NCBI RefSeq assembly: GCF_000284375.1
Contig: NC_017249.1
Coordinates: 868,001 to 932,000 of the forward strand
Source: Bradyrhizobium japonicum USDA 6
Lineage (GTDB): Bacteria; Pseudomonadota; Alphaproteobacteria; Rhizobiales; Xanthobacteraceae
Direction of reading: 5' to 3'
Length of the DNA: 64,000 nucleotides
This document shows, piece by piece, positions 1 to 64,000 of the stretch. The notes under the pieces were generated by a model that was given only the letters and a program-made list of their open reading frames with translations, did not search any database and was not told the origin of the DNA. Numbering within the stretch: the first letter of the stretch is position 1; the number at the start of each line of letters is the position of its first letter. The translations under genes and the position numbers were made by a program.

Positions 1-97
1 TATGAACGCCGATCACCATGGGATCGCTGCCCGGGACCAGCATCAATTCGCGATCGTCATCGCCGGGTGCGCGGTGGAAGAACTTTGCCAGATACAT
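1..97 (-). CDS. Unknown protein, N-terminal 32 residues only
   Basis: Minus-strand reading frame that runs off the left edge of the window. It starts at an ATG preceded by GGAGGT three bases upstream, an unusually close Shine-Dalgarno. The visible residues begin MYLAKFFHRAPGDDDRELML and show no motif I recognise. The same frame stays open upstream of this ATG, so a longer N-terminus with a non-ATG start is possible. It lies downstream of, and in the same direction as, the DsbA-fold isomerase, so the two may be co-transcribed. Function unknown. Confidence 0.4.
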   Translation of the reverse strand, partial: MYLAKFFHRAPGDDDRELMLVPGSDPMVIGVH

Positions 98-163
98 GCG
101 ACCTCCGAACGCGCCGCCGGCATCGGGGCGCCACGTCTCAGTCGCCGCCTTGGCGAAACCGGT

Positions 164-820
164 TCATGTCTGGCGCTTCGTCAGGCCCTTGCTTTGCATG
201 CGCCAGACCAGCAGATCGATGCGGTCCTGGCCGAAGAACGGCTCGCTCTCGAACACGAAGGTCGGCACGCCCCAATGACCGGAGGCGGCATGGTTCTTCT
301 CGTTCTCGGCGATCACCCGCTCGTAGCGATCGGGGTCGGCGCTGATCGCTTCATCCATCGCGGCGAGATCGAAGCCGGCCGCCTTCGCGGCGCGCGCGAG
401 GTGATCGCCTTCGTTCCATCCCGCCACCGAGCCGTCCCACAGCACGCGCGCGATCGCATCGGTGAATGCGAGCGAGCGGCCTTCGAGCTGGGCCATGGCG
501 CCCAGCCGGGTCAGGCGGTGGATGTAGGGCTGCTCGGCCGCGACATCGAACGTCGTCTTGTCCTGCACGATCGGATCGGGTCTCGGAAAGCGGAACGGGA
601 TGCCCTCGTGCTGCGCCACGCGCGTGCTGTCGAGCACCACATAGCGAATGAAGTTCGGGCTGGCCTTCTTGAAGAAGCCGGGCACGCGGACGGCGAGCGG
701 ATAGACCGGCCGCAAATTCACCGCGAGATCGTACTCTTCGACGAGCTTGAGCGTCTTCGGCAGTGCCAGATAGCTGAAGGGACTGCGGTAGGAGTAGAAG
801 AGGTCGACCGACAGGGTCAT
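164..820 (-). CDS. DsbA-family 2-hydroxychromene-2-carboxylate isomerase-like protein
   Basis: A 218-residue protein of the thioredoxin-fold DsbA/HCCA-isomerase family. The N-terminus has the family pattern FYSYRSPFSYLA (residues about 8-19) and the C-terminal third has the cis-proline loop GVPTFVF followed by FFGQDRID, both typical of glutathione-dependent 2-hydroxychromene-2-carboxylate isomerases. Characterised members isomerise an intermediate of naphthalene degradation; paralogues outside catabolic clusters often have unknown substrates, and no aromatic-degradation genes are adjacent. No signal peptide, so cytoplasmic. It is followed 22 bases upstream by the MATE exporter gene on the same strand. 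Family assignment is solid; substrate unknown. Confidence 0.82.
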   Translation of the reverse strand: MTLSVDLFYSYRSPFSYLALPKTLKLVEEYDLAVNLRPVYPLAVRVPGFFKKASPNFIRYVVLDSTRVAQHEGIPFRFPRPDPIVQDKTTFDVAAEQPYIHRLTRLGAMAQLEGRSLAFTDAIARVLWDGSVAGWNEGDHLARAAKAAGFDLAAMDEAISADPDRYERVIAENEKNHAASGHWGVPTFVFESEPFFGQDRIDLLVWRMQSKGLTKRQT

Positions 821-842
821 CGCACCGGCTCCATGATCCCGA

Positions 843-2273
843 TCATCCCGCCAGTCTGCGCGTCAGCATGCGGAAGCGCAAGATCAGGAGCCCGGCATAG
901 ACGAACGTGCCGGTCGAGAACCCGATCCAGACGCCGACCGCGCCGAGCCCGGCATTGAAGGCCAGCACCCAGGCGATGGGAAAGGCGACGCACCAATAGC
1001 CGATCGCTGCGAACAGCAACGTCATCCTTGTATCGTTGATGCCGCGCAGCGCGCCGGCCATGATGGTCTGGAGGCCGTCGGCGATGAAGAACGTCGCGCC
1101 GACCAGCAGCAGGTTCGCCGTCAGCTCGACAGTGGCCGCGCTGGCCTCGCTGCTCCCGAAGAACAGCCGTCCGAGCTCGTAGCGGCCGAGGATGATGGCA
1201 ACGGTCAGGGCCGAGACCAACGCTATTCCAAGCACGGCCGCGACGAGGCCCGCGCGCCTCACCGCGGCCGGGTCGTCGCGGCCGAAAGCATGGCCGACCC
1301 GGACCGTCGCCGCCATGCCGATACCAAGTGGGACCATGAACAGCACGGCCGTGATCTGGAGCGCGATCTGGTGCGCGGCAAGCGCCGTGGTCGAGATCAA
1401 TCCCATCAGCAGCGCGGCGGACGAGAACAGGCCATATTCCAGCAGCAGGGAAAACGAGATCGGTGCGCCGACCGCGATGAGCTGTCGCATCAGGGGCCAG
1501 TCGATCCGCCACAGATGGGCGAGCGGGCGGTAGTCCGCGAATGGCTTTCGCCATGCGGCGATGGCGAGCACGGCGAGGAAGGTGCCGAGATTGACGAGCG
1601 TGGTCGCAAGCCCCGCGCCGAACAGGCCGAGCTCCGGCAGGCCGAACAGGCCGTGGATCAGGCAAAAGACCAGCGCCGCGTTGGCGGGGATCGCCGCAAT
1701 GGTGATCCACAGCGGCGGCTGCGGCCGGTTCACCGCGCTCATCATGCTGCGCAAGGCGATGAAGCCGAGCGCCGGCGCGATGCCCCAGGCCAGCCCGTTC
1801 AGATAGCGCTGCGCGAGCGCGGCCGATTGCGGCGCCTGCCCGAGCGCCAGCAGGATGCGCTCGCCATAGAGCGGCGAGGCCATCATCGGCAGCGAGATCA
1901 GGAGTGCGACCCAGAGGCCGGCGCGCAGCGAGCGGCGGATGCGCTTGACGTCGCCGGCGCCGAACGCCTGCGCGGCCAGCGGCGACACCGCGGCCATCAA
2001 TCCGAGCCCGAAGGTGAAGCTGACGAAATAAACCGTATGCGCCAGCGCGGCGGCTGCGACCGCATCCTCGCCGAGCCGCCCGATCAGCGCGAGATCGGTC
2101 GTGATCATCGCGATCTGCCCGAGCTGCGTCAGCATCATCGGCACGGCCAGCCGCAGCGTCTCGACGAACTCTTCGGCGAGATGGTCTTGCGGCACGCCGG
2201 CTTGCGGCTGCGGACGAGGCTGGACGGTGTCGAGCATGGCGGTTGCAATAGCACAGCCGCACGTCGAAAACAT
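843..2273 (-). CDS. MATE-family multidrug/Na+ antiporter
   Basis: A 476-residue inner-membrane protein with about twelve hydrophobic segments in two homologous halves, as expected for the MATE (NorM) exporter family. Each half begins with the family's helix pattern: LAVPMMLTQLGQIAMITTD near residue 42 and, in the second half, VGAPISFSLLLEYGLFSSAA. Family members export cationic drugs and metabolites using Na+ or H+ gradients. A second ATG at codon 13 (MLDTVQPRP) may be the true start, since the first twelve codons are Cys- and Ala-rich and unlike family N-termini. Substrate cannot be read from sequence. Confidence 0.88.
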   Translation of the reverse strand: MFSTCGCAIATAMLDTVQPRPQPQAGVPQDHLAEEFVETLRLAVPMMLTQLGQIAMITTDLALIGRLGEDAVAAAALAHTVYFVSFTFGLGLMAAVSPLAAQAFGAGDVKRIRRSLRAGLWVALLISLPMMASPLYGERILLALGQAPQSAALAQRYLNGLAWGIAPALGFIALRSMMSAVNRPQPPLWITIAAIPANAALVFCLIHGLFGLPELGLFGAGLATTLVNLGTFLAVLAIAAWRKPFADYRPLAHLWRIDWPLMRQLIAVGAPISFSLLLEYGLFSSAALLMGLISTTALAAHQIALQITAVLFMVPLGIGMAATVRVGHAFGRDDPAAVRRAGLVAAVLGIALVSALTVAIILGRYELGRLFFGSSEASAATVELTANLLLVGATFFIADGLQTIMAGALRGINDTRMTLLFAAIGYWCVAFPIAWVLAFNAGLGAVGVWIGFSTGTFVYAGLLILRFRMLTRRLAG

Positions 2274-2321
2274 GGCTCGTGTCTCTTCCCCTCTCCCACA
2301 AGGGAAGAAGGAAGAAGCTTC

Positions 2322-3617
2322 TCAGCCCTTCCTTTCAGGCACGCGCCTGATCTTCGCGCCGAGCGCGTTCAGGCGTTCGTCGATGCGCTCGTAGCCGCGC
2401 TCGATCTGGTCGGCGTTGTTGATCGTGGAGGTGCCCTCGGCGCAGACCGCGGCGAGCAGCATCGCCATGCCGGCGCGGATGTCGGGCGAGATCATCGATG
2501 CGCCGCGCAGGCGGCTGGGGCCGGCGATGATGGCGCGATGCGGATCACAGAGAACAATTCGCGCCCCCATGGCGATCAGCTTGTCGACGAAGAACATCCG
2601 CGATTCGAACATCTTCTCGAACATCAGGATCACGCCGTCGCATTGCGTGGCGGTGACGATCGCGATCGACATCAGATCGGCCGGGAAGGCCGGCCAGGGC
2701 TGGTCTTCCAGCTTCGGCACGTGGCCGCCGAAATCGTCCTGGATCTTCAGCGTCTGGTTCGAGGGCACGATGAGATCGTCGCCCTCGATGCGGCAGACGA
2801 TACCGAGCCGCTCGAATCCCATGCGGATCGAGCGCAGATGCTCGACGCCGGCGCGCACGATGCGAAGCGGGGAGCGCGTGACAGCCGCAAGCCCGATCAG
2901 CGAGCCGACCTCGATATGGTCGGGCTGGATCCGGTAGGTCGTGGCGCCCAGCGTCGCCGGCCCATGCACGATCATGGTGTTGGTGCCGATGCCCTCGATT
3001 CGCGCGCCGAGCGCGACCAGGAAATTGGCGAGGTCCTGCACATGCGGCTCGGAGGCCGCGTTGCGCAAATGGGTGACGCCGTCGGCTGCGACGGCTGCGA
3101 CCAGCGCGTTTTCGGTTGCGGTGACGCTCGGCTCGTCCAGGAACACGTCAGCACCGGCGAGCTTTGCCGCGCGGAATTCGAGCCGGTCGGTGGCGGTGAC
3201 CTTGGCGCCCAGTTGTTCGAGCGCGAGCACATGGGTGTCGAGGCGGCGGCGGCCGATGACGTCGCCGCCGGGCGGCGGCAGCATCACTTCGCCGCAGCGG
3301 GCGAGCAGGGGGCCCGCGAGCAGGATCGAGGCGCGGATGCGCACGCAGAGCTCGGGGTCGAGGTCGGCGGCGCGGATGCTCTTGGCGTGGATGTGCAGCG
3401 TGTTGCGGGCGGTCCATTCCGCCGCCGCGCCGACCGAGCGGATCAGCTCGACCAGCGTCTCGGTGTCGCGGATCCGCGGCACGTTCTCCAGCGTCACCGG
3501 ATGCTCGGTGAGCAGGGCGGCTGCGATGATCGGCAGCGCCGAATTCTTGTTGCCGGACGGCTCGATCGAGCCCGAGAGCCGGTGACCGCCCTCGACAATG
3601 TACTGGATGGGCGCCAC
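2322..3617 (-). CDS. murA: UDP-N-acetylglucosamine 1-carboxyvinyltransferase (MurA type) with Asp in place of catalytic Cys
   Basis: A 431-residue EPSP-synthase-fold enzyme that transfers enolpyruvate from PEP to UDP-GlcNAc, the first committed step of peptidoglycan synthesis (cytoplasm). The PEP/UDP-GlcNAc site SGNKNSALP is at residues 21-29, and FPADLMS and IRAGMAML match the conserved Asp and Arg regions. The catalytic loop reads PPGGDVIGRRRLDTH, so residue 119 is Asp where Escherichia coli MurA has Cys115. The same Cys-to-Asp change occurs naturally in mycobacterial and chlamydial MurA, which remain active but resist fosfomycin. Rhizobia often have a second murA elsewhere, so this may be a paralogue rather than the housekeeping copy. 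Confidence 0.9.
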   Translation of the reverse strand: MAPIQYIVEGGHRLSGSIEPSGNKNSALPIIAAALLTEHPVTLENVPRIRDTETLVELIRSVGAAAEWTARNTLHIHAKSIRAADLDPELCVRIRASILLAGPLLARCGEVMLPPPGGDVIGRRRLDTHVLALEQLGAKVTATDRLEFRAAKLAGADVFLDEPSVTATENALVAAVAADGVTHLRNAASEPHVQDLANFLVALGARIEGIGTNTMIVHGPATLGATTYRIQPDHIEVGSLIGLAAVTRSPLRIVRAGVEHLRSIRMGFERLGIVCRIEGDDLIVPSNQTLKIQDDFGGHVPKLEDQPWPAFPADLMSIAIVTATQCDGVILMFEKMFESRMFFVDKLIAMGARIVLCDPHRAIIAGPSRLRGASMISPDIRAGMAMLLAAVCAEGTSTINNADQIERGYERIDERLNALGAKIRRVPERKG

Positions 3618-3860
3618 GGGGTTCTCGCTGTCCTGTTGGGTGGGGCTGTTTCGGGCGGAAACTACAGAGAATTGAGCGCGGGAGCAATTGCGGCGGCCGG
3701 GGTTGGTGGCCCCGAGGAGGCTGCCAACTCCTCATGGTGAGGAGCGCGGAACGCGCGTCTCGAACCATAGAGGCCCGGCTCTCGCCCGCCGCCATCCTTC
3801 GAGACGCCTGCTATCGCGGGCTCCCCAGGATGAGGATGGGAGCTCGTAGCGTGCGGCGGG

Positions 3861-4328
3861 TCAGAACAGACCGATGATGTTCGCCACCACATATAGGATG
3901 ACGATCAGCATCAGCACGCCCATGGCCAGGAAGGAGATCTCGATGGCGATGGCGCCGCTCCCGAGTGCGGCCGCGACACCGGCGAGGAGCCTCTCCTCGC
4001 GAAACACGAGCGCGAGGACGGAGAACAGGATGGCGAGCAGGCCGAGCGAGATCGCGCCGATCGAGGATGCCTCCCGAAGCTGGCTTCCCGTCGATTTCTC
4101 GCGCGGCGGCGCCTGGTACTCGACGCCCTTGACCCGTGCGATCAGGCGATCCTTCAGGCGATGGCCGGTGTCGACAATCACCTTGTCCGCCGGCGGCGGC
4201 GGATAGATCACGGGTATGACCCAGTGCGGCAGAACGGCCGCAATCAGCGCCAGCACGCCAATGATGCTGCCGATCACGCCGAGACGGCGGGAGGGGAGAG
4301 CAGGGCTGGTGGTTGCAGAGCTGGTCAT
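3861..4328 (-). CDS. Uncharacterised membrane protein
   Basis: A 155-residue protein with about four hydrophobic segments: near residues 18-40 (IGSIIGVLALIAAVLPHWVI), about 95-110, about 115-128 and about 133-153. Between the first and second is a polar, Lys/Arg-rich loop with GHRLKDRLIARVKGVEY. I chose the ATG giving MTSSATTSPALPS. An in-frame ATG 42 bases upstream (MNPSGQFRPG) is an alternative. It lies upstream of murA and downstream of gyrB with no close coupling to either. I do not recognise a characterised family. Confidence 0.65.
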   Translation of the reverse strand: MTSSATTSPALPSRRLGVIGSIIGVLALIAAVLPHWVIPVIYPPPPADKVIVDTGHRLKDRLIARVKGVEYQAPPREKSTGSQLREASSIGAISLGLLAILFSVLALVFREERLLAGVAAALGSGAIAIEISFLAMGVLMLIVILYVVANIIGLF

Positions 4329-4435
4329 GGCCACGACATTTCCCGGCCGGAATTGGCCGCTGGGGTTCATGCCGTTTCGTCGCGATGGCGGGTGGTGAGG
4401 TTCAGGGGACGGTGTTGCGATGACGGTGGTGCGCT

Positions 4436-4573
4436 CCCTCCCCCGCTTGCGGGGGAGGGTTGGGGAGAGGGTCTCTCCACGGTGGGATTGTCGAGATCTG
4501 CAGAGACTGTCCCCCAGAGGAGAGAGCCCCCACCCGGCGCGACACGCCGACCTCCCCCGCAAGCGGGAGAGGT
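4436..4573. repeat. Pair of palindromic intergenic repeats
   Basis: Two palindromes built on CCTCCCCCGC / GCGGGGGAGG sit about 95 bases apart in the gap between gyrB and the preceding membrane gene. They belong to the same GC-rich C/T-G/A repeat class found beside recF, dnaN and the alpha/beta hydrolase gene in this window. They may act as transcription ends, but no T-run follows either of them. Confidence 0.6.
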
Positions 4574-4613
4574 TGCAGCGAGTGCTTGGCTAGCAGATCA
4601 AAGCCAACTGCCC

Positions 4614-7166
<2,553 letters not shown>

Positions 7167-7333
7167 TCAGATAGGATTTTTGGGCCGGTTTTCAAGGCGT
7201 CGGAGGGCCGATTCCGGGGCTCGTGAAAAGGGCGATTCGAGGGGGTGTTTTTGGCCCTTGAAGGCGTGGATTTTGCGGGGCGCAGAGGAGCGCGTTCCCG
7301 GGCACTGTGGTGCTCCGGAACAGGCCACCGGGG

Positions 7334-8071
7334 TCAGTAGATCTGATCCGGCTTCTTATCGTCGTCAAAGCTGAGGGACCAGGCCTCGCCTGTGGCCACG
7401 GTGATGGTATCGGTGCGCAACGGATAGCCCGACACGACTAGCTTGTAGGAATATTTGCCGGGCGGCAGATCCAGCGTTTGCGGGTGATTGACGCCGCCCG
7501 CGATCTTGACGGTCTGATCGTTGATCATGAGCGAAGCCACGTCCGGCACGAGATAGCCGAATATCAACCGCGCCTGTCCGGGCATCGGCAGGAAGTTGGC
7601 CTTGGCCGCGGCCTCCGTATTCCGCTGCACCAGGCTGACAATGGTCTCGCCCTTCGCGCGGCCAAGCTTCAGTGTGGCCGGCCCCTTGGGGGAGGCAAAG
7701 GCGAGCTGCACATGATCGGCGGCAATCTCAGCGCCATCTGGCCCTTCCTCCCAGCCACGCTTCGCGAGCTCCCTGCGGTAGAAGGCGAGCACATCGCTGA
7801 GCTGGGCCTGCACATGGGCTTCCAGTCCGACCCGCAGCGGGATTGCGATGCCGGTCACATGGGTGGTGTTGGAGCTGGAGGAGCTGTGTTGCTTCGGCAC
7901 CGGCATGTCGGCGTCGGGATCCGCCGGTGTGAGTGCGGCCGAAGTTTGCGGTGATCGGTGCATCCATCCACCGGCGCTTGCGGCGACCAGGCCGCCTGCG
8001 AGAAGAGCGAGGCCGCACACGAACAGCCGCCATCGTGCCGGGACCTTCGTCCCGCGCCTTACCGTCGTCAT
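7334..8071 (-). CDS. Secreted protein, paralogue 1 of a tandem trio
   Basis: A 245-residue exported protein. Residues about 15-35 form a signal sequence or anchor (LFVCGLALLAGGLVAASAGG). One copy of a module with LSDVLAFYRRELAKRGWEE occurs near residues 90-110, followed by LAFASPKGPATLKLGRAKGET, and a C-terminal beta-rich stretch DLPPGKYSYKLVVSGY resembles PEGA-type surface domains. The ATG is set by GGAGAG seven bases upstream and matches the start context of both neighbouring paralogues. All three share N-termini ending GTxVPARW. No enzymatic motif; a periplasmic or envelope role is inferred only from the signal sequence. Confidence 0.75.
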   Translation of the reverse strand: MTTVRRGTKVPARWRLFVCGLALLAGGLVAASAGGWMHRSPQTSAALTPADPDADMPVPKQHSSSSSNTTHVTGIAIPLRVGLEAHVQAQLSDVLAFYRRELAKRGWEEGPDGAEIAADHVQLAFASPKGPATLKLGRAKGETIVSLVQRNTEAAAKANFLPMPGQARLIFGYLVPDVASLMINDQTVKIAGGVNHPQTLDLPPGKYSYKLVVSGYPLRTDTITVATGEAWSLSFDDDKKPDQIY

Positions 8072-8119
8072 GCTCACTCTCCAGGGATGTCGCGCGTTGT
8101 GATCTTCGCGCCATGCAGC

Positions 8120-8130
8120 GGCTGCGACAC
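8120..8130 (-). promoter_or_regulatory. Conserved leader motif of paralogue 1
   Basis: GTGTCGCAGCC on the minus strand, 49 bases upstream of the start codon. The same motif lies exactly 49 bases upstream of both sister genes, within a longer conserved leader that runs into the CTGGAGAG ribosome-binding site. Confidence 0.5.
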
Positions 8131-8209
8131 AGTCGCCGCCTCCAGCGACTAGTCGCCCCATGAACCGGACAGGTTCACAACCTGGCCGTTACAGGCACAG
8201 GCGGCGGGA

Positions 8210-10378
8210 TCAATACATCTGGAGCGGAAGCACCTCGCCGGTCGGCCCCACCAGGAGGCCCCAGGCGTCGCCGGCGGCTACGGTCAGGGTCTCGTTGCGA
8301 GTGGGCTGTCCGGGCAGGCGCAGCGCGTACTGATACTTGCCGGGCGGCAGATCGAGCATCGGGCCTTTCGGCGATTGCGGGCCGCCGGCGCCGGCTGCGA
8401 TCTTGATGGTCTGCTTGTTGATCGTCAGCGAGGCCTCCTTCGGCCCGATATTGCCGAGCATCAGCCTGGCCTGGCCCGCCTTGGGCATGATGTCGGCCTT
8501 GGCCGCTGCCTGCGGATTCCGCTGCACTAGGCTGACCGTTGTCTCCTCCCTGGCGCGGCCGAGCTTCAGCATGGCCGGACCCTCCGGCGAGGTGAACGCC
8601 AGCTCCGCCCGCTCGGCGGTGACCGTCGTGCCGTCAGTCTTTTCCTGCCAGCCGCGCTTGGTGAGCTCTGCGCGATAGAAGGCGAGGACATCCGAGAGCT
8701 CAGCCGGAATGCTGGCTTCAAGCTCCTTGCGGAACGACTGGTCGCTGCCCGGGAATTTGGTGGAGCTGACCCCGCTTGAGCTACGCTGCGTCGGTACCGG
8801 CAGGGCCGCGTCGGGATCGGGCTTGAGCGGCTCGGTCGATTTGGCTTGGATCGGCTTTGCTTCTGCGGATTTGGTCTCAACCGGTTTCGCTGCGGCCACG
8901 ACCAGGCCGGTGCCGTTGGCGCTGACATTCACCTTCGGGCCCATCTGCATCACGGTCATCGAGATCGACTTGCCGGCCTTGGAGAATTCCATCACTGCCA
9001 TGTTGGGCTGGTTGATGACGGAAGGCTGCTCCTTCCAGCCCGCGTTCTTCAGCGATGCGCGGTAGAAGGTGCCGAGCGCCTTCACGCTCGAGGTGGAAGA
9101 GAATTCGAGCCGGCCGTCGCCGCCTTCGAACTTCACGCCTTCGGCGGTCTCGGGCAGCGGCACCGGCGTCTTGCTGTCGGCGAGCGCGTTGAGCGGCGTA
9201 TCGGAGAGCGCGGCGGCCTGCACCTTGCGGCGGGCCTCGTCGGCGGCGATGACCTTCTGTGCGGCTGCCGCGGCATCGCTGAAGAACTTGTCGTCGGCCT
9301 CCTTCTTCGCCTTGGCGCGAGCGGCAAGCGCGGAGTCCTTCACCTGCGCGGTCAGGCTGACCATCGTGAAATCGTATTTGCGGCCGAGCCGCAGCACGCC
9401 GGTTTCATCAGTGTTGGAGATCTTGATCGCGATCTCGTCGCCGGGCGCGAGCGGTGCGCTGCCATCCTCCTGCCAGCCGCGCGCGGCGAGCTCGCGGTGA
9501 TAGAAGGCGAGCACGGCGGGCAGCTCGGCCATCACGGCGGCCGACATCTCGCGCTTGTTGGAGCTTGCGCTGCCGAGGCTCCTGGCCGTCTTGGTCGGAT
9601 TCGGCCGCGGTAGCCCGGCGAGATCGCCATCGGCCTTGAGCTCGCTCGGCAAGGCGAAGGGCGCGACGCGGATGTCCACATTGGTGCGGCCGTCGTCGCG
9701 GCGCGTCAGCGTCACCATGACCGGCTTCTGCTGGTAGAAGCCGCCTTCCTTGCTGTCAGGGTGTGCGTAGAAGGCGCGCAGTCCGTTGGGAACGGTTTCA
9801 TCCAGGCTGCTCGTCCAGCGCGCTGCCGTTTCCGGCGTGAGCTTCTGCCAGCCGATCGCGGCCATCTGGCTGGCGTAGAAATCCGACGTTGCATCGAGCG
9901 CGCTGGGCGCGATGCAACCGAGATAGGGCCTTGTCCCATCGAACATGATGTCGCTCGCGCCGTCGGGAAACGGCACGTTCCCGTAGATCCGGTCGGTCGA
10001 GTAGTGGACCACGGACTGGTCGGGCCGGCCGAGGCCCTGCGTGAGATAGACCGATAGGCCCAGCCGTCCCTTCTTGAAGTTCAGTGTGGTGCTCTTCTCC
10101 TCCAGGGGCCTCACATAGGGCACCCAGCCGTCGGCGCTGAGGAGTTTCTTCACCGCCGGCGATGTTACGGCTTCCGGCGTCGGCATGCGGTATTCGACGC
10201 GGTAGGGATCGGGACGCGAGGTGTCTTCCACCGCGCCTTCGAGCTGCGGCAGCGCATGGACGTCGACGATGCCTCCGTCGGCGGCGGCCGCGATCGAGCA
10301 GCTCGCCATCAGGACAAGGCCGCAGGCAAGCAGCTGCCATCGTGCCGGGACTTGCGTCCCGCGCGGGATCATCGACAT
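8210..10378 (-). CDS. Secreted multi-module protein, paralogue 2 of the trio
   Basis: A 722-residue exported protein. After a signal sequence (LLACGLVLMASCSIAAAA) it carries four divergent copies of the module seen once in its neighbours. The clearest are LPAVLAFYHRELAARGWQE, VKALGTFYRASLKNAGWKE and LSDVLAFYRAELTKRGWQE, plus an N-terminal FYASQMAAIGWQKL. Ala/Lys- and Pro-rich linkers separate them. The C-terminal 190 residues align with the whole of paralogues 1 and 3, including DLPPGKYQYALRLPGQ. I chose the ATG giving MSMIPRGTQVPARW, because an in-frame GTG two codons earlier abuts the GGAG site and the ATG aligns with both sisters. Function unknown; likely arose by module duplication. Confidence 0.75.
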   Translation of the reverse strand: MSMIPRGTQVPARWQLLACGLVLMASCSIAAAADGGIVDVHALPQLEGAVEDTSRPDPYRVEYRMPTPEAVTSPAVKKLLSADGWVPYVRPLEEKSTTLNFKKGRLGLSVYLTQGLGRPDQSVVHYSTDRIYGNVPFPDGASDIMFDGTRPYLGCIAPSALDATSDFYASQMAAIGWQKLTPETAARWTSSLDETVPNGLRAFYAHPDSKEGGFYQQKPVMVTLTRRDDGRTNVDIRVAPFALPSELKADGDLAGLPRPNPTKTARSLGSASSNKREMSAAVMAELPAVLAFYHRELAARGWQEDGSAPLAPGDEIAIKISNTDETGVLRLGRKYDFTMVSLTAQVKDSALAARAKAKKEADDKFFSDAAAAAQKVIAADEARRKVQAAALSDTPLNALADSKTPVPLPETAEGVKFEGGDGRLEFSSTSSVKALGTFYRASLKNAGWKEQPSVINQPNMAVMEFSKAGKSISMTVMQMGPKVNVSANGTGLVVAAAKPVETKSAEAKPIQAKSTEPLKPDPDAALPVPTQRSSSGVSSTKFPGSDQSFRKELEASIPAELSDVLAFYRAELTKRGWQEKTDGTTVTAERAELAFTSPEGPAMLKLGRAREETTVSLVQRNPQAAAKADIMPKAGQARLMLGNIGPKEASLTINKQTIKIAAGAGGPQSPKGPMLDLPPGKYQYALRLPGQPTRNETLTVAAGDAWGLLVGPTGEVLPLQMY

Positions 10379-10426
10379 CGTCACGTCTCCAGGATATCGC
10401 GCCCGGCTCGGGCATGCGCATTTGCA

Positions 10427-10437
10427 GGCTGCGACAC
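10427..10437 (-). promoter_or_regulatory. Conserved leader motif of paralogue 2
   Basis: Second copy of the GTGTCGCAGCC leader motif, again 49 bases upstream of the chosen start codon. This spacing supports the ATG rather than the upstream GTG as the start. Confidence 0.5.
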
Positions 10438-10484
10438 CGTCGACGCGGCCTCAGACGAGAAGTCGCGGCAGAAACCCGTGAGGT

Positions 10485-11228
10485 TCAATACAGCAGGAGC
10501 GGCGACCACGCCTCTCCGTCGCGCCCGACCGTAAGCTCCCAGGTATCGCCGACGGCGAAGTTGAGGATGTTCGTCGTGGCTGGATGGCCCGGCACGCTCA
10601 CCTCGTAGGAATATTTGCCGGGCTGCAGATCCAGCGAAACCGCGTAGGCGCCGGCGGCGTGCTTGATGGTCTGGTCGTTGATCGTGAGCGTGGCTTCCGT
10701 TTCGCTGATATTGGAGAACACCAGCTTGGCCTGGCCGGGCTGGGGCATCACGTTGGCATTTGCCGCGACAGATGCGTTCTTCTGCACGAGATTGACGGCG
10801 GTGCTGGCGTCCTTGCGGTCGAGCGCCAGCATGCCAGGTCCGAGCGGGGAGGCGAAGGCGAGCTGGACGTGATCGGCGGAGACTACCGCGCCATCGCGCT
10901 GCTCCTGCCAGCCGAGCTTGCTGAGCTCGGTGCGGTAGAAGGCGAGGACGTCGCCGAGCTCGGCGGGCACGGTGGCCTCCAGCCTTGTGCGGAGCGGCGT
11001 TTCAACGCCCTTGACGACGGTGGTGTGCGTTCCTCGGTAGCTGTAACGGGTCGGCGCGGGCAGCTTGGCAGCGGGGTCCGGCGTGAGCGCCGACGCGAAC
11101 AGCGGCGACAGATGCGGCACCCAGGCGCTGGCGCTTGCTGCGAGCATGCAGCTTGCGAGGAAGACGAGGCCGCACGCGAACGCCCGCCATCGTGCCGGGG
11201 CTTGCGCCCCGGGCCTTACCGTCCGCAT
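10485..11228 (-). CDS. Secreted protein, paralogue 3 of the trio
   Basis: A 247-residue exported protein, nearly co-linear with paralogue 1. It has the N-terminus MRTVRPGAQAPARW, a signal sequence (FACGLVFLASCMLAASASA), one module with LGDVLAFYRTELSKLGWQEQ, then LAFASPLGPGMLALDRKD, and the C-terminal DLQPGKYSYEVSVPGH. The start is fixed by GGAGAGTGAG directly upstream. It lies immediately downstream of recF (about 120 bases) and reads in the same direction, so recF transcription could reach it, but the conserved leader suggests its own promoter. No known function. Confidence 0.75.
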   Translation of the reverse strand: MRTVRPGAQAPARWRAFACGLVFLASCMLAASASAWVPHLSPLFASALTPDPAAKLPAPTRYSYRGTHTTVVKGVETPLRTRLEATVPAELGDVLAFYRTELSKLGWQEQRDGAVVSADHVQLAFASPLGPGMLALDRKDASTAVNLVQKNASVAANANVMPQPGQAKLVFSNISETEATLTINDQTIKHAAGAYAVSLDLQPGKYSYEVSVPGHPATTNILNFAVGDTWELTVGRDGEAWSPLLLY

Positions 11229-11276
11229 CTCACTCTCCAGGAATGTCGCGCATCGTGTCATCGCGCGATGGGTAAC

Positions 11277-11287
11277 GGCTGCGACAC
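11277..11287 (-). promoter_or_regulatory. Conserved leader motif of paralogue 3
   Basis: Third copy of GTGTCGCAGCC, 49 bases before the start codon. Further upstream, CGACTAGTTG and TTGAACC are also shared with the sister leaders; TTGAAC could be a -35 element. Confidence 0.5.
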
Positions 11288-11346
11288 CGTCGGCGCGGCC
11301 TCTGGCAACTAGTCGTGGCGGAAAACGGTCGGGTTCAATGCGAGGT

Positions 11347-12483
11347 CTAATGCCGGGCCGAGACTCGTCCGCTCTCGACGTCAAAGACGTCGCCGCCTGC
11401 GCCAATGTCGGCAAAGGCGGCGGGGTCGGCGCCGGTCAGCCACACCTGCGCACCGAGCTTGCGCAGCTCCTCGAACAGCGCCGCGCGCCGGTTCGGATCG
11501 AGATGCGCGACGACCTCGTCGAGCAGCAGCAGCGGCACGATGCCGGTCATCTCGGCGACCAGGCTCGCATGCGCCAGCACGAGGCCAATCAGCAGCGCCT
11601 TCTGCTCGCCGGTCGAGGCATCGCGCGCCGGCATGCTCTTTGGCGCATAGATCACCTGGAGATCGGTGAGGTGCGGGCCGTCTGTGGTGCGGCCGGCGAT
11701 GGCATCGCGCGGGCGGTTGTCGCGCAGGATCTGGCGGTAGCGGTCCTCGACCGACGTCGCGGTCTCGTTGAGCAGCGCATTCTCCATCCAGCCGTCGAGC
11801 GCGATTTGCGCGGACGGAAAGGCTGAAGCCTGCGCGCGCGCGTTGAGCATGCCCGTGAGCCGCGCCGCGGTCTGGCCGCGCGTTGCGGCGACCGCGACCG
11901 CAAGCTCGGCGGTCTCGCGCTCGATCGCATCACACCAATGGTCGTCGTAATTGCGCGTCTCGAGCAGGCGGTTGCGCGACCGCAGGGAGCGTTCGAGCGC
12001 GGAGATCCGGCTGGAATGCTCGCTGTCGATGGCCAGCACCAGGCGGTCGAAGAAGCGCCGCCGCTCGGAGGCCGCGCCCATGAACAGCCCGTCCATCGCC
12101 GGCGTCAGCCACACCATGCGGATGTGGTCGCCGAAGGCGGTGGCCGAACTGACCGGCTCGCGGTCGATGCGGCAGCGCCGGCTGACCGCGGCGTCCGCCC
12201 GTGGCGCGTCGATGCCGGTGCCGAGCGTGGCGAGCCCCAGCGCGCCCTCGACCTGCGCGGACACCGCCCAGGAGCCGTCGCCCTGGTTGTCGGCGACATC
12301 TTCCAGCGTCGCGCGCCGCAAGCCGCGGCCCGGCGACAGGAACGAGATCGCCTCGATGCAATTGGTCTTGCCGGCCCCGTTCGGCCCGACTAGCGCCACC
12401 ATGTCAGCCGCCGTCTCGAGCCCCGCCGCCCGGTAATTGCGAAAATGCGTCAGCGTCAGGCGTTGAATGCGGGAGGGGGTCAT
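11347..12483 (-). CDS. recF: DNA replication and repair protein RecF
   Basis: A 378-residue SMC-like ATPase that with RecO and RecR loads RecA at single-strand gaps. Visible motifs are Walker A GPNGAGKT (33-40), the ABC signature STGEQKALL and Walker B LLLLDEVVAHLD, all intact. Length is normal for the family. It reads in the same direction as dnaA and dnaN, but a DUF559 gene and palindromic repeats separate it from dnaN, so the classical dnaN-recF operon is interrupted here. Confidence 0.96.
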   Translation of the reverse strand: MTPSRIQRLTLTHFRNYRAAGLETAADMVALVGPNGAGKTNCIEAISFLSPGRGLRRATLEDVADNQGDGSWAVSAQVEGALGLATLGTGIDAPRADAAVSRRCRIDREPVSSATAFGDHIRMVWLTPAMDGLFMGAASERRRFFDRLVLAIDSEHSSRISALERSLRSRNRLLETRNYDDHWCDAIERETAELAVAVAATRGQTAARLTGMLNARAQASAFPSAQIALDGWMENALLNETATSVEDRYRQILRDNRPRDAIAGRTTDGPHLTDLQVIYAPKSMPARDASTGEQKALLIGLVLAHASLVAEMTGIVPLLLLDEVVAHLDPNRRAALFEELRKLGAQVWLTGADPAAFADIGAGGDVFDVESGRVSARH

Positions 12484-12508
12484 CGGTTCTTCGTCATGGA
12501 CGCGATTC

Positions 12509-12571
12509 TTCCCCTCTCCCCTTGTGGGAGAGGGTGGCGCCTCACGAAGTGAGGCGACGGGTGAGGGGTAT
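12509..12571. repeat. Palindromic intergenic repeat
   Basis: CCCTCTCCCCTTGTGGGAGA forms a hairpin arm, followed by a second inverted pair (CCTCACGAAGTGAGG) and GGGTGAGGGG. It sits just downstream of the DUF559 gene and is the same family as the repeats at 12977-13125 and 22627-22821. Confidence 0.75.
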
Positions 12572-12572
12572 C

Positions 12573-12938
12573 TTACCGCCCGGCAAGCTTTGCAAGGATG
12601 TCTTCCAACACAGAAGTGGGTTGCTGCAGCACGTCATTGTTCCAGTAGCGCGCTATGGCGAAACCCTCGGCGGAAAGTACGGTGTCACGAGCAGCATCAC
12701 GTTGCGATTCTGCGTGCTGGCTTCCGTCAATCTCGATTACCAGCTGCTTATCGAAGCAGACGAAGTCAAGGATGTAGTTCTCGATCGGAACCTGTCGGCG
12801 AAATTTGTAGGCCGATAGCCGTCGATCCCTCAGCAAACGCCACATGGCCGCTTCCGCATCCGTCGGCTCGTGCCGCATGTTCTTCGCGAACTGGCGAAGA
12901 TGCTTGGCAGTCGGCCGATGATGCGGGTCGCGCGGCAT
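12573..12938 (-). CDS. DUF559 family protein (very-short-patch-repair endonuclease-like fold)
   Basis: A 121-residue protein of the DUF559 family, which has the restriction-endonuclease-like core of Vsr nucleases. The diagnostic stretch DFVCFDKQLVIEIDGSQHAE (about 59-78) holds the expected D...E-x-D metal-binding pattern, preceded by FRRQVPIENYILDF. Family members are predicted DNA nucleases, but few have been tested and their biological role is unclear. The gene lies between recF and dnaN and is bracketed by palindromic repeats on both sides, suggesting it was inserted into an older dnaN-recF arrangement. Confidence 0.85.
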   Translation of the reverse strand: MPRDPHHRPTAKHLRQFAKNMRHEPTDAEAAMWRLLRDRRLSAYKFRRQVPIENYILDFVCFDKQLVIEIDGSQHAESQRDAARDTVLSAEGFAIARYWNNDVLQQPTSVLEDILAKLAGR

Positions 12939-12976
12939 CGGCGTTCATTCTGAATGTCGGTGGGGCGCGGTGGCTT

Positions 12977-13125
12977 CACCCTCTCCCCTTGCGGGAGAGG
13001 GTGCCGTCGCGAAGCGGCGGCGGGTGAGGGGTTGTCTCGGCATAGGAAGTGCTGCGAGAGGCCCCCTCACCCGAGTGAGGTCTTGGTCGATAGCAGAGCT
13101 GCCCTCTCCCGCAAGGGGAGAGGGC
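12977..13125. repeat. Two palindromic intergenic repeats in opposite orientation
   Basis: The first unit (12977-13033) has CACCCTCTCCCCTTGCGGGA followed by GAGAGGGTG, CGCGAAGCG and GGGTGAGGGG. The second (13061-13125) is roughly its reverse complement, CCCCTCACCCGAGTGAGG then CCCTCTCCCGCAAGGGGAGA. They separate dnaN from the DUF559 gene. Confidence 0.75.
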
Positions 13126-13189
13126 GCAGCAACGTGCATCGCGCCTGGTTCATGAGGGATTGCTTGGGGTCCGTGAGGGAACACGTCCC

Positions 13190-14308
13190 TCACACCCGCA
13201 TCGGCATCAGCACGTAGAGCGCGCTCTTGTCGTCCTTGTCCTGCACCAGCGTCGGCGAGCCGGGGTCGGCGAGCTTCAGCGTGGCGACGTCGCCTTCGAT
13301 CTGGGCGGCGATGTCGAGGAGGTAGCGCGAGTTGAAGCCGATATCGAGCGCGTCGGAGGCGTATTCGACTTCGAGCTCTTCGGTCGCGCTGCCGGAATCC
13401 GGGTTGGTGACCGATAGCACCAGCTTGCCCGGCGACAGCGAGAGCTTCACGGCGCGGCCGCGCTCGCTGGAGATGGTGGAGACGCGGTCTACCGCGTTCT
13501 CGAAATCCTTCTTGTCGACGACGAGTTCCTTGTCGTTGCCCTGCGGGATCACGCGGCCATAGTCGGGGAAGGTGCCGTCGATCAGCTTCGAGGTCAGCAC
13601 CACATTGCCGATGGTGAAGCGGATCTTTGCCTGCGACAGCTCGATCGTGACTTCGGCCTCGTTGTCCTCGATCAGGCGCTGCACCTCGCCGACGGTTTTT
13701 CGCGGCACGATCACGCCGGGCATGCCGTCGGCGCCCTTGGGCTGGACCAGGTCGAGCTGGGCGAGCCGGTGGCCGTCGGTGGCAACGCCGCGCAGGGTGG
13801 CGGCCGTGGCCGTGCCCGCGGCGTGCAGATAGATGCCGTTGAGATAATAGCGCGTCTCTTCGGTCGAGATCGCGAACTGGGTGCGGTCGATCAGCCGCTT
13901 GACGTCCTTGGCGGCGAGCGAGAACGAGTGCGACATGTCGCCGGCAGCGAGATCCGGGAAATCATTCTCCGGCAGGGTCTGCAGCGTGAAGCGCGAGCGG
14001 CCGGCGCGGATCGCCAGCACGGCGCGGTCGCCGTCGGCCTCCAGCACGATCTGCGAGCCGTCAGGCAGCTTGCGCACGATGTCGTAGAACATGTGCGCCG
14101 GCACGGTGGTGGAGCCCGCGGTCGCGGTTTCGGCCGGGAGCGTCTCCGTCACCTCGAGGTCGAGGTCGGTCGCCTTCAGCGACAATTTCGCGTTCTCGGC
14201 GCGGACCAGCACGTTGCCGAGGATCGGAATGGTGTTGCGGCGCTCGACCACGCGGTGGACATGACCCAGCGATTTCAGGAGTTGCGCGCGTTCGACCGTA
14301 ACCTTCAT
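13190..14308 (-). CDS. dnaN: DNA polymerase III beta subunit (sliding clamp)
   Basis: A 372-residue sliding clamp that tethers DNA polymerase III and other partners to DNA as a ring-shaped dimer. It starts MKVTVERAQLLKSLGHVHRV and shows the conserved stretch RNTIPILGNVLV, then LDLVQPKG, KIRFTIGNVVLTSKLIDGTF and the C-terminal LVLMPMRV-type end (YVLMPMRV). I used the ATG that matches family N-termini; 24 upstream codons are unlikely to be translated. It is downstream of dnaA in the same direction with a 280-base gap. Confidence 0.97.
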   Translation of the reverse strand: MKVTVERAQLLKSLGHVHRVVERRNTIPILGNVLVRAENAKLSLKATDLDLEVTETLPAETATAGSTTVPAHMFYDIVRKLPDGSQIVLEADGDRAVLAIRAGRSRFTLQTLPENDFPDLAAGDMSHSFSLAAKDVKRLIDRTQFAISTEETRYYLNGIYLHAAGTATAATLRGVATDGHRLAQLDLVQPKGADGMPGVIVPRKTVGEVQRLIEDNEAEVTIELSQAKIRFTIGNVVLTSKLIDGTFPDYGRVIPQGNDKELVVDKKDFENAVDRVSTISSERGRAVKLSLSPGKLVLSVTNPDSGSATEELEVEYASDALDIGFNSRYLLDIAAQIEGDVATLKLADPGSPTLVQDKDDKSALYVLMPMRV

Positions 14309-14588
14309 TGCACTACTCGCCCGATCCCCAAGGAAACACAACATTGGAAGAGCCGGGCGGCGGGACGCGCGCCACGGCACCGAAGACCCCGAAAAGCCGG
14401 ATCATCCAGCCGATATGACCAAAGCCGTCAGGGTCGCGCAAGGTGGCGCGGAAAGCCATCGGTTTCAAGGGATTGGGGGGTGGTTCCCCACGATTTACAG
14501 CCCAAAAGGAGGGCGGCCGTCCCGGCAAACGAACACCGCCGCCCAGGCATGGCCGGGGCGGCGGGAGAATGGCAGGAGCCTTAGGCGT

Positions 14589-16001
14589 TTATTCCTGAAG
14601 CTGGCGCTTCAGCGACTCGACTTCCTCGGACAGCGCCGTGTCCTTGTTGACCAGCGCCTCGATCTTGCGCACGGCGTGCAGCACGGTGGTGTGGTCGCGC
14701 CCGCCGAAGCGGCGGCCGATCTCGGGCAGCGAGCGCAGGGTCAGCGTCTTGGCGAGATACATCGCCACCTGGCGCGGACGGACCACGTTGGCGGTGCGGC
14801 GCGAGGACAGGAGGTCGGAGCGGCTGACGTTATACTGCCGCGCCACCACGCGCTGGATGTCCTCGATCTTGATCCGCTTCGGCTCCTGCGGCCGGACCAG
14901 ATCGCGTACCTCGCGCTCGGCCATCTCCAGCGTCACCGGCTGGTTGTTCAGCTTCGAGTGCGCGAGCAACCGGTTGATCGCGCCTTCGAGGTCGCGGCCG
15001 TTATGGGTGATGGTGCGCGCCAGATAATGCAGCACCTCCTCAGGCACGTCGAAGGTGGCGTGATGGCTGCGGGCCGCCGCGACCCGCGACTTCAGGATGC
15101 CATGCCGCAGTTCTTCGCCGAGCGAACCCATCTCGACCACGAGACCGCCGGCGAGGCGCGAGCGCACGCGATCGTCGAGGCTTTCGAGGTCGGACGGCGG
15201 ACGGTCGGCCGCGATCACGACCTGGCGGCCGGCATCGATCAGCGCGTTCAGCGTGTGACAGAACTCGGCCTGGGTCGACTTGCCCTGCAGGAACTGGAGG
15301 TCGTCGATCACGAGCACGTCGATGCCGCGCAGCGCTTCCTTGAAGGCGAGCGCCGTCTGCGTCTTCAGCGCGGCGACGAAGCCGTACATGAATTTTTCGG
15401 CGGTGAGATACAGCACCTTGCGCTCGTTGCCGGAATTGCCGGCCCAGGTCACGGCCTGGAGCAGGTGCGTCTTGCCGAGGCCAACGCCCGCATGGATGTA
15501 GAGCGGGTTGAACATGACGGGATCGCCGCGACGCCCTTCGGCGACCTGACGTGCCGCCGCATGCGCCAGCGTGTTGGAGCGGCCGACGACGAAGCTTGCA
15601 AAGGTCAGGCGCGGATCGAGCGGCGAGCCGCCGAGCGCGTCATGATTTGCGGAGACCGGCGCAGTCGCCGTCGAGCGCAGTTCCGGCGCGGGCGCGCGGC
15701 GTGTTTCGACCGGAGCAGGCGCTTCCTTCTGCTGCACGACCGGGCGCACCGCGGAGCGAACGGTGAGATCGATGCGATGCACCTCCGGCGCCTCGGCCTG
15801 CCAGCACGACAGCACGCGCTCGGCATAATGCGCCTGAATCCAGCTCTTCAGGAAGCGGGTCGGCACCGAGAGCCGCACGCTCTCCTCCTGCACGCCTTCC
15901 AGATCCATGCGGGCAAACCAGCTCGTATAGACGTCTTCGCCTACATTCGAGCGCAGCCGGCTCTTCACGCGTGACCAGCGATCCTGTTCCGATGTGTTCA
16001 T
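14589..16001 (-). CDS. dnaA: Chromosomal replication initiator DnaA
   Basis: A 470-residue AAA+ initiator that binds DnaA boxes and opens the replication origin. Domain I is at the N-terminus ([20 protein letters not shown]), and a Pro/Ala-rich linker covers about residues 85-125. Domain III has Walker A GVGLGKT (172-178) and Walker [14 protein letters not shown]. Domain IV ends with the DNA-binding signature [16 protein letters not shown]. The start chosen is [10 protein letters not shown], which fits domain I; an upstream in-frame ATG would add 32 residues of non-conserved sequence. Confidence 0.97.
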
Positions 16002-17167
16002 CGTCAAAAAACTTCTATTGAGAGATAAAGTTGCGTTGTGAGTGCCATGAAGGTCCCGCCAGGATCCTTCGAAGGGCACGACCTCGAGCGATTCCATCGT
16101 TGGACACAGCTCCGCCGTTCGGCGCGAACGCCGCGGGTCGGACTTGCGATGTCAGAGATGGAGGGGTCGCGAGGTCAGCGCGTACTCGGCGCTCCGTCAC
16201 ACGCGGGAGGCTGGAGGTTGGGCTGATCTAAACCGGCATCGTTGGAGTAGGTGGCTTGTTTTAATACCGCGTTGAGTCCGTAAGACATGATACCCTCCCC
16301 GTCCTGCCGTGATTGCTCACGGCAAGGTCCTGCGTGTCCTGAAGACAACTGCGACTGACGTCGCCGATGTCCTGCCCGTCTGCACTGTTCGTCCGCTCGG
16401 CTACGCCATCAAGTGTGTCGCGGTAGTTTCATGACATCTCTCGTTTGCGTCTGGCGCGAACGGGATCGAAGATCCCGCTTGGAGACATTCAGACAAAGAG
16501 CTACCGTTCCCATATTGCTATGGGTCTTGAACCGACAATCGCTTGTTGAAGCGTCGCCAACGTGCACACCGCCGCCGATTTGCACGCTCGCCCCGTTTCT
16601 AAAACCGCGCTGGTCATTAGATCGTGGGCGCTGCGGACGACTTAAGGAATACACTATGCGGAAAGACTCGCAATGAAATTGATTCACACTTGAGGCGACT
16701 AAAAACTTGACCAGCGTTAACGCCGCGCGGGAGTTGTGCACAGGCTTGCGAGCAAGAGTTTGAATCCGTGCACAGATTCGAAGGCGCCGTGCGTCATGTG
16801 ACAATTCTCCGCCACCGCCAAAAATTTTTTACAAAAGCGTCACGCGCACGCCTTGCGGGCAATTTTTCCAAATGCTTGTCGCCACTATGTCGATAAGTGA
16901 TTATTGAGACACCGCTTTTTGAGTCTCGTTTCGCAGGGTAACTCCATCGCGAAACCTGTTCCGGGAAAACTACGGTGTGCAGAACTCTCGCACGCGCGGA
17001 TTCAACTTAAGCCCGCCCCGCAGGGTTTTTTCGCAGCGCAGTGAAAGTTTCCGCTGTTGCAAAAACATCGGCTCGTAAAATCACGGGTGCTGCACAGCGA
17101 AGGCGTCGCTACTCTTCCAACGGAAGTGTGGTCGCCCAACGACCGCAAGTGCGAATTGTGACAGGCA
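16002..17167. promoter_or_regulatory. dnaA upstream region with GANTC cluster and DnaA-box-like sites
   Basis: A gene-free stretch of about 1.2 kb, more AT-rich in its right half. Six GANTC sites, the CcrM methyltransferase target of alphaproteobacteria, lie within 16665-17003 (at 16665, 16681, 16762, 16775, 16921 and 16999). By chance about one per 256 bases is expected at even base composition. TTGTGCACA (16734), GTGCACA (16768) and TGTCGATAA (16888, one mismatch to the reverse DnaA box TGTGGATAA) are degenerate DnaA-box candidates. This probably contains the dnaA promoter; whether it is also the origin is open, since alphaproteobacterial origins are often near hemE. Confidence 0.5.
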
Positions 17168-17193
17168 ACAAAAAGCCCGGCGGAAGCCGGGCT
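17168..17193 (-). terminator. Rho-independent terminator of rpsT
   Basis: On the minus strand AGCCCGGC-TTCC-GCCGGGCT forms a perfect 8-bp stem followed by TTTTTG. It lies about 50 bases beyond the rpsT stop codon. Confidence 0.88.
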
Positions 17194-17245
17194 GATTGAC
17201 GAGCGCGATGTCGCTCCGATCAGTCGATCGGATGACTCGACGAGC

Positions 17246-17512
17246 TTACTTCGCGAGCTTGGCGATCTGCGCGGTGAGCCGGGAGACTTTGCGGCTGGCG
17301 TTGTTCTTGTGAACGATGTTGCGCTGCGCGGCGCGCATCAGCGCGGGCTCGGCGTTCGCCATCGCCTTCAGCGCGGCGGCGCGATCGCCGGTCGCGATGG
17401 CTTCTTCGACGGTACGCACGGCACCGCGCATCTGGGTGCGGCGCGACTTGTTGACGGCGGTGCGGCGGGCGATCTTGCGCGTCGCTTTCTTGGCGGAAGT
17501 CGTGTTGGCCAT
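17246..17512 (-). CDS. rpsT: 30S ribosomal protein S20
   Basis: An 88-residue Lys/Arg/Ala-rich protein matching bacterial S20 in length and pattern: [20 protein letters not shown] at the N-terminus and [19 protein letters not shown] at the C-terminus. S20 binds 16S rRNA early in small-subunit assembly. It is monocistronic here, closed by a clear hairpin terminator, and located upstream of dnaA, the common alphaproteobacterial arrangement. Confidence 0.97.
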
Positions 17513-17910
17513 GGTCTCAATATCCTTTGCGGTACCGGTCGCGTCTTGGTCGGGTAGCGCCGGCTGCTTGACCGCTTAATCGACGCTCGGATTTAGGGTG
17601 TTCGGTTGCTGGGCTGTTCCCGGAACACGAGCGACGGCCTTGCGGTCGTCTCTGAGGCTCCAAGCCTTTAAAGCTCATGGAGCCTGCAACTGCTCAAAGA
17701 ACAGCGGCGGCAGGATTGCGCCCACCGCCAGTTGGCGCCCTTATAGAGGGGGTCTGCGGCACCGTCAACGCTTTCCGGGGCCGGAAAACAGGCCATGGGC
17801 GCTCCAGCGCGCGCCGTAACGCCCTGAAGAGGTTGAATTTCTGCCGTCGCCCGGCTATTGGCTGGCGGCATTGCAAAGGCCGTCCGGTCGGACGGCCATA
17901 TAGGTGAGGC
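17513..17910. other. Intergenic region, divergent promoters
   Basis: About 400 bases between the rpsT start and the next rightward gene. It must hold the rpsT promoter on one side and that of the small membrane protein on the other. I see no convincing reading frame, repeat or hairpin with a T-run. Confidence 0.4.
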
Positions 17911-18228
17911 ATGATCCGCGGCTTTTTCCGACTGATTGGGCTGTTGCTGCTGGCCGGCGGGTTCATCTTCATGGTCTATGACGGCGCCCGCTGGGTGGCC
18001 GACCAGACCCTGCGGTTCACCCGGTTCGGCCAGTTCTGGAACGACATCAACCAGGCCAGCCAGACGGCGTTCCGCTCCTGGGTCGAGGCCAAGGCGCCCT
18101 GGCTCTGGACCTCGGTGATCCGCCTCGTGCTGGATCAGCCGGTTTTCGCCGTGCTCGGCATTTTGGGCATCCTGCTGATGATCCTGTTCCGCCCGCGGAA
18201 ACCCTTGATCGGATATTCCCGGGATTGA
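17911..18228 (+). CDS. Small membrane protein
   Basis: A 105-residue protein with two hydrophobic segments (about 5-21, FFRLIGLLLLAGGFIFMV, and about 77-93, VFAVLGILGILLMILF) and a polar middle region rich in Trp. The start is supported by AGGTGAGGC just before the ATG. It ends with a basic tail (RPRKPLIGYSRD), which would place the C-terminus in the cytoplasm by the positive-inside rule. No characterised family recognised. Confidence 0.75.
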   Translation: MIRGFFRLIGLLLLAGGFIFMVYDGARWVADQTLRFTRFGQFWNDINQASQTAFRSWVEAKAPWLWTSVIRLVLDQPVFAVLGILGILLMILFRPRKPLIGYSRD

Positions 18229-18396
18229 TCTTTCAATTCCCGCGGAGACTGAACCTCGCGTTGACGGCAGCCGTAACAAGGCTGCCCCCTCCTGCGTAGA
18301 TACCTATATTCCCACCTTGATCGCGAGCGCGCCGCCTGAGCCCTTGGCTTGTTGCATTGGCTCGAGCGACGGACAGCTCGTCTCGGAGAGCCAAAC

Positions 18397-19053
18397 ATGC
18401 TGTTTATGCGCAAGACCACCGCATTGCCGAGCGCCACGGAGGCGCTGCCGGGCCGTGCGCAAGCCATTCCCACCGCGACCACCCATTTCGTCAACGGCGC
18501 GAAGTTGCAGCCGCCTTATCCCGCGGGCCTCGAGCAGGCCGTGTTCGGGCTCGGCTGCTTCTGGGGTGCCGAGCGCAAATTCTGGGAGCTCGGCGACGGT
18601 GTCTACGCGACCGCTGTCGGCTATGCCGGCGGCCACACGCCGAACCCGACCTATGAGGAGACCTGTTCAGGGCGCACCGGCCACACCGAAGTGGTGCTGG
18701 TCGTGTTCGATCCGAACAAGATCTCTTACGAGAAGCTCCTGAAGACGTTCTGGGAGAGCCACAACCCGACGCAGGGCATGCGCCAGGGCAACGATGTCGG
18801 CACGCAGTACCGAAGCGCGATCTACACTTATTCAGATGCGCAGAAGAAAGCGGCCGATGAATCGAAGGCGCTCTATCAGAAGGCGCTTGCTGCAAAAGGT
18901 CTCGGTGCCATCACCACCGAGATCGCGCCCGCCGGCGCGTTCTATTTCGCCGAGGACTACCATCAGCAATATCTGGCGAAGAACCCCGCCGGCTATTGCG
19001 GCCTCGGTGGCACCGGCGTGTCCTGCCCGATCGGCGTGGGTGTGAGCGCGTAA
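18397..19053 (+). CDS. msrA: Peptide-methionine (S)-S-oxide reductase MsrA
   Basis: A 218-residue MsrA, which reduces methionine-S-sulfoxide in oxidised proteins using thioredoxin. The catalytic motif GCFWGAER is near residue 53. Other family blocks are [49 protein letters not shown] and [11 protein letters not shown]-terminal cysteines ([13 protein letters not shown]) are positioned as resolving cysteines. The ATG giving [10 protein letters not shown] has GGAGAG eight bases upstream. No signal peptide. Confidence 0.96.
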
Positions 19054-19099
19054 GCGAAATCTTCGCCGCGGCGACATTGGTCGCGGCGTGCGCATCCGA

Positions 19100-19122
19100 C
19101 CCTCCCCTGGAGGGGGAGGGTT
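19100..19122. repeat. Palindrome after msrA
   Basis: ACCCTCCCCTGGAGG followed by GGGAGGGT forms a strong GC hairpin 45 bases after msrA with only TT after it. It could end transcription inefficiently or be a short member of the palindromic repeat class. Confidence 0.45.
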
Positions 19123-19193
19123 GAAGCGCTCAACGCTTTGTTAACCATAACCGGTGCAAGACTGGAGCCGTCTCGTTTCGAGGGATAGGTCCT

Positions 19194-19937
19194 GTGCCGG
19201 TTGCACGCGCGTTTCGATGGTCGATCCTGACGGCTTCCTTGGCAGCGTCCGCCGCGCTTGCCCTCGGCGGCTGCATGCAGACCGCCGGTCCCGTCGCGGT
19301 CATGCAACCCCGTGCCGATCTCGACTCCATGGCCTATGGCCAGCCCTATGGCGCACCGCAGCCGGTCGTCGCCGACGGTGGCGGCGCCATCAGCGCGCTG
19401 CGCAATTCCTTTGCCGCCTCGCCTGCACCCATGCCGGTCGGCTACGCCGCGCCGATGGCGGCGCCGGTTCGCTACGACTCCTCCTATCATCTCGATGCCG
19501 GCGACAGGCTGCGCGTCGTGGTCTACGGCCAGGAAGGCCTCACCAACAGCTACGCCATCGATGCCGGCGGTTCGATCACCATGCCGCTGATCGGCGGGGT
19601 GCCGGCCCGCGGCCGCACCCCGGCGGGTCTCGCCGGTGAGATCGCCGCGCGCCTGCGCAACGGTTACATCCGCGAGCCCTCGGTCGCGGTCGAGATCGAA
19701 GCCTATCGCCCGTTCTTCATCCTCGGCGAAGTCACGGCACCCGGCCAGTATCCTTATGTGCCGAACATGACGGTCGAAAGCGCGGTCGCGATCGCCGGCG
19801 GATTCTCGCCCCGCGCCAAGCGCGACGTGGTCACCGTCACGCACACCGAAGCCGGCGGCGCGATGCGCGCCATCGTCCCGCTCGGCACTCCCTTGAGCCC
19901 CGGTGATACCGTGTTCGTCGGCGAGCGCTGGTTCTAG
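19194..19937 (+). CDS. Polysaccharide biosynthesis/export lipoprotein (Wza/KpsD type)
   Basis: A 247-residue outer-membrane lipoprotein candidate. The N-terminal signal ends in the lipobox LGGC (Cys28). A poly_export domain follows (YHLDAGDRLRVVVYGQEGLT, then GGSITMPLIGGVPARGRT), and an SLBB domain begins at FFILGEVTAPGQYPYVP. Family members form the outer-membrane channel for capsular or exopolysaccharide. At 247 residues it is short compared with Wza (about 380), with one SLBB repeat, similar to rhizobial ExoF-like proteins. The start is GTG, with AGGGATAGG upstream. No polysaccharide gene cluster adjoins it. Confidence 0.85.
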   Translation: MPVARAFRWSILTASLAASAALALGGCMQTAGPVAVMQPRADLDSMAYGQPYGAPQPVVADGGGAISALRNSFAASPAPMPVGYAAPMAAPVRYDSSYHLDAGDRLRVVVYGQEGLTNSYAIDAGGSITMPLIGGVPARGRTPAGLAGEIAARLRNGYIREPSVAVEIEAYRPFFILGEVTAPGQYPYVPNMTVESAVAIAGGFSPRAKRDVVTVTHTEAGGAMRAIVPLGTPLSPGDTVFVGERWF

Positions 19938-19938
19938 C

Positions 19939-20418
19939 TCACCGCCTGAAATCCAGCCGTCCGTTCGGAAAGCATCCGTCGATGCGCGCGCCATCGACCA
20001 CGAGCCCGACCCATGGCCGCGTGATCACAGGCGTGGTCAGGTTGATGTACTTTCCGACCAGGCGCGTGCCCTCGCGCGCAGCATCGATCAGGCCGTGCCG
20101 GCGGCCATGGTCCCAGTCGAAACGCAGATAGACCCGGCTCCCCGTGACGCGGACTTCGGCGCGCCCCTCTTTCCATCTGTCCGGCGTATCGCCCGCAATG
20201 GTCGGATCGGCGCCGCCATTCCATCTGCTAGCCCAGATGCCTTCGAGCGGATCGGAGAGGGCGGCAATGGATGTCCATGCCGCCGCGTTGACGTCGGCCG
20301 CATCGCCGGCCGGCGTAGCGGTCGCCGCGTAGACCATGACTTCAGAATCGTCCGGGCCCGGGACGTCCATGGTTCCGAACGGATTGCGGATGACGAGGTG
20401 CGTGATGGCTTGCTGCAT
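19939..20418 (-). CDS. Conserved hypothetical protein
   Basis: A 159-residue soluble protein starting MQQAITHLVIRNPFGTMDVP, with GGGAGA upstream of the ATG. The middle is Trp-rich (LEGIWASRWNGG, YLRFDWDHGRRHGLID) and the end reads YINLTTPVITRPWVGLVVDG. The pattern resembles small beta-barrel or lipocalin-like enzymes, but I cannot place it in a named family. It is convergent with the polysaccharide export gene with only one base between their stop codons. Confidence 0.65.
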   Translation of the reverse strand: MQQAITHLVIRNPFGTMDVPGPDDSEVMVYAATATPAGDAADVNAAAWTSIAALSDPLEGIWASRWNGGADPTIAGDTPDRWKEGRAEVRVTGSRVYLRFDWDHGRRHGLIDAAREGTRLVGKYINLTTPVITRPWVGLVVDGARIDGCFPNGRLDFRR

Positions 20419-20506
20419 GGCGATCTCCCGGCGCGAGTTGGCTTGATCGGCCAGCTCTATCGCCGGGCGCCGTGATGCAGCCACCCGATTCCTGCTCTCT
20501 CCTCCT

Positions 20507-20639
20507 GTCATTCCGGGGCGCGCGTAGCGCGAGCTATGATGCGCAATCGCGCATCTGAGAATCCATAGCCGCAGTTCGTGGTTATGGATTCCGGGCCTGC
20601 ACCGCTTCGCGGCGCATCCCGGAATGACGGAATGACGGA
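20507..20639. repeat. Long inverted intergenic repeat
   Basis: GTCATTCCGGGGCGCGC on the left is answered by GCGCATCCCGGAATGAC on the right, with smaller hairpins inside (GCGCAATCGCGC). It lies between two genes on the same strand. Related elements occur at 25955, 29244 and 33357. Confidence 0.75.
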
Positions 20640-20654
20640 AGAAAGATGTGCGCC

Positions 20655-21326
20655 TTACGTCAGATGCTTCGCGAAAAACGCCAGGCTGCGCGGCCAGGCG
20701 ATATCCGAGCTCGCCTTGTCGTAGCTCGGCCGCTCGTCGCAATGGAAGCCGTGCTGGGCGCCGGGGTAGATGAAGACCTCCACATCAGGCCGCTTCGCCT
20801 TGACGGTCTCGACGTCGGTCAGGGGAATGCCGGCATCCTTCTCGCCGAAATGCAGCTGTGTCGGCACCTTCGGTTTCTCGTCGGCGAAGCGCACCACCGC
20901 GCCGCCGTAATAGCCGATCGCGGCCTTCAGGCCTGACAGCCGCGTCGCCGCGACAAAGGCGACGCTGCCGCCCAGGCAAAAGCCGATGATGCCGACCGGC
21001 CCGACGCTCTTCACCGCGTCGATCGCGGCCTGGGTGTCGCGCAGCATCGCGTCCCAGTCGGGACTGGCGACGAACTTGCGCGCCTCGGCGATCTCGTCGG
21101 GCGTGTAGCCCGACTGGAAGTTCGGCGAGGTCCGGTCGAAGATCGACGGCGCGATGGCGACATAGCCTTCCCTGGCGATGCGGTCGCAGACCGAGCGGAT
21201 GTGGTGATTGACCCCAAAGATCTCCTGGATCACCACCACCGCGCCCTTCGGGGCGCCTGAGGGATCGGCGCGATAGGCGCCGAGCTGGAAATTGTCGGAA
21301 GCCGTCAGCTTGATGTCTTGTCCCAC
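20655..21326 (-). CDS. Dienelactone hydrolase family protein
   Basis: A 223-residue alpha/beta hydrolase with the dienelactone-hydrolase Cys-Asp-His triad. The nucleophile is Cys117 in GFCLGG, the acid is Asp164 in GEKDAGIP and the base is His192 in AQHGF. VVVIQEIFGVNHHI near residue 31 is the family oxyanion region. I chose a GTG start (VGQDIKLTASDNF) with AAGGA nine bases upstream; the frame extends 20 codons further without a better site. Classical members hydrolyse dienelactones in chloroaromatic breakdown; here there is no pathway context. Confidence 0.88.
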   Translation of the reverse strand: MGQDIKLTASDNFQLGAYRADPSGAPKGAVVVIQEIFGVNHHIRSVCDRIAREGYVAIAPSIFDRTSPNFQSGYTPDEIAEARKFVASPDWDAMLRDTQAAIDAVKSVGPVGIIGFCLGGSVAFVAATRLSGLKAAIGYYGGAVVRFADEKPKVPTQLHFGEKDAGIPLTDVETVKAKRPDVEVFIYPGAQHGFHCDERPSYDKASSDIAWPRSLAFFAKHLT

Positions 21327-21453
21327 GCGGGTTGTCCTTCTTGGTTGGTCGTCGATTGGGAATCTGCTTGCTCCAAGCCCGGCCATGACGATGCGGCAAC
21401 TTCAACGCACGACCGCGCGGATGCCTTTCCTCTGTGTCATGAAGGGGCGGCCT

Positions 21454-21789
21454 TCACTCCCACATCCAGTTCTCGCCGTAGTCTTCCTTCCATCCCGCCA
21501 GCCGTCCGTGACGGAACTGCAGGAACAGGCGGTGGCGGTAGGGGATCAGTCCGCTGCCGCCGAGATTGCGAAGCGCGAGATAGATCTCGTTGCCGGGCCG
21601 CCCGCGCACATATTGCAGCGGCTGCCCCAGTGCCCGCGCGGTCTGCTCGGCATCCATGCCGAAGGCGAGCGGCGTGTTGTTCGACAAGGTCGCAACGAAG
21701 GGCCGGCGCGGCGGCATGCCGCCGAACGGCTCGGCCTGCGCAGACACCGATAGCAGCACCGCACTCGCAGCCAGTATCGCTTGCTTCAT
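21454..21789 (-). CDS. Small secreted protein
   Basis: A 111-residue protein with a clear Sec signal peptide (MKQAILAASAVLLSVSAQA, cleavage expected after AQA). The mature part contains FGMDAEQTARALGQPLQYV, which reads like a SmpA/OmlA-type or BamE-like fold pattern, followed by LRNLGG and a Trp-rich end (GWKEDYGENWMWE). Function unknown; a periplasmic or envelope location is expected. Confidence 0.72.
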   Translation of the reverse strand: MKQAILAASAVLLSVSAQAEPFGGMPPRRPFVATLSNNTPLAFGMDAEQTARALGQPLQYVRGRPGNEIYLALRNLGGSGLIPYRHRLFLQFRHGRLAGWKEDYGENWMWE

Positions 21790-21813
21790 TGCCAGTGTCC
21801 CTGTCCGACCGTC

Positions 21814-22578
21814 CTATCCCGGCAAGTTCTTCAGGAAAGGCACCACCGCGTCAATAAAAGCCTTGGGCTGATCGATGTTGACGGCGTGACCGGCGGCGGG
21901 GATCACGACCTTTTGTGCGTCGGGGATCTTTGCGGCCATGTAGTCGGACGCGGCGAGGAACGGTGCGTCGTCGGCGCCGACCACGATGAGGCAGGGCACC
22001 TTGATGTCGGGGAGCAGCTCGATCACGCGGGCGTCGCGCTGGGTCAGCATGCCGCGTGCGGCGAGCGCCAATCCCTGGGCGTTGCGATGGCGCGCGGTGG
22101 CGCGCTCGCGTGTCGCCGACTTCAGCATGTCGAGACCTTCATGGTCGAGCTTGTCGGCGGTCGCAAGCGCCCGCGCGTTCCAGGCCTCGCGCGCGTCGTC
22201 CTTCTTGAAGCCGGGGCCGGTGTCGATGATCAGCAATGCGCGGGCGCGTTGCGGATAAGCGCGATAGAACGCGAGCGACATGTAGCCGCCGAGCGAGAGC
22301 CCGCCGATGATGGCGCGCTCGGCGCCGACCGCATCGAGGATCGCGGCCATGTCGCCGACGGTGAGCGCTTCGCTATAGGCATGAGGATCGTCGGGATAGT
22401 CGGACTGGCCGTGGCCGCGCATGTCCCACAAGATCAGCTTGTGATCCCTGGCGAGCGCGTCGACCTGGCCATGCCACATCGCCGAGGTCGAGGAATAGCC
22501 GTGGGTGAGCAACAGCGGCGGACCCTCGCCGTAAGCTTCGTAGTAGATCCCGACGCCGTCCCGATCGATCCTTGGCAT
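21814..22578 (-). CDS. Alpha/beta-fold hydrolase
   Basis: A 254-residue hydrolase. HGYSSTSAMW forms the oxyanion hole, GLSLGG holds the nucleophilic Ser, and ADDAPF and AAGHAVNID carry the acid and His. The pattern WDMRGHGQSDYP is typical of 3-oxoadipate enol-lactonase or epoxide-hydrolase-like members. The ATG (MPRIDRDGVGIYYEAYG) fits family starts, since the HG motif then falls near residue 26. It is closely spaced with the secreted-protein gene downstream (24 bases). Substrate unknown. Confidence 0.87.
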   Translation of the reverse strand: MPRIDRDGVGIYYEAYGEGPPLLLTHGYSSTSAMWHGQVDALARDHKLILWDMRGHGQSDYPDDPHAYSEALTVGDMAAILDAVGAERAIIGGLSLGGYMSLAFYRAYPQRARALLIIDTGPGFKKDDAREAWNARALATADKLDHEGLDMLKSATRERATARHRNAQGLALAARGMLTQRDARVIELLPDIKVPCLIVVGADDAPFLAASDYMAAKIPDAQKVVIPAAGHAVNIDQPKAFIDAVVPFLKNLPG

Positions 22579-22626
22579 TGTTTCCGCCCTTTCTTGTTTC
22601 TTGTTCACTCTAACGACGATGACGGT

Positions 22627-22821
22627 GCACCCTCTCCCCTTGCGGGAGAGGGTGGCTTCGCGAAGCGAAGCCGGGTGAGGGGTCTCTATCCTCACGAATG
22701 GTTTCGCGAGCGGAGAGAGACCCCTCATCCGACGCCATAGCCGAAGCGTCGCTTCGGCGTCCTCTTTAGAACGGCGACCGAAGGTCGCCTACGCCCCTTC
22801 TCCCGCAAGGGGAGAAGGGGA
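22627..22821. repeat. Palindromic intergenic repeats, two units
   Basis: Unit one (22627-22687) is the CACCCTCTCCCCTTGCGGGA type with CGCGAAGCG inside. Unit two (22719-22821) is inverted and more divergent, ending TTCTCCCGCAAGGGGAGAA. They occupy much of the gap upstream of the hydrolase gene. The remaining bases up to 23106 contain the presumed promoter of the molybdenum-enzyme operon. Confidence 0.75.
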
Positions 22822-23106
22822 CGTCCGCGTCGTCAGTTGCATATTGGCCGCTAAGTTACCTCGAAGAAACTGCCTGAACGTGATGGCACGCATGTGTCCT
22901 CTATTGCGTCCAGTCGCTGCATCAACGCCGTTGTCGCAATGCACAACACTGAGCTGCCGCGATAGTTTCGATCGATTCCAAATTGCATTTGCCTCTGGCT
23001 GCGAACCCGATCATTCTCGCGCTCAAGGTGGGCGCCAGCCCGGTGGGCGTCCACTGTTCAAGTTGCCGCCGTAAGCGGCTTCATGCACCGGCAGGGGAAG
23101 ACGCCT

Positions 23107-23598
23107 ATGCCAACTCTCACCATCAACGGGCGGAGTCTGTCCGTGGATGCGGCGAACGACACGCCGCTCCTCTGGGCGATCCGCGAGCAATTGCAGATGA
23201 CCGGCACCAAGTTCGGCTGCGGGGCCGGGCTGTGCGGTGCCTGTACCGTGCACGTCAACGGCGAGGCCGTGCGCTCGTGCCAGACCATGGTCGGCGATGT
23301 CGCCGGCAAGAAGATCACCACCATCGAAGGCCTCTCCGCCAAGGGCGATCATCCGCTGCAGAAGGCGTGGATCGCCGAGCAGGTGCCGCAATGCGGCTAC
23401 TGCCAGTCCGGGCAGATCATGCAGGCGGCCTCGCTGCTGGCAAAGAATGCCAATCCGACCAAGGAGGAGGTCGTGGCGCATATGGACGGCAATCTCTGCC
23501 GTTGCATGACCTATTCGCGGATCCAGAAGGCGATCATGCGCGCCGCCACCGAGATGCGCACCGCATCCGTCTCCGGCAACGAACGGAGGCCCACATGA
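23107..23598 (+). CDS. iorA: Isoquinoline 1-oxidoreductase alpha subunit-like 2Fe-2S protein
   Basis: A 163-residue iron-sulfur subunit of a xanthine-oxidase-family molybdenum hydroxylase. The plant-type [2Fe-2S] ligands are in [15 protein letters not shown] (about 36-50) with a further Cys in VRSCQTM. The second cluster uses [16 protein letters not shown] and [12 protein letters not shown]. Electrons pass from the molybdenum site in the partner subunit through these clusters. The ATG has GGGGAAG upstream. It overlaps the next gene by four bases (ATGA), so the two are translationally coupled. Confidence 0.9.
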
Positions 23599-25877
23599 AT
23601 AAGCACGTGAACACCATCACAGCAGAGACGACCGATCTCAGCCGCCGCTCCTTCCTGGTCGGCACGGCAGCGACCGGCCTCGTGCTCGGCTATGCCGGCG
23701 TGCCCGGCATCGGTGAGGCGCTCGCTGCGCCTTCGAACTTCGAGCCGAGCGTCTGGTATGCGATCGCGCCCGATGGCCTGGTCACCGTGACCTGCGGCAA
23801 GGCCGACATGGGCCAGCACATTGCCTCCACCATGGCGCAGATCGTCTGCGAGGAATTGGGCGCGAAGTGGAGCGACATGCGCGTCGCGCTTGCCTCCAAC
23901 GATCCGAAGTTCAACGACCCCGTGCTCGGCGCGCAGATCACCGGCGGCAGCTGGTCGACCATGATGAACTTCGACGCGATGAGCCGGGCCGGCGCAGCCG
24001 GACGGACGGCATTGACGGAAGGCGCGGCCGCCGCGATGGGCGTGCCGGCGTCGGAGCTCGTGGTGCGCGATTCCGTGATCTCGCATCCGAAGTCGAAGAA
24101 GCAGATGTCGTTCGCCGATGTCGTGAAGAGCGGCAAGGCGACCAAGACCTTCACGCCGGACGAGCTGAAGGCGATCAAGCTGAAGACGCCGGACCAGTAC
24201 ACCATGATCGGCGTGTCGGTGCCGCAGCTCGACATCCCCTCCAAGACCAACGGCACGGCCAAGTACGGCATCGACGTGATGCTGCCGGGCATGGCCTATG
24301 GCGCGGTGGTCACGCCGCCGGTGCGCTTCGGCGCTACCGTGAAGTCGGTCGACGACTCCGCTGCGAAGAAGGTGCCGGGCTTCATCAAGGCCGTCACCCT
24401 CGACGACAAGACCGGCACGACATCGGGCTGGGTCGTCGCGGTCGCCAGCACCTATGCCAACGCCAAGAAGGCGGCGCAGGCGCTGAAGATCGCCTATGAC
24501 GGCGGTCCGAACGCGAAGGTCTCGAGCGAGTCGCTGCTCGACGAAGCCAAGCGGCTTCAGAAGCTCGACGATTCCGGCCAGTTCTTCGTCAAGGATGGCG
24601 ATCCCAACGCGGCGTTCGGCTCGGCCGCAAAAGTGCTGGAGGCGGAGTACACCACCAGCATCAACATCCACGCGCCGATGGAGCCGATGAACGCCACGGC
24701 GGAGTTCAAGGGCGACATCCTGCACATCTATTCCGGCAACCAGTTCGCGACGCGCTCCGGCGCGATCGCGGCAGGCGCCGCCGGAATCGATCCGAAGTTC
24801 GTGGTGATGCACCAGATGTGGCTCGGCGGCGGTTTTGGCCGCAGGCTCGATGCCGACATGATGGTGCCGGCGGTGCAGGCGGCGAAGGCCATCGGCAAAC
24901 CGGTGAAGGTGATCTACACGCGCGAGAACGACATGACGATGGATTTCTCGCGTCCGCTCACCTACCAGAAGGTCAAGGCCGGCGTGGACGGCGACGGCAA
25001 GCTCGTCGCGCTCAGCCACGACGTCGTCTCGGCCTGGCCGACCGCGCGCTGGGGCATCCCCGATTTCCTGACGCCCTCGGTCGACAAGAAGGGTCCGCTC
25101 GATTCCTTCACGGTGAACGGGGCCGACTTCTTCTACACCGTGCCCAACCACTATGTGCGCGCGATCAAGAACGAGCTCGCGCACAATGCGACGCCGTCCG
25201 GGCAGCTTCGCTCGGTGGCGCCCGGCTGGACGTTCTGGGCGGTCGAAAGCATGATCGACGAGATCGCGGCTGCGACCGGCAAGGACCCGGCGCAGTTCCG
25301 TATCGCGCTGCTCGACGGCAAGGGCAAGAACGACGGCGGCGCGCAGCGGCTGCGCAACACGTTGCTCGCCGCGATGGGGCTGTCCGGCTACGGCACCAAG
25401 CAATTGCCGAAAGGCGAGGGCATGGGCGTGGCCTGCGTCTCCTCGCAGGAACGCGCGACCGCGAGCTGGACGGCGTGTGTCGCCCATGTCGCGGTGGCGC
25501 CGTCGGGCGAGGTGACCGTGAAGAAGCTCACGGTCGCAACCGACGTCGGCACGCAGGTGCATCCCGACAACATCCGTGCCCAGGTCGAGGGCGCGGCGCT
25601 GTGGGGTCTGTCGCTGGCGATGTACGAGAAGGCGACGCTGAAGGACGGTGGCATCGAGCAGACAAACTTCGACAGCTACACGCCCTTGCGCATGAGCCAG
25701 ATGCCCGAGGTCGCCGTCGCCGTGATCGCCAATGGCGAAAAAGCCACCGGCGTCGGCGAGCCCGCGGTGACGGTGGTCGCCCCGGCAATCGGCAACGCCA
25801 TCTTCAACGCCTCAGGCGCCCGCATCCGGGCCCTGCCGATCACGGCCGAAGCCGTGAAGGGGGCGATGAAGGCGTGA
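23595..25877 (+). CDS. iorB: Isoquinoline 1-oxidoreductase beta subunit-like molybdopterin protein
   Basis: A 760-residue large subunit carrying the molybdopterin cofactor. It starts with a twin-arginine signal ([20 protein letters not shown]), pointing to export of the folded heterodimer. Family stretches include [24 protein letters not shown] and the C-terminal [18 protein letters not shown], which carries the proton-abstracting Glu of the family. Homologues oxidise N-heterocycles or aldehydes, feeding electrons to a cytochrome or quinone. No cytochrome-c subunit gene follows here, unlike many such operons. The substrate cannot be deduced. Confidence 0.9.
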
Positions 25878-25897
25878 GACGGAAGGCTGCTTGAGAC

Positions 25898-25932
25898 AAT
25901 CCGCCGGAGGCCAACTCCGGCGGATTTGTTTT
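25898..25932 (+). terminator. Rho-independent terminator of the iorAB operon
   Basis: A perfect 12-bp stem, AATCCGCCGGAG with CTCCGGCGGATT, a 5-base loop and then TGTTTT. It lies 20 bases after the beta-subunit stop codon. Confidence 0.85.
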
Positions 25933-25954
25933 GAGGCTGTCTCCACAATCTCGC

Positions 25955-26070
25955 TGTCATGCCCCGCCTTGTGCGCAATCGCGCACTGGAGCGGGGCATC
26001 CGGTACGCCGCGGCCTCTCGGCTCCGGCGCCTCGGAATACTGGGTCGCCCGGTCGAGCCGGGAGACGACG
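25955..26070. repeat. Palindromic intergenic repeat
   Basis: CATGCCCCGC answered by GCGGGGCAT, followed by CGGTCGAGCCGGGAGACGA. It is related in layout to the repeats at 20507, 29244 and 33357. The rest of the gap to the HD-GYP gene shows no further feature. Confidence 0.65.
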
Positions 26071-26296
26071 GCGGGGCAGGGGGAGGGTGAGCTCCCAAAT
26101 TCCCCTTTGTCATCAATGCCTCTTCTACTGTGCATGGGGTTGTTTTCGCTGTTTTGACTGGAAGCAGGGCGGGACCCCAATTCCCTAAAATTGCAGCCAA
26201 TTCCGGAGGGTTCCGTTGAGCACGCCTCTTAAGGGCCGGAGAACCTGATCCGTCTTAGGCTGACGCCAAATCCAGTCCCGTGCTCCTGGGGAAGCC

Positions 26297-27391
26297 ATGA
26301 ACGCGCCAGCCAAATCCGCCGCCAAACGCCGGCTCTTGCTCGCTTCCGACCGGAGCGACGAGAGCACCGAGCTTGCCAGCATCCTGAAGGCCGTGGGCGA
26401 CGTTTCGACGGTGACGACGCAGGACATTCCCGAGCAGCCGTCGCGCGATCTGTCCGGTCTCGTGGTCGACATCAATCTGCGTTCGCCCGAGAGCGTGCAG
26501 CGGGTGCGCAACAAGCTGCGCGGCGACGGTTATCGATCGATGCCGCGCCTGTTCGTGCTCGCCGATGCCCTGCATCACGGCACCATGCAGGCCTGGGCGC
26601 TGGGCGCCACCGACACGATCTCGCGGCCGCTGCAGCCCGATGCGATCCTTCAGCGCATCCGCGCGGCGTTCCCCGACACCGCCACCTATGACGCGACCGA
26701 TCGCGGCAAGACGCTCAACCGCGGCGTCGAGGCGGCGCATGCGGTGCTGGCGAAGATGTTCGAGAAGCTGCCGCTCGGCGTGCCCCTGACCTTCGACGAC
26801 GTCATCGCCGCCGAGAGCAAGATCCTGAAGGCGATCAAGCACTCCTCGCTGCGCGAATGGCTCACCACCGTCGGCTGCCATCATGTCGGCAGCTACCGGC
26901 ACTGCCTGTTCGTCACCGGCTTCGCCGTCGCCTTCGCGCAGCATCTCGGCATGCGCGAGGACGACCAGCGCCGCCTGACCCGCGCCGCGCTGCTGCACGA
27001 CGTCGGCAAGGCCTTCGTTCCCTCCGCGCTGCTCGACAAGCCGGGCAAGCTCACCGACGAGGAGATGGCCGAGGTCCGTCAGCATCCGCGCCGCGGCTAT
27101 GACGCGCTCGCGGAGCAGGGCGGCTTCCCGCCGGAGATGCTCGACGTCGTGCTGCATCACCACGAATTCCTCGACGGCTCTGGCTATCCGAATGGCCTGT
27201 CGTCGAACCAGATCAGCGACATCGTGCGGGTCACGACGATCGTCGACATCTACGCGGCACTGGTGGAGAAGCGCGCCTACCGCATGCCCTTCACCCACTC
27301 GCGCGCCTTCACGATGATGGAAGGCATGGGCGGCAAGCTGGATCAGCAACTGCTGCAGGCGTTCCGGCCGGTGGCGCTGGGATCGTTCTGA
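26297..27391 (+). CDS. Response-regulator-like HD-GYP domain protein (putative c-di-GMP phosphodiesterase)
   Basis: A 364-residue protein. Residues about 10-125 look like a receiver-type alpha/beta domain (RRLLLASDRSDES, LSGLVVDINLRSP). The C-terminal half is an HD-GYP domain with LLHDVGKAFVPSALL (the HD pair), HPRRGYDAL and the signature HHHEFLDGSGYPNGL. HD-GYP enzymes hydrolyse cyclic di-GMP to GMP, so this probably lowers c-di-GMP in response to a signal. Metal ligands appear intact. The receiver-like domain lacks an obvious full acidic pocket, so phosphorylation is uncertain. Confidence 0.87.
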   Translation: MNAPAKSAAKRRLLLASDRSDESTELASILKAVGDVSTVTTQDIPEQPSRDLSGLVVDINLRSPESVQRVRNKLRGDGYRSMPRLFVLADALHHGTMQAWALGATDTISRPLQPDAILQRIRAAFPDTATYDATDRGKTLNRGVEAAHAVLAKMFEKLPLGVPLTFDDVIAAESKILKAIKHSSLREWLTTVGCHHVGSYRHCLFVTGFAVAFAQHLGMREDDQRRLTRAALLHDVGKAFVPSALLDKPGKLTDEEMAEVRQHPRRGYDALAEQGGFPPEMLDVVLHHHEFLDGSGYPNGLSSNQISDIVRVTTIVDIYAALVEKRAYRMPFTHSRAFTMMEGMGGKLDQQLLQAFRPVALGSF

Positions 27392-27401
27392 GCGAGATGC
27401 C

Positions 27402-27497
27402 GTAGGGTGGGCAAAGGCGCCTTTCGCGCGCCGTGCCCACCATGCTTCCTCATTCGCTGCATGAATGGTGGGCACGCTCCGCTTTGCCCACCCTACG
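27402..27497. repeat. Inverted repeat with perfect ends
   Basis: GTAGGGTGGGCAAAG at the left matches CTTTGCCCACCCTAC at the right, and internal GTGCCCACC and GGTGGGCAC also pair. It fills the gap between two convergent genes, where it could serve as a bidirectional transcription end. Confidence 0.8.
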
Positions 27498-27521
27498 AGA
27501 GCCGTCGTTGGGCGCGGCCGC

Positions 27522-29102
27522 TCACCCCACCATCTTCCGCAATTCCGCCTTCTCCACCTTCTCCAGCGTCGAGCGCGGCATGTCGTCGACGAGCCTGATC
27601 TCGCGCGGCACCTTGAAATCCGCGAGTCCCGCGCCGCAGGCCGCCATCACGCGATCATGCAGATCGGGCGCCGCGCCCGCGACGCCGCCGTGCGGGATGA
27701 TGAAGACAACGGGCACCTCGTCCAGCATCGGGTGCCTCTTCGCCACCACCGCGGCTTCGCGCACGCCGGGCACCACCGCGATCACCTGCTCGATCTCGGA
27801 GGCCGCGACGTTCTCGCCGCCGACCTTCAGCATGTCCTTGGCGCGGTCGCCGAACCTGATGAAGCCGTTTTCCAGACGCTCGACGCGGTCGCCGGTGAGG
27901 AAGAAGCCGTGCTCGTCGAAGCTTTCGCGCGTCGCCTTTTCATTGTGCAGATATTCGGCGAACAGCGACAGCCCGACGATGCCCTTGATCGAGAGATTGC
28001 CGGTGTCGCCGACCTCGGTCGGCCGTCCGTCATCGTCGGTGATGCGGATCTGATATTCGGGCGCGGCGCGCCCGATCGACATCGGGATGTTGGGCTGGTC
28101 GACCTCGCCGACGATGCCGTGGGTGATGGTCTCGGTCATGCCCCACCAGCCGATCATCTTGACGCCGAAGGCAGCGAAGGCCGGCGGTTCGTTGATGGCG
28201 GTGCCCCACAGGCGGAATTTGTGATCCCGGGGGACCTCCTGCGCGAGCAGGGCCTTCATGCAGAACGGAATCGTCGAGGTCCAGGTCGAGCCGTGCTCGC
28301 GCGCGACGCCCCAGAAGCGGCTGGCGGAGAACCGCGGCTGGATCACGCAGGTGGCGCCGACCCACAGCGTTGCCAGCATCGAATAGGCCAGCGCATTGGT
28401 GTGGAACAGCGGCAGATAGGTCTGGTGCACGTCGCTCGCGTGCAGGTCCTCATGCGCGGCGTTGATCTTGGCGCCCCACAGCGCGTTGGCGTGGGTCCAC
28501 AGCACCGCTTTCGGGCGCGAGGTCGTGCCCGACGTGTACTGCACGCTGCACGGCGCGAGCGGGTCGGCCGCGCGCCTGGGACGGTCGGCGCTGTCGGCGA
28601 ACAGTGAATCGAAACTGTCGCCGCGCGAGACCGCTTGCGCGGGCGCCACGCCCGCATCGTGCGAGGTCACCGCCAGCCAGCGGATGTTGCGGCAGTTTTG
28701 CGCGACGAGCTCGGCATAGGCCGGTTGCGTGATCGCGGCGACCGCGCCGCAATGGTCCGCGAAATATTCCATCTCCGCCGGTGCCGAGCGGGTGTTGGTG
28801 GTCACCGCGATGGCGCCCAGCTCGACGCAGGCGAACCAGGCCAGCAGCGCCTCGATGCAATTGTCGAGATGAATGAGCAGGTATTCGCCCGGCTTGACGC
28901 CGCGCCTCGCCAGCCCCGCCGCGAGCGCGCCGACCCGCTCGTGAAACTCGCCGTAGCTCCAGCGCCGCGCCGGCGCGTCGAACGGCGCCCAGATCAGGAA
29001 CGCATGATCGCGGCGCACCGCGGCGCGCATCTTCAGCAGCCAGGGTACGTCGAGCCCGTCGAACGGCCCTACGAGTCCGGATCCGGTGTGTTGAAGTGGC
29101 AT
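27522..29102 (-). CDS. Acyl-CoA synthetase (AMP-dependent ligase)
   Basis: A 526-residue ANL-superfamily enzyme that activates a carboxylic acid to acyl-adenylate and then acyl-CoA. The phosphate loop YTSGTTSRPKAVLWTHAN, the A5 region WWGMTET, the hinge LTGDRVERLENGFIRFGDRA and the C-terminal catalytic Lys in STLEKVEKAEL are visible. The pattern resembles short-chain or aromatic acyl-CoA ligases (CaiC/feruloyl type), but the acid substrate is unknown. The neighbouring VOC-family gene reads in the same direction. Cytoplasmic. Confidence 0.88.
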   Translation of the reverse strand: MPLQHTGSGLVGPFDGLDVPWLLKMRAAVRRDHAFLIWAPFDAPARRWSYGEFHERVGALAAGLARRGVKPGEYLLIHLDNCIEALLAWFACVELGAIAVTTNTRSAPAEMEYFADHCGAVAAITQPAYAELVAQNCRNIRWLAVTSHDAGVAPAQAVSRGDSFDSLFADSADRPRRAADPLAPCSVQYTSGTTSRPKAVLWTHANALWGAKINAAHEDLHASDVHQTYLPLFHTNALAYSMLATLWVGATCVIQPRFSASRFWGVAREHGSTWTSTIPFCMKALLAQEVPRDHKFRLWGTAINEPPAFAAFGVKMIGWWGMTETITHGIVGEVDQPNIPMSIGRAAPEYQIRITDDDGRPTEVGDTGNLSIKGIVGLSLFAEYLHNEKATRESFDEHGFFLTGDRVERLENGFIRFGDRAKDMLKVGGENVAASEIEQVIAVVPGVREAAVVAKRHPMLDEVPVVFIIPHGGVAGAAPDLHDRVMAACGAGLADFKVPREIRLVDDMPRSTLEKVEKAELRKMVG

Positions 29103-29243
29103 GGCTCCTCCCGTGCAGCCTGCATCTTGATGGCGGCTGCCTTTTGATTATTGCGTCTTCCTGCCATCGGGTGGCGCGGGGCGCAAATTGGGGGAAGCGG
29201 AAGATAAGCGCGGCGTACCTCGTGGTGCGCGCACACTCTCTCC

Positions 29244-29330
29244 TCCGTCATGGCCGGGCTTGACCCGGCCATCCACGCCTTGCCGCGCGAAGAACCTGGA
29301 TGGCCGGGGCAAGCCCCGGGCATGACGACG
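29244..29330. repeat. Palindromic intergenic repeat
   Basis: TCATGGCCGGGCTTGACCCG on the left, with GGCCGGGGCAAGCCCCGGGC and ATGACGACG on the right, forms a long inverted repeat. It lies between the acyl-CoA ligase and VOC genes. Confidence 0.72.
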
Positions 29331-29361
29331 GAGTGTGTGGCCGGCAGCGCGACTTGGCGCG

Positions 29362-29772
29362 CTAGTCCTCGTACGAAGAAATCTCGATCAGGCTGCCATC
29401 CGGATCCCGGCAATAGACCGAGCGCAGCGTGCCGCGGGCGCCCTGCTTGGGAACCGGGCCTTCCTCGATCGCGACGCCTTGTGCCTTCAAATGCGCCACC
29501 ACCTCGTCGGGCGCGGCAGAGGTAAGGAAGCACAGATCCTCGCTGCCGGCGGTCTGATGGTCCGCGGTGAACCATTCCACCTTGTCGGCATCGCGCGGCC
29601 GGACGTTGATCTTCTGGTTACCGAATTGCAACGAAGTCCGCGGCGCTTTGCCGCCGCCGGGGTCGAACACCTTGACTTCCATGCCGAGAATCCTGCGGTA
29701 CCACTCGGAGGTCACTGCGACGTCGGTGACATTGATGACGAGATGATCGAGGGCTTCGACCTTGACCGGCAT
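29362..29772 (-). CDS. VOC-family (glyoxalase/extradiol dioxygenase fold) protein
   Basis: A 136-residue single vicinal-oxygen-chelate domain pair. It starts MPVKVEALDHLVINVTDVAV, with the first metal-ligand His at residue 10, and continues SEWYRRILGMEVKVF. It ends YCRDPDGSLIEISSYED, whose Glu is the usual last ligand. Members include glyoxalase I, fosfomycin-resistance enzymes and dioxygenases; the substrate cannot be assigned from sequence alone. Confidence 0.86.
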   Translation of the reverse strand: MPVKVEALDHLVINVTDVAVTSEWYRRILGMEVKVFDPGGGKAPRTSLQFGNQKINVRPRDADKVEWFTADHQTAGSEDLCFLTSAAPDEVVAHLKAQGVAIEEGPVPKQGARGTLRSVYCRDPDGSLIEISSYED

Positions 29773-29898
29773 GCCTTATCCTTTCGTCGTGATGCGCCGG
29801 GCGCACTTTCCGCCTGCGGCAAGCTTTGTTACAACCGCGTCGACGCCACTTTGAAGCCATCTGGCTTTCAAGAACAACACGTTGGGAGAACCCTTGAG

Positions 29899-30873
29899 AT
29901 GATCACTCGCCGTACCGCGCTGGGCCTGCTCGCCGCCAGTCCGCTTGCAGCCACCCCGCTGTCGAAGGCCCTTGCCGCCGACTATCCGGCCCGGCCCGTG
30001 AAATGGGTGGTCGGCTATCCGCCGGGCGGGGCCACCGACATCCTGGCGCGGCTGATCGGTCAGCGGCTGTCGGAACGGCTCGGCCAGCAATTCGTGATCG
30101 AGAACAAGCCGGGCGCCGGCAACAATATCGGCACCGAATCGGTCGTCAATGCCGAGCCCGACGGCTACACGCTGCAACTGGTCAATCCGGCCAACTTCAT
30201 CAACGCGTCGCTCTACGCCAACCTCAAATTCAACTTCGTGCGCGACATCGCGCCGGTCGCCTCGTTCCAGCGGGTGCCGAACGTGATGACCGTCAACAAG
30301 GACGTTCCGGCCAAGAACGTCGCCGAGTTCATCGAATATGTGAAGGCCAATCCCGGCAAGGTGAACATGGCATCGTCCGGCAACGGCACCTCGGTGCATC
30401 TGTCCGGCGAGATGTTCATGGCGATGACCGGCTGCAAGATGCAGCACGTGCCCTACCGCGGCGCGGCGCCGGCGATCACCGACATGCTCGGCGGCCAGGT
30501 GCAGGTGATCTTCGACAACATGCCCTCGATCATCCAGCACATCCGCTCCGGCTCGCTTCGCGCGATCGGCGTCACCACCACGGAGCGCTCGTCGCAGCTG
30601 CCCGACGTACAGCCGATCGCCGACACCGTGAAGGGCTACGAGGCCAGCGCGCTGTTCGGCATGGGCGCGCCGAAGAACACGCCCAAGGAGATCATCGCCA
30701 AGCTCAACAATGAGATCAATACGCTCATGAAGGAGCCCGACATGACCAAGCGCCTGGTCGAACTCGGCGGCGAGCCGCGGGTGCAGACGCCGGAGGCGTT
30801 CGGCGAGGAGATCAAGGCCGAGACCGAGAAGTGGAAGAAGGTCGTCGAGTTCGCCGGCCTGAAGGTCGAGTAG
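29899..30873 (+). CDS. Bug/TctC-type periplasmic solute-binding protein
   Basis: A 324-residue tripartite tricarboxylate transporter substrate-binding receptor. It has an N-terminal twin-arginine-like signal (MITRRTALGLLAASPLAATP) and the family patterns YPARPVKWVVGYPPGGATD, FVIENKPGAGNNIGTE and YRGAAPAITDMLGGQVQ. Such proteins bind carboxylates or other small organic compounds in the periplasm and usually deliver them to TctAB-type transporters. No TctA or TctB gene adjoins, as is common for this expanded family. RBS TTGGGAGAA precedes the ATG. A strong terminator follows. Confidence 0.92.
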   Translation: MITRRTALGLLAASPLAATPLSKALAADYPARPVKWVVGYPPGGATDILARLIGQRLSERLGQQFVIENKPGAGNNIGTESVVNAEPDGYTLQLVNPANFINASLYANLKFNFVRDIAPVASFQRVPNVMTVNKDVPAKNVAEFIEYVKANPGKVNMASSGNGTSVHLSGEMFMAMTGCKMQHVPYRGAAPAITDMLGGQVQVIFDNMPSIIQHIRSGSLRAIGVTTTERSSQLPDVQPIADTVKGYEASALFGMGAPKNTPKEIIAKLNNEINTLMKEPDMTKRLVELGGEPRVQTPEAFGEEIKAETEKWKKVVEFAGLKVE

Positions 30874-30897
30874 CGATCTTGTGACCCCTGAGATTGG

Positions 30898-30925
30898 AGC
30901 CCTGCCGCCTGGCAGGGCTTTTTTC
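30898..30925 (+). terminator. Rho-independent terminator
   Basis: AGCCCTGCC-GCCT-GGCAGGGCT, a perfect 9-bp stem followed by TTTTTC, 24 bases after the solute-binding protein gene. Confidence 0.92.
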
Positions 30926-31023
30926 TTTGCGCACTTCGTTCCGTTGATCTGGAATAAAATGGCGCGGCGAAACCTGATGATGCATGGCGCGTATCTCGCG
31001 CCGTGCAGAGAGGACTCTGGATC

Positions 31024-31302
31024 ATGCGCAAGACGCAATTGGCGCTGCTGACGCTGGGCGCGACGGTCCTTGCCGGCTTCGTCACCATCATGCCCGCGGC
31101 GGCCCGCGACTATCCCTGGTGCGCCCAGGGCAGCGAGTATGACTATCCCGGCGAATGTGCCTACAGCACTTATGAGCAATGCCAGGCCAGCGTGTCCGGC
31201 CGCTTACTGTTCTGCGGACCCAATCCGCTCTTCGCCTATGGCCAAGCGCCGCAGTCTCGGCCGCAACCACGTCGCCGCCCGCGGCCCATCGCAACGTACT
31301 AG
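31024..31302 (+). CDS. DUF3551 family small secreted protein, copy 1
   Basis: A 92-residue exported peptide. The signal ends near AAARDYPWC. The mature part has the DUF3551 pattern: YPWCAQGSEYDYPGECAYST, then EQCQASVSGRLLFCGPNP, with four spaced cysteines likely to form disulfides. The C-terminal tail is Pro/Arg-rich. This family is greatly expanded in Bradyrhizobium and relatives; its function is unknown. A second copy follows 117 bases downstream. Confidence 0.85.
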   Translation: MRKTQLALLTLGATVLAGFVTIMPAAARDYPWCAQGSEYDYPGECAYSTYEQCQASVSGRLLFCGPNPLFAYGQAPQSRPQPRRRPRPIATY

Positions 31303-31419
31303 TCGCGCGCGCATTGCGCAGCTGCGTATTTTTTGCGCGATCGTTCCGGAATAAACCGGCTCCGCGAGCCTTTCCCTCTATGAGGTCGCATGTCGCGCGG
31401 CGAACATGGGAGATCGGTC

Positions 31420-31677
31420 ATGCGCAAGGCGCAATTTGTGCTGGGCAGCATAGTCCTTGTGTGGCTCGCTGGCGGGAGCCCGGCGCGCGCGGACTATGAT
31501 TACGCGTGGTGCATTCAGAACTCGGAATACGGCTATCCCGGCGACTGCTCCTATCAGACCCGCGAGCAGTGTCTGATGAGTGCGTCGGGCCGCAAGGGCT
31601 ATTGCGCGCAAAATCCTGGCTACACGGCCGTGCGGTCTCCGCCGTCACTACGCGGTCGGCGCGTTCCGCCATACTAG
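31420..31677 (+). CDS. DUF3551 family small secreted protein, copy 2
   Basis: An 85-residue homologue of the preceding gene with the same cysteine layout (YAWCIQNSEYGYPGDCSY, then EQCLMSASGRKGYCAQNP) and signal peptide (FVLGSIVLVWLAGGSPARA). The ATG has GGGAGATCGG upstream. GGAATAAA lies 72 bases before the start, against 73 in copy 1, hinting at a shared promoter element. Tandem duplication is the simplest origin. Confidence 0.85.
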   Translation: MRKAQFVLGSIVLVWLAGGSPARADYDYAWCIQNSEYGYPGDCSYQTREQCLMSASGRKGYCAQNPGYTAVRSPPSLRGRRVPPY

Positions 31678-31762
31678 TCGCGCCTTACACTGACCTCTGC
31701 CTGATCACGCAGTCGTGCAGATCCGGACGCGCGGGTTCCTGCTTGACGCTTTCTCGCATACG

Positions 31763-31792
31763 TCTATACTAAACCATATGGTTAAGTATAGA
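31763..31792 (+). promoter_or_regulatory. Palindromic operator spanning the arsR-type start codon
   Basis: A near-perfect palindrome of about 30 bases with a single mismatched pair, centred on CCATATGG. The ATG of that centre is the start codon of the ArsR-type gene, so a bound repressor would cover the translation start. The arms are TCTATACT and AGTATAGA. Such AT-rich palindromes are typical ArsR-family binding sites; autoregulation is inferred. Confidence 0.7.
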
Positions 31793-32230
31793 GACGAGAC
31801 GCTCGACCGGACCTTTGCAGCGCTGTCCGATCCGACGCGACGTGCCCTTCTCGCACGGCTCGGCGAGCGGGACGGCCTGTCGGTGAGCGAGCTGGCCGCG
31901 CCGTTTCCGGTCTCGCTGCCGGCGATCATGAAGCATCTCGACGTGCTCACGGATGCGGGCCTGATCGTGCGGGAGAAGACCGGACGCACGGTGTCCTGCC
32001 GGCTCACCGCGCAGCCGATGGAGCAGGCGATGAACTGGCTCAATCGCTACGCGCAGTTCTGGTCCGACAAGTTCGACCGCCTCGCCGCCTTCGTGGAGGA
32101 AGAGACATGGCCAACGCAGCCGTCAACGCCGATCCCGGCACAGCCGAACGTCCAAGCCTCACGCTCACGCGCCGGCTCCGCGCACGGCCGGAGAAAGTCT
32201 ACGCCGCCTGGACGCAAGCCGCGCAGCTAG
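31778..32230 (+). CDS. ArsR-family transcriptional regulator
   Basis: A 150-residue winged-helix regulator. The core ETLDRTFAALSDPTRRALLA, then VSELAAPFPVSLPAIMKHLD (recognition helix) and GLIVREKTGRTVSCRLTAQP, is characteristic of the ArsR subgroup that pairs with SRPBCC/AHSA1 proteins. No metal-binding Cys motif is present, so the ligand is probably organic. After about residue 108 the reading frame continues for some 40 residues through the start of the next gene; this tail is Pro/Ser/Arg-rich and probably not functional. The start codon sits inside a palindromic operator. Confidence 0.9.
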   Translation: MVKYRDETLDRTFAALSDPTRRALLARLGERDGLSVSELAAPFPVSLPAIMKHLDVLTDAGLIVREKTGRTVSCRLTAQPMEQAMNWLNRYAQFWSDKFDRLAAFVEEETWPTQPSTPIPAQPNVQASRSRAGSAHGRRKSTPPGRKPRS

Positions 32231-32574
32231 TCCAGTGGTTCGGGCCGCCGAACATGAAGCCGGCGACGCTGGACGCCGAGCTCGATGTCCGTACCGGTGG
32301 CCGCTACCGCATCAGCTTCATCGGCGGCGACGGCGAATATTTCGAGGCCGGCGGCACCTATCGCGAGGTCGTGCCGAACGAGCGGCTGGTATTCACCTGG
32401 GCCTGGCATTCGACGCCGGAGCGCGAATCGCTGGTGACGATCACGCTGAAGCCGGATAGCGCCGGCACGCTGATGACCTTCCATCACGCCCAGTTCTTCG
32501 ACGAAACCGCACGCGACAATCATCAGCGCGGCTGGAGTTCGTCCCTCGACAGGCTCGACGCCTTCGTCGCCTGA
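32107..32574 (+). CDS. SRPBCC/AHSA1-domain protein
   Basis: A 155-residue START-like domain protein. The pattern LTLTRRLRARPEKVYAAWTQ and LVQWFGPPNMKPAT is the AHSA1 signature, and the C-terminus HQRGWSSSLDRLDAFVA matches the family end. These small helix-grip proteins bind hydrophobic ligands and are usually encoded next to an ArsR regulator, as here. GAGGAAGAGAC precedes the ATG. It overlaps the regulator frame by 124 bases. Biological ligand unknown. Confidence 0.9.
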   Translation: MANAAVNADPGTAERPSLTLTRRLRARPEKVYAAWTQAAQLVQWFGPPNMKPATLDAELDVRTGGRYRISFIGGDGEYFEAGGTYREVVPNERLVFTWAWHSTPERESLVTITLKPDSAGTLMTFHHAQFFDETARDNHQRGWSSSLDRLDAFVA

Positions 32575-32590
32575 CACCATGGAGGATACC

Positions 32591-33325
32591 GTGCAGCAAC
32601 ATCAGATCGTCTCGCGCGAGCAATGGATCGCGGCCCGCAAGGCCCACCTGGCGCATGAGAAGGAGCTCAGCCAGGCCCGCGAGCGCCTCGCCGAGCAGCG
32701 CCGCGCACTGCCCTGGGTGAAGGTCGACAAGAACTATGTGTTCGACGGACCGAACGGCAAGTTGACGCTCGGCGATCTCTTCGGGGGCCGCCCGCAGCTC
32801 GTGGTGCAGCACGTGATGTTCGCACCCGACTGGGAGGCCGCGTGCAAGAGCTGCTCGTTCTGGGCCGACGGTCTCGATCGCATGGTGCCGCACCTCGCCG
32901 CCCGCGACACCTCCACGGTTGCGATCTCGCTGGCACCTAGCGCCAAGCTCGAGGCCTTCAAGAAGCGGATGGGCTGGACCTTCGACTGGGTCTCGTCAGG
33001 GAGCAACGACTTCAACTACGACTACGAGGTCTCGTTCACGCGCGAGCAGATCGACAAGGGTGTGCCCAAATACAATTTCGGCACCACGCCGTTCTACGGT
33101 CCGGAGCTGCCCGGTATCAGCGTGTTCTATCGCAACGAGGCCGGCGAGATCTTCCATACCTATTCATGCTTCGCGCGCGGTCTCGACATGATGAACGCGG
33201 CCTATCAGTATCTCGACCTCACCCCGCTCGGTCGTCACGAGGACGGCCTGCCCTATCCGATGGACTGGGTCCGCCTGCGCGACCAGTACGAGCCGCAGGC
33301 GAAGGGGGCGTGCTGCCACGGGTGA
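32591..33325 (+). CDS. DUF899 family thioredoxin-like protein
   Basis: A 244-residue protein of the DUF899 family (predicted thioredoxin fold). Blocks include VSREQWIAARKAHLAHEKEL, PWVKVDKNYVFDGPNG and WEAACKSCSFWADGLDR, which holds a C-x-x-C pair. I prefer a GTG start because GGAGG lies five bases upstream and homologues begin at this point; an ATG four codons earlier is embedded in that GGAGG and lacks its own site. It is the third gene of the ArsR-SRPBCC operon, a common grouping in rhizobia. Biochemical role unproven. Confidence 0.88.
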   Translation: MQQHQIVSREQWIAARKAHLAHEKELSQARERLAEQRRALPWVKVDKNYVFDGPNGKLTLGDLFGGRPQLVVQHVMFAPDWEAACKSCSFWADGLDRMVPHLAARDTSTVAISLAPSAKLEAFKKRMGWTFDWVSSGSNDFNYDYEVSFTREQIDKGVPKYNFGTTPFYGPELPGISVFYRNEAGEIFHTYSCFARGLDMMNAAYQYLDLTPLGRHEDGLPYPMDWVRLRDQYEPQAKGACCHG

Positions 33326-33356
33326 GGGGATAGGCGCGTTGTGTCCACATTGACGG

Positions 33357-33524
33357 TGTCATCGCCCGGCCTTGACCGGGCGATCCAGTATTCCGAGACA
33401 GCAGTGAGTGAAACGAGAAGCCGCGGCGTACTGGATTCCCCGCTTGCCGCCTACGCTAAAGCTTCGGCGCCCCTAGATTGAAGCCCCGGCGAAGCCTTGG
33501 CTAGCCGGGTCGCGGGGCATGACA
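33357..33524. repeat. Long imperfect inverted repeat
   Basis: GTGTCATCGCCCGGCCTTGA at the left, CGGGGCATGACA at the right, and an internal CGCGGCGTACTGGATTCCCC block. It lies between two convergent genes and belongs to the same class as 20507 and 29244. Confidence 0.65.
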
Positions 33525-33543
33525 GCGGAGGCTGAAGCGCGCC

Positions 33544-34786
33544 CTACCGCTTGGCGTCGGCCTGCTCCGTGCCATTGCACGAGATCAGCATCGTGTACGG
33601 CCGCGCGTTGCCGGCGATGTCGGTGGTCTTGAGCTCACCCTTGGGCTCGGCGGTCTGGTAGGGCACCACGGAATTGTCGAGGAAATCGCGCAGCATGCCG
33701 GTCTTGATGGCGAAGTTGATGTTCTCCGGAATGTTGCCGGTCGCAGCGACGATGCGCAGTGCGGGGATCTTTGCGGTGACCACGCCCACGATCTGACCGG
33801 TGGTGTCGAACAGCGGGCCGCCGCTATTGCCGGGCTGCACTGGCGCGCTGATTTGCAGGAAACGCGTGTCGTTGCGCATGCCGCTGAGCGAGCTCGCGAT
33901 ACCGGTCGTCACGGTGAAGTCCGACGTGAGCAAGCCATGGAAGGGAAAGCCGATTACGATGACGGAATCGCCGGAGCGGATCGAGCGATCGCGGATCCGC
34001 GCAAAGTCCCTGAATGTCGTCGTCGACGGCGCCTGCAACAAGGCGAGATCGTTGTTGACGTCGCTCGATACGACGCGCAGCACCATCGCGGCCTCGCCGG
34101 TGAGGTTGCCCTTGATGTCGCCGACGCAGCCGTCGATCACATGGTTGTTGGTGACGACGTGGCCGTTCGCACTGACCACGAAGCCGGTGCCGGTCTTGGC
34201 CCTGGCAACTTTACCGCCGGCCGGCGGCGCCTGCTTGTCCGGCGCAGGCTGCGGCTTGGCGGCGATCCTGGTGAAGTCGCCGGCCTTTTCGAGCCCGTCG
34301 GCTTTCACCTTGGTCACGCAATTGGCCAATGCGGCAATCACCGGCCCGGTCGAGGTCAGATCGAAATTCAGAACGGCGCGGCCGGCTGTCGCCACCATCA
34401 GGCTCGCCTTCTGAAACGTACGCACAACATTGACCGGCATGATGGCCGTGAGCATGTTGGGCTGGTACGCCGTGGCGAACAGCCTGGCTTGCTCCTGCCC
34501 GTCAAAGGTCACGTCGATCGCGGCGTTCTCGCCCTTGTTGAAGCGGTAGCTGGGACTCGCAAAGGCGAGCGACCATGTGCCGGCGGAATTTTGGCTCACG
34601 ACGAGGATGACGCCGTTCGCATAAGGCGTCGTCGCGGCACAATGGGAGAAAGCGCCCGTCTCGTCATTGCTGAAGGCGCCGCCGATCCAGTTGCCGACAT
34701 TGACGCTGCCGAATGGTCCTTTCGCATGCGATGCCGGCGACGCTCACCTGCAACAGAGACGCAGCGACAAATGACTTAAGCCACAT
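33544..34786 (-). CDS. Trypsin-like (HtrA-type) serine protease, apparent frameshift after signal peptide
   Basis: A secreted serine protease with a C-terminal trypsin-like domain: His in TNNHVIDGC, Asp in VNNDLALLQ and Ser in QPGNSGGPLFD. The N-terminal part is an uncharacterised domain rich in Ser/Thr. The mature frame extends upstream of its first usable start (GTG at 34599) through GPFGSVNVGNWIGGAF and SHCAATTPYANG to a stop at 34744-34746. A good signal peptide, MWLKSFVAASLL, lies in another frame starting at 34786, preceded by GGAAG. Removing one base near 34744 joins them. Either a pseudogene or a sequence error. No PDZ domain is visible. Confidence 0.75.
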
Positions 34787-34918
34787 ACTTCCTTCCCCCG
34801 GAATGCTTTTGAAGCCATCTTATCCGGCCGAAGTCATGCGGCGCAACCGACAGTTGTTTACGTGGATCGGACCATCCGGCTGCGACTTCCGGGCTTGCCT
34901 TTACTTTGCGGTGCGATA

Positions 34919-34937
34919 TACTTTGCGATACAAAGTA
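34919..34937. promoter_or_regulatory. Candidate operator upstream of the sensor/regulator/uppS operon
   Basis: TACTTTG-CGATA-CAAAGTA, a perfect 7-bp inverted repeat 53 bases before the first gene of the operon, with an extra half site (TTACTTTG) about 15 bases upstream. Position and symmetry suggest binding by the winged-helix regulator encoded second in the operon. Confidence 0.6.
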
Positions 34938-34989
34938 ACGGGACGGGCGGTCCCGGTTGATTGGGCGGAGCGGGGTTTTGGCGTTGCCA

Positions 34990-35607
34990 ATGCGCGATCT
35001 CGACAAGGCACTGGCCGACATCGTGGCGATCCGCAACCAGATTGCGGCGGGCACGGCGTTCCGCGGCTATGGTCCGGCGACGATCGCTGCGACGGGCGCC
35101 GTCGCGCTTCTTACCGCAATCCTCCAATTCTGGCTGCTCGGCGATCCCACCAGCGAGCCGGTCGGCTTCTTCTTCGGCTGGTTCGTGGCCGCGGTGCTCT
35201 CCGTTCTGATGATCGGCATCGAGATGCGCGCGCGGTCGCGCCGTCATCATTCCGGCCTGGCCGATGCCATGATCCACCAGGCGGTCGAGCAGTTCCTGCC
35301 CGCGGGCGTCGCCGGCGTGCTGCTCGCGGTGGTGATGTGGAAGTTCGCGAGCGAGACGCTGTGGCTGCTGCCCGGCCTGTGGCAGATCCTGGTGTCGCTC
35401 GGCATCTTCGCCTCGGTTCGTTCGCTGCCGCGCACCGTCGCGCTCGCCGGCGCCTGGTATTTCGTGTCGGGCTTCGCGGTGCTGGTCCTGGCGAGCCAAA
35501 CCCACACGCTGTCGCCATGGACCATGGGGCTGCCCTTCGTGATCGGGCAGTCGGTGATGGCGGGCATTCTGTATTTCGCGTCCGGAGACCATGATGTCGA
35601 AGACTGA
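34990..35607 (+). CDS. Membrane protein co-encoded with a winged-helix regulator
   Basis: A 205-residue inner-membrane protein with about five to six hydrophobic segments, including TIAATGAVALLTAILQFWLL, EPVGFFFGWFVAAVLSVLMI, and MGLPFVIGQSVMAGILYFAS near the end. It starts MRDLDKALADIVAIRNQIA, a soluble N-terminal helix. It overlaps the next gene by 14 bases, a strong sign of translational coupling. It may sense or modulate the partner regulator, but this is inference from pairing only. Confidence 0.75.
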   Translation: MRDLDKALADIVAIRNQIAAGTAFRGYGPATIAATGAVALLTAILQFWLLGDPTSEPVGFFFGWFVAAVLSVLMIGIEMRARSRRHHSGLADAMIHQAVEQFLPAGVAGVLLAVVMWKFASETLWLLPGLWQILVSLGIFASVRSLPRTVALAGAWYFVSGFAVLVLASQTHTLSPWTMGLPFVIGQSVMAGILYFASGDHDVED

Positions 35608-35968
35608 CAGCGCACCCTTTTCCTATGAAGGGCTCGACCGCGTCATCCACGAGAAGGCGCGGCTCGGACTTCTGACCTCACTAATGGCGCATCCGAAGGG
35701 CCTGGCATTCGCCGACCTCAAGCAGCTCTGCGGCCTCACCGACGGCAATCTCAGCCGGCATCTCGCCGTGCTCCAGGAGGCCGGTCTCGTCGAGGTGACC
35801 AAAGGCTATGAGGGCAACCGCCCGCACACGACCTGCCGCCTGACCAAGGCCGGCCGCCGCCGCTTCCTCGACTATCTCGCCGTGCTCGAGCGGCTGGTGC
35901 GCGACGCCGCCAAGGCCGCCGGCCGCGACGCGCCGCCGCTTGGCCGTCTCGGTATCGTCTCGACCTGA
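35594..35968 (+). CDS. Winged-helix transcriptional regulator (MarR/ArsR-like)
   Basis: A 124-residue regulator with one winged-helix domain: LDRVIHEKARLGLLTSLMAH, FADLKQLCGLTDGNLSRHLA (recognition helix) and AGLVEVTKGYEGNRPHTTCR (wing). It ends in a basic, Ala-rich tail. Two adjacent ATG codons compete; the second is better spaced from GGAG. Its likely target is the TACTTTG palindrome upstream of the operon. It lies 28 bases before the UppS-type gene, implying control of isoprenoid chain elongation. Confidence 0.87.
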   Translation: MSKTDSAPFSYEGLDRVIHEKARLGLLTSLMAHPKGLAFADLKQLCGLTDGNLSRHLAVLQEAGLVEVTKGYEGNRPHTTCRLTKAGRRRFLDYLAVLERLVRDAAKAAGRDAPPLGRLGIVST

Positions 35969-35996
35969 TCCCCCTTTTTTGACCGGAGACTTTGCA

Positions 35997-36737
35997 ATGC
36001 AAAGCGACATGACCTCTCGCAACGAGAAGCTTCACGTCGGCATCATCATGGACGGCAACGGCCGGTGGGCGACGCGCCGCGGCCTGTCGCGCGTGCGCGG
36101 CCACGAGGCCGGCGTCGAGGCGATCCGTCGCATCGTCGAGGCCGCGCCCAAGCATGGCATCGGGACGCTGACGCTCTACGCCTTCTCCACCGACAATTGG
36201 CGCAGGCCGAAAACCGAGGTCGCGGCGCTGATGACGTTGCTGCGCTTCTATCTCGCCAACGAGGTGCAGAGCCTTGCGAGGAACGGCGTGCGCCTCACCG
36301 TGATCGGCCGCCGCGACCGTCTGCCCGACGGCATCGCCAATGCGATCGCGCGCGCGGAAGCCGCCACCGCGCACGGCAGCGCGCTTCACCTGCGCATCGC
36401 GGTCGACTATTCCGCGCGCGACGCCATCCTCAACGCCGCAGCGAAGGCGGCGGCACTGACGAGCCTCACCCGCGAAGCCTTCTCGCAGCTCGTCACCGGT
36501 GAGGTCGGCCTGCGCGACGTCGATCTCATCATCCGCACCTCCGGCGAGAAGCGGCTGTCGGACTTCCTGCTCTGGGAAGGTGCCTATGCCGAGCTGCACT
36601 TCACCGAGCGGATGTGGCCCGAATTCGACGCGAGCGATCTCTCCGCGGCGCTGGCGTCGTTCCACGGCCGCGAGCGCCGCTTCGGCGGCCTCCAGGCGAT
36701 CATGCCCGACGAGGTGCCGTCACTCTCCCGGGTGTGA
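35997..36737 (+). CDS. uppS: cis-prenyltransferase (undecaprenyl diphosphate synthase family)
   Basis: A 246-residue Z-type prenyltransferase that condenses isopentenyl diphosphate units into long-chain polyprenyl diphosphate, normally the lipid carrier for peptidoglycan and O-antigen. Motifs: IIMDGNGRWA (catalytic Asp), RGHEAGVEAIRRIVE, LTLYAFSTDNWRRP and IIRTSGEKRLSDFLLWEGAYAEL truncated at its usual position. The canonical uppS of alphaproteobacteria lies with frr, cdsA and dxr, so this copy beside its own regulator is probably a second, conditionally expressed enzyme. Confidence 0.92.
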   Translation: MQSDMTSRNEKLHVGIIMDGNGRWATRRGLSRVRGHEAGVEAIRRIVEAAPKHGIGTLTLYAFSTDNWRRPKTEVAALMTLLRFYLANEVQSLARNGVRLTVIGRRDRLPDGIANAIARAEAATAHGSALHLRIAVDYSARDAILNAAAKAAALTSLTREAFSQLVTGEVGLRDVDLIIRTSGEKRLSDFLLWEGAYAELHFTERMWPEFDASDLSAALASFHGRERRFGGLQAIMPDEVPSLSRV

Positions 36738-36858
36738 CGCACGGCACGGGACAACGAGCTGTTCGTTTTCGGCCGCATGATTGGCAGCGGTGTCCAAGCC
36801 GCGGACGGGCGGTCTCGGTTAGGTGTGCGGTCCACGCAACCTGCCGAGAGCATCACGC

Positions 36859-37959
36859 ATGTCACAGCTGTTTCCGGGAGCCGTCGCCGAGCCGGTCGAA
36901 CTGGCCGAAGCGAACGGCATGGTCTGCATCAGGGCCGCCAGCGTATCCGACGTCGAGAACCTGTCGGTCTATTTCACCGGCCTGTCCACGATGTCGCGCA
37001 ACAAGCGCTTCATGGGCGCGCGTACCGACTTCGCCCTGGTCGCGGCCGAATGCGTGGCGAGGACGGGCCGTCCCGGTTATTTCACCCTGCTCGCCGAAGT
37101 CAGGCAGCAAGGGCAGCACACCATCATCGGCGAAGCGAACTACACCTATGATGCGACTGCACGGCATGGCGAGTTTGCCATCTCGGTCGCCGATGCGTTC
37201 CAGCGCCTGGGCCTCGGCTTGCAGATGATGACGGCAATGGAGACGCGTGCGGCCGATCTTGGCCACGAGATGATCGCGGCCGAGACTGCGCGGACAAATG
37301 CCGAGATGCGTGGTCTGGCAAAGAAGGCAGGCTTCCGGGATACCGGTCTCGGGGACTGGCAGTCGGTTCACCTCGCAAAGCGCTGTCGCGATAGCCGTCC
37401 GCGCGTTGCCGCCTGGCACGGATCGTGCTCTAGTACCGCCTGGATTTCCCCAGCGATGGGAGCTTCGGCGATGCGCGCAGTTTTGGATCATTGCACCGGC
37501 GGAACGGAGCGGCAGGTTGCGGCCGGCACGCTCGTCGTCACCGAGGGCGGCACCAGCAGCGGCCACCTCTACGTGCTGGTCGAGGGCAAGCTCGACGTGC
37601 TCAAGAGCGACATGGTGGTCGCCACCATCGCCGAGCCCGGCGCCGTGTTCGGCGAGATGTCCGTGCTGCTCGGGCTGCCGCACACCGCGACGGTGCGGGC
37701 CAGCTCGGATTCGGTCATCTATGAGTTCGAGGACGCGGCGTCGTTCCTCATACAGAAGCCGGAGGTGGCGCTGCTGCTCGCGCGCACGCTGGCGCAGCGG
37801 CTCAACGCCGCCAACACCTATCTCGCCGATCTGAAGGGGCAATATGCCGGCCACGGCACGCATCTCGCCATGGTCGGCGAGGTGCTCCAGAGCATGATCA
37901 ACCTGACGCCGCTCGAGGTCTCGCCAGGCTCGGATCGGCAATCCGATCCAAGGATGTGA
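36859..37959 (+). CDS. GNAT acetyltransferase frame continuing into a cyclic-nucleotide-binding domain
   Basis: A 366-residue open frame. Residues about 20-175 form a GNAT N-acetyltransferase domain (RAASVSDVENLSVYFTGLST, AFQRLGLGLQMMTAMETRA, AKKAGFRDTG). Residues about 205-330 form a CRP-type cyclic-nucleotide-binding domain (GGTSSGHLYVLVEGKLDVLK, EPGAVFGEMSVLLGLPHTAT). The roughly 30 residues joining them look like translated intergenic sequence. A good internal start with GGGAG and a promoter-like pair lie just before the second domain, so these may really be two genes whose separating stop has been lost. No clear ribosome site precedes the first ATG. Confidence 0.7.
   Translation: MSQLFPGAVAEPVELAEANGMVCIRAASVSDVENLSVYFTGLSTMSRNKRFMGARTDFALVAAECVARTGRPGYFTLLAEVRQQGQHTIIGEANYTYDATARHGEFAISVADAFQRLGLGLQMMTAMETRAADLGHEMIAAETARTNAEMRGLAKKAGFRDTGLGDWQSVHLAKRCRDSRPRVAAWHGSCSSTAWISPAMGASAMRAVLDHCTGGTERQVAAGTLVVTEGGTSSGHLYVLVEGKLDVLKSDMVVATIAEPGAVFGEMSVLLGLPHTATVRASSDSVIYEFEDAASFLIQKPEVALLLARTLAQRLNAANTYLADLKGQYAGHGTHLAMVGEVLQSMINLTPLEVSPGSDRQSDPRM
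37406..37434 (+). promoter_or_regulatory. Candidate internal promoter for the cyclic-nucleotide-binding gene
   Basis: TTGCCG, a 17-base spacer and TCTAGT fit a sigma-70-type promoter by spacing. It lies in the linker between the GNAT and cyclic-nucleotide-binding parts, 37 bases before an ATG with its own GGGAG site. Confidence 0.45.
37471..37959 (+). CDS. Cyclic-nucleotide-binding domain protein (alternative independent start)
   Basis: Same frame as the GNAT reading frame, beginning at MRAVLDHCTGGTERQVAAGT, giving 162 residues. Stand-alone proteins of this layout occur in related genomes, to my knowledge. The domain contains FGEMSVLLGLPHTATVRASS, close to the phosphate-binding cassette of CRP-type sensors, but no DNA-binding helix-turn-helix follows. 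It would be a cyclic-nucleotide sensor with a helical C-terminus. It overlaps the convergent metallophosphoesterase gene by 62 bases at the 3' ends. Confidence 0.55.
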   Translation: MRAVLDHCTGGTERQVAAGTLVVTEGGTSSGHLYVLVEGKLDVLKSDMVVATIAEPGAVFGEMSVLLGLPHTATVRASSDSVIYEFEDAASFLIQKPEVALLLARTLAQRLNAANTYLADLKGQYAGHGTHLAMVGEVLQSMINLTPLEVSPGSDRQSDPRM

Positions 37960-38725
37960 GCCAGTCCGGCGGCTCCACGATGGTGTTTGCGGGTCGCTTC
38001 AGCGGTGCGCCGAGGTCGATCCATTGCGCTTGGCCCGCTGCCAGCCAGAACGCCTTGTTCGCAGCGAGATCGAGCACGATATGCGTCGGCGGCCGTCCCG
38101 GTTGCAGGCCGGCGTTGAAGACCCAGGTCTGGCCGAGCCGGTCGAACCACGAACCGTCGGCGATGAAGGGCGACTGGTGCACATGGCCCGAGATCACCAT
38201 CGACGGCTGATACTGCATGATCCACTGCACCAGATCGAAATCGCCGAAGAAGCGCTTGCCGCCCCAGCTGGTCGGCGAATTCGCCGGCGGCGCATGATGC
38301 GCCCAGATCCAGCGCTGCGGGCGGCTATCGGCGGTGGCGCGCAGCTGCTCGACGATGCGCTGCTTGACCAGCGGGCCATCCCACCACGGGCACACCGTGA
38401 ACAGGGTGTCGCCGATGGTGAGGCTGTCGCCGTCGCAAGTGATCCCAATCTCCCGCACCTCCGAGATCCAGCGCGAGATCTTTTCGCCCTCCGCATTGCG
38501 TTCGTCGAGGTCGTGATTGCCGGAGCACAGGATCACGCGGGTCTGTGCGGCGAGCAGCGCGAGGTACTTCTTCACCACCACGATCTGCGCGCGAAAATCC
38601 ACCATCGAGCCGATGTCGAGGGCATCGCCGGCGAAGATCACGAGATCGAACTGCGGCGCCGCGCTGACCAGCCAGTCGAGCTGCGGCAGCGAGTAGTGCA
38701 AATCGGCCACGACCAGGCAACGCAT
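37898..38725 (-). CDS. Calcineurin-like metallophosphoesterase
   Basis: A 275-residue binuclear-metal phosphoesterase with all five family motifs: VVADLHYS, FAGDALDIG, CSGNHDLDE, WAHHAPP and ISGHVHQSPF. Family members hydrolyse phosphomonoesters or cyclic nucleotides. Lying convergent to a cyclic-nucleotide-binding protein is suggestive of nucleotide signalling, but that is only an inference. I used the ATG that places the first Asp near residue 8. Confidence 0.87.
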   Translation of the reverse strand: MRCLVVADLHYSLPQLDWLVSAAPQFDLVIFAGDALDIGSMVDFRAQIVVVKKYLALLAAQTRVILCSGNHDLDERNAEGEKISRWISEVREIGITCDGDSLTIGDTLFTVCPWWDGPLVKQRIVEQLRATADSRPQRWIWAHHAPPANSPTSWGGKRFFGDFDLVQWIMQYQPSMVISGHVHQSPFIADGSWFDRLGQTWVFNAGLQPGRPPTHIVLDLAANKAFWLAAGQAQWIDLGAPLKRPANTIVEPPDWLTSLDRIADPSLARPRAASG

Positions 38726-38938
38726 TGAAAATCCATGGGCGGGTTTGAAAATGTCTGGGAATTCCAAAACGCTATTTATAAAGCAAGAAGCAGACCAGAA
38801 TGGCTGCCTCTCGTCGTCAAGCCAATGGCCGGCCGCATGCTGCGCCGCATTGGCGTGCGCAGGTGGCCGGGCACCGCAGGGCTGGACCGTGCCATCGAAT
38901 TCTGATGTCGTGGCGCATCCTCAAACGCCCGTAGCCGC

Positions 38939-39628
38939 ATGACCTCCTTCAAGACCATTCGTGCCCGCGCCGAGAAACGCAAGGGCGGCCCCAGGGCGCT
39001 CGACAAGCTGATGCCCGAAAAGCCCGACCTGAAGGGGCTGGCCAAGCTCGGCGACGATCGCATCCTCGCCGAGATGACCAGGCGGGTGTTTTGCGCCGGC
39101 TTTGCCTGGAGCGTGATCGATTCGAAATGGGACGGTTTTGAAGCGGCGTTCCTGCATTTCCAGCCGGCCAAGCTCACCTTCCAGCCCGAGGACTATTGGG
39201 AGGGCCTCTTGCGCGACGCGCGCATCGTGCGCAACGGCGCCAAGATCATGTCGGTGCGCGACAACGCCAGCTTCGTCCAGGAGATCGCGAGAGAGCACGG
39301 CAGCTTCGGCAAGTTTCTGGCGAAATGGCCGCCATCCAACCAGGTCGGCCTGCTCGATCTCCTGACCAAGCGCGGCAGCCGGCTCGGCGGCAACACCGGG
39401 CAGATGCTGCTGCGCTTCGTCGGCTGGGATGGTTTTGTCACCTCCAAGGATGTCGTCGCCTGCCTGCGCGATGCCGGCCTCGACATCGCCGAAGAGGTCA
39501 AATCAAAGGGCGATCTCGCAAAAGTACAGGCGCAGTTCAACGCCTGGGCCGAGGAGACCGGTCTGCCCTACACATATCTGTCGCGCATCTGCGCGCTCTC
39601 GGTTGGCGATAACCGAAGCGAGCATTAG
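38939..39628 (+). CDS. DNA-3-methyladenine glycosylase I family protein (Tag-like)
   Basis: A 229-residue member of the Tag/HhH glycosylase superfamily. Recognisable parts are LAEMTRRVFCAGFAWSVIDS, the helix region VQEIAREHGSFGKFLAKWPP and the C-terminal RGSRLGGNTGQMLLRFVGWD followed by KDVVACLRDAGL. Tag removes 3-methyladenine from DNA. This is the divergent branch lacking the obvious zinc-ligand cysteines of Escherichia coli Tag, so activity is not certain. Start at the ATG just before MTSFKTIRARAEKR. Confidence 0.8.
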   Translation: MTSFKTIRARAEKRKGGPRALDKLMPEKPDLKGLAKLGDDRILAEMTRRVFCAGFAWSVIDSKWDGFEAAFLHFQPAKLTFQPEDYWEGLLRDARIVRNGAKIMSVRDNASFVQEIAREHGSFGKFLAKWPPSNQVGLLDLLTKRGSRLGGNTGQMLLRFVGWDGFVTSKDVVACLRDAGLDIAEEVKSKGDLAKVQAQFNAWAEETGLPYTYLSRICALSVGDNRSEH

Positions 39629-39652
39629 GTCACGAGAACAAGGAGAAACAAA

Positions 39653-39946
39653 ATGGCAAAAGCCTATTGGGTTGCGACCTACCGCGCGATCAAGAGCCCC
39701 GACGCCATGGCGGCCTACGCCAAGCTGTCGCGTCCGGCCATCGAGGCTGCCGGTGGGCGCGTGCTCGCGCGCGGGATGCCGGTTGCGGCCTACGAGCACG
39801 GCCTGATGGAACGCGTCGTTCTCATCGAGTTCGACAGCGTCGAGCGCGCCAAGGCGGCGTATGAAAGTCCCGCCTACAAGGCTGCTCACGACTTGCTCGG
39901 CGACGGTGCCGACCGCGACATCCGGATCGTCGAAGCCGCCGAATAG
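39653..39946 (+). CDS. DUF1330 family protein
   Basis: A 97-residue dimeric alpha+beta-barrel-type protein: YWVATYRAIKSPDAMAAYAK, GGRVLARGMP, RVVLIEFDSVERAKAAYESP and YKAAHDLLGDGADRDIRIVE, the standard DUF1330 layout. RBS AAGGAGAAA is excellent. The family is widespread and uncharacterised; the fold is shared with EthD and stress-responsive barrels. It follows the Tag-like gene by 24 bases and is probably co-transcribed. Confidence 0.92.
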   Translation: MAKAYWVATYRAIKSPDAMAAYAKLSRPAIEAAGGRVLARGMPVAAYEHGLMERVVLIEFDSVERAKAAYESPAYKAAHDLLGDGADRDIRIVEAAE

Positions 39947-40151
39947 CCGCATCGACAGGCGGATCGTGTGCATCGTGTGGCGATCCCGTGCCGTGAGCGC
40001 GGCGGATGAAACTCGCGATCACGAAATGCATTTTTCCGGAACATTCGTGCGCAACACCCGTTCGGGAATTTGAGCCAGGCGACACAGGCGCAGGGAACGC
40101 CCGTTTTGGCTCAATTCACTGAAACCCGGCACGACAGAAACGGAGCAGCTC

Positions 40152-40445
40152 ATGAAGCTCACATCCGAACAGGTGAAGCAGACCGTCAACCAACTCGGCG
40201 CCCAGGTGCTGCCCGACGAACATCCCGCCATGCCGCAGCTCAACAGCATGTTCGGCGAGCACACCTTCTTCGTCGACGAAACAGGCCTGAAGGTGCTCGA
40301 GCCGACCCCCTCGGTCGGCGCCGAGCGCCAGACCGGCGAAGTCGTCAGCCTCGCCGACTGGAGCGATGTCAACCTCACGCGCCTGATGGCCCATGAGCCG
40401 GAGCCGACGGGCGTGATCGTCGTGTTCGAGCATGTGAGACATTGA
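40152..40445 (+). CDS. Conserved small hypothetical protein
   Basis: A 97-residue acidic soluble protein starting MKLTSEQVKQTVNQLGAQVL, with FGEHTFFVDETGLKVLEPTP in the middle and PTGVIVVFEHVRH at the end. CGGAGCAG lies before the ATG. I do not recognise a family. It is separated from DUF1330 by about 205 bases, so it probably has its own promoter. Confidence 0.72.
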   Translation: MKLTSEQVKQTVNQLGAQVLPDEHPAMPQLNSMFGEHTFFVDETGLKVLEPTPSVGAERQTGEVVSLADWSDVNLTRLMAHEPEPTGVIVVFEHVRH

Positions 40446-40567
40446 TCGGCCCGAGCGGATCGGCCTTCATCGGTGGCGGGTCTGAAAATCCCGCCACCTT
40501 CATGCCTGGTCTGGAGCCGCGCCGCGGGACAGAGTCTCGCCTTCGCGGCGGGCCTTTCCAGGCTGGT

Positions 40568-41668
40568 TCAAATACCGAAAGTCAGCTGCGGCTCCGCATC
40601 GTCCCCGTCCTGGAGGGCAGACAGCGATACCCCCAGGAGCCTGACGCGCTTGGGCAGCGGCATCTCGGCTTCGAGCAGGCCGCAGGCCAGCCGCTCCAGG
40701 TCGTCCCGGCCTGCAACCGGCGCTGTGACGGACCTGCTGCGCGTGATGATCTCGAAGTCGGCGAACTTGATCTTCAGGGTGACGGTGCGGCCGCGGTTGC
40801 CAGTCGTCTCGCAATGGCGCCAGACCTTGTCGACGAGCGGCTTGAGCTCGGCGGCCAGCGCGCCGTATTCGTCGAGGTCGGTGGAGAACGTCGTCTCCGC
40901 GCCGATCGACTTGCGAATCCGGTTGGCCCGGACCGGCCGCTCGTCGACGCCGCGTGAGATCCAGTAGTAATAGGCGCCCGACTTGCCGAAATTCGCATTC
41001 ATGAACTCCAGCGTCTGGTTGCGGATGTCGAGGCCGGTGAACAGGCCGAGCGCATTCATCTTCGCGCTGGTCGCCGGGCCGATCCCGTGGAACTTGCCGA
41101 CGGGCAGCGTCTCGACGAAAGCGGGCCCCATGTCCGGCGAGATCACGAACTGACCGTTGGGCTTGCGATGATCGGAGGCGAGCTTTGCAAGAAACTTGTT
41201 GTAGGAGATGCCCGCCGAGGCGTTGAGGCCGGTCTCGGCCTTGATCTTCTCGCGGATCAGCAAGGCGACGTCGCGCGCCAGCGGGATGCCTTGCAAATTC
41301 TCCGTCACGTCGAGATAGGCCTCGTCGAGCGACAATGGCTCGATGATGGGCGTGTGTTCGGCAAAGATGTCGCGGATCTGCCTGGAGATCGCCTTGTAGA
41401 CCTCGAAGCGCGGCCTGACGAAGATCAGGTCGGGACATTGCCGCTTCGCCGTCACCGAAGGCATGGCGGAGCGAACGCCGAACTTGCGGGCCTCGTAGCT
41501 CGCGGCCGCGACGACGCCGCGTTCCGCGGAGCCGCCGACGGCAACCGGCTTGCCGCGCAGCTCCGGATTGTCGCGCTGCTCCACCGACGCATAGAAGGCA
41601 TCCATGTCGATATGGATGATCTTGCGGACGGGCGAGGCCTCGCCAGTCACCGTGTCGGATTCGCTCAT
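40568..41668 (-). CDS. dinB: DNA polymerase IV
   Basis: A 366-residue Y-family translesion polymerase. Catalytic acidic residues sit in HIDMDAFYASVEQRD (motif I) and PLSLDEAYLDVT (SLDE motif III). The helix-hairpin-helix reads VGKFHGIGPATSAKMNALGL, and the little-finger domain ends near the C-terminus. The final QLTFGI resembles the beta-clamp-binding motif QLxLF. It copies past lesions and is error-prone. Start set at MSESDTVTG; four codons upstream also open with ATG. Confidence 0.94.
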   Translation of the reverse strand: MSESDTVTGEASPVRKIIHIDMDAFYASVEQRDNPELRGKPVAVGGSAERGVVAAASYEARKFGVRSAMPSVTAKRQCPDLIFVRPRFEVYKAISRQIRDIFAEHTPIIEPLSLDEAYLDVTENLQGIPLARDVALLIREKIKAETGLNASAGISYNKFLAKLASDHRKPNGQFVISPDMGPAFVETLPVGKFHGIGPATSAKMNALGLFTGLDIRNQTLEFMNANFGKSGAYYYWISRGVDERPVRANRIRKSIGAETTFSTDLDEYGALAAELKPLVDKVWRHCETTGNRGRTVTLKIKFADFEIITRSRSVTAPVAGRDDLERLACGLLEAEMPLPKRVRLLGVSLSALQDGDDAEPQLTFGI

Positions 41669-41711
41669 GGGACGATGATACAATTGCCCGAAGAGAAGCG
41701 CGAGGTGATGG

Positions 41712-42155
41712 ATGCTTCAGCTATTGGTCTTCGTCGGCGCTGTGGTCGGCATCGGCTGGTTGATCGGTGCGACCAATCTTCCCGGCGCGTGGTATGCCGG
41801 CCTCGCCAAACCGGATTTCGTACCGCCGAACTGGGCGTTCCCGGTGGCGTGGACCATCCTTTACATCATGATCGCGGTTGCGGGATGGCGGACTTTTCGC
41901 CGTGAGCGATCGGGTCGAGCGATGCAGGTCTGGGCCGCGCAGCTGGCGCTCAATTTCGTCTGGTCTCCGGTGATGTTCACGATGCACCAGATCGGCGCCG
42001 CGCTCGTCATACTCATTTGCCTGTTCGTTGCGATCGTGACCTACATCAGTCTCGAGACATCACGGGACAGGCTGGCCGCCGCGTTGTTCGTGCCTTACGC
42101 AGCCTGGGTCGCCTTTGCCGGCGTGCTCAATGCGGCCATCTGGCGCTTGAATTGA
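41712..42155 (+). CDS. tspO: TspO/MBR family membrane protein
   Basis: A 147-residue protein with five transmembrane helices and the family signature WYAGLAKPDFVPPNWAFPVA followed by WTILYIMIAVAGW, then QLALNFVWSPVMF. TspO binds porphyrins and related ligands and is homologous to the mitochondrial translocator protein; in bacteria it modulates tetrapyrrole levels and stress responses. It is divergently transcribed from dinB with 43 bases between start codons. Confidence 0.93.
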   Translation: MLQLLVFVGAVVGIGWLIGATNLPGAWYAGLAKPDFVPPNWAFPVAWTILYIMIAVAGWRTFRRERSGRAMQVWAAQLALNFVWSPVMFTMHQIGAALVILICLFVAIVTYISLETSRDRLAAALFVPYAAWVAFAGVLNAAIWRLN

Positions 42156-42249
42156 GGCGATTTGTCCAAGGTTCATCAAAGAGCAATCTCAGGCTTGTGA
42201 GTGGCGAGCCTAGGCCCGCGTTCCTATATGGGAGCGCGGAGGACAGCCA

Positions 42250-42459
42250 ATGCAATACAGCTCCGAGCTCATTCAGACCATGCGCCAGGCCCTCGAGACC
42301 GTGATGGCGAGCGTACCGGCCGATCAGTCGGTGTTCGGTCTGAAAGCCGCTGTCGCCGAATGCATTTTGAAGGCTGCCGCGCACGGTCATACGTCGTATG
42401 ACGCCCTGGTGACGTCCGCCTCCGATCAGATCCAGTCGATCATCTCGATGCTGACCTGA
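42250..42459 (+). CDS. Small conserved hypothetical protein
   Basis: A 69-residue soluble, helical protein: MQYSSELIQTMRQALETVMA, FGLKAAVAECILKAAAHGHT and a C-terminal QIQSIISMLT. GCGGAGGAC precedes the ATG at good spacing. No recognised family. Confidence 0.65.
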   Translation: MQYSSELIQTMRQALETVMASVPADQSVFGLKAAVAECILKAAAHGHTSYDALVTSASDQIQSIISMLT

Positions 42460-42495
42460 GTGCCTGCTCTGGGAGGCAGGCGGCAGATCCGGAGT

Positions 42496-43428
42496 TCATG
42501 CCGACGGAGGCGCCCATAGGAACTCAGGACGAATGCCCTGCTGGATGAGGTCCGTGCCAAGCGACTGAAGTGTGAACATGGCGCCGATGCTGGGTCTTGC
42601 ACCGCTTGTCCAGCACGTTTGAAGGCCGATCAAGAGCTGCGACAGGGCCTGATTGAACGCAAGTGACGGACTCGGTGTGACGGTCGATTGCTGAAAATCG
42701 AACCAGGTCGGAAACGGAATTGGTGCTCCCGTAAAGCTCCAATGGCCAGCCGCATCCTGCACCAGCGTTTTCTCGGTGTAGATTTCCTTGAAGACATAAT
42801 AGTGGGCGAACGTTGCATTGTCGGTTGGGGGTTGGTTAGGAGAGCCTTCCGTACCTTCACCTTCGCCCTTGATCAGCAGGATCGCCGCCTGCGCATCGGC
42901 GATGCTCTTGATCGGCTTGGCTTCCCCCGAATTGACCGCGAAAGCGCTGGCATTGATCGCGGGATTGACCGTGGTGAAACCCTCGGCGATCGCATCGTAG
43001 AAATCGCCGATCGTCGCGGGTCCCGTTCTTGCGGCGAGCGCGACCGGTGGAAATTCCGGATACTCGATCTGCATGAAGACCTGAACTTGGTCTGGCGTAA
43101 GCGGCTTCAGATCAACGGGCAATTTTTGCAGAATTCCTCCGGGCAGGACATTGGTCGGGTAGCTCGGAATGAAGGCCGCATTGGCAATGGATGGCACGCC
43201 GCCGATCGCGGTCAGCATGTTGCCTGCCAGGGCAAAGTGATACATCTCCTGCACCACAATGTCCTCAATCATGCCGCCGACGCCGCCCGGGTCGCTGTTG
43301 ATCGACCATTGCGCGCAAAGATAAGGCGGGATGGTAGAGAACTCCAATTGCATCGCGGTCTGGAGTGCGTCTTTCAGGTCGGAAAGCGTCGCAATGCGAT
43401 CCTCGACGAACTGGGCGATGGTTTTCAT
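42496..43428 (-). CDS. Ferritin-like domain protein (VioB-type PF12902)
   Basis: A 310-residue protein with a ferritin-like four-helix region: LKDALQTAMQLEFSTIPPYL, then VGGMIEDIVVQEMYHFALAG NML split by the usual spacing, carrying Glu and His ligands. The same domain is found in VioB of violacein synthesis and many stand-alone bacterial proteins. The second half (HWSFTGAPIPFPTWFDFQQS onward) is not assigned. The ATG chosen has GGGAGGGG nine bases upstream. It is the last chromosomal gene before the island junction. Confidence 0.8.
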   Translation of the reverse strand: MKTIAQFVEDRIATLSDLKDALQTAMQLEFSTIPPYLCAQWSINSDPGGVGGMIEDIVVQEMYHFALAGNMLTAIGGVPSIANAAFIPSYPTNVLPGGILQKLPVDLKPLTPDQVQVFMQIEYPEFPPVALAARTGPATIGDFYDAIAEGFTTVNPAINASAFAVNSGEAKPIKSIADAQAAILLIKGEGEGTEGSPNQPPTDNATFAHYYVFKEIYTEKTLVQDAAGHWSFTGAPIPFPTWFDFQQSTVTPSPSLAFNQALSQLLIGLQTCWTSGARPSIGAMFTLQSLGTDLIQQGIRPEFLWAPPSA

Positions 43429-43873
43429 CTGAAGCACCCCTCCCGACTCGGTTGGTTGCGAAGCCCTGTCCCTGGCGCCGCCACTGGACCGACGTCGTCA
43501 AGCAGGTTCCGTGGTGGCTCATTGCTTGCGGGACGAGCGCTCCTGGGTGATTCAGTCCGACAATAACCGGATATCGGTCTGCGACATCACGCCTGTAATC
43601 GGACCTGCCCCGATGATCGCGACCAGAAAAATGCTGCGATCAGGCTCATTTTCCGCAACGCATAAGCAGTAATACAATTTAAGGGTGCAATCAATTGCGC
43701 AGTTGATCAGAGATTTGTGACCGTTTTTCCACTCGACGTGCTTAGCAGCCGGACGCGCGCGACGTCGCGAAGGCCAGATTGCGAGCCGCAACATTTGATG
43801 GATAGTGCCGTCACCGCGTCAAAAGCCGGCACACAGTCTCGGTAAGGAATAACTCGGCAAAGAGTAAGGAGAC
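43429..43873. other. Intergenic region up to the island junction
   Basis: About 445 bases between the ferritin-like gene start and the tRNA fragment. It presumably contains that gene's promoter. I see no supported gene. Confidence 0.4.
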
Positions 43874-43927
43874 TGGCGCACCCGACACGATTCGAACGTG
43901 TGACCTTTGCCTTCGGAGGGCAAAGGT
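43874..43927 (-). other. attL: 3' fragment of tRNA-Arg(CCG)
   Basis: On the minus strand the sequence reads an anticodon arm GGCAA-type stem with loop CTCCGAA (anticodon CCG), a T arm ACACG-TTCGAAT-CGTGT, acceptor strand CGGGTGC, then GCCA. The 5' half of a tRNA (D arm, 5' acceptor GCACCCG) is absent; in its place is unrelated sequence leading to an integrase. This is the standard outcome of integration into a tRNA 3' end: a fragment remains at one junction and the intact tRNA is rebuilt at the other, expected beyond the right edge of this window. Confidence 0.85.
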
Positions 43928-44076
43928 GAGGATATTGCCTCTGCTTACCTGAAATCCCTTGGAATTGATGATCCCCGGATATAGGCTGAAATCGAACTGA
44001 TTTGGGGTTATGGTCGCTACTCCGAATTTCCCCCGTATTCCAGGCGCTTGCTTACCCAGTGCTTACCCGAGGGAAC

Positions 44077-45345
44077 TTGCCAAAGCTTACGAAACGCACT
44101 GTTGATGTCGCGGAAACAATCGGAGCCGACGTCTTCCTATGGGACGACGAGCTGCCGGGCTTCGGGCTGCGGGTGAAGAAGAGCGGCGTGAAGTCCTTCA
44201 TCGTCCAATACCGGAATGCCAATGGTCGGAGCCGCCGGCTCACGCTAGGTCGGTATGGAGTCCTGACGCCAGAAGAGGCCCGCAAGGACGCTAAGCTGGC
44301 CCTGGCGGACGTCGTGAGGGGCTCGGATCCCGTTGAGAGCAAGAAGCTCGCCCGAGGCGCAATGACGGTTGAGGAACTGTGCAGGGGTTACCTGGACAAG
44401 GCTGAGCGCGGCCTAATTCTGACGCGGCGGGGCGAGACCAAGAGCAAGACGACCCTGTACAGCGACAAGGGGCGCATTGAGCGCCATATCATCAAGCTCG
44501 TTGGCAAGAAGACCGTGAAGGGCTTCACGTCCACCGATGCTAAGGGCCTTCAGCGCGACATCATCGCCGGCAAGTCCGCCGCTGACGTGAAGACCAAGAA
44601 GCGTGGCCGCGCGATTGTGACGGGCGGGAAGGGGACAGCTGCCCGGACGATGGGTCTTCTCGGCGGAATCTTCACGTACGCCGTCGATGAGGGTTATCGG
44701 CCCGACAACCCCGTAAGCGGCATCAGGCGACCAAAGGATCAAACGCTTGAGTGGCGCCTGGATGATGCAGGCTATCGTCGCTTAGGCAAATGCCTCGCCA
44801 CAGCAGAGGCGAACGGCGAGCATTGGCAGCCGATCCTAGCGAGCAGAGCCGCTGCGATGACGGGCTGCCGTCTGGATGAGGTCGAAGGCCTGCTCAAGAC
44901 TGAAGTCGACCTTGTCGGAATGGCGCTTCGGCTCGGCGACAGCAAGACCGGCAAAAGCGTCCGGCCTGTGGGGCCAGCCGTTATTGCCGTTCTGAAGACG
45001 GCAATGGCCAGGTCGAAATCCAAGTTCGTCTTCCCCGCCGTCACAACCGACTCGAAGCACCACACCGGTCTAACCCGCTGGCTGAAGAAGGTCTCTGCCA
45101 AAGATGTACCGGGGATTACCTGCCACGGGCTGCGACATTCGTTCAGCTCGACGGCCGAGGATATCGGCTATTCCATCCCGACCATCAAGGCGCTGATTGG
45201 ACACTCCCGGGCGAGCGTCACCGAGGGTTATATTCACAAGATCGATTCGGCGCTCTTGGCTGCGGCCGATCGGATCGCGCGACACATCGACGATGCCATG
45301 ACAGGACGGAAATCACAGAAGGTGGTCAACCTCAGGAAGGCCTAA
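44077..45345 (+). CDS. Tyrosine site-specific integrase (DUF4102/P4 type)
   Basis: A 422-residue tyrosine recombinase that would catalyse insertion at the tRNA. The N-terminal arm-binding domain has [20 protein letters not shown] and [20 protein letters not shown]. The catalytic residues are Arg in [12 protein letters not shown], His-x-x-Arg in HGLRHSF, His in [13 protein letters not shown] and Tyr in the same block. I propose a TTG start (reading [10 protein letters not shown]) because related integrases begin M-x-KLTKR; the frame remains open 25 codons upstream. It lies 150 bases from attL and points away from it. Confidence 0.92.
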
Positions 45346-45439
45346 CCACTCGGCGCGGCTAGGGTAGCTCCCGAAAAGCTGGTCCGCACCAGCCTGCCGC
45401 GTCGTCATCATGCGGGCGCACTAGCGGAGGTGCGAAGTC

Positions 45440-46282
45440 GTGAAGAATACGAGGGTCTATTTTGGTGCGGCCGGACGACTACTGCCGACGGATGAGCAAA
45501 GGGATACGAAGCAGCGTGAGCTTGCGGATAAGCTGACATCCATCGCTCGCTTTAAGGAGCAACAGCTCTTGCGACGCGATTGGATTGCGGTTGACGACGT
45601 GATTGATTGGAGATCCCGCGATCGAGAAACCGGGGTCGAGCGCCAAGATTATCGGATCTCAGCTCTAAGAGATTTCGACTTGGCCATCCGGACAGGCGCT
45701 CATTTCTTTATAGGCGAACAATCTAGGATACTTCTAACTTTTCCATTTGTTGATGTGCCTGCAGCGCTAAGTAAGGATCCATTTTCTCTCCCCGCGTCCT
45801 ACTGGCTGTCTCGGGCGGAATGGCAAGCGCAGCACGAACTGGCGCCTGCTCAACACGATGAATCCGACGAAGCCAAACTAAAGAGGTTGTTTAAAAGCCA
45901 TCTTCAATGGGCATGGATTCCACGCGAGCTGTGTCTGCGTTGGTCAGAAAACGTACCATTCAAGCCGCGACCTGAGTGGTTCAAGAACGGAACACCGGTT
46001 GCGCAAGACGACGATTCTGGCGCTGAGAAAACTCTCGTCTCAAAGCGTCGCACCAATAACGCGAGGGGACGGCCGAAGGACTATCCGTGGGACACGATAA
46101 TCAAAGAGTATGCGCTAAGCCTGGTGAAAAAGCACGGCGTCCCAGGCGAAGGCAACAACAAGCTTCCGCGGCGAGAAGATTTGGTGAAGGCCATTCAGAA
46201 TGAATGGGCCCAGACGCGGGACATCCATCTAGCCACGTCCAGCGTCCGTCGTTACGTCCGAAAGTGGCTCTCTGAACTCTGA
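45440..46282 (+). CDS. Island hypothetical protein
   Basis: A 280-residue soluble protein with a GTG start, GGAGG 12 bases upstream. The central part contains LPASYWLSRAEWQAQHELAP and a Trp-rich segment (LQWAWIPRELCLRWSE). The C-terminal 75 residues (NARGRPKDYPWDTIIKEYAL to SSVRRYVRKWLSEL) look helical and basic, as in DNA-binding tails of integrative-element proteins. I cannot assign a family. Confidence 0.7.
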   Translation: MKNTRVYFGAAGRLLPTDEQRDTKQRELADKLTSIARFKEQQLLRRDWIAVDDVIDWRSRDRETGVERQDYRISALRDFDLAIRTGAHFFIGEQSRILLTFPFVDVPAALSKDPFSLPASYWLSRAEWQAQHELAPAQHDESDEAKLKRLFKSHLQWAWIPRELCLRWSENVPFKPRPEWFKNGTPVAQDDDSGAEKTLVSKRRTNNARGRPKDYPWDTIIKEYALSLVKKHGVPGEGNNKLPRREDLVKAIQNEWAQTRDIHLATSSVRRYVRKWLSEL

Positions 46283-46414
46283 TCGCTATTCTCATAATTG
46301 CGAGTCTGAATTATGAGCAATTTTGAACTGGTTATGGGCGGATCGTAGCTCCGGATAACTGTAATCGCTCTCTCATCGATGACGAGGATTTCCTTCGTTT
46401 GACGAGAGGCCCTC

Positions 46415-46669
46415 ATGAGCGAAAGCACAGACCTAGTTCCCGAACGCATGCTGCGGCGCGCCGAAGCGGCCAAGTACGTTGTCGCGACATACAACGTCCC
46501 CTGCTCGCCCAAGACGCTCGCAAAGCTTGCCTGTGTAAGCTCAGAGGGGCCGCCCTTCCGGCTCGCGGGGCGCTTTCCGCTCTATCCCGTCTCCGGACTC
46601 GATGACTGGGCCAAGAAAAAGATCGGGCCGCTAGTCCGGTCGACGTCCGAAGTCCGGCGCGTTGCCTAA
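46415..46669 (+). CDS. AlpA/excisionase-like helix-turn-helix protein
   Basis: An 84-residue protein with MLRRAEAAKYVVATYNVPCS and KTLAKLACVSSEGPPFRLAG, the pattern of MerR-like/AlpA helix-turn-helix domains used by integrative elements as excisionase or regulator. It ends in YPVSGLDDWAKKKIGP, the usual specificity helix. Its place between integrase and replication ATPase suits a role in excision control or as a transcription activator. Confidence 0.8.
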   Translation: MSESTDLVPERMLRRAEAAKYVVATYNVPCSPKTLAKLACVSSEGPPFRLAGRFPLYPVSGLDDWAKKKIGPLVRSTSEVRRVA

Positions 46670-46753
46670 CACCACACCCAAATGAAAACCCAGCGGTGCG
46701 ATCCTCTCTTGCAGGATCAGATCGCGCGCGCCGGGCTTCGAAGGAGCCTTAGT

Positions 46754-46945
46754 TTGAAAGTCTCTATCAAACGACCACCCAAAACTCAACCGGTTTGCGA
46801 TCTGCCCCTGTTCAAGTGGCGCATTCTGGCCGTGCACCCGACCACCCGAGCCGGCCGCTTCGTCGCACGGCGGTATCGTATCCACCCGGCAGTTGCAGAT
46901 CTTATCGCAGGCCTCGCTGGTATAGGCGCGGGGGGTGAGCAATGA
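46754..46945 (+). CDS. Small island protein
   Basis: A basic protein of 63 residues from a TTG start with AAGGAG nine bases upstream; the frame is also open from an ATG at 46682. The conserved-looking part is LPLFKWRILAVHPTTRAGRF followed by VARRYRIHPAVADLIAGLAG. The last codons overlap the next gene (ATGA), so it belongs to the same operon. Function unknown. Confidence 0.55.
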   Translation: MKVSIKRPPKTQPVCDLPLFKWRILAVHPTTRAGRFVARRYRIHPAVADLIAGLAGIGAGGEQ

Positions 46946-47223
46946 GCAAGCTGACCATCCACAAGTCCGACGGGGCACGCCAGACCTTCACCGGTCGCCA
47001 AGCTTGGATGTTGCGAAGATTGATCGACGCTGGTTCGAGGGGGATCACGCTGCTCGACCACCCGGCCCCGCGAGGCTCGCATTACATCTATATGCTTCGG
47101 AAGGCGGGCCTGAACATCTCGACGACTAACGAACCACACGAGGGGCCGTTCCCAGGGATGCACGGTCGCTATCGTCTCGAGACGTCAATCACGCTTGTGT
47201 TGGGGGAGAACGGCCAGCAATGA
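46942..47223 (+). CDS. Winged-helix-domain small protein
   Basis: A 93-residue protein: RQTFTGRQAWMLRRLIDAGS, GITLLDHPAPRGSHYIYMLR, then ISTTNEPHEGPFPGMHGRYR. The layout of a helix-turn-helix followed by a beta wing suggests a winged-helix DNA-binding protein of the kind found in phage-like replication modules. It overlaps both flanking genes by four bases. Confidence 0.72.
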   Translation: MSKLTIHKSDGARQTFTGRQAWMLRRLIDAGSRGITLLDHPAPRGSHYIYMLRKAGLNISTTNEPHEGPFPGMHGRYRLETSITLVLGENGQQ

Positions 47224-48791
47224 CCTTTCAGTCCCGATCACCACTCACGCCGTTTGAACTCGCCAGGCGAGCCCAAGTGCTCACGGCAAACCGGGAACCA
47301 GACGTCGCCTTGGACGGGGTCGACGCTCGCCAGTATGGCGAGCATGCGGCTGGTATCATCCGCGACTGCAAACGAGACGTAGCTTCGGCGCCAGCCGATA
47401 GGAAGCTTGCGGCCTTCGAAGCGGCCGCTGCAACCCTCAGCGCCGCAGTCGCCGATCGATGGCTGCCGAAAGCCATCATCGCGGATCGTCTGCAGGAAAT
47501 TGCAGACGCTCACAGCGCGTTCGGTAAGTCGCCGGAGGACGTCCAGCGCATCATCTCGAACGCCGTGGCGAAGATCGACGTCAAACCGATCGAGCTGCCA
47601 GCAAAGCCCTTGAAGCGTCGGCTGATCGCGCATCGAGCCAGCGACCTCGAGCCGGAGAAGCTTGTCTGGGTTTGGCCGGGCCGCATCCCGGAGGGTAAGC
47701 TGGTGCTCCTCGGCGGGCCGCCTGGACTCGGCAAGAGCCAGTTGACCGCGTTCATGTCGGCTACCGTCTCGAACGGCGGCCATTGGCCGTGCGGCGAGGG
47801 CTCAACACTCCCCGGAGGCGTCATCTTCATGAGTGCGGAGGATGGCGTGCAGGACACCATCATCCCGCGCCTCATGGCGGCGGGGGCAGACCGGAAGCGC
47901 GTTCACATTGTGTCGGCTGCGACCAAGCCCGACGGGACGGGCAGGAAGACGTTCAGCCTAAAGACTGACGTTGATCTCCTGGAGGAGATGGCCAAGAAGA
48001 TTGGCACGGTTAGGCTGATCATCGTTGATCCCATATCGGCGTACATGGGTGGCAGCGACGGCAATGGAAATGTCGAGACCCGTGAAGTCCTGGAGCCGCT
48101 AGCCGACATGGCCAACCGTCTTCGGATCGCCGTTGTCGCCGTGACGCACCTCAACAAGGGTGGTGGCGGTGGCAACCAGAGCGCCTTGAACCGGTTCGCC
48201 GGCTCGATCGCGTTCGTGGCCGCGGCCCGGGCGGCCTTCGTCGTGATCGAGGATCATGAAGACGATGAGCGGAGGTTCCTGCTGCAAGCCAAGAATAACC
48301 TCGGCAAGAAGTGCAAGGGGCTCGCATTCCGGCTCGAGCAACGCCTGGTCGGGAACGACGTGATGTCATCCAACGTCATGTTTGAAGGCGACCACGTCAG
48401 TGAGTCGATCGATGAGGCTTTGTCAGCGTCCGAGAACCGCGGGTCCAAAAAGGGGCAATTGGGTGGTGGCAAAGAAGATGTCATGCGGTTCCTGCAGGAC
48501 GTCTTGTCGGCTGGTCCCGTGGACGTCCTAGAGGTCGAACGCCAGGCGCGAGCTGCCGCTTTGCTGGAGGATGACAAGCGCTTGAGCAAGAGCAAGGTGT
48601 TCCGGGACGCCCGCGATGCTCTCGGCGTGACGTCCTCACGGGAGGGGTTTGGCCCCGGCTCGCGGTTCGTCTTGGCCCTGTCTCTGTCTGCGACGCCATT
48701 GGCGCCCATTGGCGCCATAGACATTCCCTCCCAAAACAGGGCGCCAATGGACGATTTGGGCGCCAATGGAGAGCTCGGAGGTCTGCAATGA
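47220..48791 (+). CDS. RecA-fold (AAA_25/RepA-like) ATPase
   Basis: A 523-residue ATPase. The Walker A is GGPPGLGKS (165-173), and FMSAEDGVQDTIIPRLMAAG and LIIVDPISAYMGGSDGNGNV (Walker B with the following loop) match the RepA/DnaB-like AAA_25 family. An N-terminal helical region of about 130 residues and a C-terminal winged-helix-like region (VDVLEVERQARAAALLEDDK) flank it. Homologues serve as plasmid or integrative-element replicative helicases or primase partners. Its four-base overlap with neighbours on both sides marks a compact replication operon. Confidence 0.85.
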   Translation: MTFQSRSPLTPFELARRAQVLTANREPDVALDGVDARQYGEHAAGIIRDCKRDVASAPADRKLAAFEAAAATLSAAVADRWLPKAIIADRLQEIADAHSAFGKSPEDVQRIISNAVAKIDVKPIELPAKPLKRRLIAHRASDLEPEKLVWVWPGRIPEGKLVLLGGPPGLGKSQLTAFMSATVSNGGHWPCGEGSTLPGGVIFMSAEDGVQDTIIPRLMAAGADRKRVHIVSAATKPDGTGRKTFSLKTDVDLLEEMAKKIGTVRLIIVDPISAYMGGSDGNGNVETREVLEPLADMANRLRIAVVAVTHLNKGGGGGNQSALNRFAGSIAFVAAARAAFVVIEDHEDDERRFLLQAKNNLGKKCKGLAFRLEQRLVGNDVMSSNVMFEGDHVSESIDEALSASENRGSKKGQLGGGKEDVMRFLQDVLSAGPVDVLEVERQARAAALLEDDKRLSKSKVFRDARDALGVTSSREGFGPGSRFVLALSLSATPLAPIGAIDIPSQNRAPMDDLGANGELGGLQ

Positions 48792-49146
48792 CGGCTCGAA
48801 GGGCCGCCGGGCCCCCTGGCTTTTCCGGTGCGAGTGCGATGGCCAATTCTATACCGCCGGCATCGGCCGGTTCGAGGACGGCCGGATCGCTGAAGTATTC
48901 ATCAACGGAACGAAGGTTGGCACAACTGCTGAGGCCAACGCTCGAGATGCCCCGGTTTGTCGCTTCCCTAGCTCTCCGGCACAGCTGTCCCGCCGAAACT
49001 ATCCGACGCGCGCCTTGGTTCGACCGGGTAGCCCAGGTGGTCCATTGGCAACGCTGCTCAATACGGTTGTTCGTGAGGACTATCTAGAACGACCGTACGT
49101 CAGGCCGGCGATCGGAATTGCAGTTGTTTTAGAAACAGAGAGGGCA
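48788..49146 (+). pseudogene. TSCPD-like small protein gene with several frameshifts
   Basis: A good start (ATG with GGAGG upstream, overlapping the previous stop as ATGA) gives MTARRAAGPP. The expected continuation WLFRCECDGQFYTAGIGRFE is in the next frame; adding one C to the C5 run at 48812-48816 joins them. After TTAEANARDA the conserved VASLALRHSCPAETIRRA is in yet another frame, then LVRPGSPGGPLATLL returns. Read together this is a single small domain resembling the TSCPD module of ribonucleotide reductases, common next to replication genes in rhizobial elements. Three shifts suggest decay, although sequence error at the first is likely. Confidence 0.55.
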
Positions 49147-49437
49147 ATGAGCGGTAATCGGAAAAAGGGTTGGTCCCAACGGGACATCGAGTCGTCGTTC
49201 TGGATCTTCTTTGAGGACTTGGTCCGCGACGGCGATTTGGCGTCTTTCTTCAAACACGCCGGCATCACGATCGAGGCGGATTGTGAATGGGATAATTTCA
49301 AGCGCCGCTTCACCTCTCGGGGCCGGCTTGATTTGGACCTGTTCTTGGACACTGTCGTCAGCTGGCCGCCAATCGCAGCCCGGGTCGCCGAACTAAAAGC
49401 AGAGAAATTATGCCGCGATCAGCGTTCCGGTCCTTGA
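49147..49437 (+). CDS. Small island hypothetical protein
   Basis: A 96-residue protein: MSGNRKKGWSQRDIESSFWI, FFEDLVRDGDLASFFKHAGI and a basic region RRFTSRGRLDLDLFLDTVVS. AGAGAGG lies before the ATG. It shares its frame with the upstream disrupted gene, with no stop between them. It overlaps the following gene by 28 bases. No family recognised. Confidence 0.55.
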   Translation: MSGNRKKGWSQRDIESSFWIFFEDLVRDGDLASFFKHAGITIEADCEWDNFKRRFTSRGRLDLDLFLDTVVSWPPIAARVAELKAEKLCRDQRSGP

Positions 49438-49949
49438 CCTCGCAGCACTGGGAGATTGACCTGCGTGACTTGCGACGGCAGCAGGGGATTGTCTCGCGTG
49501 GCGGTATCAAAGCGTTCTGCGTGGGCAACCAAGTGCTAATCGAATGCGGCGGCCGGCAAGTAGCGTCAATCTCCTTAACGGCGATAAGGCCTCATTTCGG
49601 CGGCCGGCGGTTCTATCTGCGCTGCCCGGAGTGCCGCGGTCTGGTGCGGATTATCTATAGCCCTCAATTCGTCTGTCGGCGTTGTGCGGGATTGTTGCAC
49701 CCCTCGACGAGGCAAAGGGGAGGAGATCGAGCAATAGAGCGCGCGGTACGGCTCAGGCGCCGACTAGGCGGCGACGGCTGCCTTTTGGAGCGGTTCCCGG
49801 CGCGACCGAAAGGCATGCATACGAAGACTTGGTTGCGCCTCTTCAACGAATGTCGCCATGATGAAATCCGTGGGATCGCTTATGCGACGGATCAACTCGG
49901 TTTTCGCGATTATCCCCCGACTGAGTGGATGATCGCATCTACTCTTTGA
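49410..49949 (+). CDS. Zinc-ribbon-containing hypothetical protein
   Basis: A 179-residue protein with a clear zinc-ribbon: CPECRGLVRIIYSPQFVCRR followed by C, giving C-x2-C...C-x2-C. Upstream are beta-type segments (GGRQVASISLTAIRPHFGG). A basic helical part (RAIERAVRLRRRLGG) follows. Similar zinc-ribbon proteins of unknown role occur in integrative elements. Start at MPRSAFRSL with AGAGAA upstream. Confidence 0.65.
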   Translation: MPRSAFRSLTSQHWEIDLRDLRRQQGIVSRGGIKAFCVGNQVLIECGGRQVASISLTAIRPHFGGRRFYLRCPECRGLVRIIYSPQFVCRRCAGLLHPSTRQRGGDRAIERAVRLRRRLGGDGCLLERFPARPKGMHTKTWLRLFNECRHDEIRGIAYATDQLGFRDYPPTEWMIASTL

Positions 49950-49987
49950 ATTTGAGAGGGGCGCTATCCAATCGCAACTTTACGGCG

Positions 49988-50152
49988 ATGGCCAACATTC
50001 ACTTCGTCGACAACGATAGGCTTCTAGACCACTCCGTCGAACAGGCTGTCATCGAATTCGGAGAGAGCGGCAAGATCTTCACCGCTGCGGAAGTCACCTC
50101 GGCCAAGGATCGGCTTCGGCCGATGTGTATGCTGTTCTCGGGGAAGAAATGA
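49988..50152 (+). CDS. Possible very small protein
   Basis: A 54-residue frame MANIHFVDNDRLLDHSVEQA ending MCMLFSGKK. Composition is plausible, but the ribosome site (ACGGCG) is weak and I know no homologue. It could instead be chance. Confidence 0.3.
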   Translation: MANIHFVDNDRLLDHSVEQAVIEFGESGKIFTAAEVTSAKDRLRPMCMLFSGKK

Positions 50153-50726
50153 GGTCCCCCTCTATCGAATGGCCGTATTCCTCGATGCGCCAGTCGGACG
50201 CTCGAAACCTAGCTCCCGAGTTCCGGCGCATGCCGACCAGCCGATTAAGCAAGCCAGTAATACAGCCTTGTTCTCGGCTGATTCGAGCGTGACCTTTTGT
50301 GCCCTCGCCGCGTACGAGCGTGCCGCGTGATTAGGATCGTCGCGCTTGGAGTAGCTTGGATTGGGGAGGCGAAGGAATTAAGGATGGCTCTGATTCCCAG
50401 AGGGGAAGCGCTGTTGCCATAATATCTCCGTTTCGTTGCGAATTGGGCTTGGGCCGGACGTGCCGGCTCGAACGGAGTTATTTAGAATCCAACGGCTGAT
50501 AGGTTCGTGAGAAAGGTGAGTTTTTCTGACCCAGAAATTGCTACCCACGAATCTCCACGTCACGCAAAATATGCCCTTGTCGGGGCGACAAGAATGACAC
50601 TACTCTAAGCTGTTTCGCACACAACTACACTAAAAAAATCACACTTTGCGACCACGAAGTACTGCGGAAACTTTGAGAGGAATTGGCATCGAAATAGTCA
50701 ATACAGAAGCACAAGGAATTTTGAGA
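50153..50726. other. Gene-poor region before the DUF2235 gene
   Basis: About 570 bases without a convincing gene. It contains a short hairpin, CTTGTCG-GGG-CGACAAG at 50576-50592, and AT-rich sequence with an A7 run near 50632, likely part of the promoter of the following gene. Confidence 0.35.
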
Positions 50727-51878
50727 ATGGCACGTACCGGTGGTTTTCGACACCTCATCTACTTCATTGACGGTACATGGCTCTGGGCTGGAAGCGATAG
50801 CAATTTTAATGTGTATTCGAACATCTACCGGCTCAATACACTGCTAAGCGCTGATGACGAAAACGGCCGCGCACAAATCATACACTATTCGAGAGGACTC
50901 GGTTCTGGGACCGGAAAGGCTAAGAAGTGGCTGGCCGGCGCCTTCTCCTTCGGGATCGATGAGCTCGTTGCAGATCTGTACGTCAATATCTGCTCGAATT
51001 TTGAGCGGGGAGACAAGATTTACATCTTCGGGTTTTCGCGAGGAGCCGTGGTTGCTCGCGCACTTACGGGACTTCTCTCTCACGGAATTCTCAAAGCCCA
51101 CCATATCAATCGATTTTCCCAGGTGTGGGCGTCTTACGTGCGCAGCGGAGAAATCCTTCCAGCCGGACAATCGGAATCAACACTGGTCAAATTGAGGTCG
51201 GCGGCCGAAGGGAAACTCGACGACAAGAGCTTCTCAGATCGGACTCCGAGAATCGAGTTTGTCGGCTTATTCGACACCGTCTCCGGCGGTCACGGCCCTT
51301 CTGAAATAGCGCAACAGCTCAGGCTAAGCACCGGCCTCGTCCAGCCGAATGTGAAACATGCCGTTCATCTTTTGTCTATTGACGAGACGAGACTGTTCTT
51401 CAAACCGGTTTACTGGGCTGGACTTGGGTCCAGTCCAAACGGCCCCACTTTCCGCACCAAAAGGACACTCGAGCAAATTTGGATGCCTGGCGTTCATTCC
51501 GACGTCGGCGGCACATACGGCGAGAGGCACTTAGGCAATTTGGCGCTTCTTACGATGATTGATCGCGTGATTGCGCGGACTGAGCTTTTCTTCGATTTGA
51601 AGGAGGTAAGGAAGCTACAGATTCTCCCAGAGAGTGGCGATCCTATTCGAGTGCACGATGAGTTTAACGGCACATGGCGCCTGTGGTCGGACGCGAGCCC
51701 TCGCCTCGTAGATCGGGGTGTTATCCAAGCAATTCATCCGTTCGCGAAGAAAATGACCTCCCTTCCCGTCAACTACAAGGACAAAGCGAACCAGGACCTT
51801 TACAGATTGTCCCCAGAGTTTAGTTCGATGAACGAGGCCGAAGAATTTCTCTCCGGCCACTTCAAAGGCGCTTACTGA
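50727..51878 (+). CDS. DUF2235 alpha/beta hydrolase (Tle1-like phospholipase family)
   Basis: A 383-residue hydrolase of the DUF2235 family. The N-terminal FIDGTW (13-18) is the family start. The nucleophile elbow is FGFSRGA (Ser104), the acid region is FVGLFDTVSG and the His lies in MPGVHSDVGGTYGERHLGN. Related domains occur in type VI secretion phospholipase effectors (Tle1) and in stand-alone proteins. No VgrG, PAAR or immunity gene is adjacent, so a secretion role is unproven. ATG chosen with AAGGAA upstream. No signal peptide. Confidence 0.85.
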   Translation: MARTGGFRHLIYFIDGTWLWAGSDSNFNVYSNIYRLNTLLSADDENGRAQIIHYSRGLGSGTGKAKKWLAGAFSFGIDELVADLYVNICSNFERGDKIYIFGFSRGAVVARALTGLLSHGILKAHHINRFSQVWASYVRSGEILPAGQSESTLVKLRSAAEGKLDDKSFSDRTPRIEFVGLFDTVSGGHGPSEIAQQLRLSTGLVQPNVKHAVHLLSIDETRLFFKPVYWAGLGSSPNGPTFRTKRTLEQIWMPGVHSDVGGTYGERHLGNLALLTMIDRVIARTELFFDLKEVRKLQILPESGDPIRVHDEFNGTWRLWSDASPRLVDRGVIQAIHPFAKKMTSLPVNYKDKANQDLYRLSPEFSSMNEAEEFLSGHFKGAY

Positions 51879-52351
51879 ATTCCCCGCATTCAGCGCCATG
51901 CTGTGAGCGGGGCGGCCACGCAGGGCCTCGCTGAAGCGCACGGCGGACATAAAGAGCCTGCCTGCAGTCTTGCGAGAGAGCTTCTCGCAAACAATAAGAT
52001 CCCGAGGAAACAAAGGAGTAGAAAGCGTCCTAAGATCGCTGGTCTGCCCGTTGCCCAAGTGTCAAATTCAGAGGACGGCGGCTCCACCAACAACAGGAGC
52101 CCATCATGGCGCGTGCATCTATCTCTCTCGTTTCCGTTCAGAAGCCGACCGCGAACACACCGGTCCTCCAGCGGCGCAACAAGTTTACGTCGAGCATCGA
52201 GCAACAGATCACCAAGATCGGCCTCTTCCGTGAAGGCAAGCGCATTTCGCACACGACCGACGAAATTGTCATCCAAGCTAAGAATGGCCTGCTGTCGGGC
52301 CTATTTTTATTGTTTGTCCCGCTATCGGGTTTGATCAGTTATCTCATCCTA

Positions 52352-53469
52352 GTACCCGGAATCAGAGCTGAGTGATACGGCGGCCTTTGAAACGGCGTTG
52401 ACGGACCTTTTTCTTGGTCCAGACGAAGGGCTCGGCTCTGTCGTTGTATGCGTTGACGTAGGCATCGATGTGTTCCTGAAGCTGCTTGAGGCTCGTGAAG
52501 GAGGTGCCGCTGAGCGACTGCCCCTGCAAGATGGAAAACCATACTTCGACCTGATTGAGCCATGACGCACTTGTCGGCGTGAAATGAAATTGCACGTTGG
52601 GGTGGGCCTTGAGCCAGTCCTCGTTCTTTTTATGGGTGTTGAGGTTGTCGAGGATGACGTGAAGCTTGCGGTTCGGAAAAGTCGCGGTGACGCTGTTCAT
52701 GAAATCGAGAAACTCGACGCGGCGCCGGCGTTTTGAATGGGTCGCGATGATCTTTCCGGTGGCGACTTCGAGCGCCGCAAACAATGTTGTGGTGCCATGC
52801 CGCTTGTAATCGTGGCTTTGGCCGGTTAAGGCGCGGCCATTGGGCAACTTCAGATAACCCTGCGCTCGCTCCAAAGCCTGGATCGAGGGCTTCTCGTCCA
52901 CGCACAGCACAATGGCCTTCGCCGGCGGCGCGACATAGAGGCCGACAACATCGGCGGCTTTGGCCGTAAAGTTCGGGTCGTTGCTCTCGCACCAGGACTT
53001 GCGAGCCACCAGGTCAATCTTGTGGCTGCGCAGGAACCGCCAGACATATTGGACATCGACATCGCCCAGCGCCTCGGCCAGCAGGGGGCCGGTCCAGCGC
53101 GCAAACCCTTGCGGTGGCGGCTTATCCAGCAGCTTCAGAATCCGCTTGTCGGTCGTCTTCGTATAGATCGGCTGCTTGCCAGGCCGCGGCTTGTCTTGCA
53201 GCCCTTCAAGGCCATGGTCGGCATAGCGATGCCGCCAAAGGCTGACAATCCGCGGCTGGACCCCAACTTCCTTGGCGATCGACCGGGTGCTGCGCCCATC
53301 CGCCGCCAACAGAACTATCCGCGCCCGCTTCAAATCGCGCTGCAACGTCACCGGTGAGCGACAGCACGCCTCAAGCACCTTGCGATCTTTCCTCGAAAGG
53401 TGGACTTCTCTTGCTTCGGGTATCATCCCGACCTTGAATCACGACTCACGTTCCAAGAAAAGTGGGTAC
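52352..53469. mobile_element. IS630-family insertion sequence
   Basis: An element of about 1118 bases with ends GTACCC and GGGTAC, flanked by CTA on the left and TAG on the right. This fits IS630-type insertion into CTAG with duplication of TA. It carries a single intact transposase on the minus strand, so it may still be mobile. Confidence 0.8.
52362..53426 (-). CDS. IS630-family transposase
   Basis: A 354-residue transposase with an N-terminal helix-turn-helix (STRSIAKEVGVQPRIVSLWR) and the DDE catalytic core: Asp in VLCVDEKPSIQA, Asp in VILDNLNTHKK and Glu in WLNQVEVWFSIL. Full-length and uninterrupted. It fills nearly the whole element. Confidence 0.95.
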   Translation of the reverse strand: MIPEAREVHLSRKDRKVLEACCRSPVTLQRDLKRARIVLLAADGRSTRSIAKEVGVQPRIVSLWRHRYADHGLEGLQDKPRPGKQPIYTKTTDKRILKLLDKPPPQGFARWTGPLLAEALGDVDVQYVWRFLRSHKIDLVARKSWCESNDPNFTAKAADVVGLYVAPPAKAIVLCVDEKPSIQALERAQGYLKLPNGRALTGQSHDYKRHGTTTLFAALEVATGKIIATHSKRRRRVEFLDFMNSVTATFPNRKLHVILDNLNTHKKNEDWLKAHPNVQFHFTPTSASWLNQVEVWFSILQGQSLSGTSFTSLKQLQEHIDAYVNAYNDRAEPFVWTKKKVRQRRFKGRRITQL

Positions 53470-53523
53470 TAGGGAGCCAAAACTACGCTTGGATCAACGC
53501 CTGTGGTTTGCTGATCGTTCTCC

Positions 53524-53907
53524 ATGTTTTGCTGGATTTTCACGACGATCAGAGCAGTCCACTTAGTTGGCGTGAGGTTTTGGTTCATTCCCTCTACGTA
53601 CGCTGCTTCAGTCAGCGGCTTCATCGCTCTCCTGATGTGCTTGATGATGGGCCTCTTTGCTCATGAGGCTGCAAGGCAAGGACACCAAGTTAGAGACGTA
53701 ACGCTCTATGTCGCAGCTGCGATCCTTTACGGTGGTTGCGTCGTTTGGTCGTATTTCCACAATTGGCGGAAGACTCGATCGTACATCTTGGCTGCTAGCT
53801 TGACTGTCCTTCAGACAATATCCGCCATATTCGTGATAGGGCTGTTGTATCTATGGATGGACGGTCGCAATACTAGGCGGTACGAGCGCGAAGACGGTAC
53901 TAGCTAA
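53524..53907 (+). CDS. Membrane protein (possibly the 3' part of the IS-disrupted gene)
   Basis: A 127-residue frame with three hydrophobic segments: VSGFIALLMCLMMGLF, TLYVAAAILYGGCVVWSYF and LTVLQTISAIFVIGLLYLWM. The ATG is inside the other reading frame of the interrupted gene and has no good ribosome site, so this may be its true C-terminal half after a frameshift near 53530 rather than a separate gene. Confidence 0.5.
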   Translation: MFCWIFTTIRAVHLVGVRFWFIPSTYAASVSGFIALLMCLMMGLFAHEAARQGHQVRDVTLYVAAAILYGGCVVWSYFHNWRKTRSYILAASLTVLQTISAIFVIGLLYLWMDGRNTRRYEREDGTS

Positions 53908-54424
53908 GAAGACACTCCGCTCGGTGCTCGGAGATGAACGGGCCGATGTCTCATTATCTTTGATGGGTGCCGCCGATAGGCACGAGGTCACCAATGAAGC
54001 CATCGTGTGTGAGCGCGGAAGGATGCGACGGAAAAGGTCGCCAGGGGCGCCGGCCCGCGAGAGAGCTACACGTCCTACAAGATTTTCGACTTTACTGCGA
54101 GCACTGCGATGCAGAATGCGAATGACCAACGGTGGGACATGACATTTCCCCGAATGAGGAGATCATCTACAGCTCCGGGAAAAAATATCGCCGGCTGTGG
54201 TTGGTGGGCTGTTGACGCTGGAAGAAGCTGTTGCCGATACGATCGGTTACCGCAATCCGCGACGGGAAAGCGGCGCGCCGACAAGTTCGCCGAATTGGTC
54301 GCTGCGGCCTATGAGTTCGCCCATCGGCCAAATGGCGTAGACTTTCCCGAGAAATCCACCATTCTGAAAGTTTCTCACGTCGTAGCCGAGGTATGTCGCT
54401 TTTGGTCGAGCCAAAAACGTCATT
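53908..54424. other. Gene-poor, probably decayed region
   Basis: About 520 bases with only short, compositionally poor frames in all directions. Small protein-like patches such as DKFAELVAAAYEFAH occur, but nothing can be assembled into a gene. Confidence 0.35.
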
Positions 54425-54721
54425 TTACGTCCACCAGGTTTTTTGAAGCCCGCCGGGGCTTATCAGTTCAACCTTGGTGTAGTCGCCACATCTAACCTTC
54501 TTCTGGAACCAAACAGGTTCCCACGAGAAGCCAGTTTTTCCCACAAATCTCAAGTGGAGCGTCTTTGTCCGTTCACTTTGTGACGACGCATCCTCTTTCA
54601 ATGCCACCTTTATCCCATCGTCAACCTGGGCAAGCCCAGTGACGATAAGGGTACAAACGACGCGGGCAGATGGATATGAGTGTTCCCAAGCATTCCAATC
54701 TTGTAGGGCAATGTCTCCCAT
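54425..54721 (-). CDS. Small island protein, family A copy 1
   Basis: A 98-residue protein: MGDIALQDWNAWEHSYPSAR, CTLIVTGLAQVDDGIKVALK and SWEPVWFQKKVRCGDYTKVE. The ATG has CAGGAGG six bases upstream, clearly better than the TTG that opens the frame earlier. A divergent second copy lies at 58584-58921. The two align over their whole length, defining a family with invariant PVWFQK and TLIVTG. Function unknown; last gene of a minus-strand cassette. Confidence 0.65.
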   Translation of the reverse strand: MGDIALQDWNAWEHSYPSARVVCTLIVTGLAQVDDGIKVALKEDASSQSERTKTLHLRFVGKTGFSWEPVWFQKKVRCGDYTKVELISPGGLQKTWWT

Positions 54722-54913
54722 AATGACCTCCTGCGGATCTGCTACTAGGACACAATCAATTCCACTCCAGCATAACACGAAGCCAAAACCTCGCTGGTCA
54801 CAAGCCAATCGGGTCACGGTTGCAATGCTTGGGTCAAAATGTGTCGAGACGTAACGGGCACGATCGCCTGCAGACAAGGGCGATTGTTGTGGAGAGGCAG
54901 CGTTAGGCCTGAC

Positions 54914-55492
54914 TCAGCCGAAGGGTTTTCTGACAAACTTCTCAAGTTCTTTTCCGAACGGGAAAACTCCATCCCTAATGAAATCCCTCGTGTGTATCCA
55001 GGGATCCTGGATGAATTTCCTTACATCTCCCCCTATGCCCAATGCATCCAACACGTCATCACGCGCCTTGGGAATTAGGGCGTTGTCTCCACCAAGCGGC
55101 CGCCCTTTGTAAATCTCACCCAGGTCGACATGGGCAGCAGCCATATTTCCTGTAAGCAAGACAAACGGGAGCATGGCGACGGTCAGCGCAATATCCGAAA
55201 CCTTTTGCGCATCACCTATCCAGTCAGGAACGGCTTCTTTGTCACAGGCATTCTCGCGGACCTCCGCACTGGTCACCGCCTCGGCCTTCATCTCGTTGAC
55301 CTTCCCACGTAGCTTCAATAAGTTGATAGTGGCGATGCCGCCTTGAATTTCCTTTGCTGCTGGGTCTCTGCCGGCAGCCCTCTCTTCGTCAATCATCTTC
55401 TCAACTTCACGTATTCGCGGCCCATAAAATTCTTCCACCTTCTCACGAATTTTATTTCCGTAGGCGCGACATTGGGCATTGGTTATGGTCAT
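54914..55492 (-). CDS. Cassette protein B1 (uncharacterised)
   Basis: A 192-residue protein related to the gene upstream of it. Shared blocks are an N-terminal MTITNAQCRAYGNKIREKVE, the central KEAVPDWIGDAQKVSDIALT, MLPFVLLTGN, PLGGDNALIPKARDDVLDAL and the identical C-terminal RKPFG. The MLPFVLLTGNMAAA stretch is hydrophobic and could contact a membrane. GAAGGGGATC lies before the ATG. No similarity to any family I know; tandem duplication is evident. Confidence 0.65.
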   Translation of the reverse strand: MTITNAQCRAYGNKIREKVEEFYGPRIREVEKMIDEERAAGRDPAAKEIQGGIATINLLKLRGKVNEMKAEAVTSAEVRENACDKEAVPDWIGDAQKVSDIALTVAMLPFVLLTGNMAAAHVDLGEIYKGRPLGGDNALIPKARDDVLDALGIGGDVRKFIQDPWIHTRDFIRDGVFPFGKELEKFVRKPFG

Positions 55493-55559
55493 CTGCCGAT
55501 CCCCTTCTTCAAGAAAGTCTCATCCAGGTTTACCCGCGCACCTAAAATGTCAGGGGCTC

Positions 55560-56332
55560 TCAACCAAACGGCTTCCGGATACGCTCCTCCACATGACGCT
55601 TCGCGCGATCCAGAATCTCTTGTGCCGCACTTGCAGCAGCTCTCGCAGCATCCTCCAGCTGCTTCCGCTCGGCGTTCATAGCCTCTTCCAGGCGCTTCTT
55701 CTCGGCATTCACGGCCTCCGCTGCGGCCCTCCCAGCGTCCTCTGCTAGTTTTGCTGCATCTTCCAGGGCCCTAGCAGTATCCTCCGCTAGTCTCGCAGCT
55801 TCCCTTGCAGATTGCTCTGCCCACTCAGTGGTCTCGTTCAGAGGGTCGCGCAAAAACTTCGCAGCATCCCCTCCAATGTGGAGAGCTTCGAGTACTTCCT
55901 CTCTTGCTTTCGGAATCAATGCGTTGTCGCCACCCAGCGGATATCCTTGATAAACCCTGCCCAAATCAATCTGGGCAGCAGCGTAATTCTTGGTCAACTC
56001 GACAAATGGAAGCATCATCAATGTTGCAGCGATGTCAGACGTTTTCTGAGCATCGCCGAGCCAATCCGGTACGGCTTCGGCATCGCATTTCTCTTCTTGC
56101 CTCCTAGCTTCTTCCAGAGCAGCCTCCCTGGCTTGGCGAACCTCCTGCGCATGCCGGTCGTAGTTCATAGTGGCCAATCCACCGATTACGGGCGTTTTTT
56201 GGGGATCGTGCCCTTCAGCCTTAGCTTTTGCGAGTAGCCCATCGGCGGCCGCAATACGGGGGCATAGAATTCTTCCGCCTTCCCTCGCAATGTATTGCCC
56301 CAGTCGACGCACTGCTTCTTATAGATCGTCAT
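55560..56332 (-). CDS. Cassette protein B2 with long coiled-coil tail, one frameshift
   Basis: Paralogue of B1 with the same core (EAVPDWLGDAQKTSDIAATL, MLPFVELTKNYAAAQ, PLGGDNALIPKAREEVLEAL) and the same RKPFG end. Between core and end is an Ala/Glu/Arg-rich heptad-like coiled coil of about 85 residues absent from B1. The start MTIYKKQCVDWGNTLRGKAE aligns with B1, but the frame breaks after EEFYAP at a run of five (G on the plus strand, 56258-56262). One extra base yields EEFYAPRIAAADG, which aligns with EEFYGPRIREVEK of B1. As written, it is disrupted. Confidence 0.6.
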
Positions 56333-56341
56333 GGCGGGCCT

Positions 56342-56644
56342 CTAAAATTTGATCCCGATCTTTTCCAGAGCCTTGCGGATTTCATTATTTGGACCGGGTC
56401 CCTCCGTTATGTCGGACCATGCGTTGCGTAAGGCCTTCACGATTTCATTGTTATCACCCAGTCCATGTGTAAGGTCGTGCTGCGCAGTCTTAAGCGCTTT
56501 CACTATTTCATTATTGGGACCGAAGGGCTCCTTCTTGCCTAGTTCGGTAGCTAAGGATTCCAGAGCGATGATGACCAGTGCGGTAACTGGGTCGATGCCT
56601 GTGCACTCACCGCTACTGCAAATGACGCCAACCGTATCGGGCAT
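56342..56644 (-). CDS. Small protein with three NNEI-KAL repeats
   Basis: A 100-residue protein. After a hydrophobic N-terminal half (IDPVTALVIIALESLATELG) it has three tandem repeats of about 20 residues: GPNNEIVKALKTAQHDLTHG, GDNNEIVKALRNAWSDITEG and GPNNEIRKALEKIG. AAGGAGGAAG before the ATG is a strong ribosome site. The stop lies nine bases before the start of B2, so it heads the B2-B1-A cassette. Function unknown. Confidence 0.7.
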   Translation of the reverse strand: MPDTVGVICSSGECTGIDPVTALVIIALESLATELGKKEPFGPNNEIVKALKTAQHDLTHGLGDNNEIVKALRNAWSDITEGPGPNNEIRKALEKIGIKF

Positions 56645-56883
56645 ATTACTTCCTCCTTGGTGACCTCACCTATGAGAGTGACATTATTCCTTGATGACCT
56701 CTGTCTTGGATTTGTTGCCGGCGGATCTATCCGCTGCACGCCATCTGTGATCGCGTCGATTGGCTTGCCTCTCGTGATTGCGGACGAAGCGCTGCAATTG
56801 CAGGCCATCAATACAATGCGCTGAAATCTCTATCGACGTTATCAAGATGCAGCGTCGCCTGCATGACCCAAATGGGCCAAGCG

Positions 56884-57990
56884 TCAGTGGACCTGATAGC
56901 CGTTCAACAACCCCGCAAACAAAGTGACGAGCTCTGCTTGCCGATGCGTACCAGTTTTGGCGAAAACAGCCTTCAACTGGTTACGTGCGGTCGAATAAGA
57001 GATGCCCAATTCGGCGCTGACCTCCTCCAGCATCCCGCCCCCAGCGATAGCCTTGGCGACCTTTGCCTCCGCTGAAGTAAGGCCAAAGCAAGAGCGCAAC
57101 ACGGTCTCGGGCGGGCGAGAGCGTGCGTCGGGATCCACGATCACGATGATCGCCTGACATGGTGAAAGTGCACCCGCCGATACGCGCGAGAGACGCATCG
57201 GATAGGCTAGTAGAGAGTGTCTTCCGGAGCGCGGCAGCAGAACTGGGGACATGGTCAGCGCAGATGAGGAGCACGACCACAGTAATTCGTGCAACGCGGC
57301 ATTGAGAGCGGAGGTGGCTTTCCTGTCCACGGAGACTAGACGTCGGCAGGTGACTCGAAGATCGCGTCCCAACAATAACTCAGCCGCATGGTTCAGCTGC
57401 AACACCTCGCCGCATCGGTTCAGCAGCGCAACTGGTGAACCAGATACATTGAAGGCGTCGAGCGCTGCTTCCGCGCGCGCAAAACCCAAGGCCTGCGCGA
57501 GTGCCGCTCCAGATGTCAACTGCTTTGAAAGGCAAGCCAGTTGCTCAATTTCAGCCGGATTGAACGGGCCCTCTCTGATCGACCTCTGTATAGATAAGCA
57601 CCATAGATCATCACCAGCCGCGACTCTAACCCCGGCAAACCATCGTAAGCCGAACGGAGCAAGAAACTCCTGGTAATACGGATGTCCAGAAATTTCAGCA
57701 GGCGACGCAAAGTCGAGATCAGTGGTGACGCCCCGCTGCACCATGGTCTGAACACCGCGATATCGCTCGTCACGGTGTATCCAGCCATCTCGTATGTAAG
57801 TATCGAGCGAAGCCCTCATCGAGCCGCTGCATGGTATGCTTGGCAGGCGACCTTTGATCGGCAATAGCAATGCTCCGGAGCCGCTAGTGGCCTCCGCCAC
57901 CACATCCATCGTCTGATCCCAAAGAGACGAATCAATAGCAGCGTCGGCAAACGCGGCCCGTATTCTTTCTAAATTGAATGCTGTACCCAT
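56884..57990 (-). CDS. LuxR-family transcriptional regulator
   Basis: A 368-residue regulator. The C-terminal LuxR/FixJ-type helix-turn-helix is FGLTSAEAKVAKAIAGGGML, then EEVSAELGISYSTARNQLKA (recognition helix) and KTGTHRQAELV. The N-terminal about 290 residues form a sensory region with a PAS-like segment around NVSGSPVALLNRCGEVLQLN. It is the only regulator near the minus-strand cassette, 240 bases upstream of it in the same direction, so it is a candidate activator. Ligand unknown. Confidence 0.87.
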   Translation of the reverse strand: MGTAFNLERIRAAFADAAIDSSLWDQTMDVVAEATSGSGALLLPIKGRLPSIPCSGSMRASLDTYIRDGWIHRDERYRGVQTMVQRGVTTDLDFASPAEISGHPYYQEFLAPFGLRWFAGVRVAAGDDLWCLSIQRSIREGPFNPAEIEQLACLSKQLTSGAALAQALGFARAEAALDAFNVSGSPVALLNRCGEVLQLNHAAELLLGRDLRVTCRRLVSVDRKATSALNAALHELLWSCSSSALTMSPVLLPRSGRHSLLAYPMRLSRVSAGALSPCQAIIVIVDPDARSRPPETVLRSCFGLTSAEAKVAKAIAGGGMLEEVSAELGISYSTARNQLKAVFAKTGTHRQAELVTLFAGLLNGYQVH

Positions 57991-58583
57991 CCTAATTCTC
58001 CGGATGGTGGGGTCGCTTAGAGAAATGTCGAGGCGTGCTTTTAAACGTCAGCAATTCGGTGCAGAGAAGACTGTTTGTCGGCGTGATGCCGATGGATACA
58101 CCGCTGGTTATTCACGTTCCGGACTGCATTCAGTAGTAGTCACCACCAATTTTAGTACGTCACGAAGTTCGGAAGAGCCCGGTCGGAATAGACACCGGGC
58201 CGCAGCTGAGGCCTCCCTTTTGGAGCGCATCGACTTGGAGCGCATCGACGGAAGACATCGGCATCTTCGCTTAACGAAAGCACGCTCGGTTACGTCATGC
58301 TCTTATCGCGCGACAGCCTGATTGACTCTCGACGGTCGCTTTAGGTCGAACCGACTGCTTGCGGCGACCGTTCGGGAAGTCGCGCGCTAATCCTAATCAG
58401 CCTAGTCCTTTTCCGATGGCTGGCCTGCATGCTCGAGGAATTTCGCACCGAATGCGACTGCAAGTTTAAATGGACGAGCGACGGCGATTGTGAAGCGGCT
58501 CAGAAAACACTTTTTGGATTTGTCGCTTGCCTGCTTCCAACTTTTTGAAACGACTTTGGCTGTATCGAGGTGGTCCAACTTTA
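57991..58583. other. Intergenic region upstream of the LuxR gene
   Basis: About 590 bases with no gene I can support. It separates the LuxR gene from the second copy of the small family-A gene and presumably holds the LuxR promoter. Confidence 0.4.
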
Positions 58584-58921
58584 TTATGTGGCTAGCTTTT
58601 CGATATCGAGTCCCCCTCCACTCGCCGAGTGTCCATCCACTAGCAGGCGGACCTTTTCATATGTCCCCGATCGTATCTCCTTCTGGAACCATACCGGCTT
58701 CCAGGACGTGCCATAGTTGTATGCTGGGAAGTTCAGATAAAGAACTGTTGGCTCATCACTTCGCCCAGCAACTTCTTCTAGCGCGGGCGTTGTCGCGGCC
58801 TCCACCTCCACCTTTCCGGTAACTATCAGCGTCCGTTTTGATATGTCGAAATCATCCCCCGTCTTCGTTCAATCTCCGGGGATTCCCATGCCCTCCAGAA
58901 TTTTAGATTTACGTGGCCCAT
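58584..58921 (-). CDS. Small island protein, family A copy 2, frameshifted
   Basis: Paralogue of the 98-residue protein at 54425. The first part MGHVNLKFWRAWESPEIERR is in one frame, and DDFDISKRTLIVTGKVEVEA plus SWKPVWFQKEIRSGTYEKVR is in another. They join if one base is added to the run of five C (plus strand) at 58856-58860. The aligned landmarks W-AWE, TLIVTG and PVWFQK match copy 1 in order and spacing. As written it is disrupted. Confidence 0.5.
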
Positions 58922-59162
58922 GAGTGGCCTCATCAAAGGCTGAATACCCTCTGGTAGAACCAGATGGTATCGCAAGCGTTGATTGCCGTTAACTAAAAGT
59001 TGCCGTTGTGCGGCACCACGTCGCATTTGATGTGTCTGATGGGCTTACCTTCCGCGATTTGAGAGCTTGTTCGCCCCATCAATTCGGCCGAAGTGGCGGA
59101 GCGTATTGAGTAGGTGGAAGACACGGTACTCCGATCGAGGGAACTACACGCAGTTCAAGTGA

Positions 59163-59288
59163 ATGTTTGGGAATCTGGAGTCTCTTGAAAGTCGAGTAGA
59201 AAAGATGGCTTCCGAAAACAAGAAAGCTCTCGCTGCTATTACCGATGCTCGCGCGAAAGCCCTCGAAGAAATTGGGAAGGGCGCGTGA
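59163..59288 (+). CDS. Possible small helical protein
   Basis: A 41-residue frame MFGNLESLESRVEKMASENK continuing to an Ala/Glu/Lys-rich end, highly helical. It may be a short gene or the end of a lost phage gene, as phage polymerase remnants follow directly. The ribosome site is weak. Confidence 0.35.
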   Translation: MFGNLESLESRVEKMASENKKALAAITDARAKALEEIGKGA

Positions 59289-59893
59289 ATCGAAGTAGAC
59301 AACGTAAACGTCGTCCCTGTGCGGAAATAGGCGCGCGAGCTCGTTATCACCTCCGCAACAAGCAATTGATCTGCGCTGCTCAACGGCTTTGGGTTGCCTC
59401 AAAGACAGGGCGAAACCAGCCGTCCGCGAAGCGCTTCGCGTTTGGCCTCGCAAGCTGGCAAGGGGGCGTTATCAGGCCCCCGAAGGTTGGGGGCTGGGCT
59501 ATGTGGACTTAGCTTCGCAGCAAGTTGGCATTGCGGCTGGGCTTTCCGGTGACGAGCGTTTGATCGAGGCATACGAGACCGGCGACCCCTATCTCGGCTT
59601 CGGGAAGCAGGCAGGCGTGATCCCGCCAGATGCGACGCGTGAATCGCATTTCGGCCGCGCGCGCAATGTGCAAGGCGATCGTGCTGGGCCTCAACTACGG
59701 TCTGGGAGCGGACAGGATGGCCTATCAGGCCGGAATTTCCCCGGCCCTGGCTGTCGAGTTGATCACGCGCCACCGCAAGACGTACCCGCGCTATTGGCAG
59801 TGGAACAGCCAGGTAGTGACGTCCGCGCTGCTGAGCAACGAAACGTCGTCAATCTTCGGGTGGCGTCGACGCATTCATAAATTCGACCGGTAG
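59285..59893 (+). pseudogene. Remnant of phage-type DNA polymerase A
   Basis: Three frames in sequence carry consecutive parts of a family-A polymerase: KTGRNQPSAKRFAFGLASWQ, then GLGYVDLASQQVGIAAGLSG with YETGDPYLGFGKQAGVIPPD (motif A area), then CKAIVLGLNYGLGADRMAYQ and ITRHRKTYPRYWQWNSQVV (motif B area). The first break is at a C5 run (59477-59481) and is repaired by one C. The second, near 59650, is in a CGCGCGCGC tract. Both the N-terminal part and the C-terminal motif C are missing, so the gene is non-functional regardless of the first break. Confidence 0.75.
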
Positions 59894-60002
59894 CCTAGCG
59901 GCGTTTCTCGACGATCACTTGATCGCGTTAGCTGCCTGCCAAGCCCGCGACTGCAGCAGTGCCGAAGTTTGTCAATGTTTCAAACCGCTCGATCTTGCCT
60001 TC

Positions 60003-61181
60003 CTAGCTGTTTGAGAGACGCACCGTGAAGGCACTGTTTAGGTCACTTGGCTGGATGTTGAGGTTTCGCAAGTGGAGCAGCAGCGTAAGCAGCAGTGCAG
60101 TGTGCTTCGAACTCTCGGGCACGCAAAAACTCTCCCCCGCATAGGGAATGCTGGCGAAGCATCCCAGACCGTGACCACGAACGATGTTTAGAAATGGTTC
60201 GTCCTGGATCAAATCCCTAGCTTGATTTGTGAAGTAGAAGTTTCTCCAACTCAGGGGCTGATTATTCAGTAGCCTACCAAAGTAATTGAAGACGCCGATT
60301 GGCGATCGAAGGCTAAGAAGGAGCTCCACCTCACCGACATCCGCAAATCGATAGGTGAGTTGAACGGTTTTGCTTTGATCGCCACAAAGGGGCCGAAACG
60401 CGACGCCAAGTGAGCGTGTCGGATCGAAGCAAAATCTCCCATGAAATCCGGCTGAAGCCCCATCGCTCGAAGTCGCCGCGCCTTTTGCACCCTTTGCTGC
60501 GGCTGGCTTGTCTGCAGACGTCGACTTTTGCAGTTCTGCGGTGAGGCCGACGTTAGTCAGTCTCCCCATCAAATTGACAAAGAGAGAAAAGCTGCACCGC
60601 TTTGCTTCGGAAAGTAACTTCCCCTCGCCGTGCCCAATCAATTCAAGACACGTATTGTCCTGGTCACGTGATGGGTCGTTTACAAGTCTGACAAGCTCCC
60701 CTGTCGTTTTTCTTCGGACGTAGATACTTTCGACAATGGAGAAGAAGACGGGTTCGCGGGGATAGGCCCCAACCAGAAATGCGACTGTCTTTAGATCGAT
60801 TGGCGATAACATGCCAGTCGAAAATTGAGTCGAGACGAGTGGGGCGGACTGATAGTTTCCCGAGACCCCGCTCTGAACCGAATTCGATATCTGATATTGA
60901 TGTTGCGCCACCGTTTGCAGTGGGCCAAAGGTTACAGTTGGTAGACCCGTGTTCAGCGACTCAGTCTGGCCGCCCGATACCTGCGTAATTGCCACGAAAT
61001 TGAGTGGCTGTAAGTGACTTGAGCGGACGATATTGACTAGCGTCTCTTGGTTTTGGGCGAGTTGAGAATTCCTGTTGCCGTCATAGATGCGCTCTCCAAA
61101 TTGATCAACAGCGGCACAAGATGCGAGCAGCAGAAATGAGAGGGGTACAATTCTTGAAGCGAAATCTAACTTCTTGAACAT
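60003..61181 (-). CDS. Predicted lipoprotein, uncharacterised
   Basis: A 392-residue exported lipoprotein with signal PLSFLLLASCAAVDQFGERI; the lipobox is LLAS-C (Cys22). The mature part begins with QNQETLVNIVRSSHLQPLNF and has a low-complexity Ala/Lys/Gly/Ser linker (PAAAKGAKGAATSSDGAS) separating two beta-rich halves. AGGAGCGAA lies before the ATG. It lies 47 bases downstream of the small secreted coiled-coil gene on the same strand, so they are likely one transcription unit. No family assigned. Confidence 0.75.
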   Translation of the reverse strand: MFKKLDFASRIVPLSFLLLASCAAVDQFGERIYDGNRNSQLAQNQETLVNIVRSSHLQPLNFVAITQVSGGQTESLNTGLPTVTFGPLQTVAQHQYQISNSVQSGVSGNYQSAPLVSTQFSTGMLSPIDLKTVAFLVGAYPREPVFFSIVESIYVRRKTTGELVRLVNDPSRDQDNTCLELIGHGEGKLLSEAKRCSFSLFVNLMGRLTNVGLTAELQKSTSADKPAAAKGAKGAATSSDGASAGFHGRFCFDPTRSLGVAFRPLCGDQSKTVQLTYRFADVGEVELLLSLRSPIGVFNYFGRLLNNQPLSWRNFYFTNQARDLIQDEPFLNIVRGHGLGCFASIPYAGESFCVPESSKHTALLLTLLLHLRNLNIQPSDLNSAFTVRLSNS

Positions 61182-61228
61182 GGATTCGCTCCTGAACGAA
61201 TGAAGCGCCGGCGACTAGAGTGGCGTGC

Positions 61229-61542
61229 CTATTTTGTCTGCAATTGAAAGCGTTGGTTCTCAAGACGCTTTATTTCCAACTGATGTCCCTGAATCTCGCC
61301 TTGCAGGCTCTTCAGTTGGTCTCTGTGGAATTGAATCTGATCCCTGATGACGTCGTCTTGCGTGCAGCACACCGGACCCCCGGGCCTGTAGGGCCAGATG
61401 GAGCAGGACGGACTGGTGGAGTGGGTTTGCCTTTGGTCGGTTTACCGGCGGACAGATCAGGAAACCCCGAAAGCGAATTCTGCGCGCAACAGATATTGCC
61501 GAAAAATAGCCAAGCAAATACAGCGGCTGCAATGACTTTCAT
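61229..61542 (-). CDS. Small secreted protein with Pro-rich linker and coiled coil, one frameshift
   Basis: Starts MKVIAAAVFAWLFFGNICCA, a signal peptide, then a Pro/Lys/Gly-rich stretch (GKPTKGKPTPPVRPAPSGPT). The frame breaks at a run of five (C on the plus strand, 61377-61381). With one base added it continues GGPVCCTQDDVIRDQIQF and then a regular heptad coiled coil LKSLQGEIQGHQLEIKRLEN to a stop. About 103 residues in total. Without the correction it ends in unrelated residues. Probably periplasmic partner of the lipoprotein encoded next. Confidence 0.55.
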
Positions 61543-61921
61543 GGCGCCCCCGAAGACGTAAGAAGACCTAAATACAACTTCTATAAGAAAGCCACTTAAG
61601 GTTTGCAGAGTCAACGGGCAAACGCAGCTTGGCCGAAGCGCGGAGCGGTTCGGTTTTCAAGAGCCGTCGGCGAAGCCGGCACCCATCAGCACAAATTGCA
61701 TATCTCGTGTCCTCGTGGTCGGCCAACATCCCAAAGCCTTGGCCAGGGGAGTGGCCTCCCTTGAACGGACACTTGGGGAAAGCCTGGGTCAGGTCAACAA
61801 AACCCTTGAGAGCTGGCCCCATACACCGTTTGGTCCTAGCGCCAAAGTAGCGGTTTTCAGTAGTCTGCAACTGACGCTATTAAGGCTCTCTCCCAGGAAG
61901 CAAGTCCGGAAAACAAGGCGC
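61543..61921. other. Divergent promoter region
   Basis: About 380 bases between the leftward secreted-protein gene and the rightward phosphoesterase gene. No gene supported; a hairpin-like GCCGTCGGCGAAGCCGGC lies near 61662. It presumably holds promoters for both directions. Confidence 0.35.
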
Positions 61922-63259
61922 ATGTCCAAAATCCGAATGGTTCATCTGTCCGACATTCATTTTGGCCAAGAGGACAAGGACGGCACATTCCACCATCAAG
62001 ATGACGTGCGGGACGCTGTGACGCGTGATTGCAAGGTGCTGCGCGAAAGATTGGGGCCTGTCAATGGCATCCTTGTAACGGGCGACATCGCCTATGCGGG
62101 CAAGAAGGCCGAATATGATCGCGCTGGAATTTGGCTGGACAAAATCTGCGACATTGTGGGCTGCGAACGGCGGGCCGTTCACATTATTCCAGGAAACCAT
62201 GACGTTGACCGATCGCGAATTGATTATGGTGTCGAACGTATGCACCAGGATTTTCGCGTCTGCTCCCCCGATGATGTTGACAAGATACTGACAAAGATTC
62301 TCGGGGCCGATCCAAAGGAGCTCAGCACGAGCGGCGTTGCTTTTTTCGAGAAGCTGGCGGCCTACCGTGAATTCTCAAACCGATACGAATCTGACTTTCA
62401 GAGCGAACGGCGCCCGGTTTGTATCAAGGAGGTCAAATTTCCGACTGGTCATGTGCTGAGATTTTTCGGGATGACTAGCGTTCAAGTCTGCGACGGGAAC
62501 GACACAAAAGGCACAATGATCCTTGGCAGCAGCCAGTACATCTTCAAACCAGAAGATAATGTGGAGTATGTGGTGATGTGCCATCACCCGCTTCATTGGT
62601 TCAAGGACGAGGCTGATGCCTTGCCTCGGATCCGTACGCGAGGAAGAGTTCTACTCGCGGGGCACGAGCATCAAGCCCGTTTCCGGAAGATTATGGAAGG
62701 CAATGCGGAATATCTCATACTGGATGCTGGCGCGACGACTCCGCCCGGAAACGAGAAGCGTTCGCCCTTTTCTTACAATTGGCTAGAGTTCGGCCTATCC
62801 GAAGCGAACGGCAGCTTTTCACTGAATGTTTCGGTGTTCCCCCGCAAATGGATTCACGACAAGGCGGAATTTGACACGGATCGGGAGCGAACCGATGGAG
62901 CCGAGTTTGAAAGATTTTCCGTGTCGTGCCGAAACTACTCCAAAATTGCTGAGGCCCCGCCAGCGGAGACCGTTTCCGCAACGCCAGTCGGCGTAAGCGA
63001 AGAGGAGGCTGCAACCATGCCTGACGAAGAGCGGTTTGCAAGACTTCTCTATTTCTTCTGGCGGTACCTCGACTGGCGGCAAAGGTATGCAGTCCTCGCG
63101 AAGGTCGACGTGTTGCCGAAAGGGCTAGAACGACCGATGCCGCAGCTCGTGGAACGAAGTGCGCTTTCGACAGCGCGGGACAGAAATAAGCTTGCTGAAG
63201 TATGGGACGAGGTAATGACGCACGTCCCAGAGGCAGAGCGACAACAAAATCCATTTTGA
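61922..63259 (+). CDS. Metallophosphoesterase with C-terminal helical adaptor-like domain
   Basis: A 445-residue protein. The N-terminal about 300 residues are a calcineurin-like phosphoesterase with all metal motifs: HLSDIHFG, VTGDIAYAG, PGNHDVDR, CHHPLHWF and AGHEHQARF. The C-terminal about 85 residues (from EERFARLLYFFWRYLDWRQR with YAVLAKVDVLPKGLE) form a small helical domain resembling effector-associated adaptor domains of NTP-dependent conflict systems. It is followed 12 bases later by a GASH-like gene. Predicted role: effector or nucleotide-processing component of a defence module. Start MSKIRMVHLSDIHF chosen by the fold. Confidence 0.8.
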   Translation: MSKIRMVHLSDIHFGQEDKDGTFHHQDDVRDAVTRDCKVLRERLGPVNGILVTGDIAYAGKKAEYDRAGIWLDKICDIVGCERRAVHIIPGNHDVDRSRIDYGVERMHQDFRVCSPDDVDKILTKILGADPKELSTSGVAFFEKLAAYREFSNRYESDFQSERRPVCIKEVKFPTGHVLRFFGMTSVQVCDGNDTKGTMILGSSQYIFKPEDNVEYVVMCHHPLHWFKDEADALPRIRTRGRVLLAGHEHQARFRKIMEGNAEYLILDAGATTPPGNEKRSPFSYNWLEFGLSEANGSFSLNVSVFPRKWIHDKAEFDTDRERTDGAEFERFSVSCRNYSKIAEAPPAETVSATPVGVSEEEAATMPDEERFARLLYFFWRYLDWRQRYAVLAKVDVLPKGLERPMPQLVERSALSTARDRNKLAEVWDEVMTHVPEAERQQNPF

Positions 63260-63271
63260 CGGAGGTGGAAA

Positions 63272-64000
63272 ATGCTTTCGAAGGTTTTTGAGTGGAGCCG
63301 AATTATACATCCGGCGCCTGAAGATGATTTTGTGACGAAGCGAACGGCCGTTGTTGGCGCTCTAGTAGAGGCGTTCTCTTCGAACGTCGAACGGATGATC
63401 GATTGCGCTTGCATTGCCGCGGTGGGCGTCACAGCACGCTTCACGCAGGAAACGCCGATCATTTCTGAAATCATTGCGGCAATAAAAAGGAACAGCCTGC
63501 GACGCCAGAGGCGTTGAGCGAAAACCATCTGAACGTGTGGTCGTGCTGCGCGCTAGTGGTGGGCGAAATCGCCGAGAGACGGACGAAGAAATGGGGTCGC
63601 TCGGCGAGCTCTGATGCCGTGGTCGCAGTGGCGTTGGCCGCACTTTCGAACAAGCGGCCTCCGACCGAGAAATACCTTCGCGATATGCTAGCCGACCTGA
63701 TGGAGGTATGCAAAGCTGCCGCAAAGAGCTCGGCGGGATATCGGCATAGCCGCTGGACCTTGCCGACCTACATTGAGAAAATCAAAGAGGCCGCGGATGT
63801 CCCGGCCTTCTGGACGGAGGCCAAGGAGCAATTCTCCGGCTTGGCAAATGCAATTGAGGTCAACGAGCAAGTTACGCGCGAGGAGCTTGATACGCTGTGG
63901 TGGGCCTTCAACGGCATATCGACAGGCACCGAAGCTCCGTTCGCTGATGTGACGGCAGGGTTAGTCGCCCTCGACAGCGCCACGGAGCTATCAGAGCTTG
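63272..64000 (+). CDS. GASH-like all-helical protein, partial, one frameshift
   Basis: Begins MLSKVFEWSRIIHPAPEDDF with GGAGGTGG before the ATG. After IISEIIAAI the frame breaks at a run of five A (63484-63488); one added A gives KKEQPATPEALSENHLNVWS and an open frame to the window end. The later part, VTREELDTLWWAFNGISTGT and PFADVTAGLVALDSATELSE, matches my recollection of the GTPase-associated system helical (GASH) family, found beside GTPases and effectors in predicted conflict systems. The rest of the gene and any GTPase partner lie beyond the window. Confidence 0.6.

Follow-up and report, generated by a model that had tools for sequence, protein, structure and literature searches.

The 64,000-nucleotide stretch of Bradyrhizobium japonicum USDA 6 analyzed here (the window; positions 868001-932000 of the 9.2-Mb single-contig genome) ends inside a five-gene operon, which very probably represents a GAP1-N1-type conflict system of predicted anti-phage function, with a phosphoesterase as its probable effector and a genomic island as its carrier. 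The gene set, the gene order, the intact catalytic motifs, and the island borders are established at the level of sequence. A role of the operon in conflict or defence is likely. Coordinates are collected in Table 1; those beyond position 64000 are window-equivalent positions in the adjoining DNA.

Table 1 Features of the operon and of the island that carries it
Feature	Coordinates	Strand	Evidence
Attachment repeat at the left end, matching the tRNA-Arg(CCG) 3' part perfectly over 52 bp	43872..43923	+	Exact repeat
Tyrosine integrase of the island	44002..45345	+	Pfam Arm-DNA-bind_3 1.5e-16, Phage_integrase 2.6e-12
Calcineurin-like metallophosphoesterase with C-terminal GAAD (predicted effector)	61922..63259	+	Pfam Metallophos and GAAD; motifs; AlphaFold2 model
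GTPase-associated adaptor domain (GAAD) in the phosphoesterase (residues 373-432)	63038..63217	+	PF19976 1.2e-8
First of the two GASH gene pieces, 5' of the frame break	63272..63517	+	PF19994 0.0014 over profile positions 6-71 (under the cut-off); aligned with intact GASH proteins at their N-terminus
GASH gene, second piece	63514..64000, on to window-equivalent 64359	+	PF19994 2.1e-17
DO-GTPase2 (outside the window)	window-equivalent 64363-65208, continuing to 65372 in a different frame		PF19993 3.2e-46
DO-GTPase1 (outside the window)	window-equivalent about 65375-66274		PF19975 2.7e-63
GAP1-N1 (outside the window)	window-equivalent about 66280-69033		PF20012 3e-29
tRNA-Arg(CCG)	window-equivalent 69941-70017 (L002:8441-8517)	-	ARAGORN on adjoining DNA

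Gene content and class of the operon

The phosphoesterase comprises 445 aa when counted from its ATG; an alternative in-frame GTG start at 61715 would lengthen it. Twelve bases separate its stop (63259) from the ATG of the next gene (63272), as the first-pass annotation of this DNA had read. That gene is split into two pieces in different frames, and each piece was searched separately against the profiles. The search for GASH and adaptor domains, which the first-pass annotation had proposed, placed the second piece above the GASH cut-off and found a GAAD in the phosphoesterase. The part of the second piece inside the window is already above the cut-off of PF19994 (3.1e-7), and up to its stop the piece scores 63.9 bits against a cut-off of 27. 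In PADLOC, which was run with both window pieces of GASH and with the phosphoesterase, neither GASH piece matched a family at E <= 0.1. The protein had been described as ending with EELDTLWW and FADVTAGL. EELDTLWW is indeed present, within REELDTLWWAFNG, which is common to the six aligned GASH relatives; the motif is kept in these six (alignment A1) and in the public protein P0241. The protein does not end there, as the window cuts it.

Inspection of the sequence right of position 64000 revealed DO-GTPase2, DO-GTPase1, and GAP1-N1 in succession. Together with the PF19994 match, these two GTPases and the GAP1 bear out the earlier suggestion of a GASH-type, GTPase-centred conflict system. GAP1 scores 101.7 bits with PF20012 (cut-off 27) and has no EAD1 domain at E <= 0.1 in Pfam. 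A sequence search of GAP1 against solved structures returned nothing usable (best E 0.43), and its structure model, built from 13 divergent sequences, is weak (pLDDT 65, pTM 0.40). DO-GTPase2 has four cysteines near its N-terminus, and so do the public proteins P0122 and P0125 (all by eye); zinc-ribbon profiles gave no match.

The relevant papers among those listed in the literature searches for this class are Kaur et al. 2020 (Kaur, Burroughs, Iyer, Aravind; eLife 9:e52696; PMC7159879) and PMC8195603 (2021). In the available text of the former, GAP1-N1 systems consist of GAP1, GASH, and two DO-GTPases, one of them with a zinc ribbon. These GAP1-N1/GASH systems most often have, as is stated there, a phosphoesterase of the calcineurin superfamily as effector, for which a nucleotidyl phosphodiesterase activity is predicted. 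Coupling is by GAAD, EAD1, or direct fusion, and effectors fused to GAAD are frequent. The docking of GAAD to GAP1 and the action against invading elements are given as predictions in the same text (PMC7159879). By Pfam profiles, the present operon has GAP1-N1, GASH, two DO-GTPases, a calcineurin phosphoesterase, and the GAAD coupling. Because all five components match their profiles and the same gene set appears in the available text of Kaur et al. 2020, the operon almost certainly belongs to the GAP1-N1-type GTPase-centric conflict systems. Compared with the published system, as far as that text describes it, we found no defining difference; the present operon is carried by an island at tRNA-Arg, and its frame is broken twice in the assembly. 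The related GAP1-N2 system, in which an FNIII-repeat protein replaces GASH, was considered and set aside, as GAP1 matches GAP1-N1 only and GASH is present.

Interrupted reading frames

GASH and DO-GTPase2 each switch frame once in the assembly, the former near position 63510. A public protein, P0241, reads across the GASH break and is 100% identical over the second piece, and another, P0121, reads across the DO-GTPase2 break with 99% identity over 94% of the DO-GTPase2 piece. Both start some residues past the usual start of their families. Short mononucleotide runs lie at or beside both breaks (by eye), and such runs are sites of common sequencing error. A programmed frameshift at the A-run of the GASH break was considered and set aside, as P0241 reads straight through.

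An assembly error and a very recent change are each compatible with the data. If the two breaks are real and not errors of the assembly, this copy of the operon may be silent. That the operon is decaying and has lost its function, as the splitting of both GASH and DO-GTPase2 might suggest, is unlikely, however: the near-identical P0241 and P0121 are uninterrupted at both places, both breaks fall where sequencing is error-prone, and the frames of the phosphoesterase, DO-GTPase1, and GAP1 are all open.

Relatives, gene order, and the island

For comparison, loci were chosen by GASH in all nine other genomes above the family cut-off; G280, below it, was left out. Counted with the own genome, GASH occurs in 6/100 relatives, 3/387 genomes of the class, and 5/397 of the phylum. 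In eight of the nine loci, the phosphoesterase lies directly upstream of GASH, and the same eight continue with DO-GTPase2, DO-GTPase1, and GAP1 in unchanged order. Searches by tblastn with the own GASH gave no match in L015, L016, L018, L019, L037, and L038, in all of which the profile search does find GASH. With the own DO-GTPase2, tblastn gave none in L033 and L037, both of which have an ORF of suitable size in that position, and with the own GAP1 none in L037, where the profile search again finds it.

The ninth locus, L037 (genome G651), shares GASH and GAP1-N1 (by profile) and DO-GTPase1 (by sequence match) with the present operon. It differs in its effector: a PNP_UDP_1-EAD1 protein follows GAP1-EAD1 downstream, whereas the present operon has a phosphoesterase-GAAD upstream of GASH. 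Kaur et al. (PMC7159879) describe such exchanges of the effector along with a change of coupling, and EAD1 is the other published coupling. The L037 operon (L037:5640-9412) comes right after a Mu-type transposase, TniB, and TniQ, and may therefore be cargo of a transposon. We take this transposon to be possibly Tn7/Tn5053-like.

The coupling domain was also followed by itself. GAAD occurs in 9/195 genomes of the genus (own included), and four extra loci picked by it (L033-L036), and for this reason outside the count of eight in nine, all contain a phosphoesterase match. Two of the five relatives from the genus that were selected through GASH, G012 and G017, both among the eight with the common gene order, have the phosphoesterase and gave no hit to GAAD at E <= 0.001; in them, either the coupling varies or GAAD has drifted. 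The phosphoesterase itself has a match at E <= 1e-20 in 15/265 genus genomes, own included. A protein search with it scored 7994 candidates, of which 647 matched at E <= 0.001; among the best 120 of these 647, GAAD and Metallophos are each found in 116 (precomputed Pfam). The closest named relative of the effector among the matches listed is from Bradyrhizobium sp. BWA-3-5, with 87% identity.

On plasmids, relatives of the phosphoesterase at E <= 1e-5 were found in 29 of 72,556 records, 22 of the 29 being typed as conjugative. The two plasmids examined, from Agrobacterium tumefaciens and Caballeronia, carry a metallophosphoesterase, GASH, and three hypothetical proteins consecutively, and the existing annotation of both lists a metallophosphoesterase followed by "GTPase-associated system all-helical protein GASH." On the plasmid of Caballeronia sp. 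NK8 (L055, 1-5745), the phosphoesterase-GASH operon is preceded by an integrase gene and by genes for a TIR-domain and a DUF4231 protein.

In the present genome, the first-pass annotation had placed the operon on a tRNA-integrated island, and the integrase and the direct repeats, one of them in a tRNA gene, identify the region as such. The integrase ORF starts 78 bases after the left repeat copy. The right copy of the 52-bp repeat (window-equivalent 69939-69990) and the tRNA gene lie outside the window, the latter about 0.9 kb past GAP1; ARAGORN found no tRNA inside the 64 kb. End to end, the island measures 26,119 bp (26.1 kb), and its GC content is 55.7% compared with 64.4% in the 20 kb to its left and 65.7% on its right side, as far as L002 extends. 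The five-gene operon is cargo at the tRNA end of the island.

Several other ORFs were observed on the same island. One encodes a protein with a T6SS Tle1-like phospholipase catalytic domain (50646-51878, plus strand; PF09994, 5.9e-57), and another, on the minus strand (52362-53426), a transposase with DDE_3 and HTH domains, presumably IS630-like. The neighbouring minus-strand ORFs 54914-55492 and 55560-56312 look like paralogues by eye, with PDWxGDAQKxSDIA and PLGGDNALIPKAR in common, and have no Pfam family above the cut-off. Adjoining the operon on the opposite strand is an ORF of 392 aa (60003-61181, minus) whose start, with LLLASCA, resembles that of a lipoprotein by eye; it has no match at E <= 0.1 in Pfam, NCBIfam, or PADLOC.

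The phosphoesterase and its proposed role

The earlier reading of a calcineurin-like phosphoesterase with an added helical domain is confirmed by matches above the cut-off to Metallophos (PF00149, 2.4e-7, residues 5-251, over the curated cut-off) and GAAD (PF19976, 35.3 bits against 23.6), the GAAD region being helical in the AlphaFold2 model. At E <= 0.1, Pfam gives only one further family, Metallophos_2, below its cut-off. Thirteen motif positions are invariant in 46/46 sequences, namely D11, H13, G54-D55, G91-N92-H93-D94, H221-H222, and G247-H248-x-H250. In PADLOC, PDC-S60 (1.3e-14) and the "Effector" model (2.4e-12) each cover part of the enzyme domain.

Sequence searches of solved structures gave weak matches (2xmo, 2dxl, and 2zo9; E 5e-5 to 5e-4). 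In a fold search, the phosphoesterase part of the model (mean pLDDT 88) resembles purple acid phosphatases, Rv0805, SMPDL3A/B, GpdQ, and Mre11, a mixture of phosphodiesterases, phosphatases, sphingomyelinases, and nucleases. The VIA-align Z value is about 21.6 for purple acid phosphatases, about 20 for SMPDL3A, and about 16-18 for Mre11/SbcD. It is 31.9 for YydB of the YydD-YydB complex (9a6c, an integrative model from crosslinking and deep learning), which has 18% identity to the phosphoesterase.

The phosphoesterase could instead be a regulator of the GTPase-GAP1 switch, which it would keep inactive or reset by degrading a nucleotide second messenger. The fold that it shares with SMPDL3A and with Rv0805, which we take to be a cyclic-nucleotide phosphodiesterase, would suit such a role. 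Yet the phosphoesterase occupies the slot of the variable effector, held in L037 by a PNP-type enzyme, and Pfam returned no nucleotide cyclase family for the proteins of the operon; we consider a regulator improbable. Similarly improbable is an effector that cuts phage or host DNA as a Mre11/SbcD-like nuclease. The fold search did return chains of Mre11 and SbcD, and the Foldseek order puts Mre11 level with SMPDL3B, but the VIA-align values of Mre11 and SbcD rank under the YydB model, the purple acid phosphatases, and SMPDL3A (fold rank does not reveal the substrate), and NCBIfam sbcd reaches only 0.0045, far below its cut-off. The first-pass claim that a phosphoesterase-GASH pairing was undescribed is wrong, since the available text of PMC7159879 already describes the phosphoesterase effector with its GAAD coupling and the same pair is annotated on the two plasmids; it has been the usual arrangement of the class in print since 2020.

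Among the closest known systems are two defence systems whose metallophosphatase domains are homologous to that of the phosphoesterase, DS-8 (NCBIfam DS8_antiphage 6.1e-29, residues 8-294) and DS-9 (DS9_1 1.1e-15). In the available text of PMC13092281 (DefensePredictor, Science 2026), mutation of the catalytic residues of the metallophosphatase abolishes phage defence by DS-8, a metallophosphatase-NACHT protein, and likewise by DS-9. In these systems, according to the same text, a NACHT domain is fused to the metallophosphatase (DS-8) or a HAD phosphatase serves as its partner (DS-9), in contrast to the GAAD and the GTPase-GAP1-GASH operon found here. Membership of the phosphoesterase in either system was set aside, as it scores 100.4 bits against the NCBIfam cut-off of 790 for DS-8 and 57.5 against 420 for DS-9, with neither NACHT nor HAD among its Pfam matches at E <= 0.1.

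The reading of the operon as a mobile conflict system with a phosphoesterase effector is supported by the profile matches of all five components, the gene order in eight of nine loci, the effector swap in L037, the motifs kept in 46/46 sequences, the fold matches, the likeness to DS-8, the island features, and the conjugative plasmids. As a tentative mechanism, the pair of DO-GTPases and GAP1 would form a GTP-dependent switch which senses infection and sets the threshold, and GAAD would dock the phosphoesterase onto GAP1. Once activated, the di-metal phosphoesterase would cleave phosphodiester bonds, either in a nucleotide or cyclic-nucleotide pool or in nucleic acid, and the cleavage would halt phage growth, possibly by halting the cell. 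GASH might act as a structural bridge, which is a guess.

The operon adds an island-borne member to a predicted immune class for which we found no experimental test in the literature searched (open-licence PMC). The precedent of DS-8 for the same enzyme domain, as far as the available text of PMC13092281 describes it, makes the effector step testable by catalytic mutants. Judging from the literature searched, an intact copy of the operon could possibly provide the first demonstration that a GAP1-N1/GASH system stops phage; in it, a GTPase-gated, DS-8-related phosphoesterase, structurally like human SMPDL3A, would be the executing enzyme and act on a nucleotide substrate.
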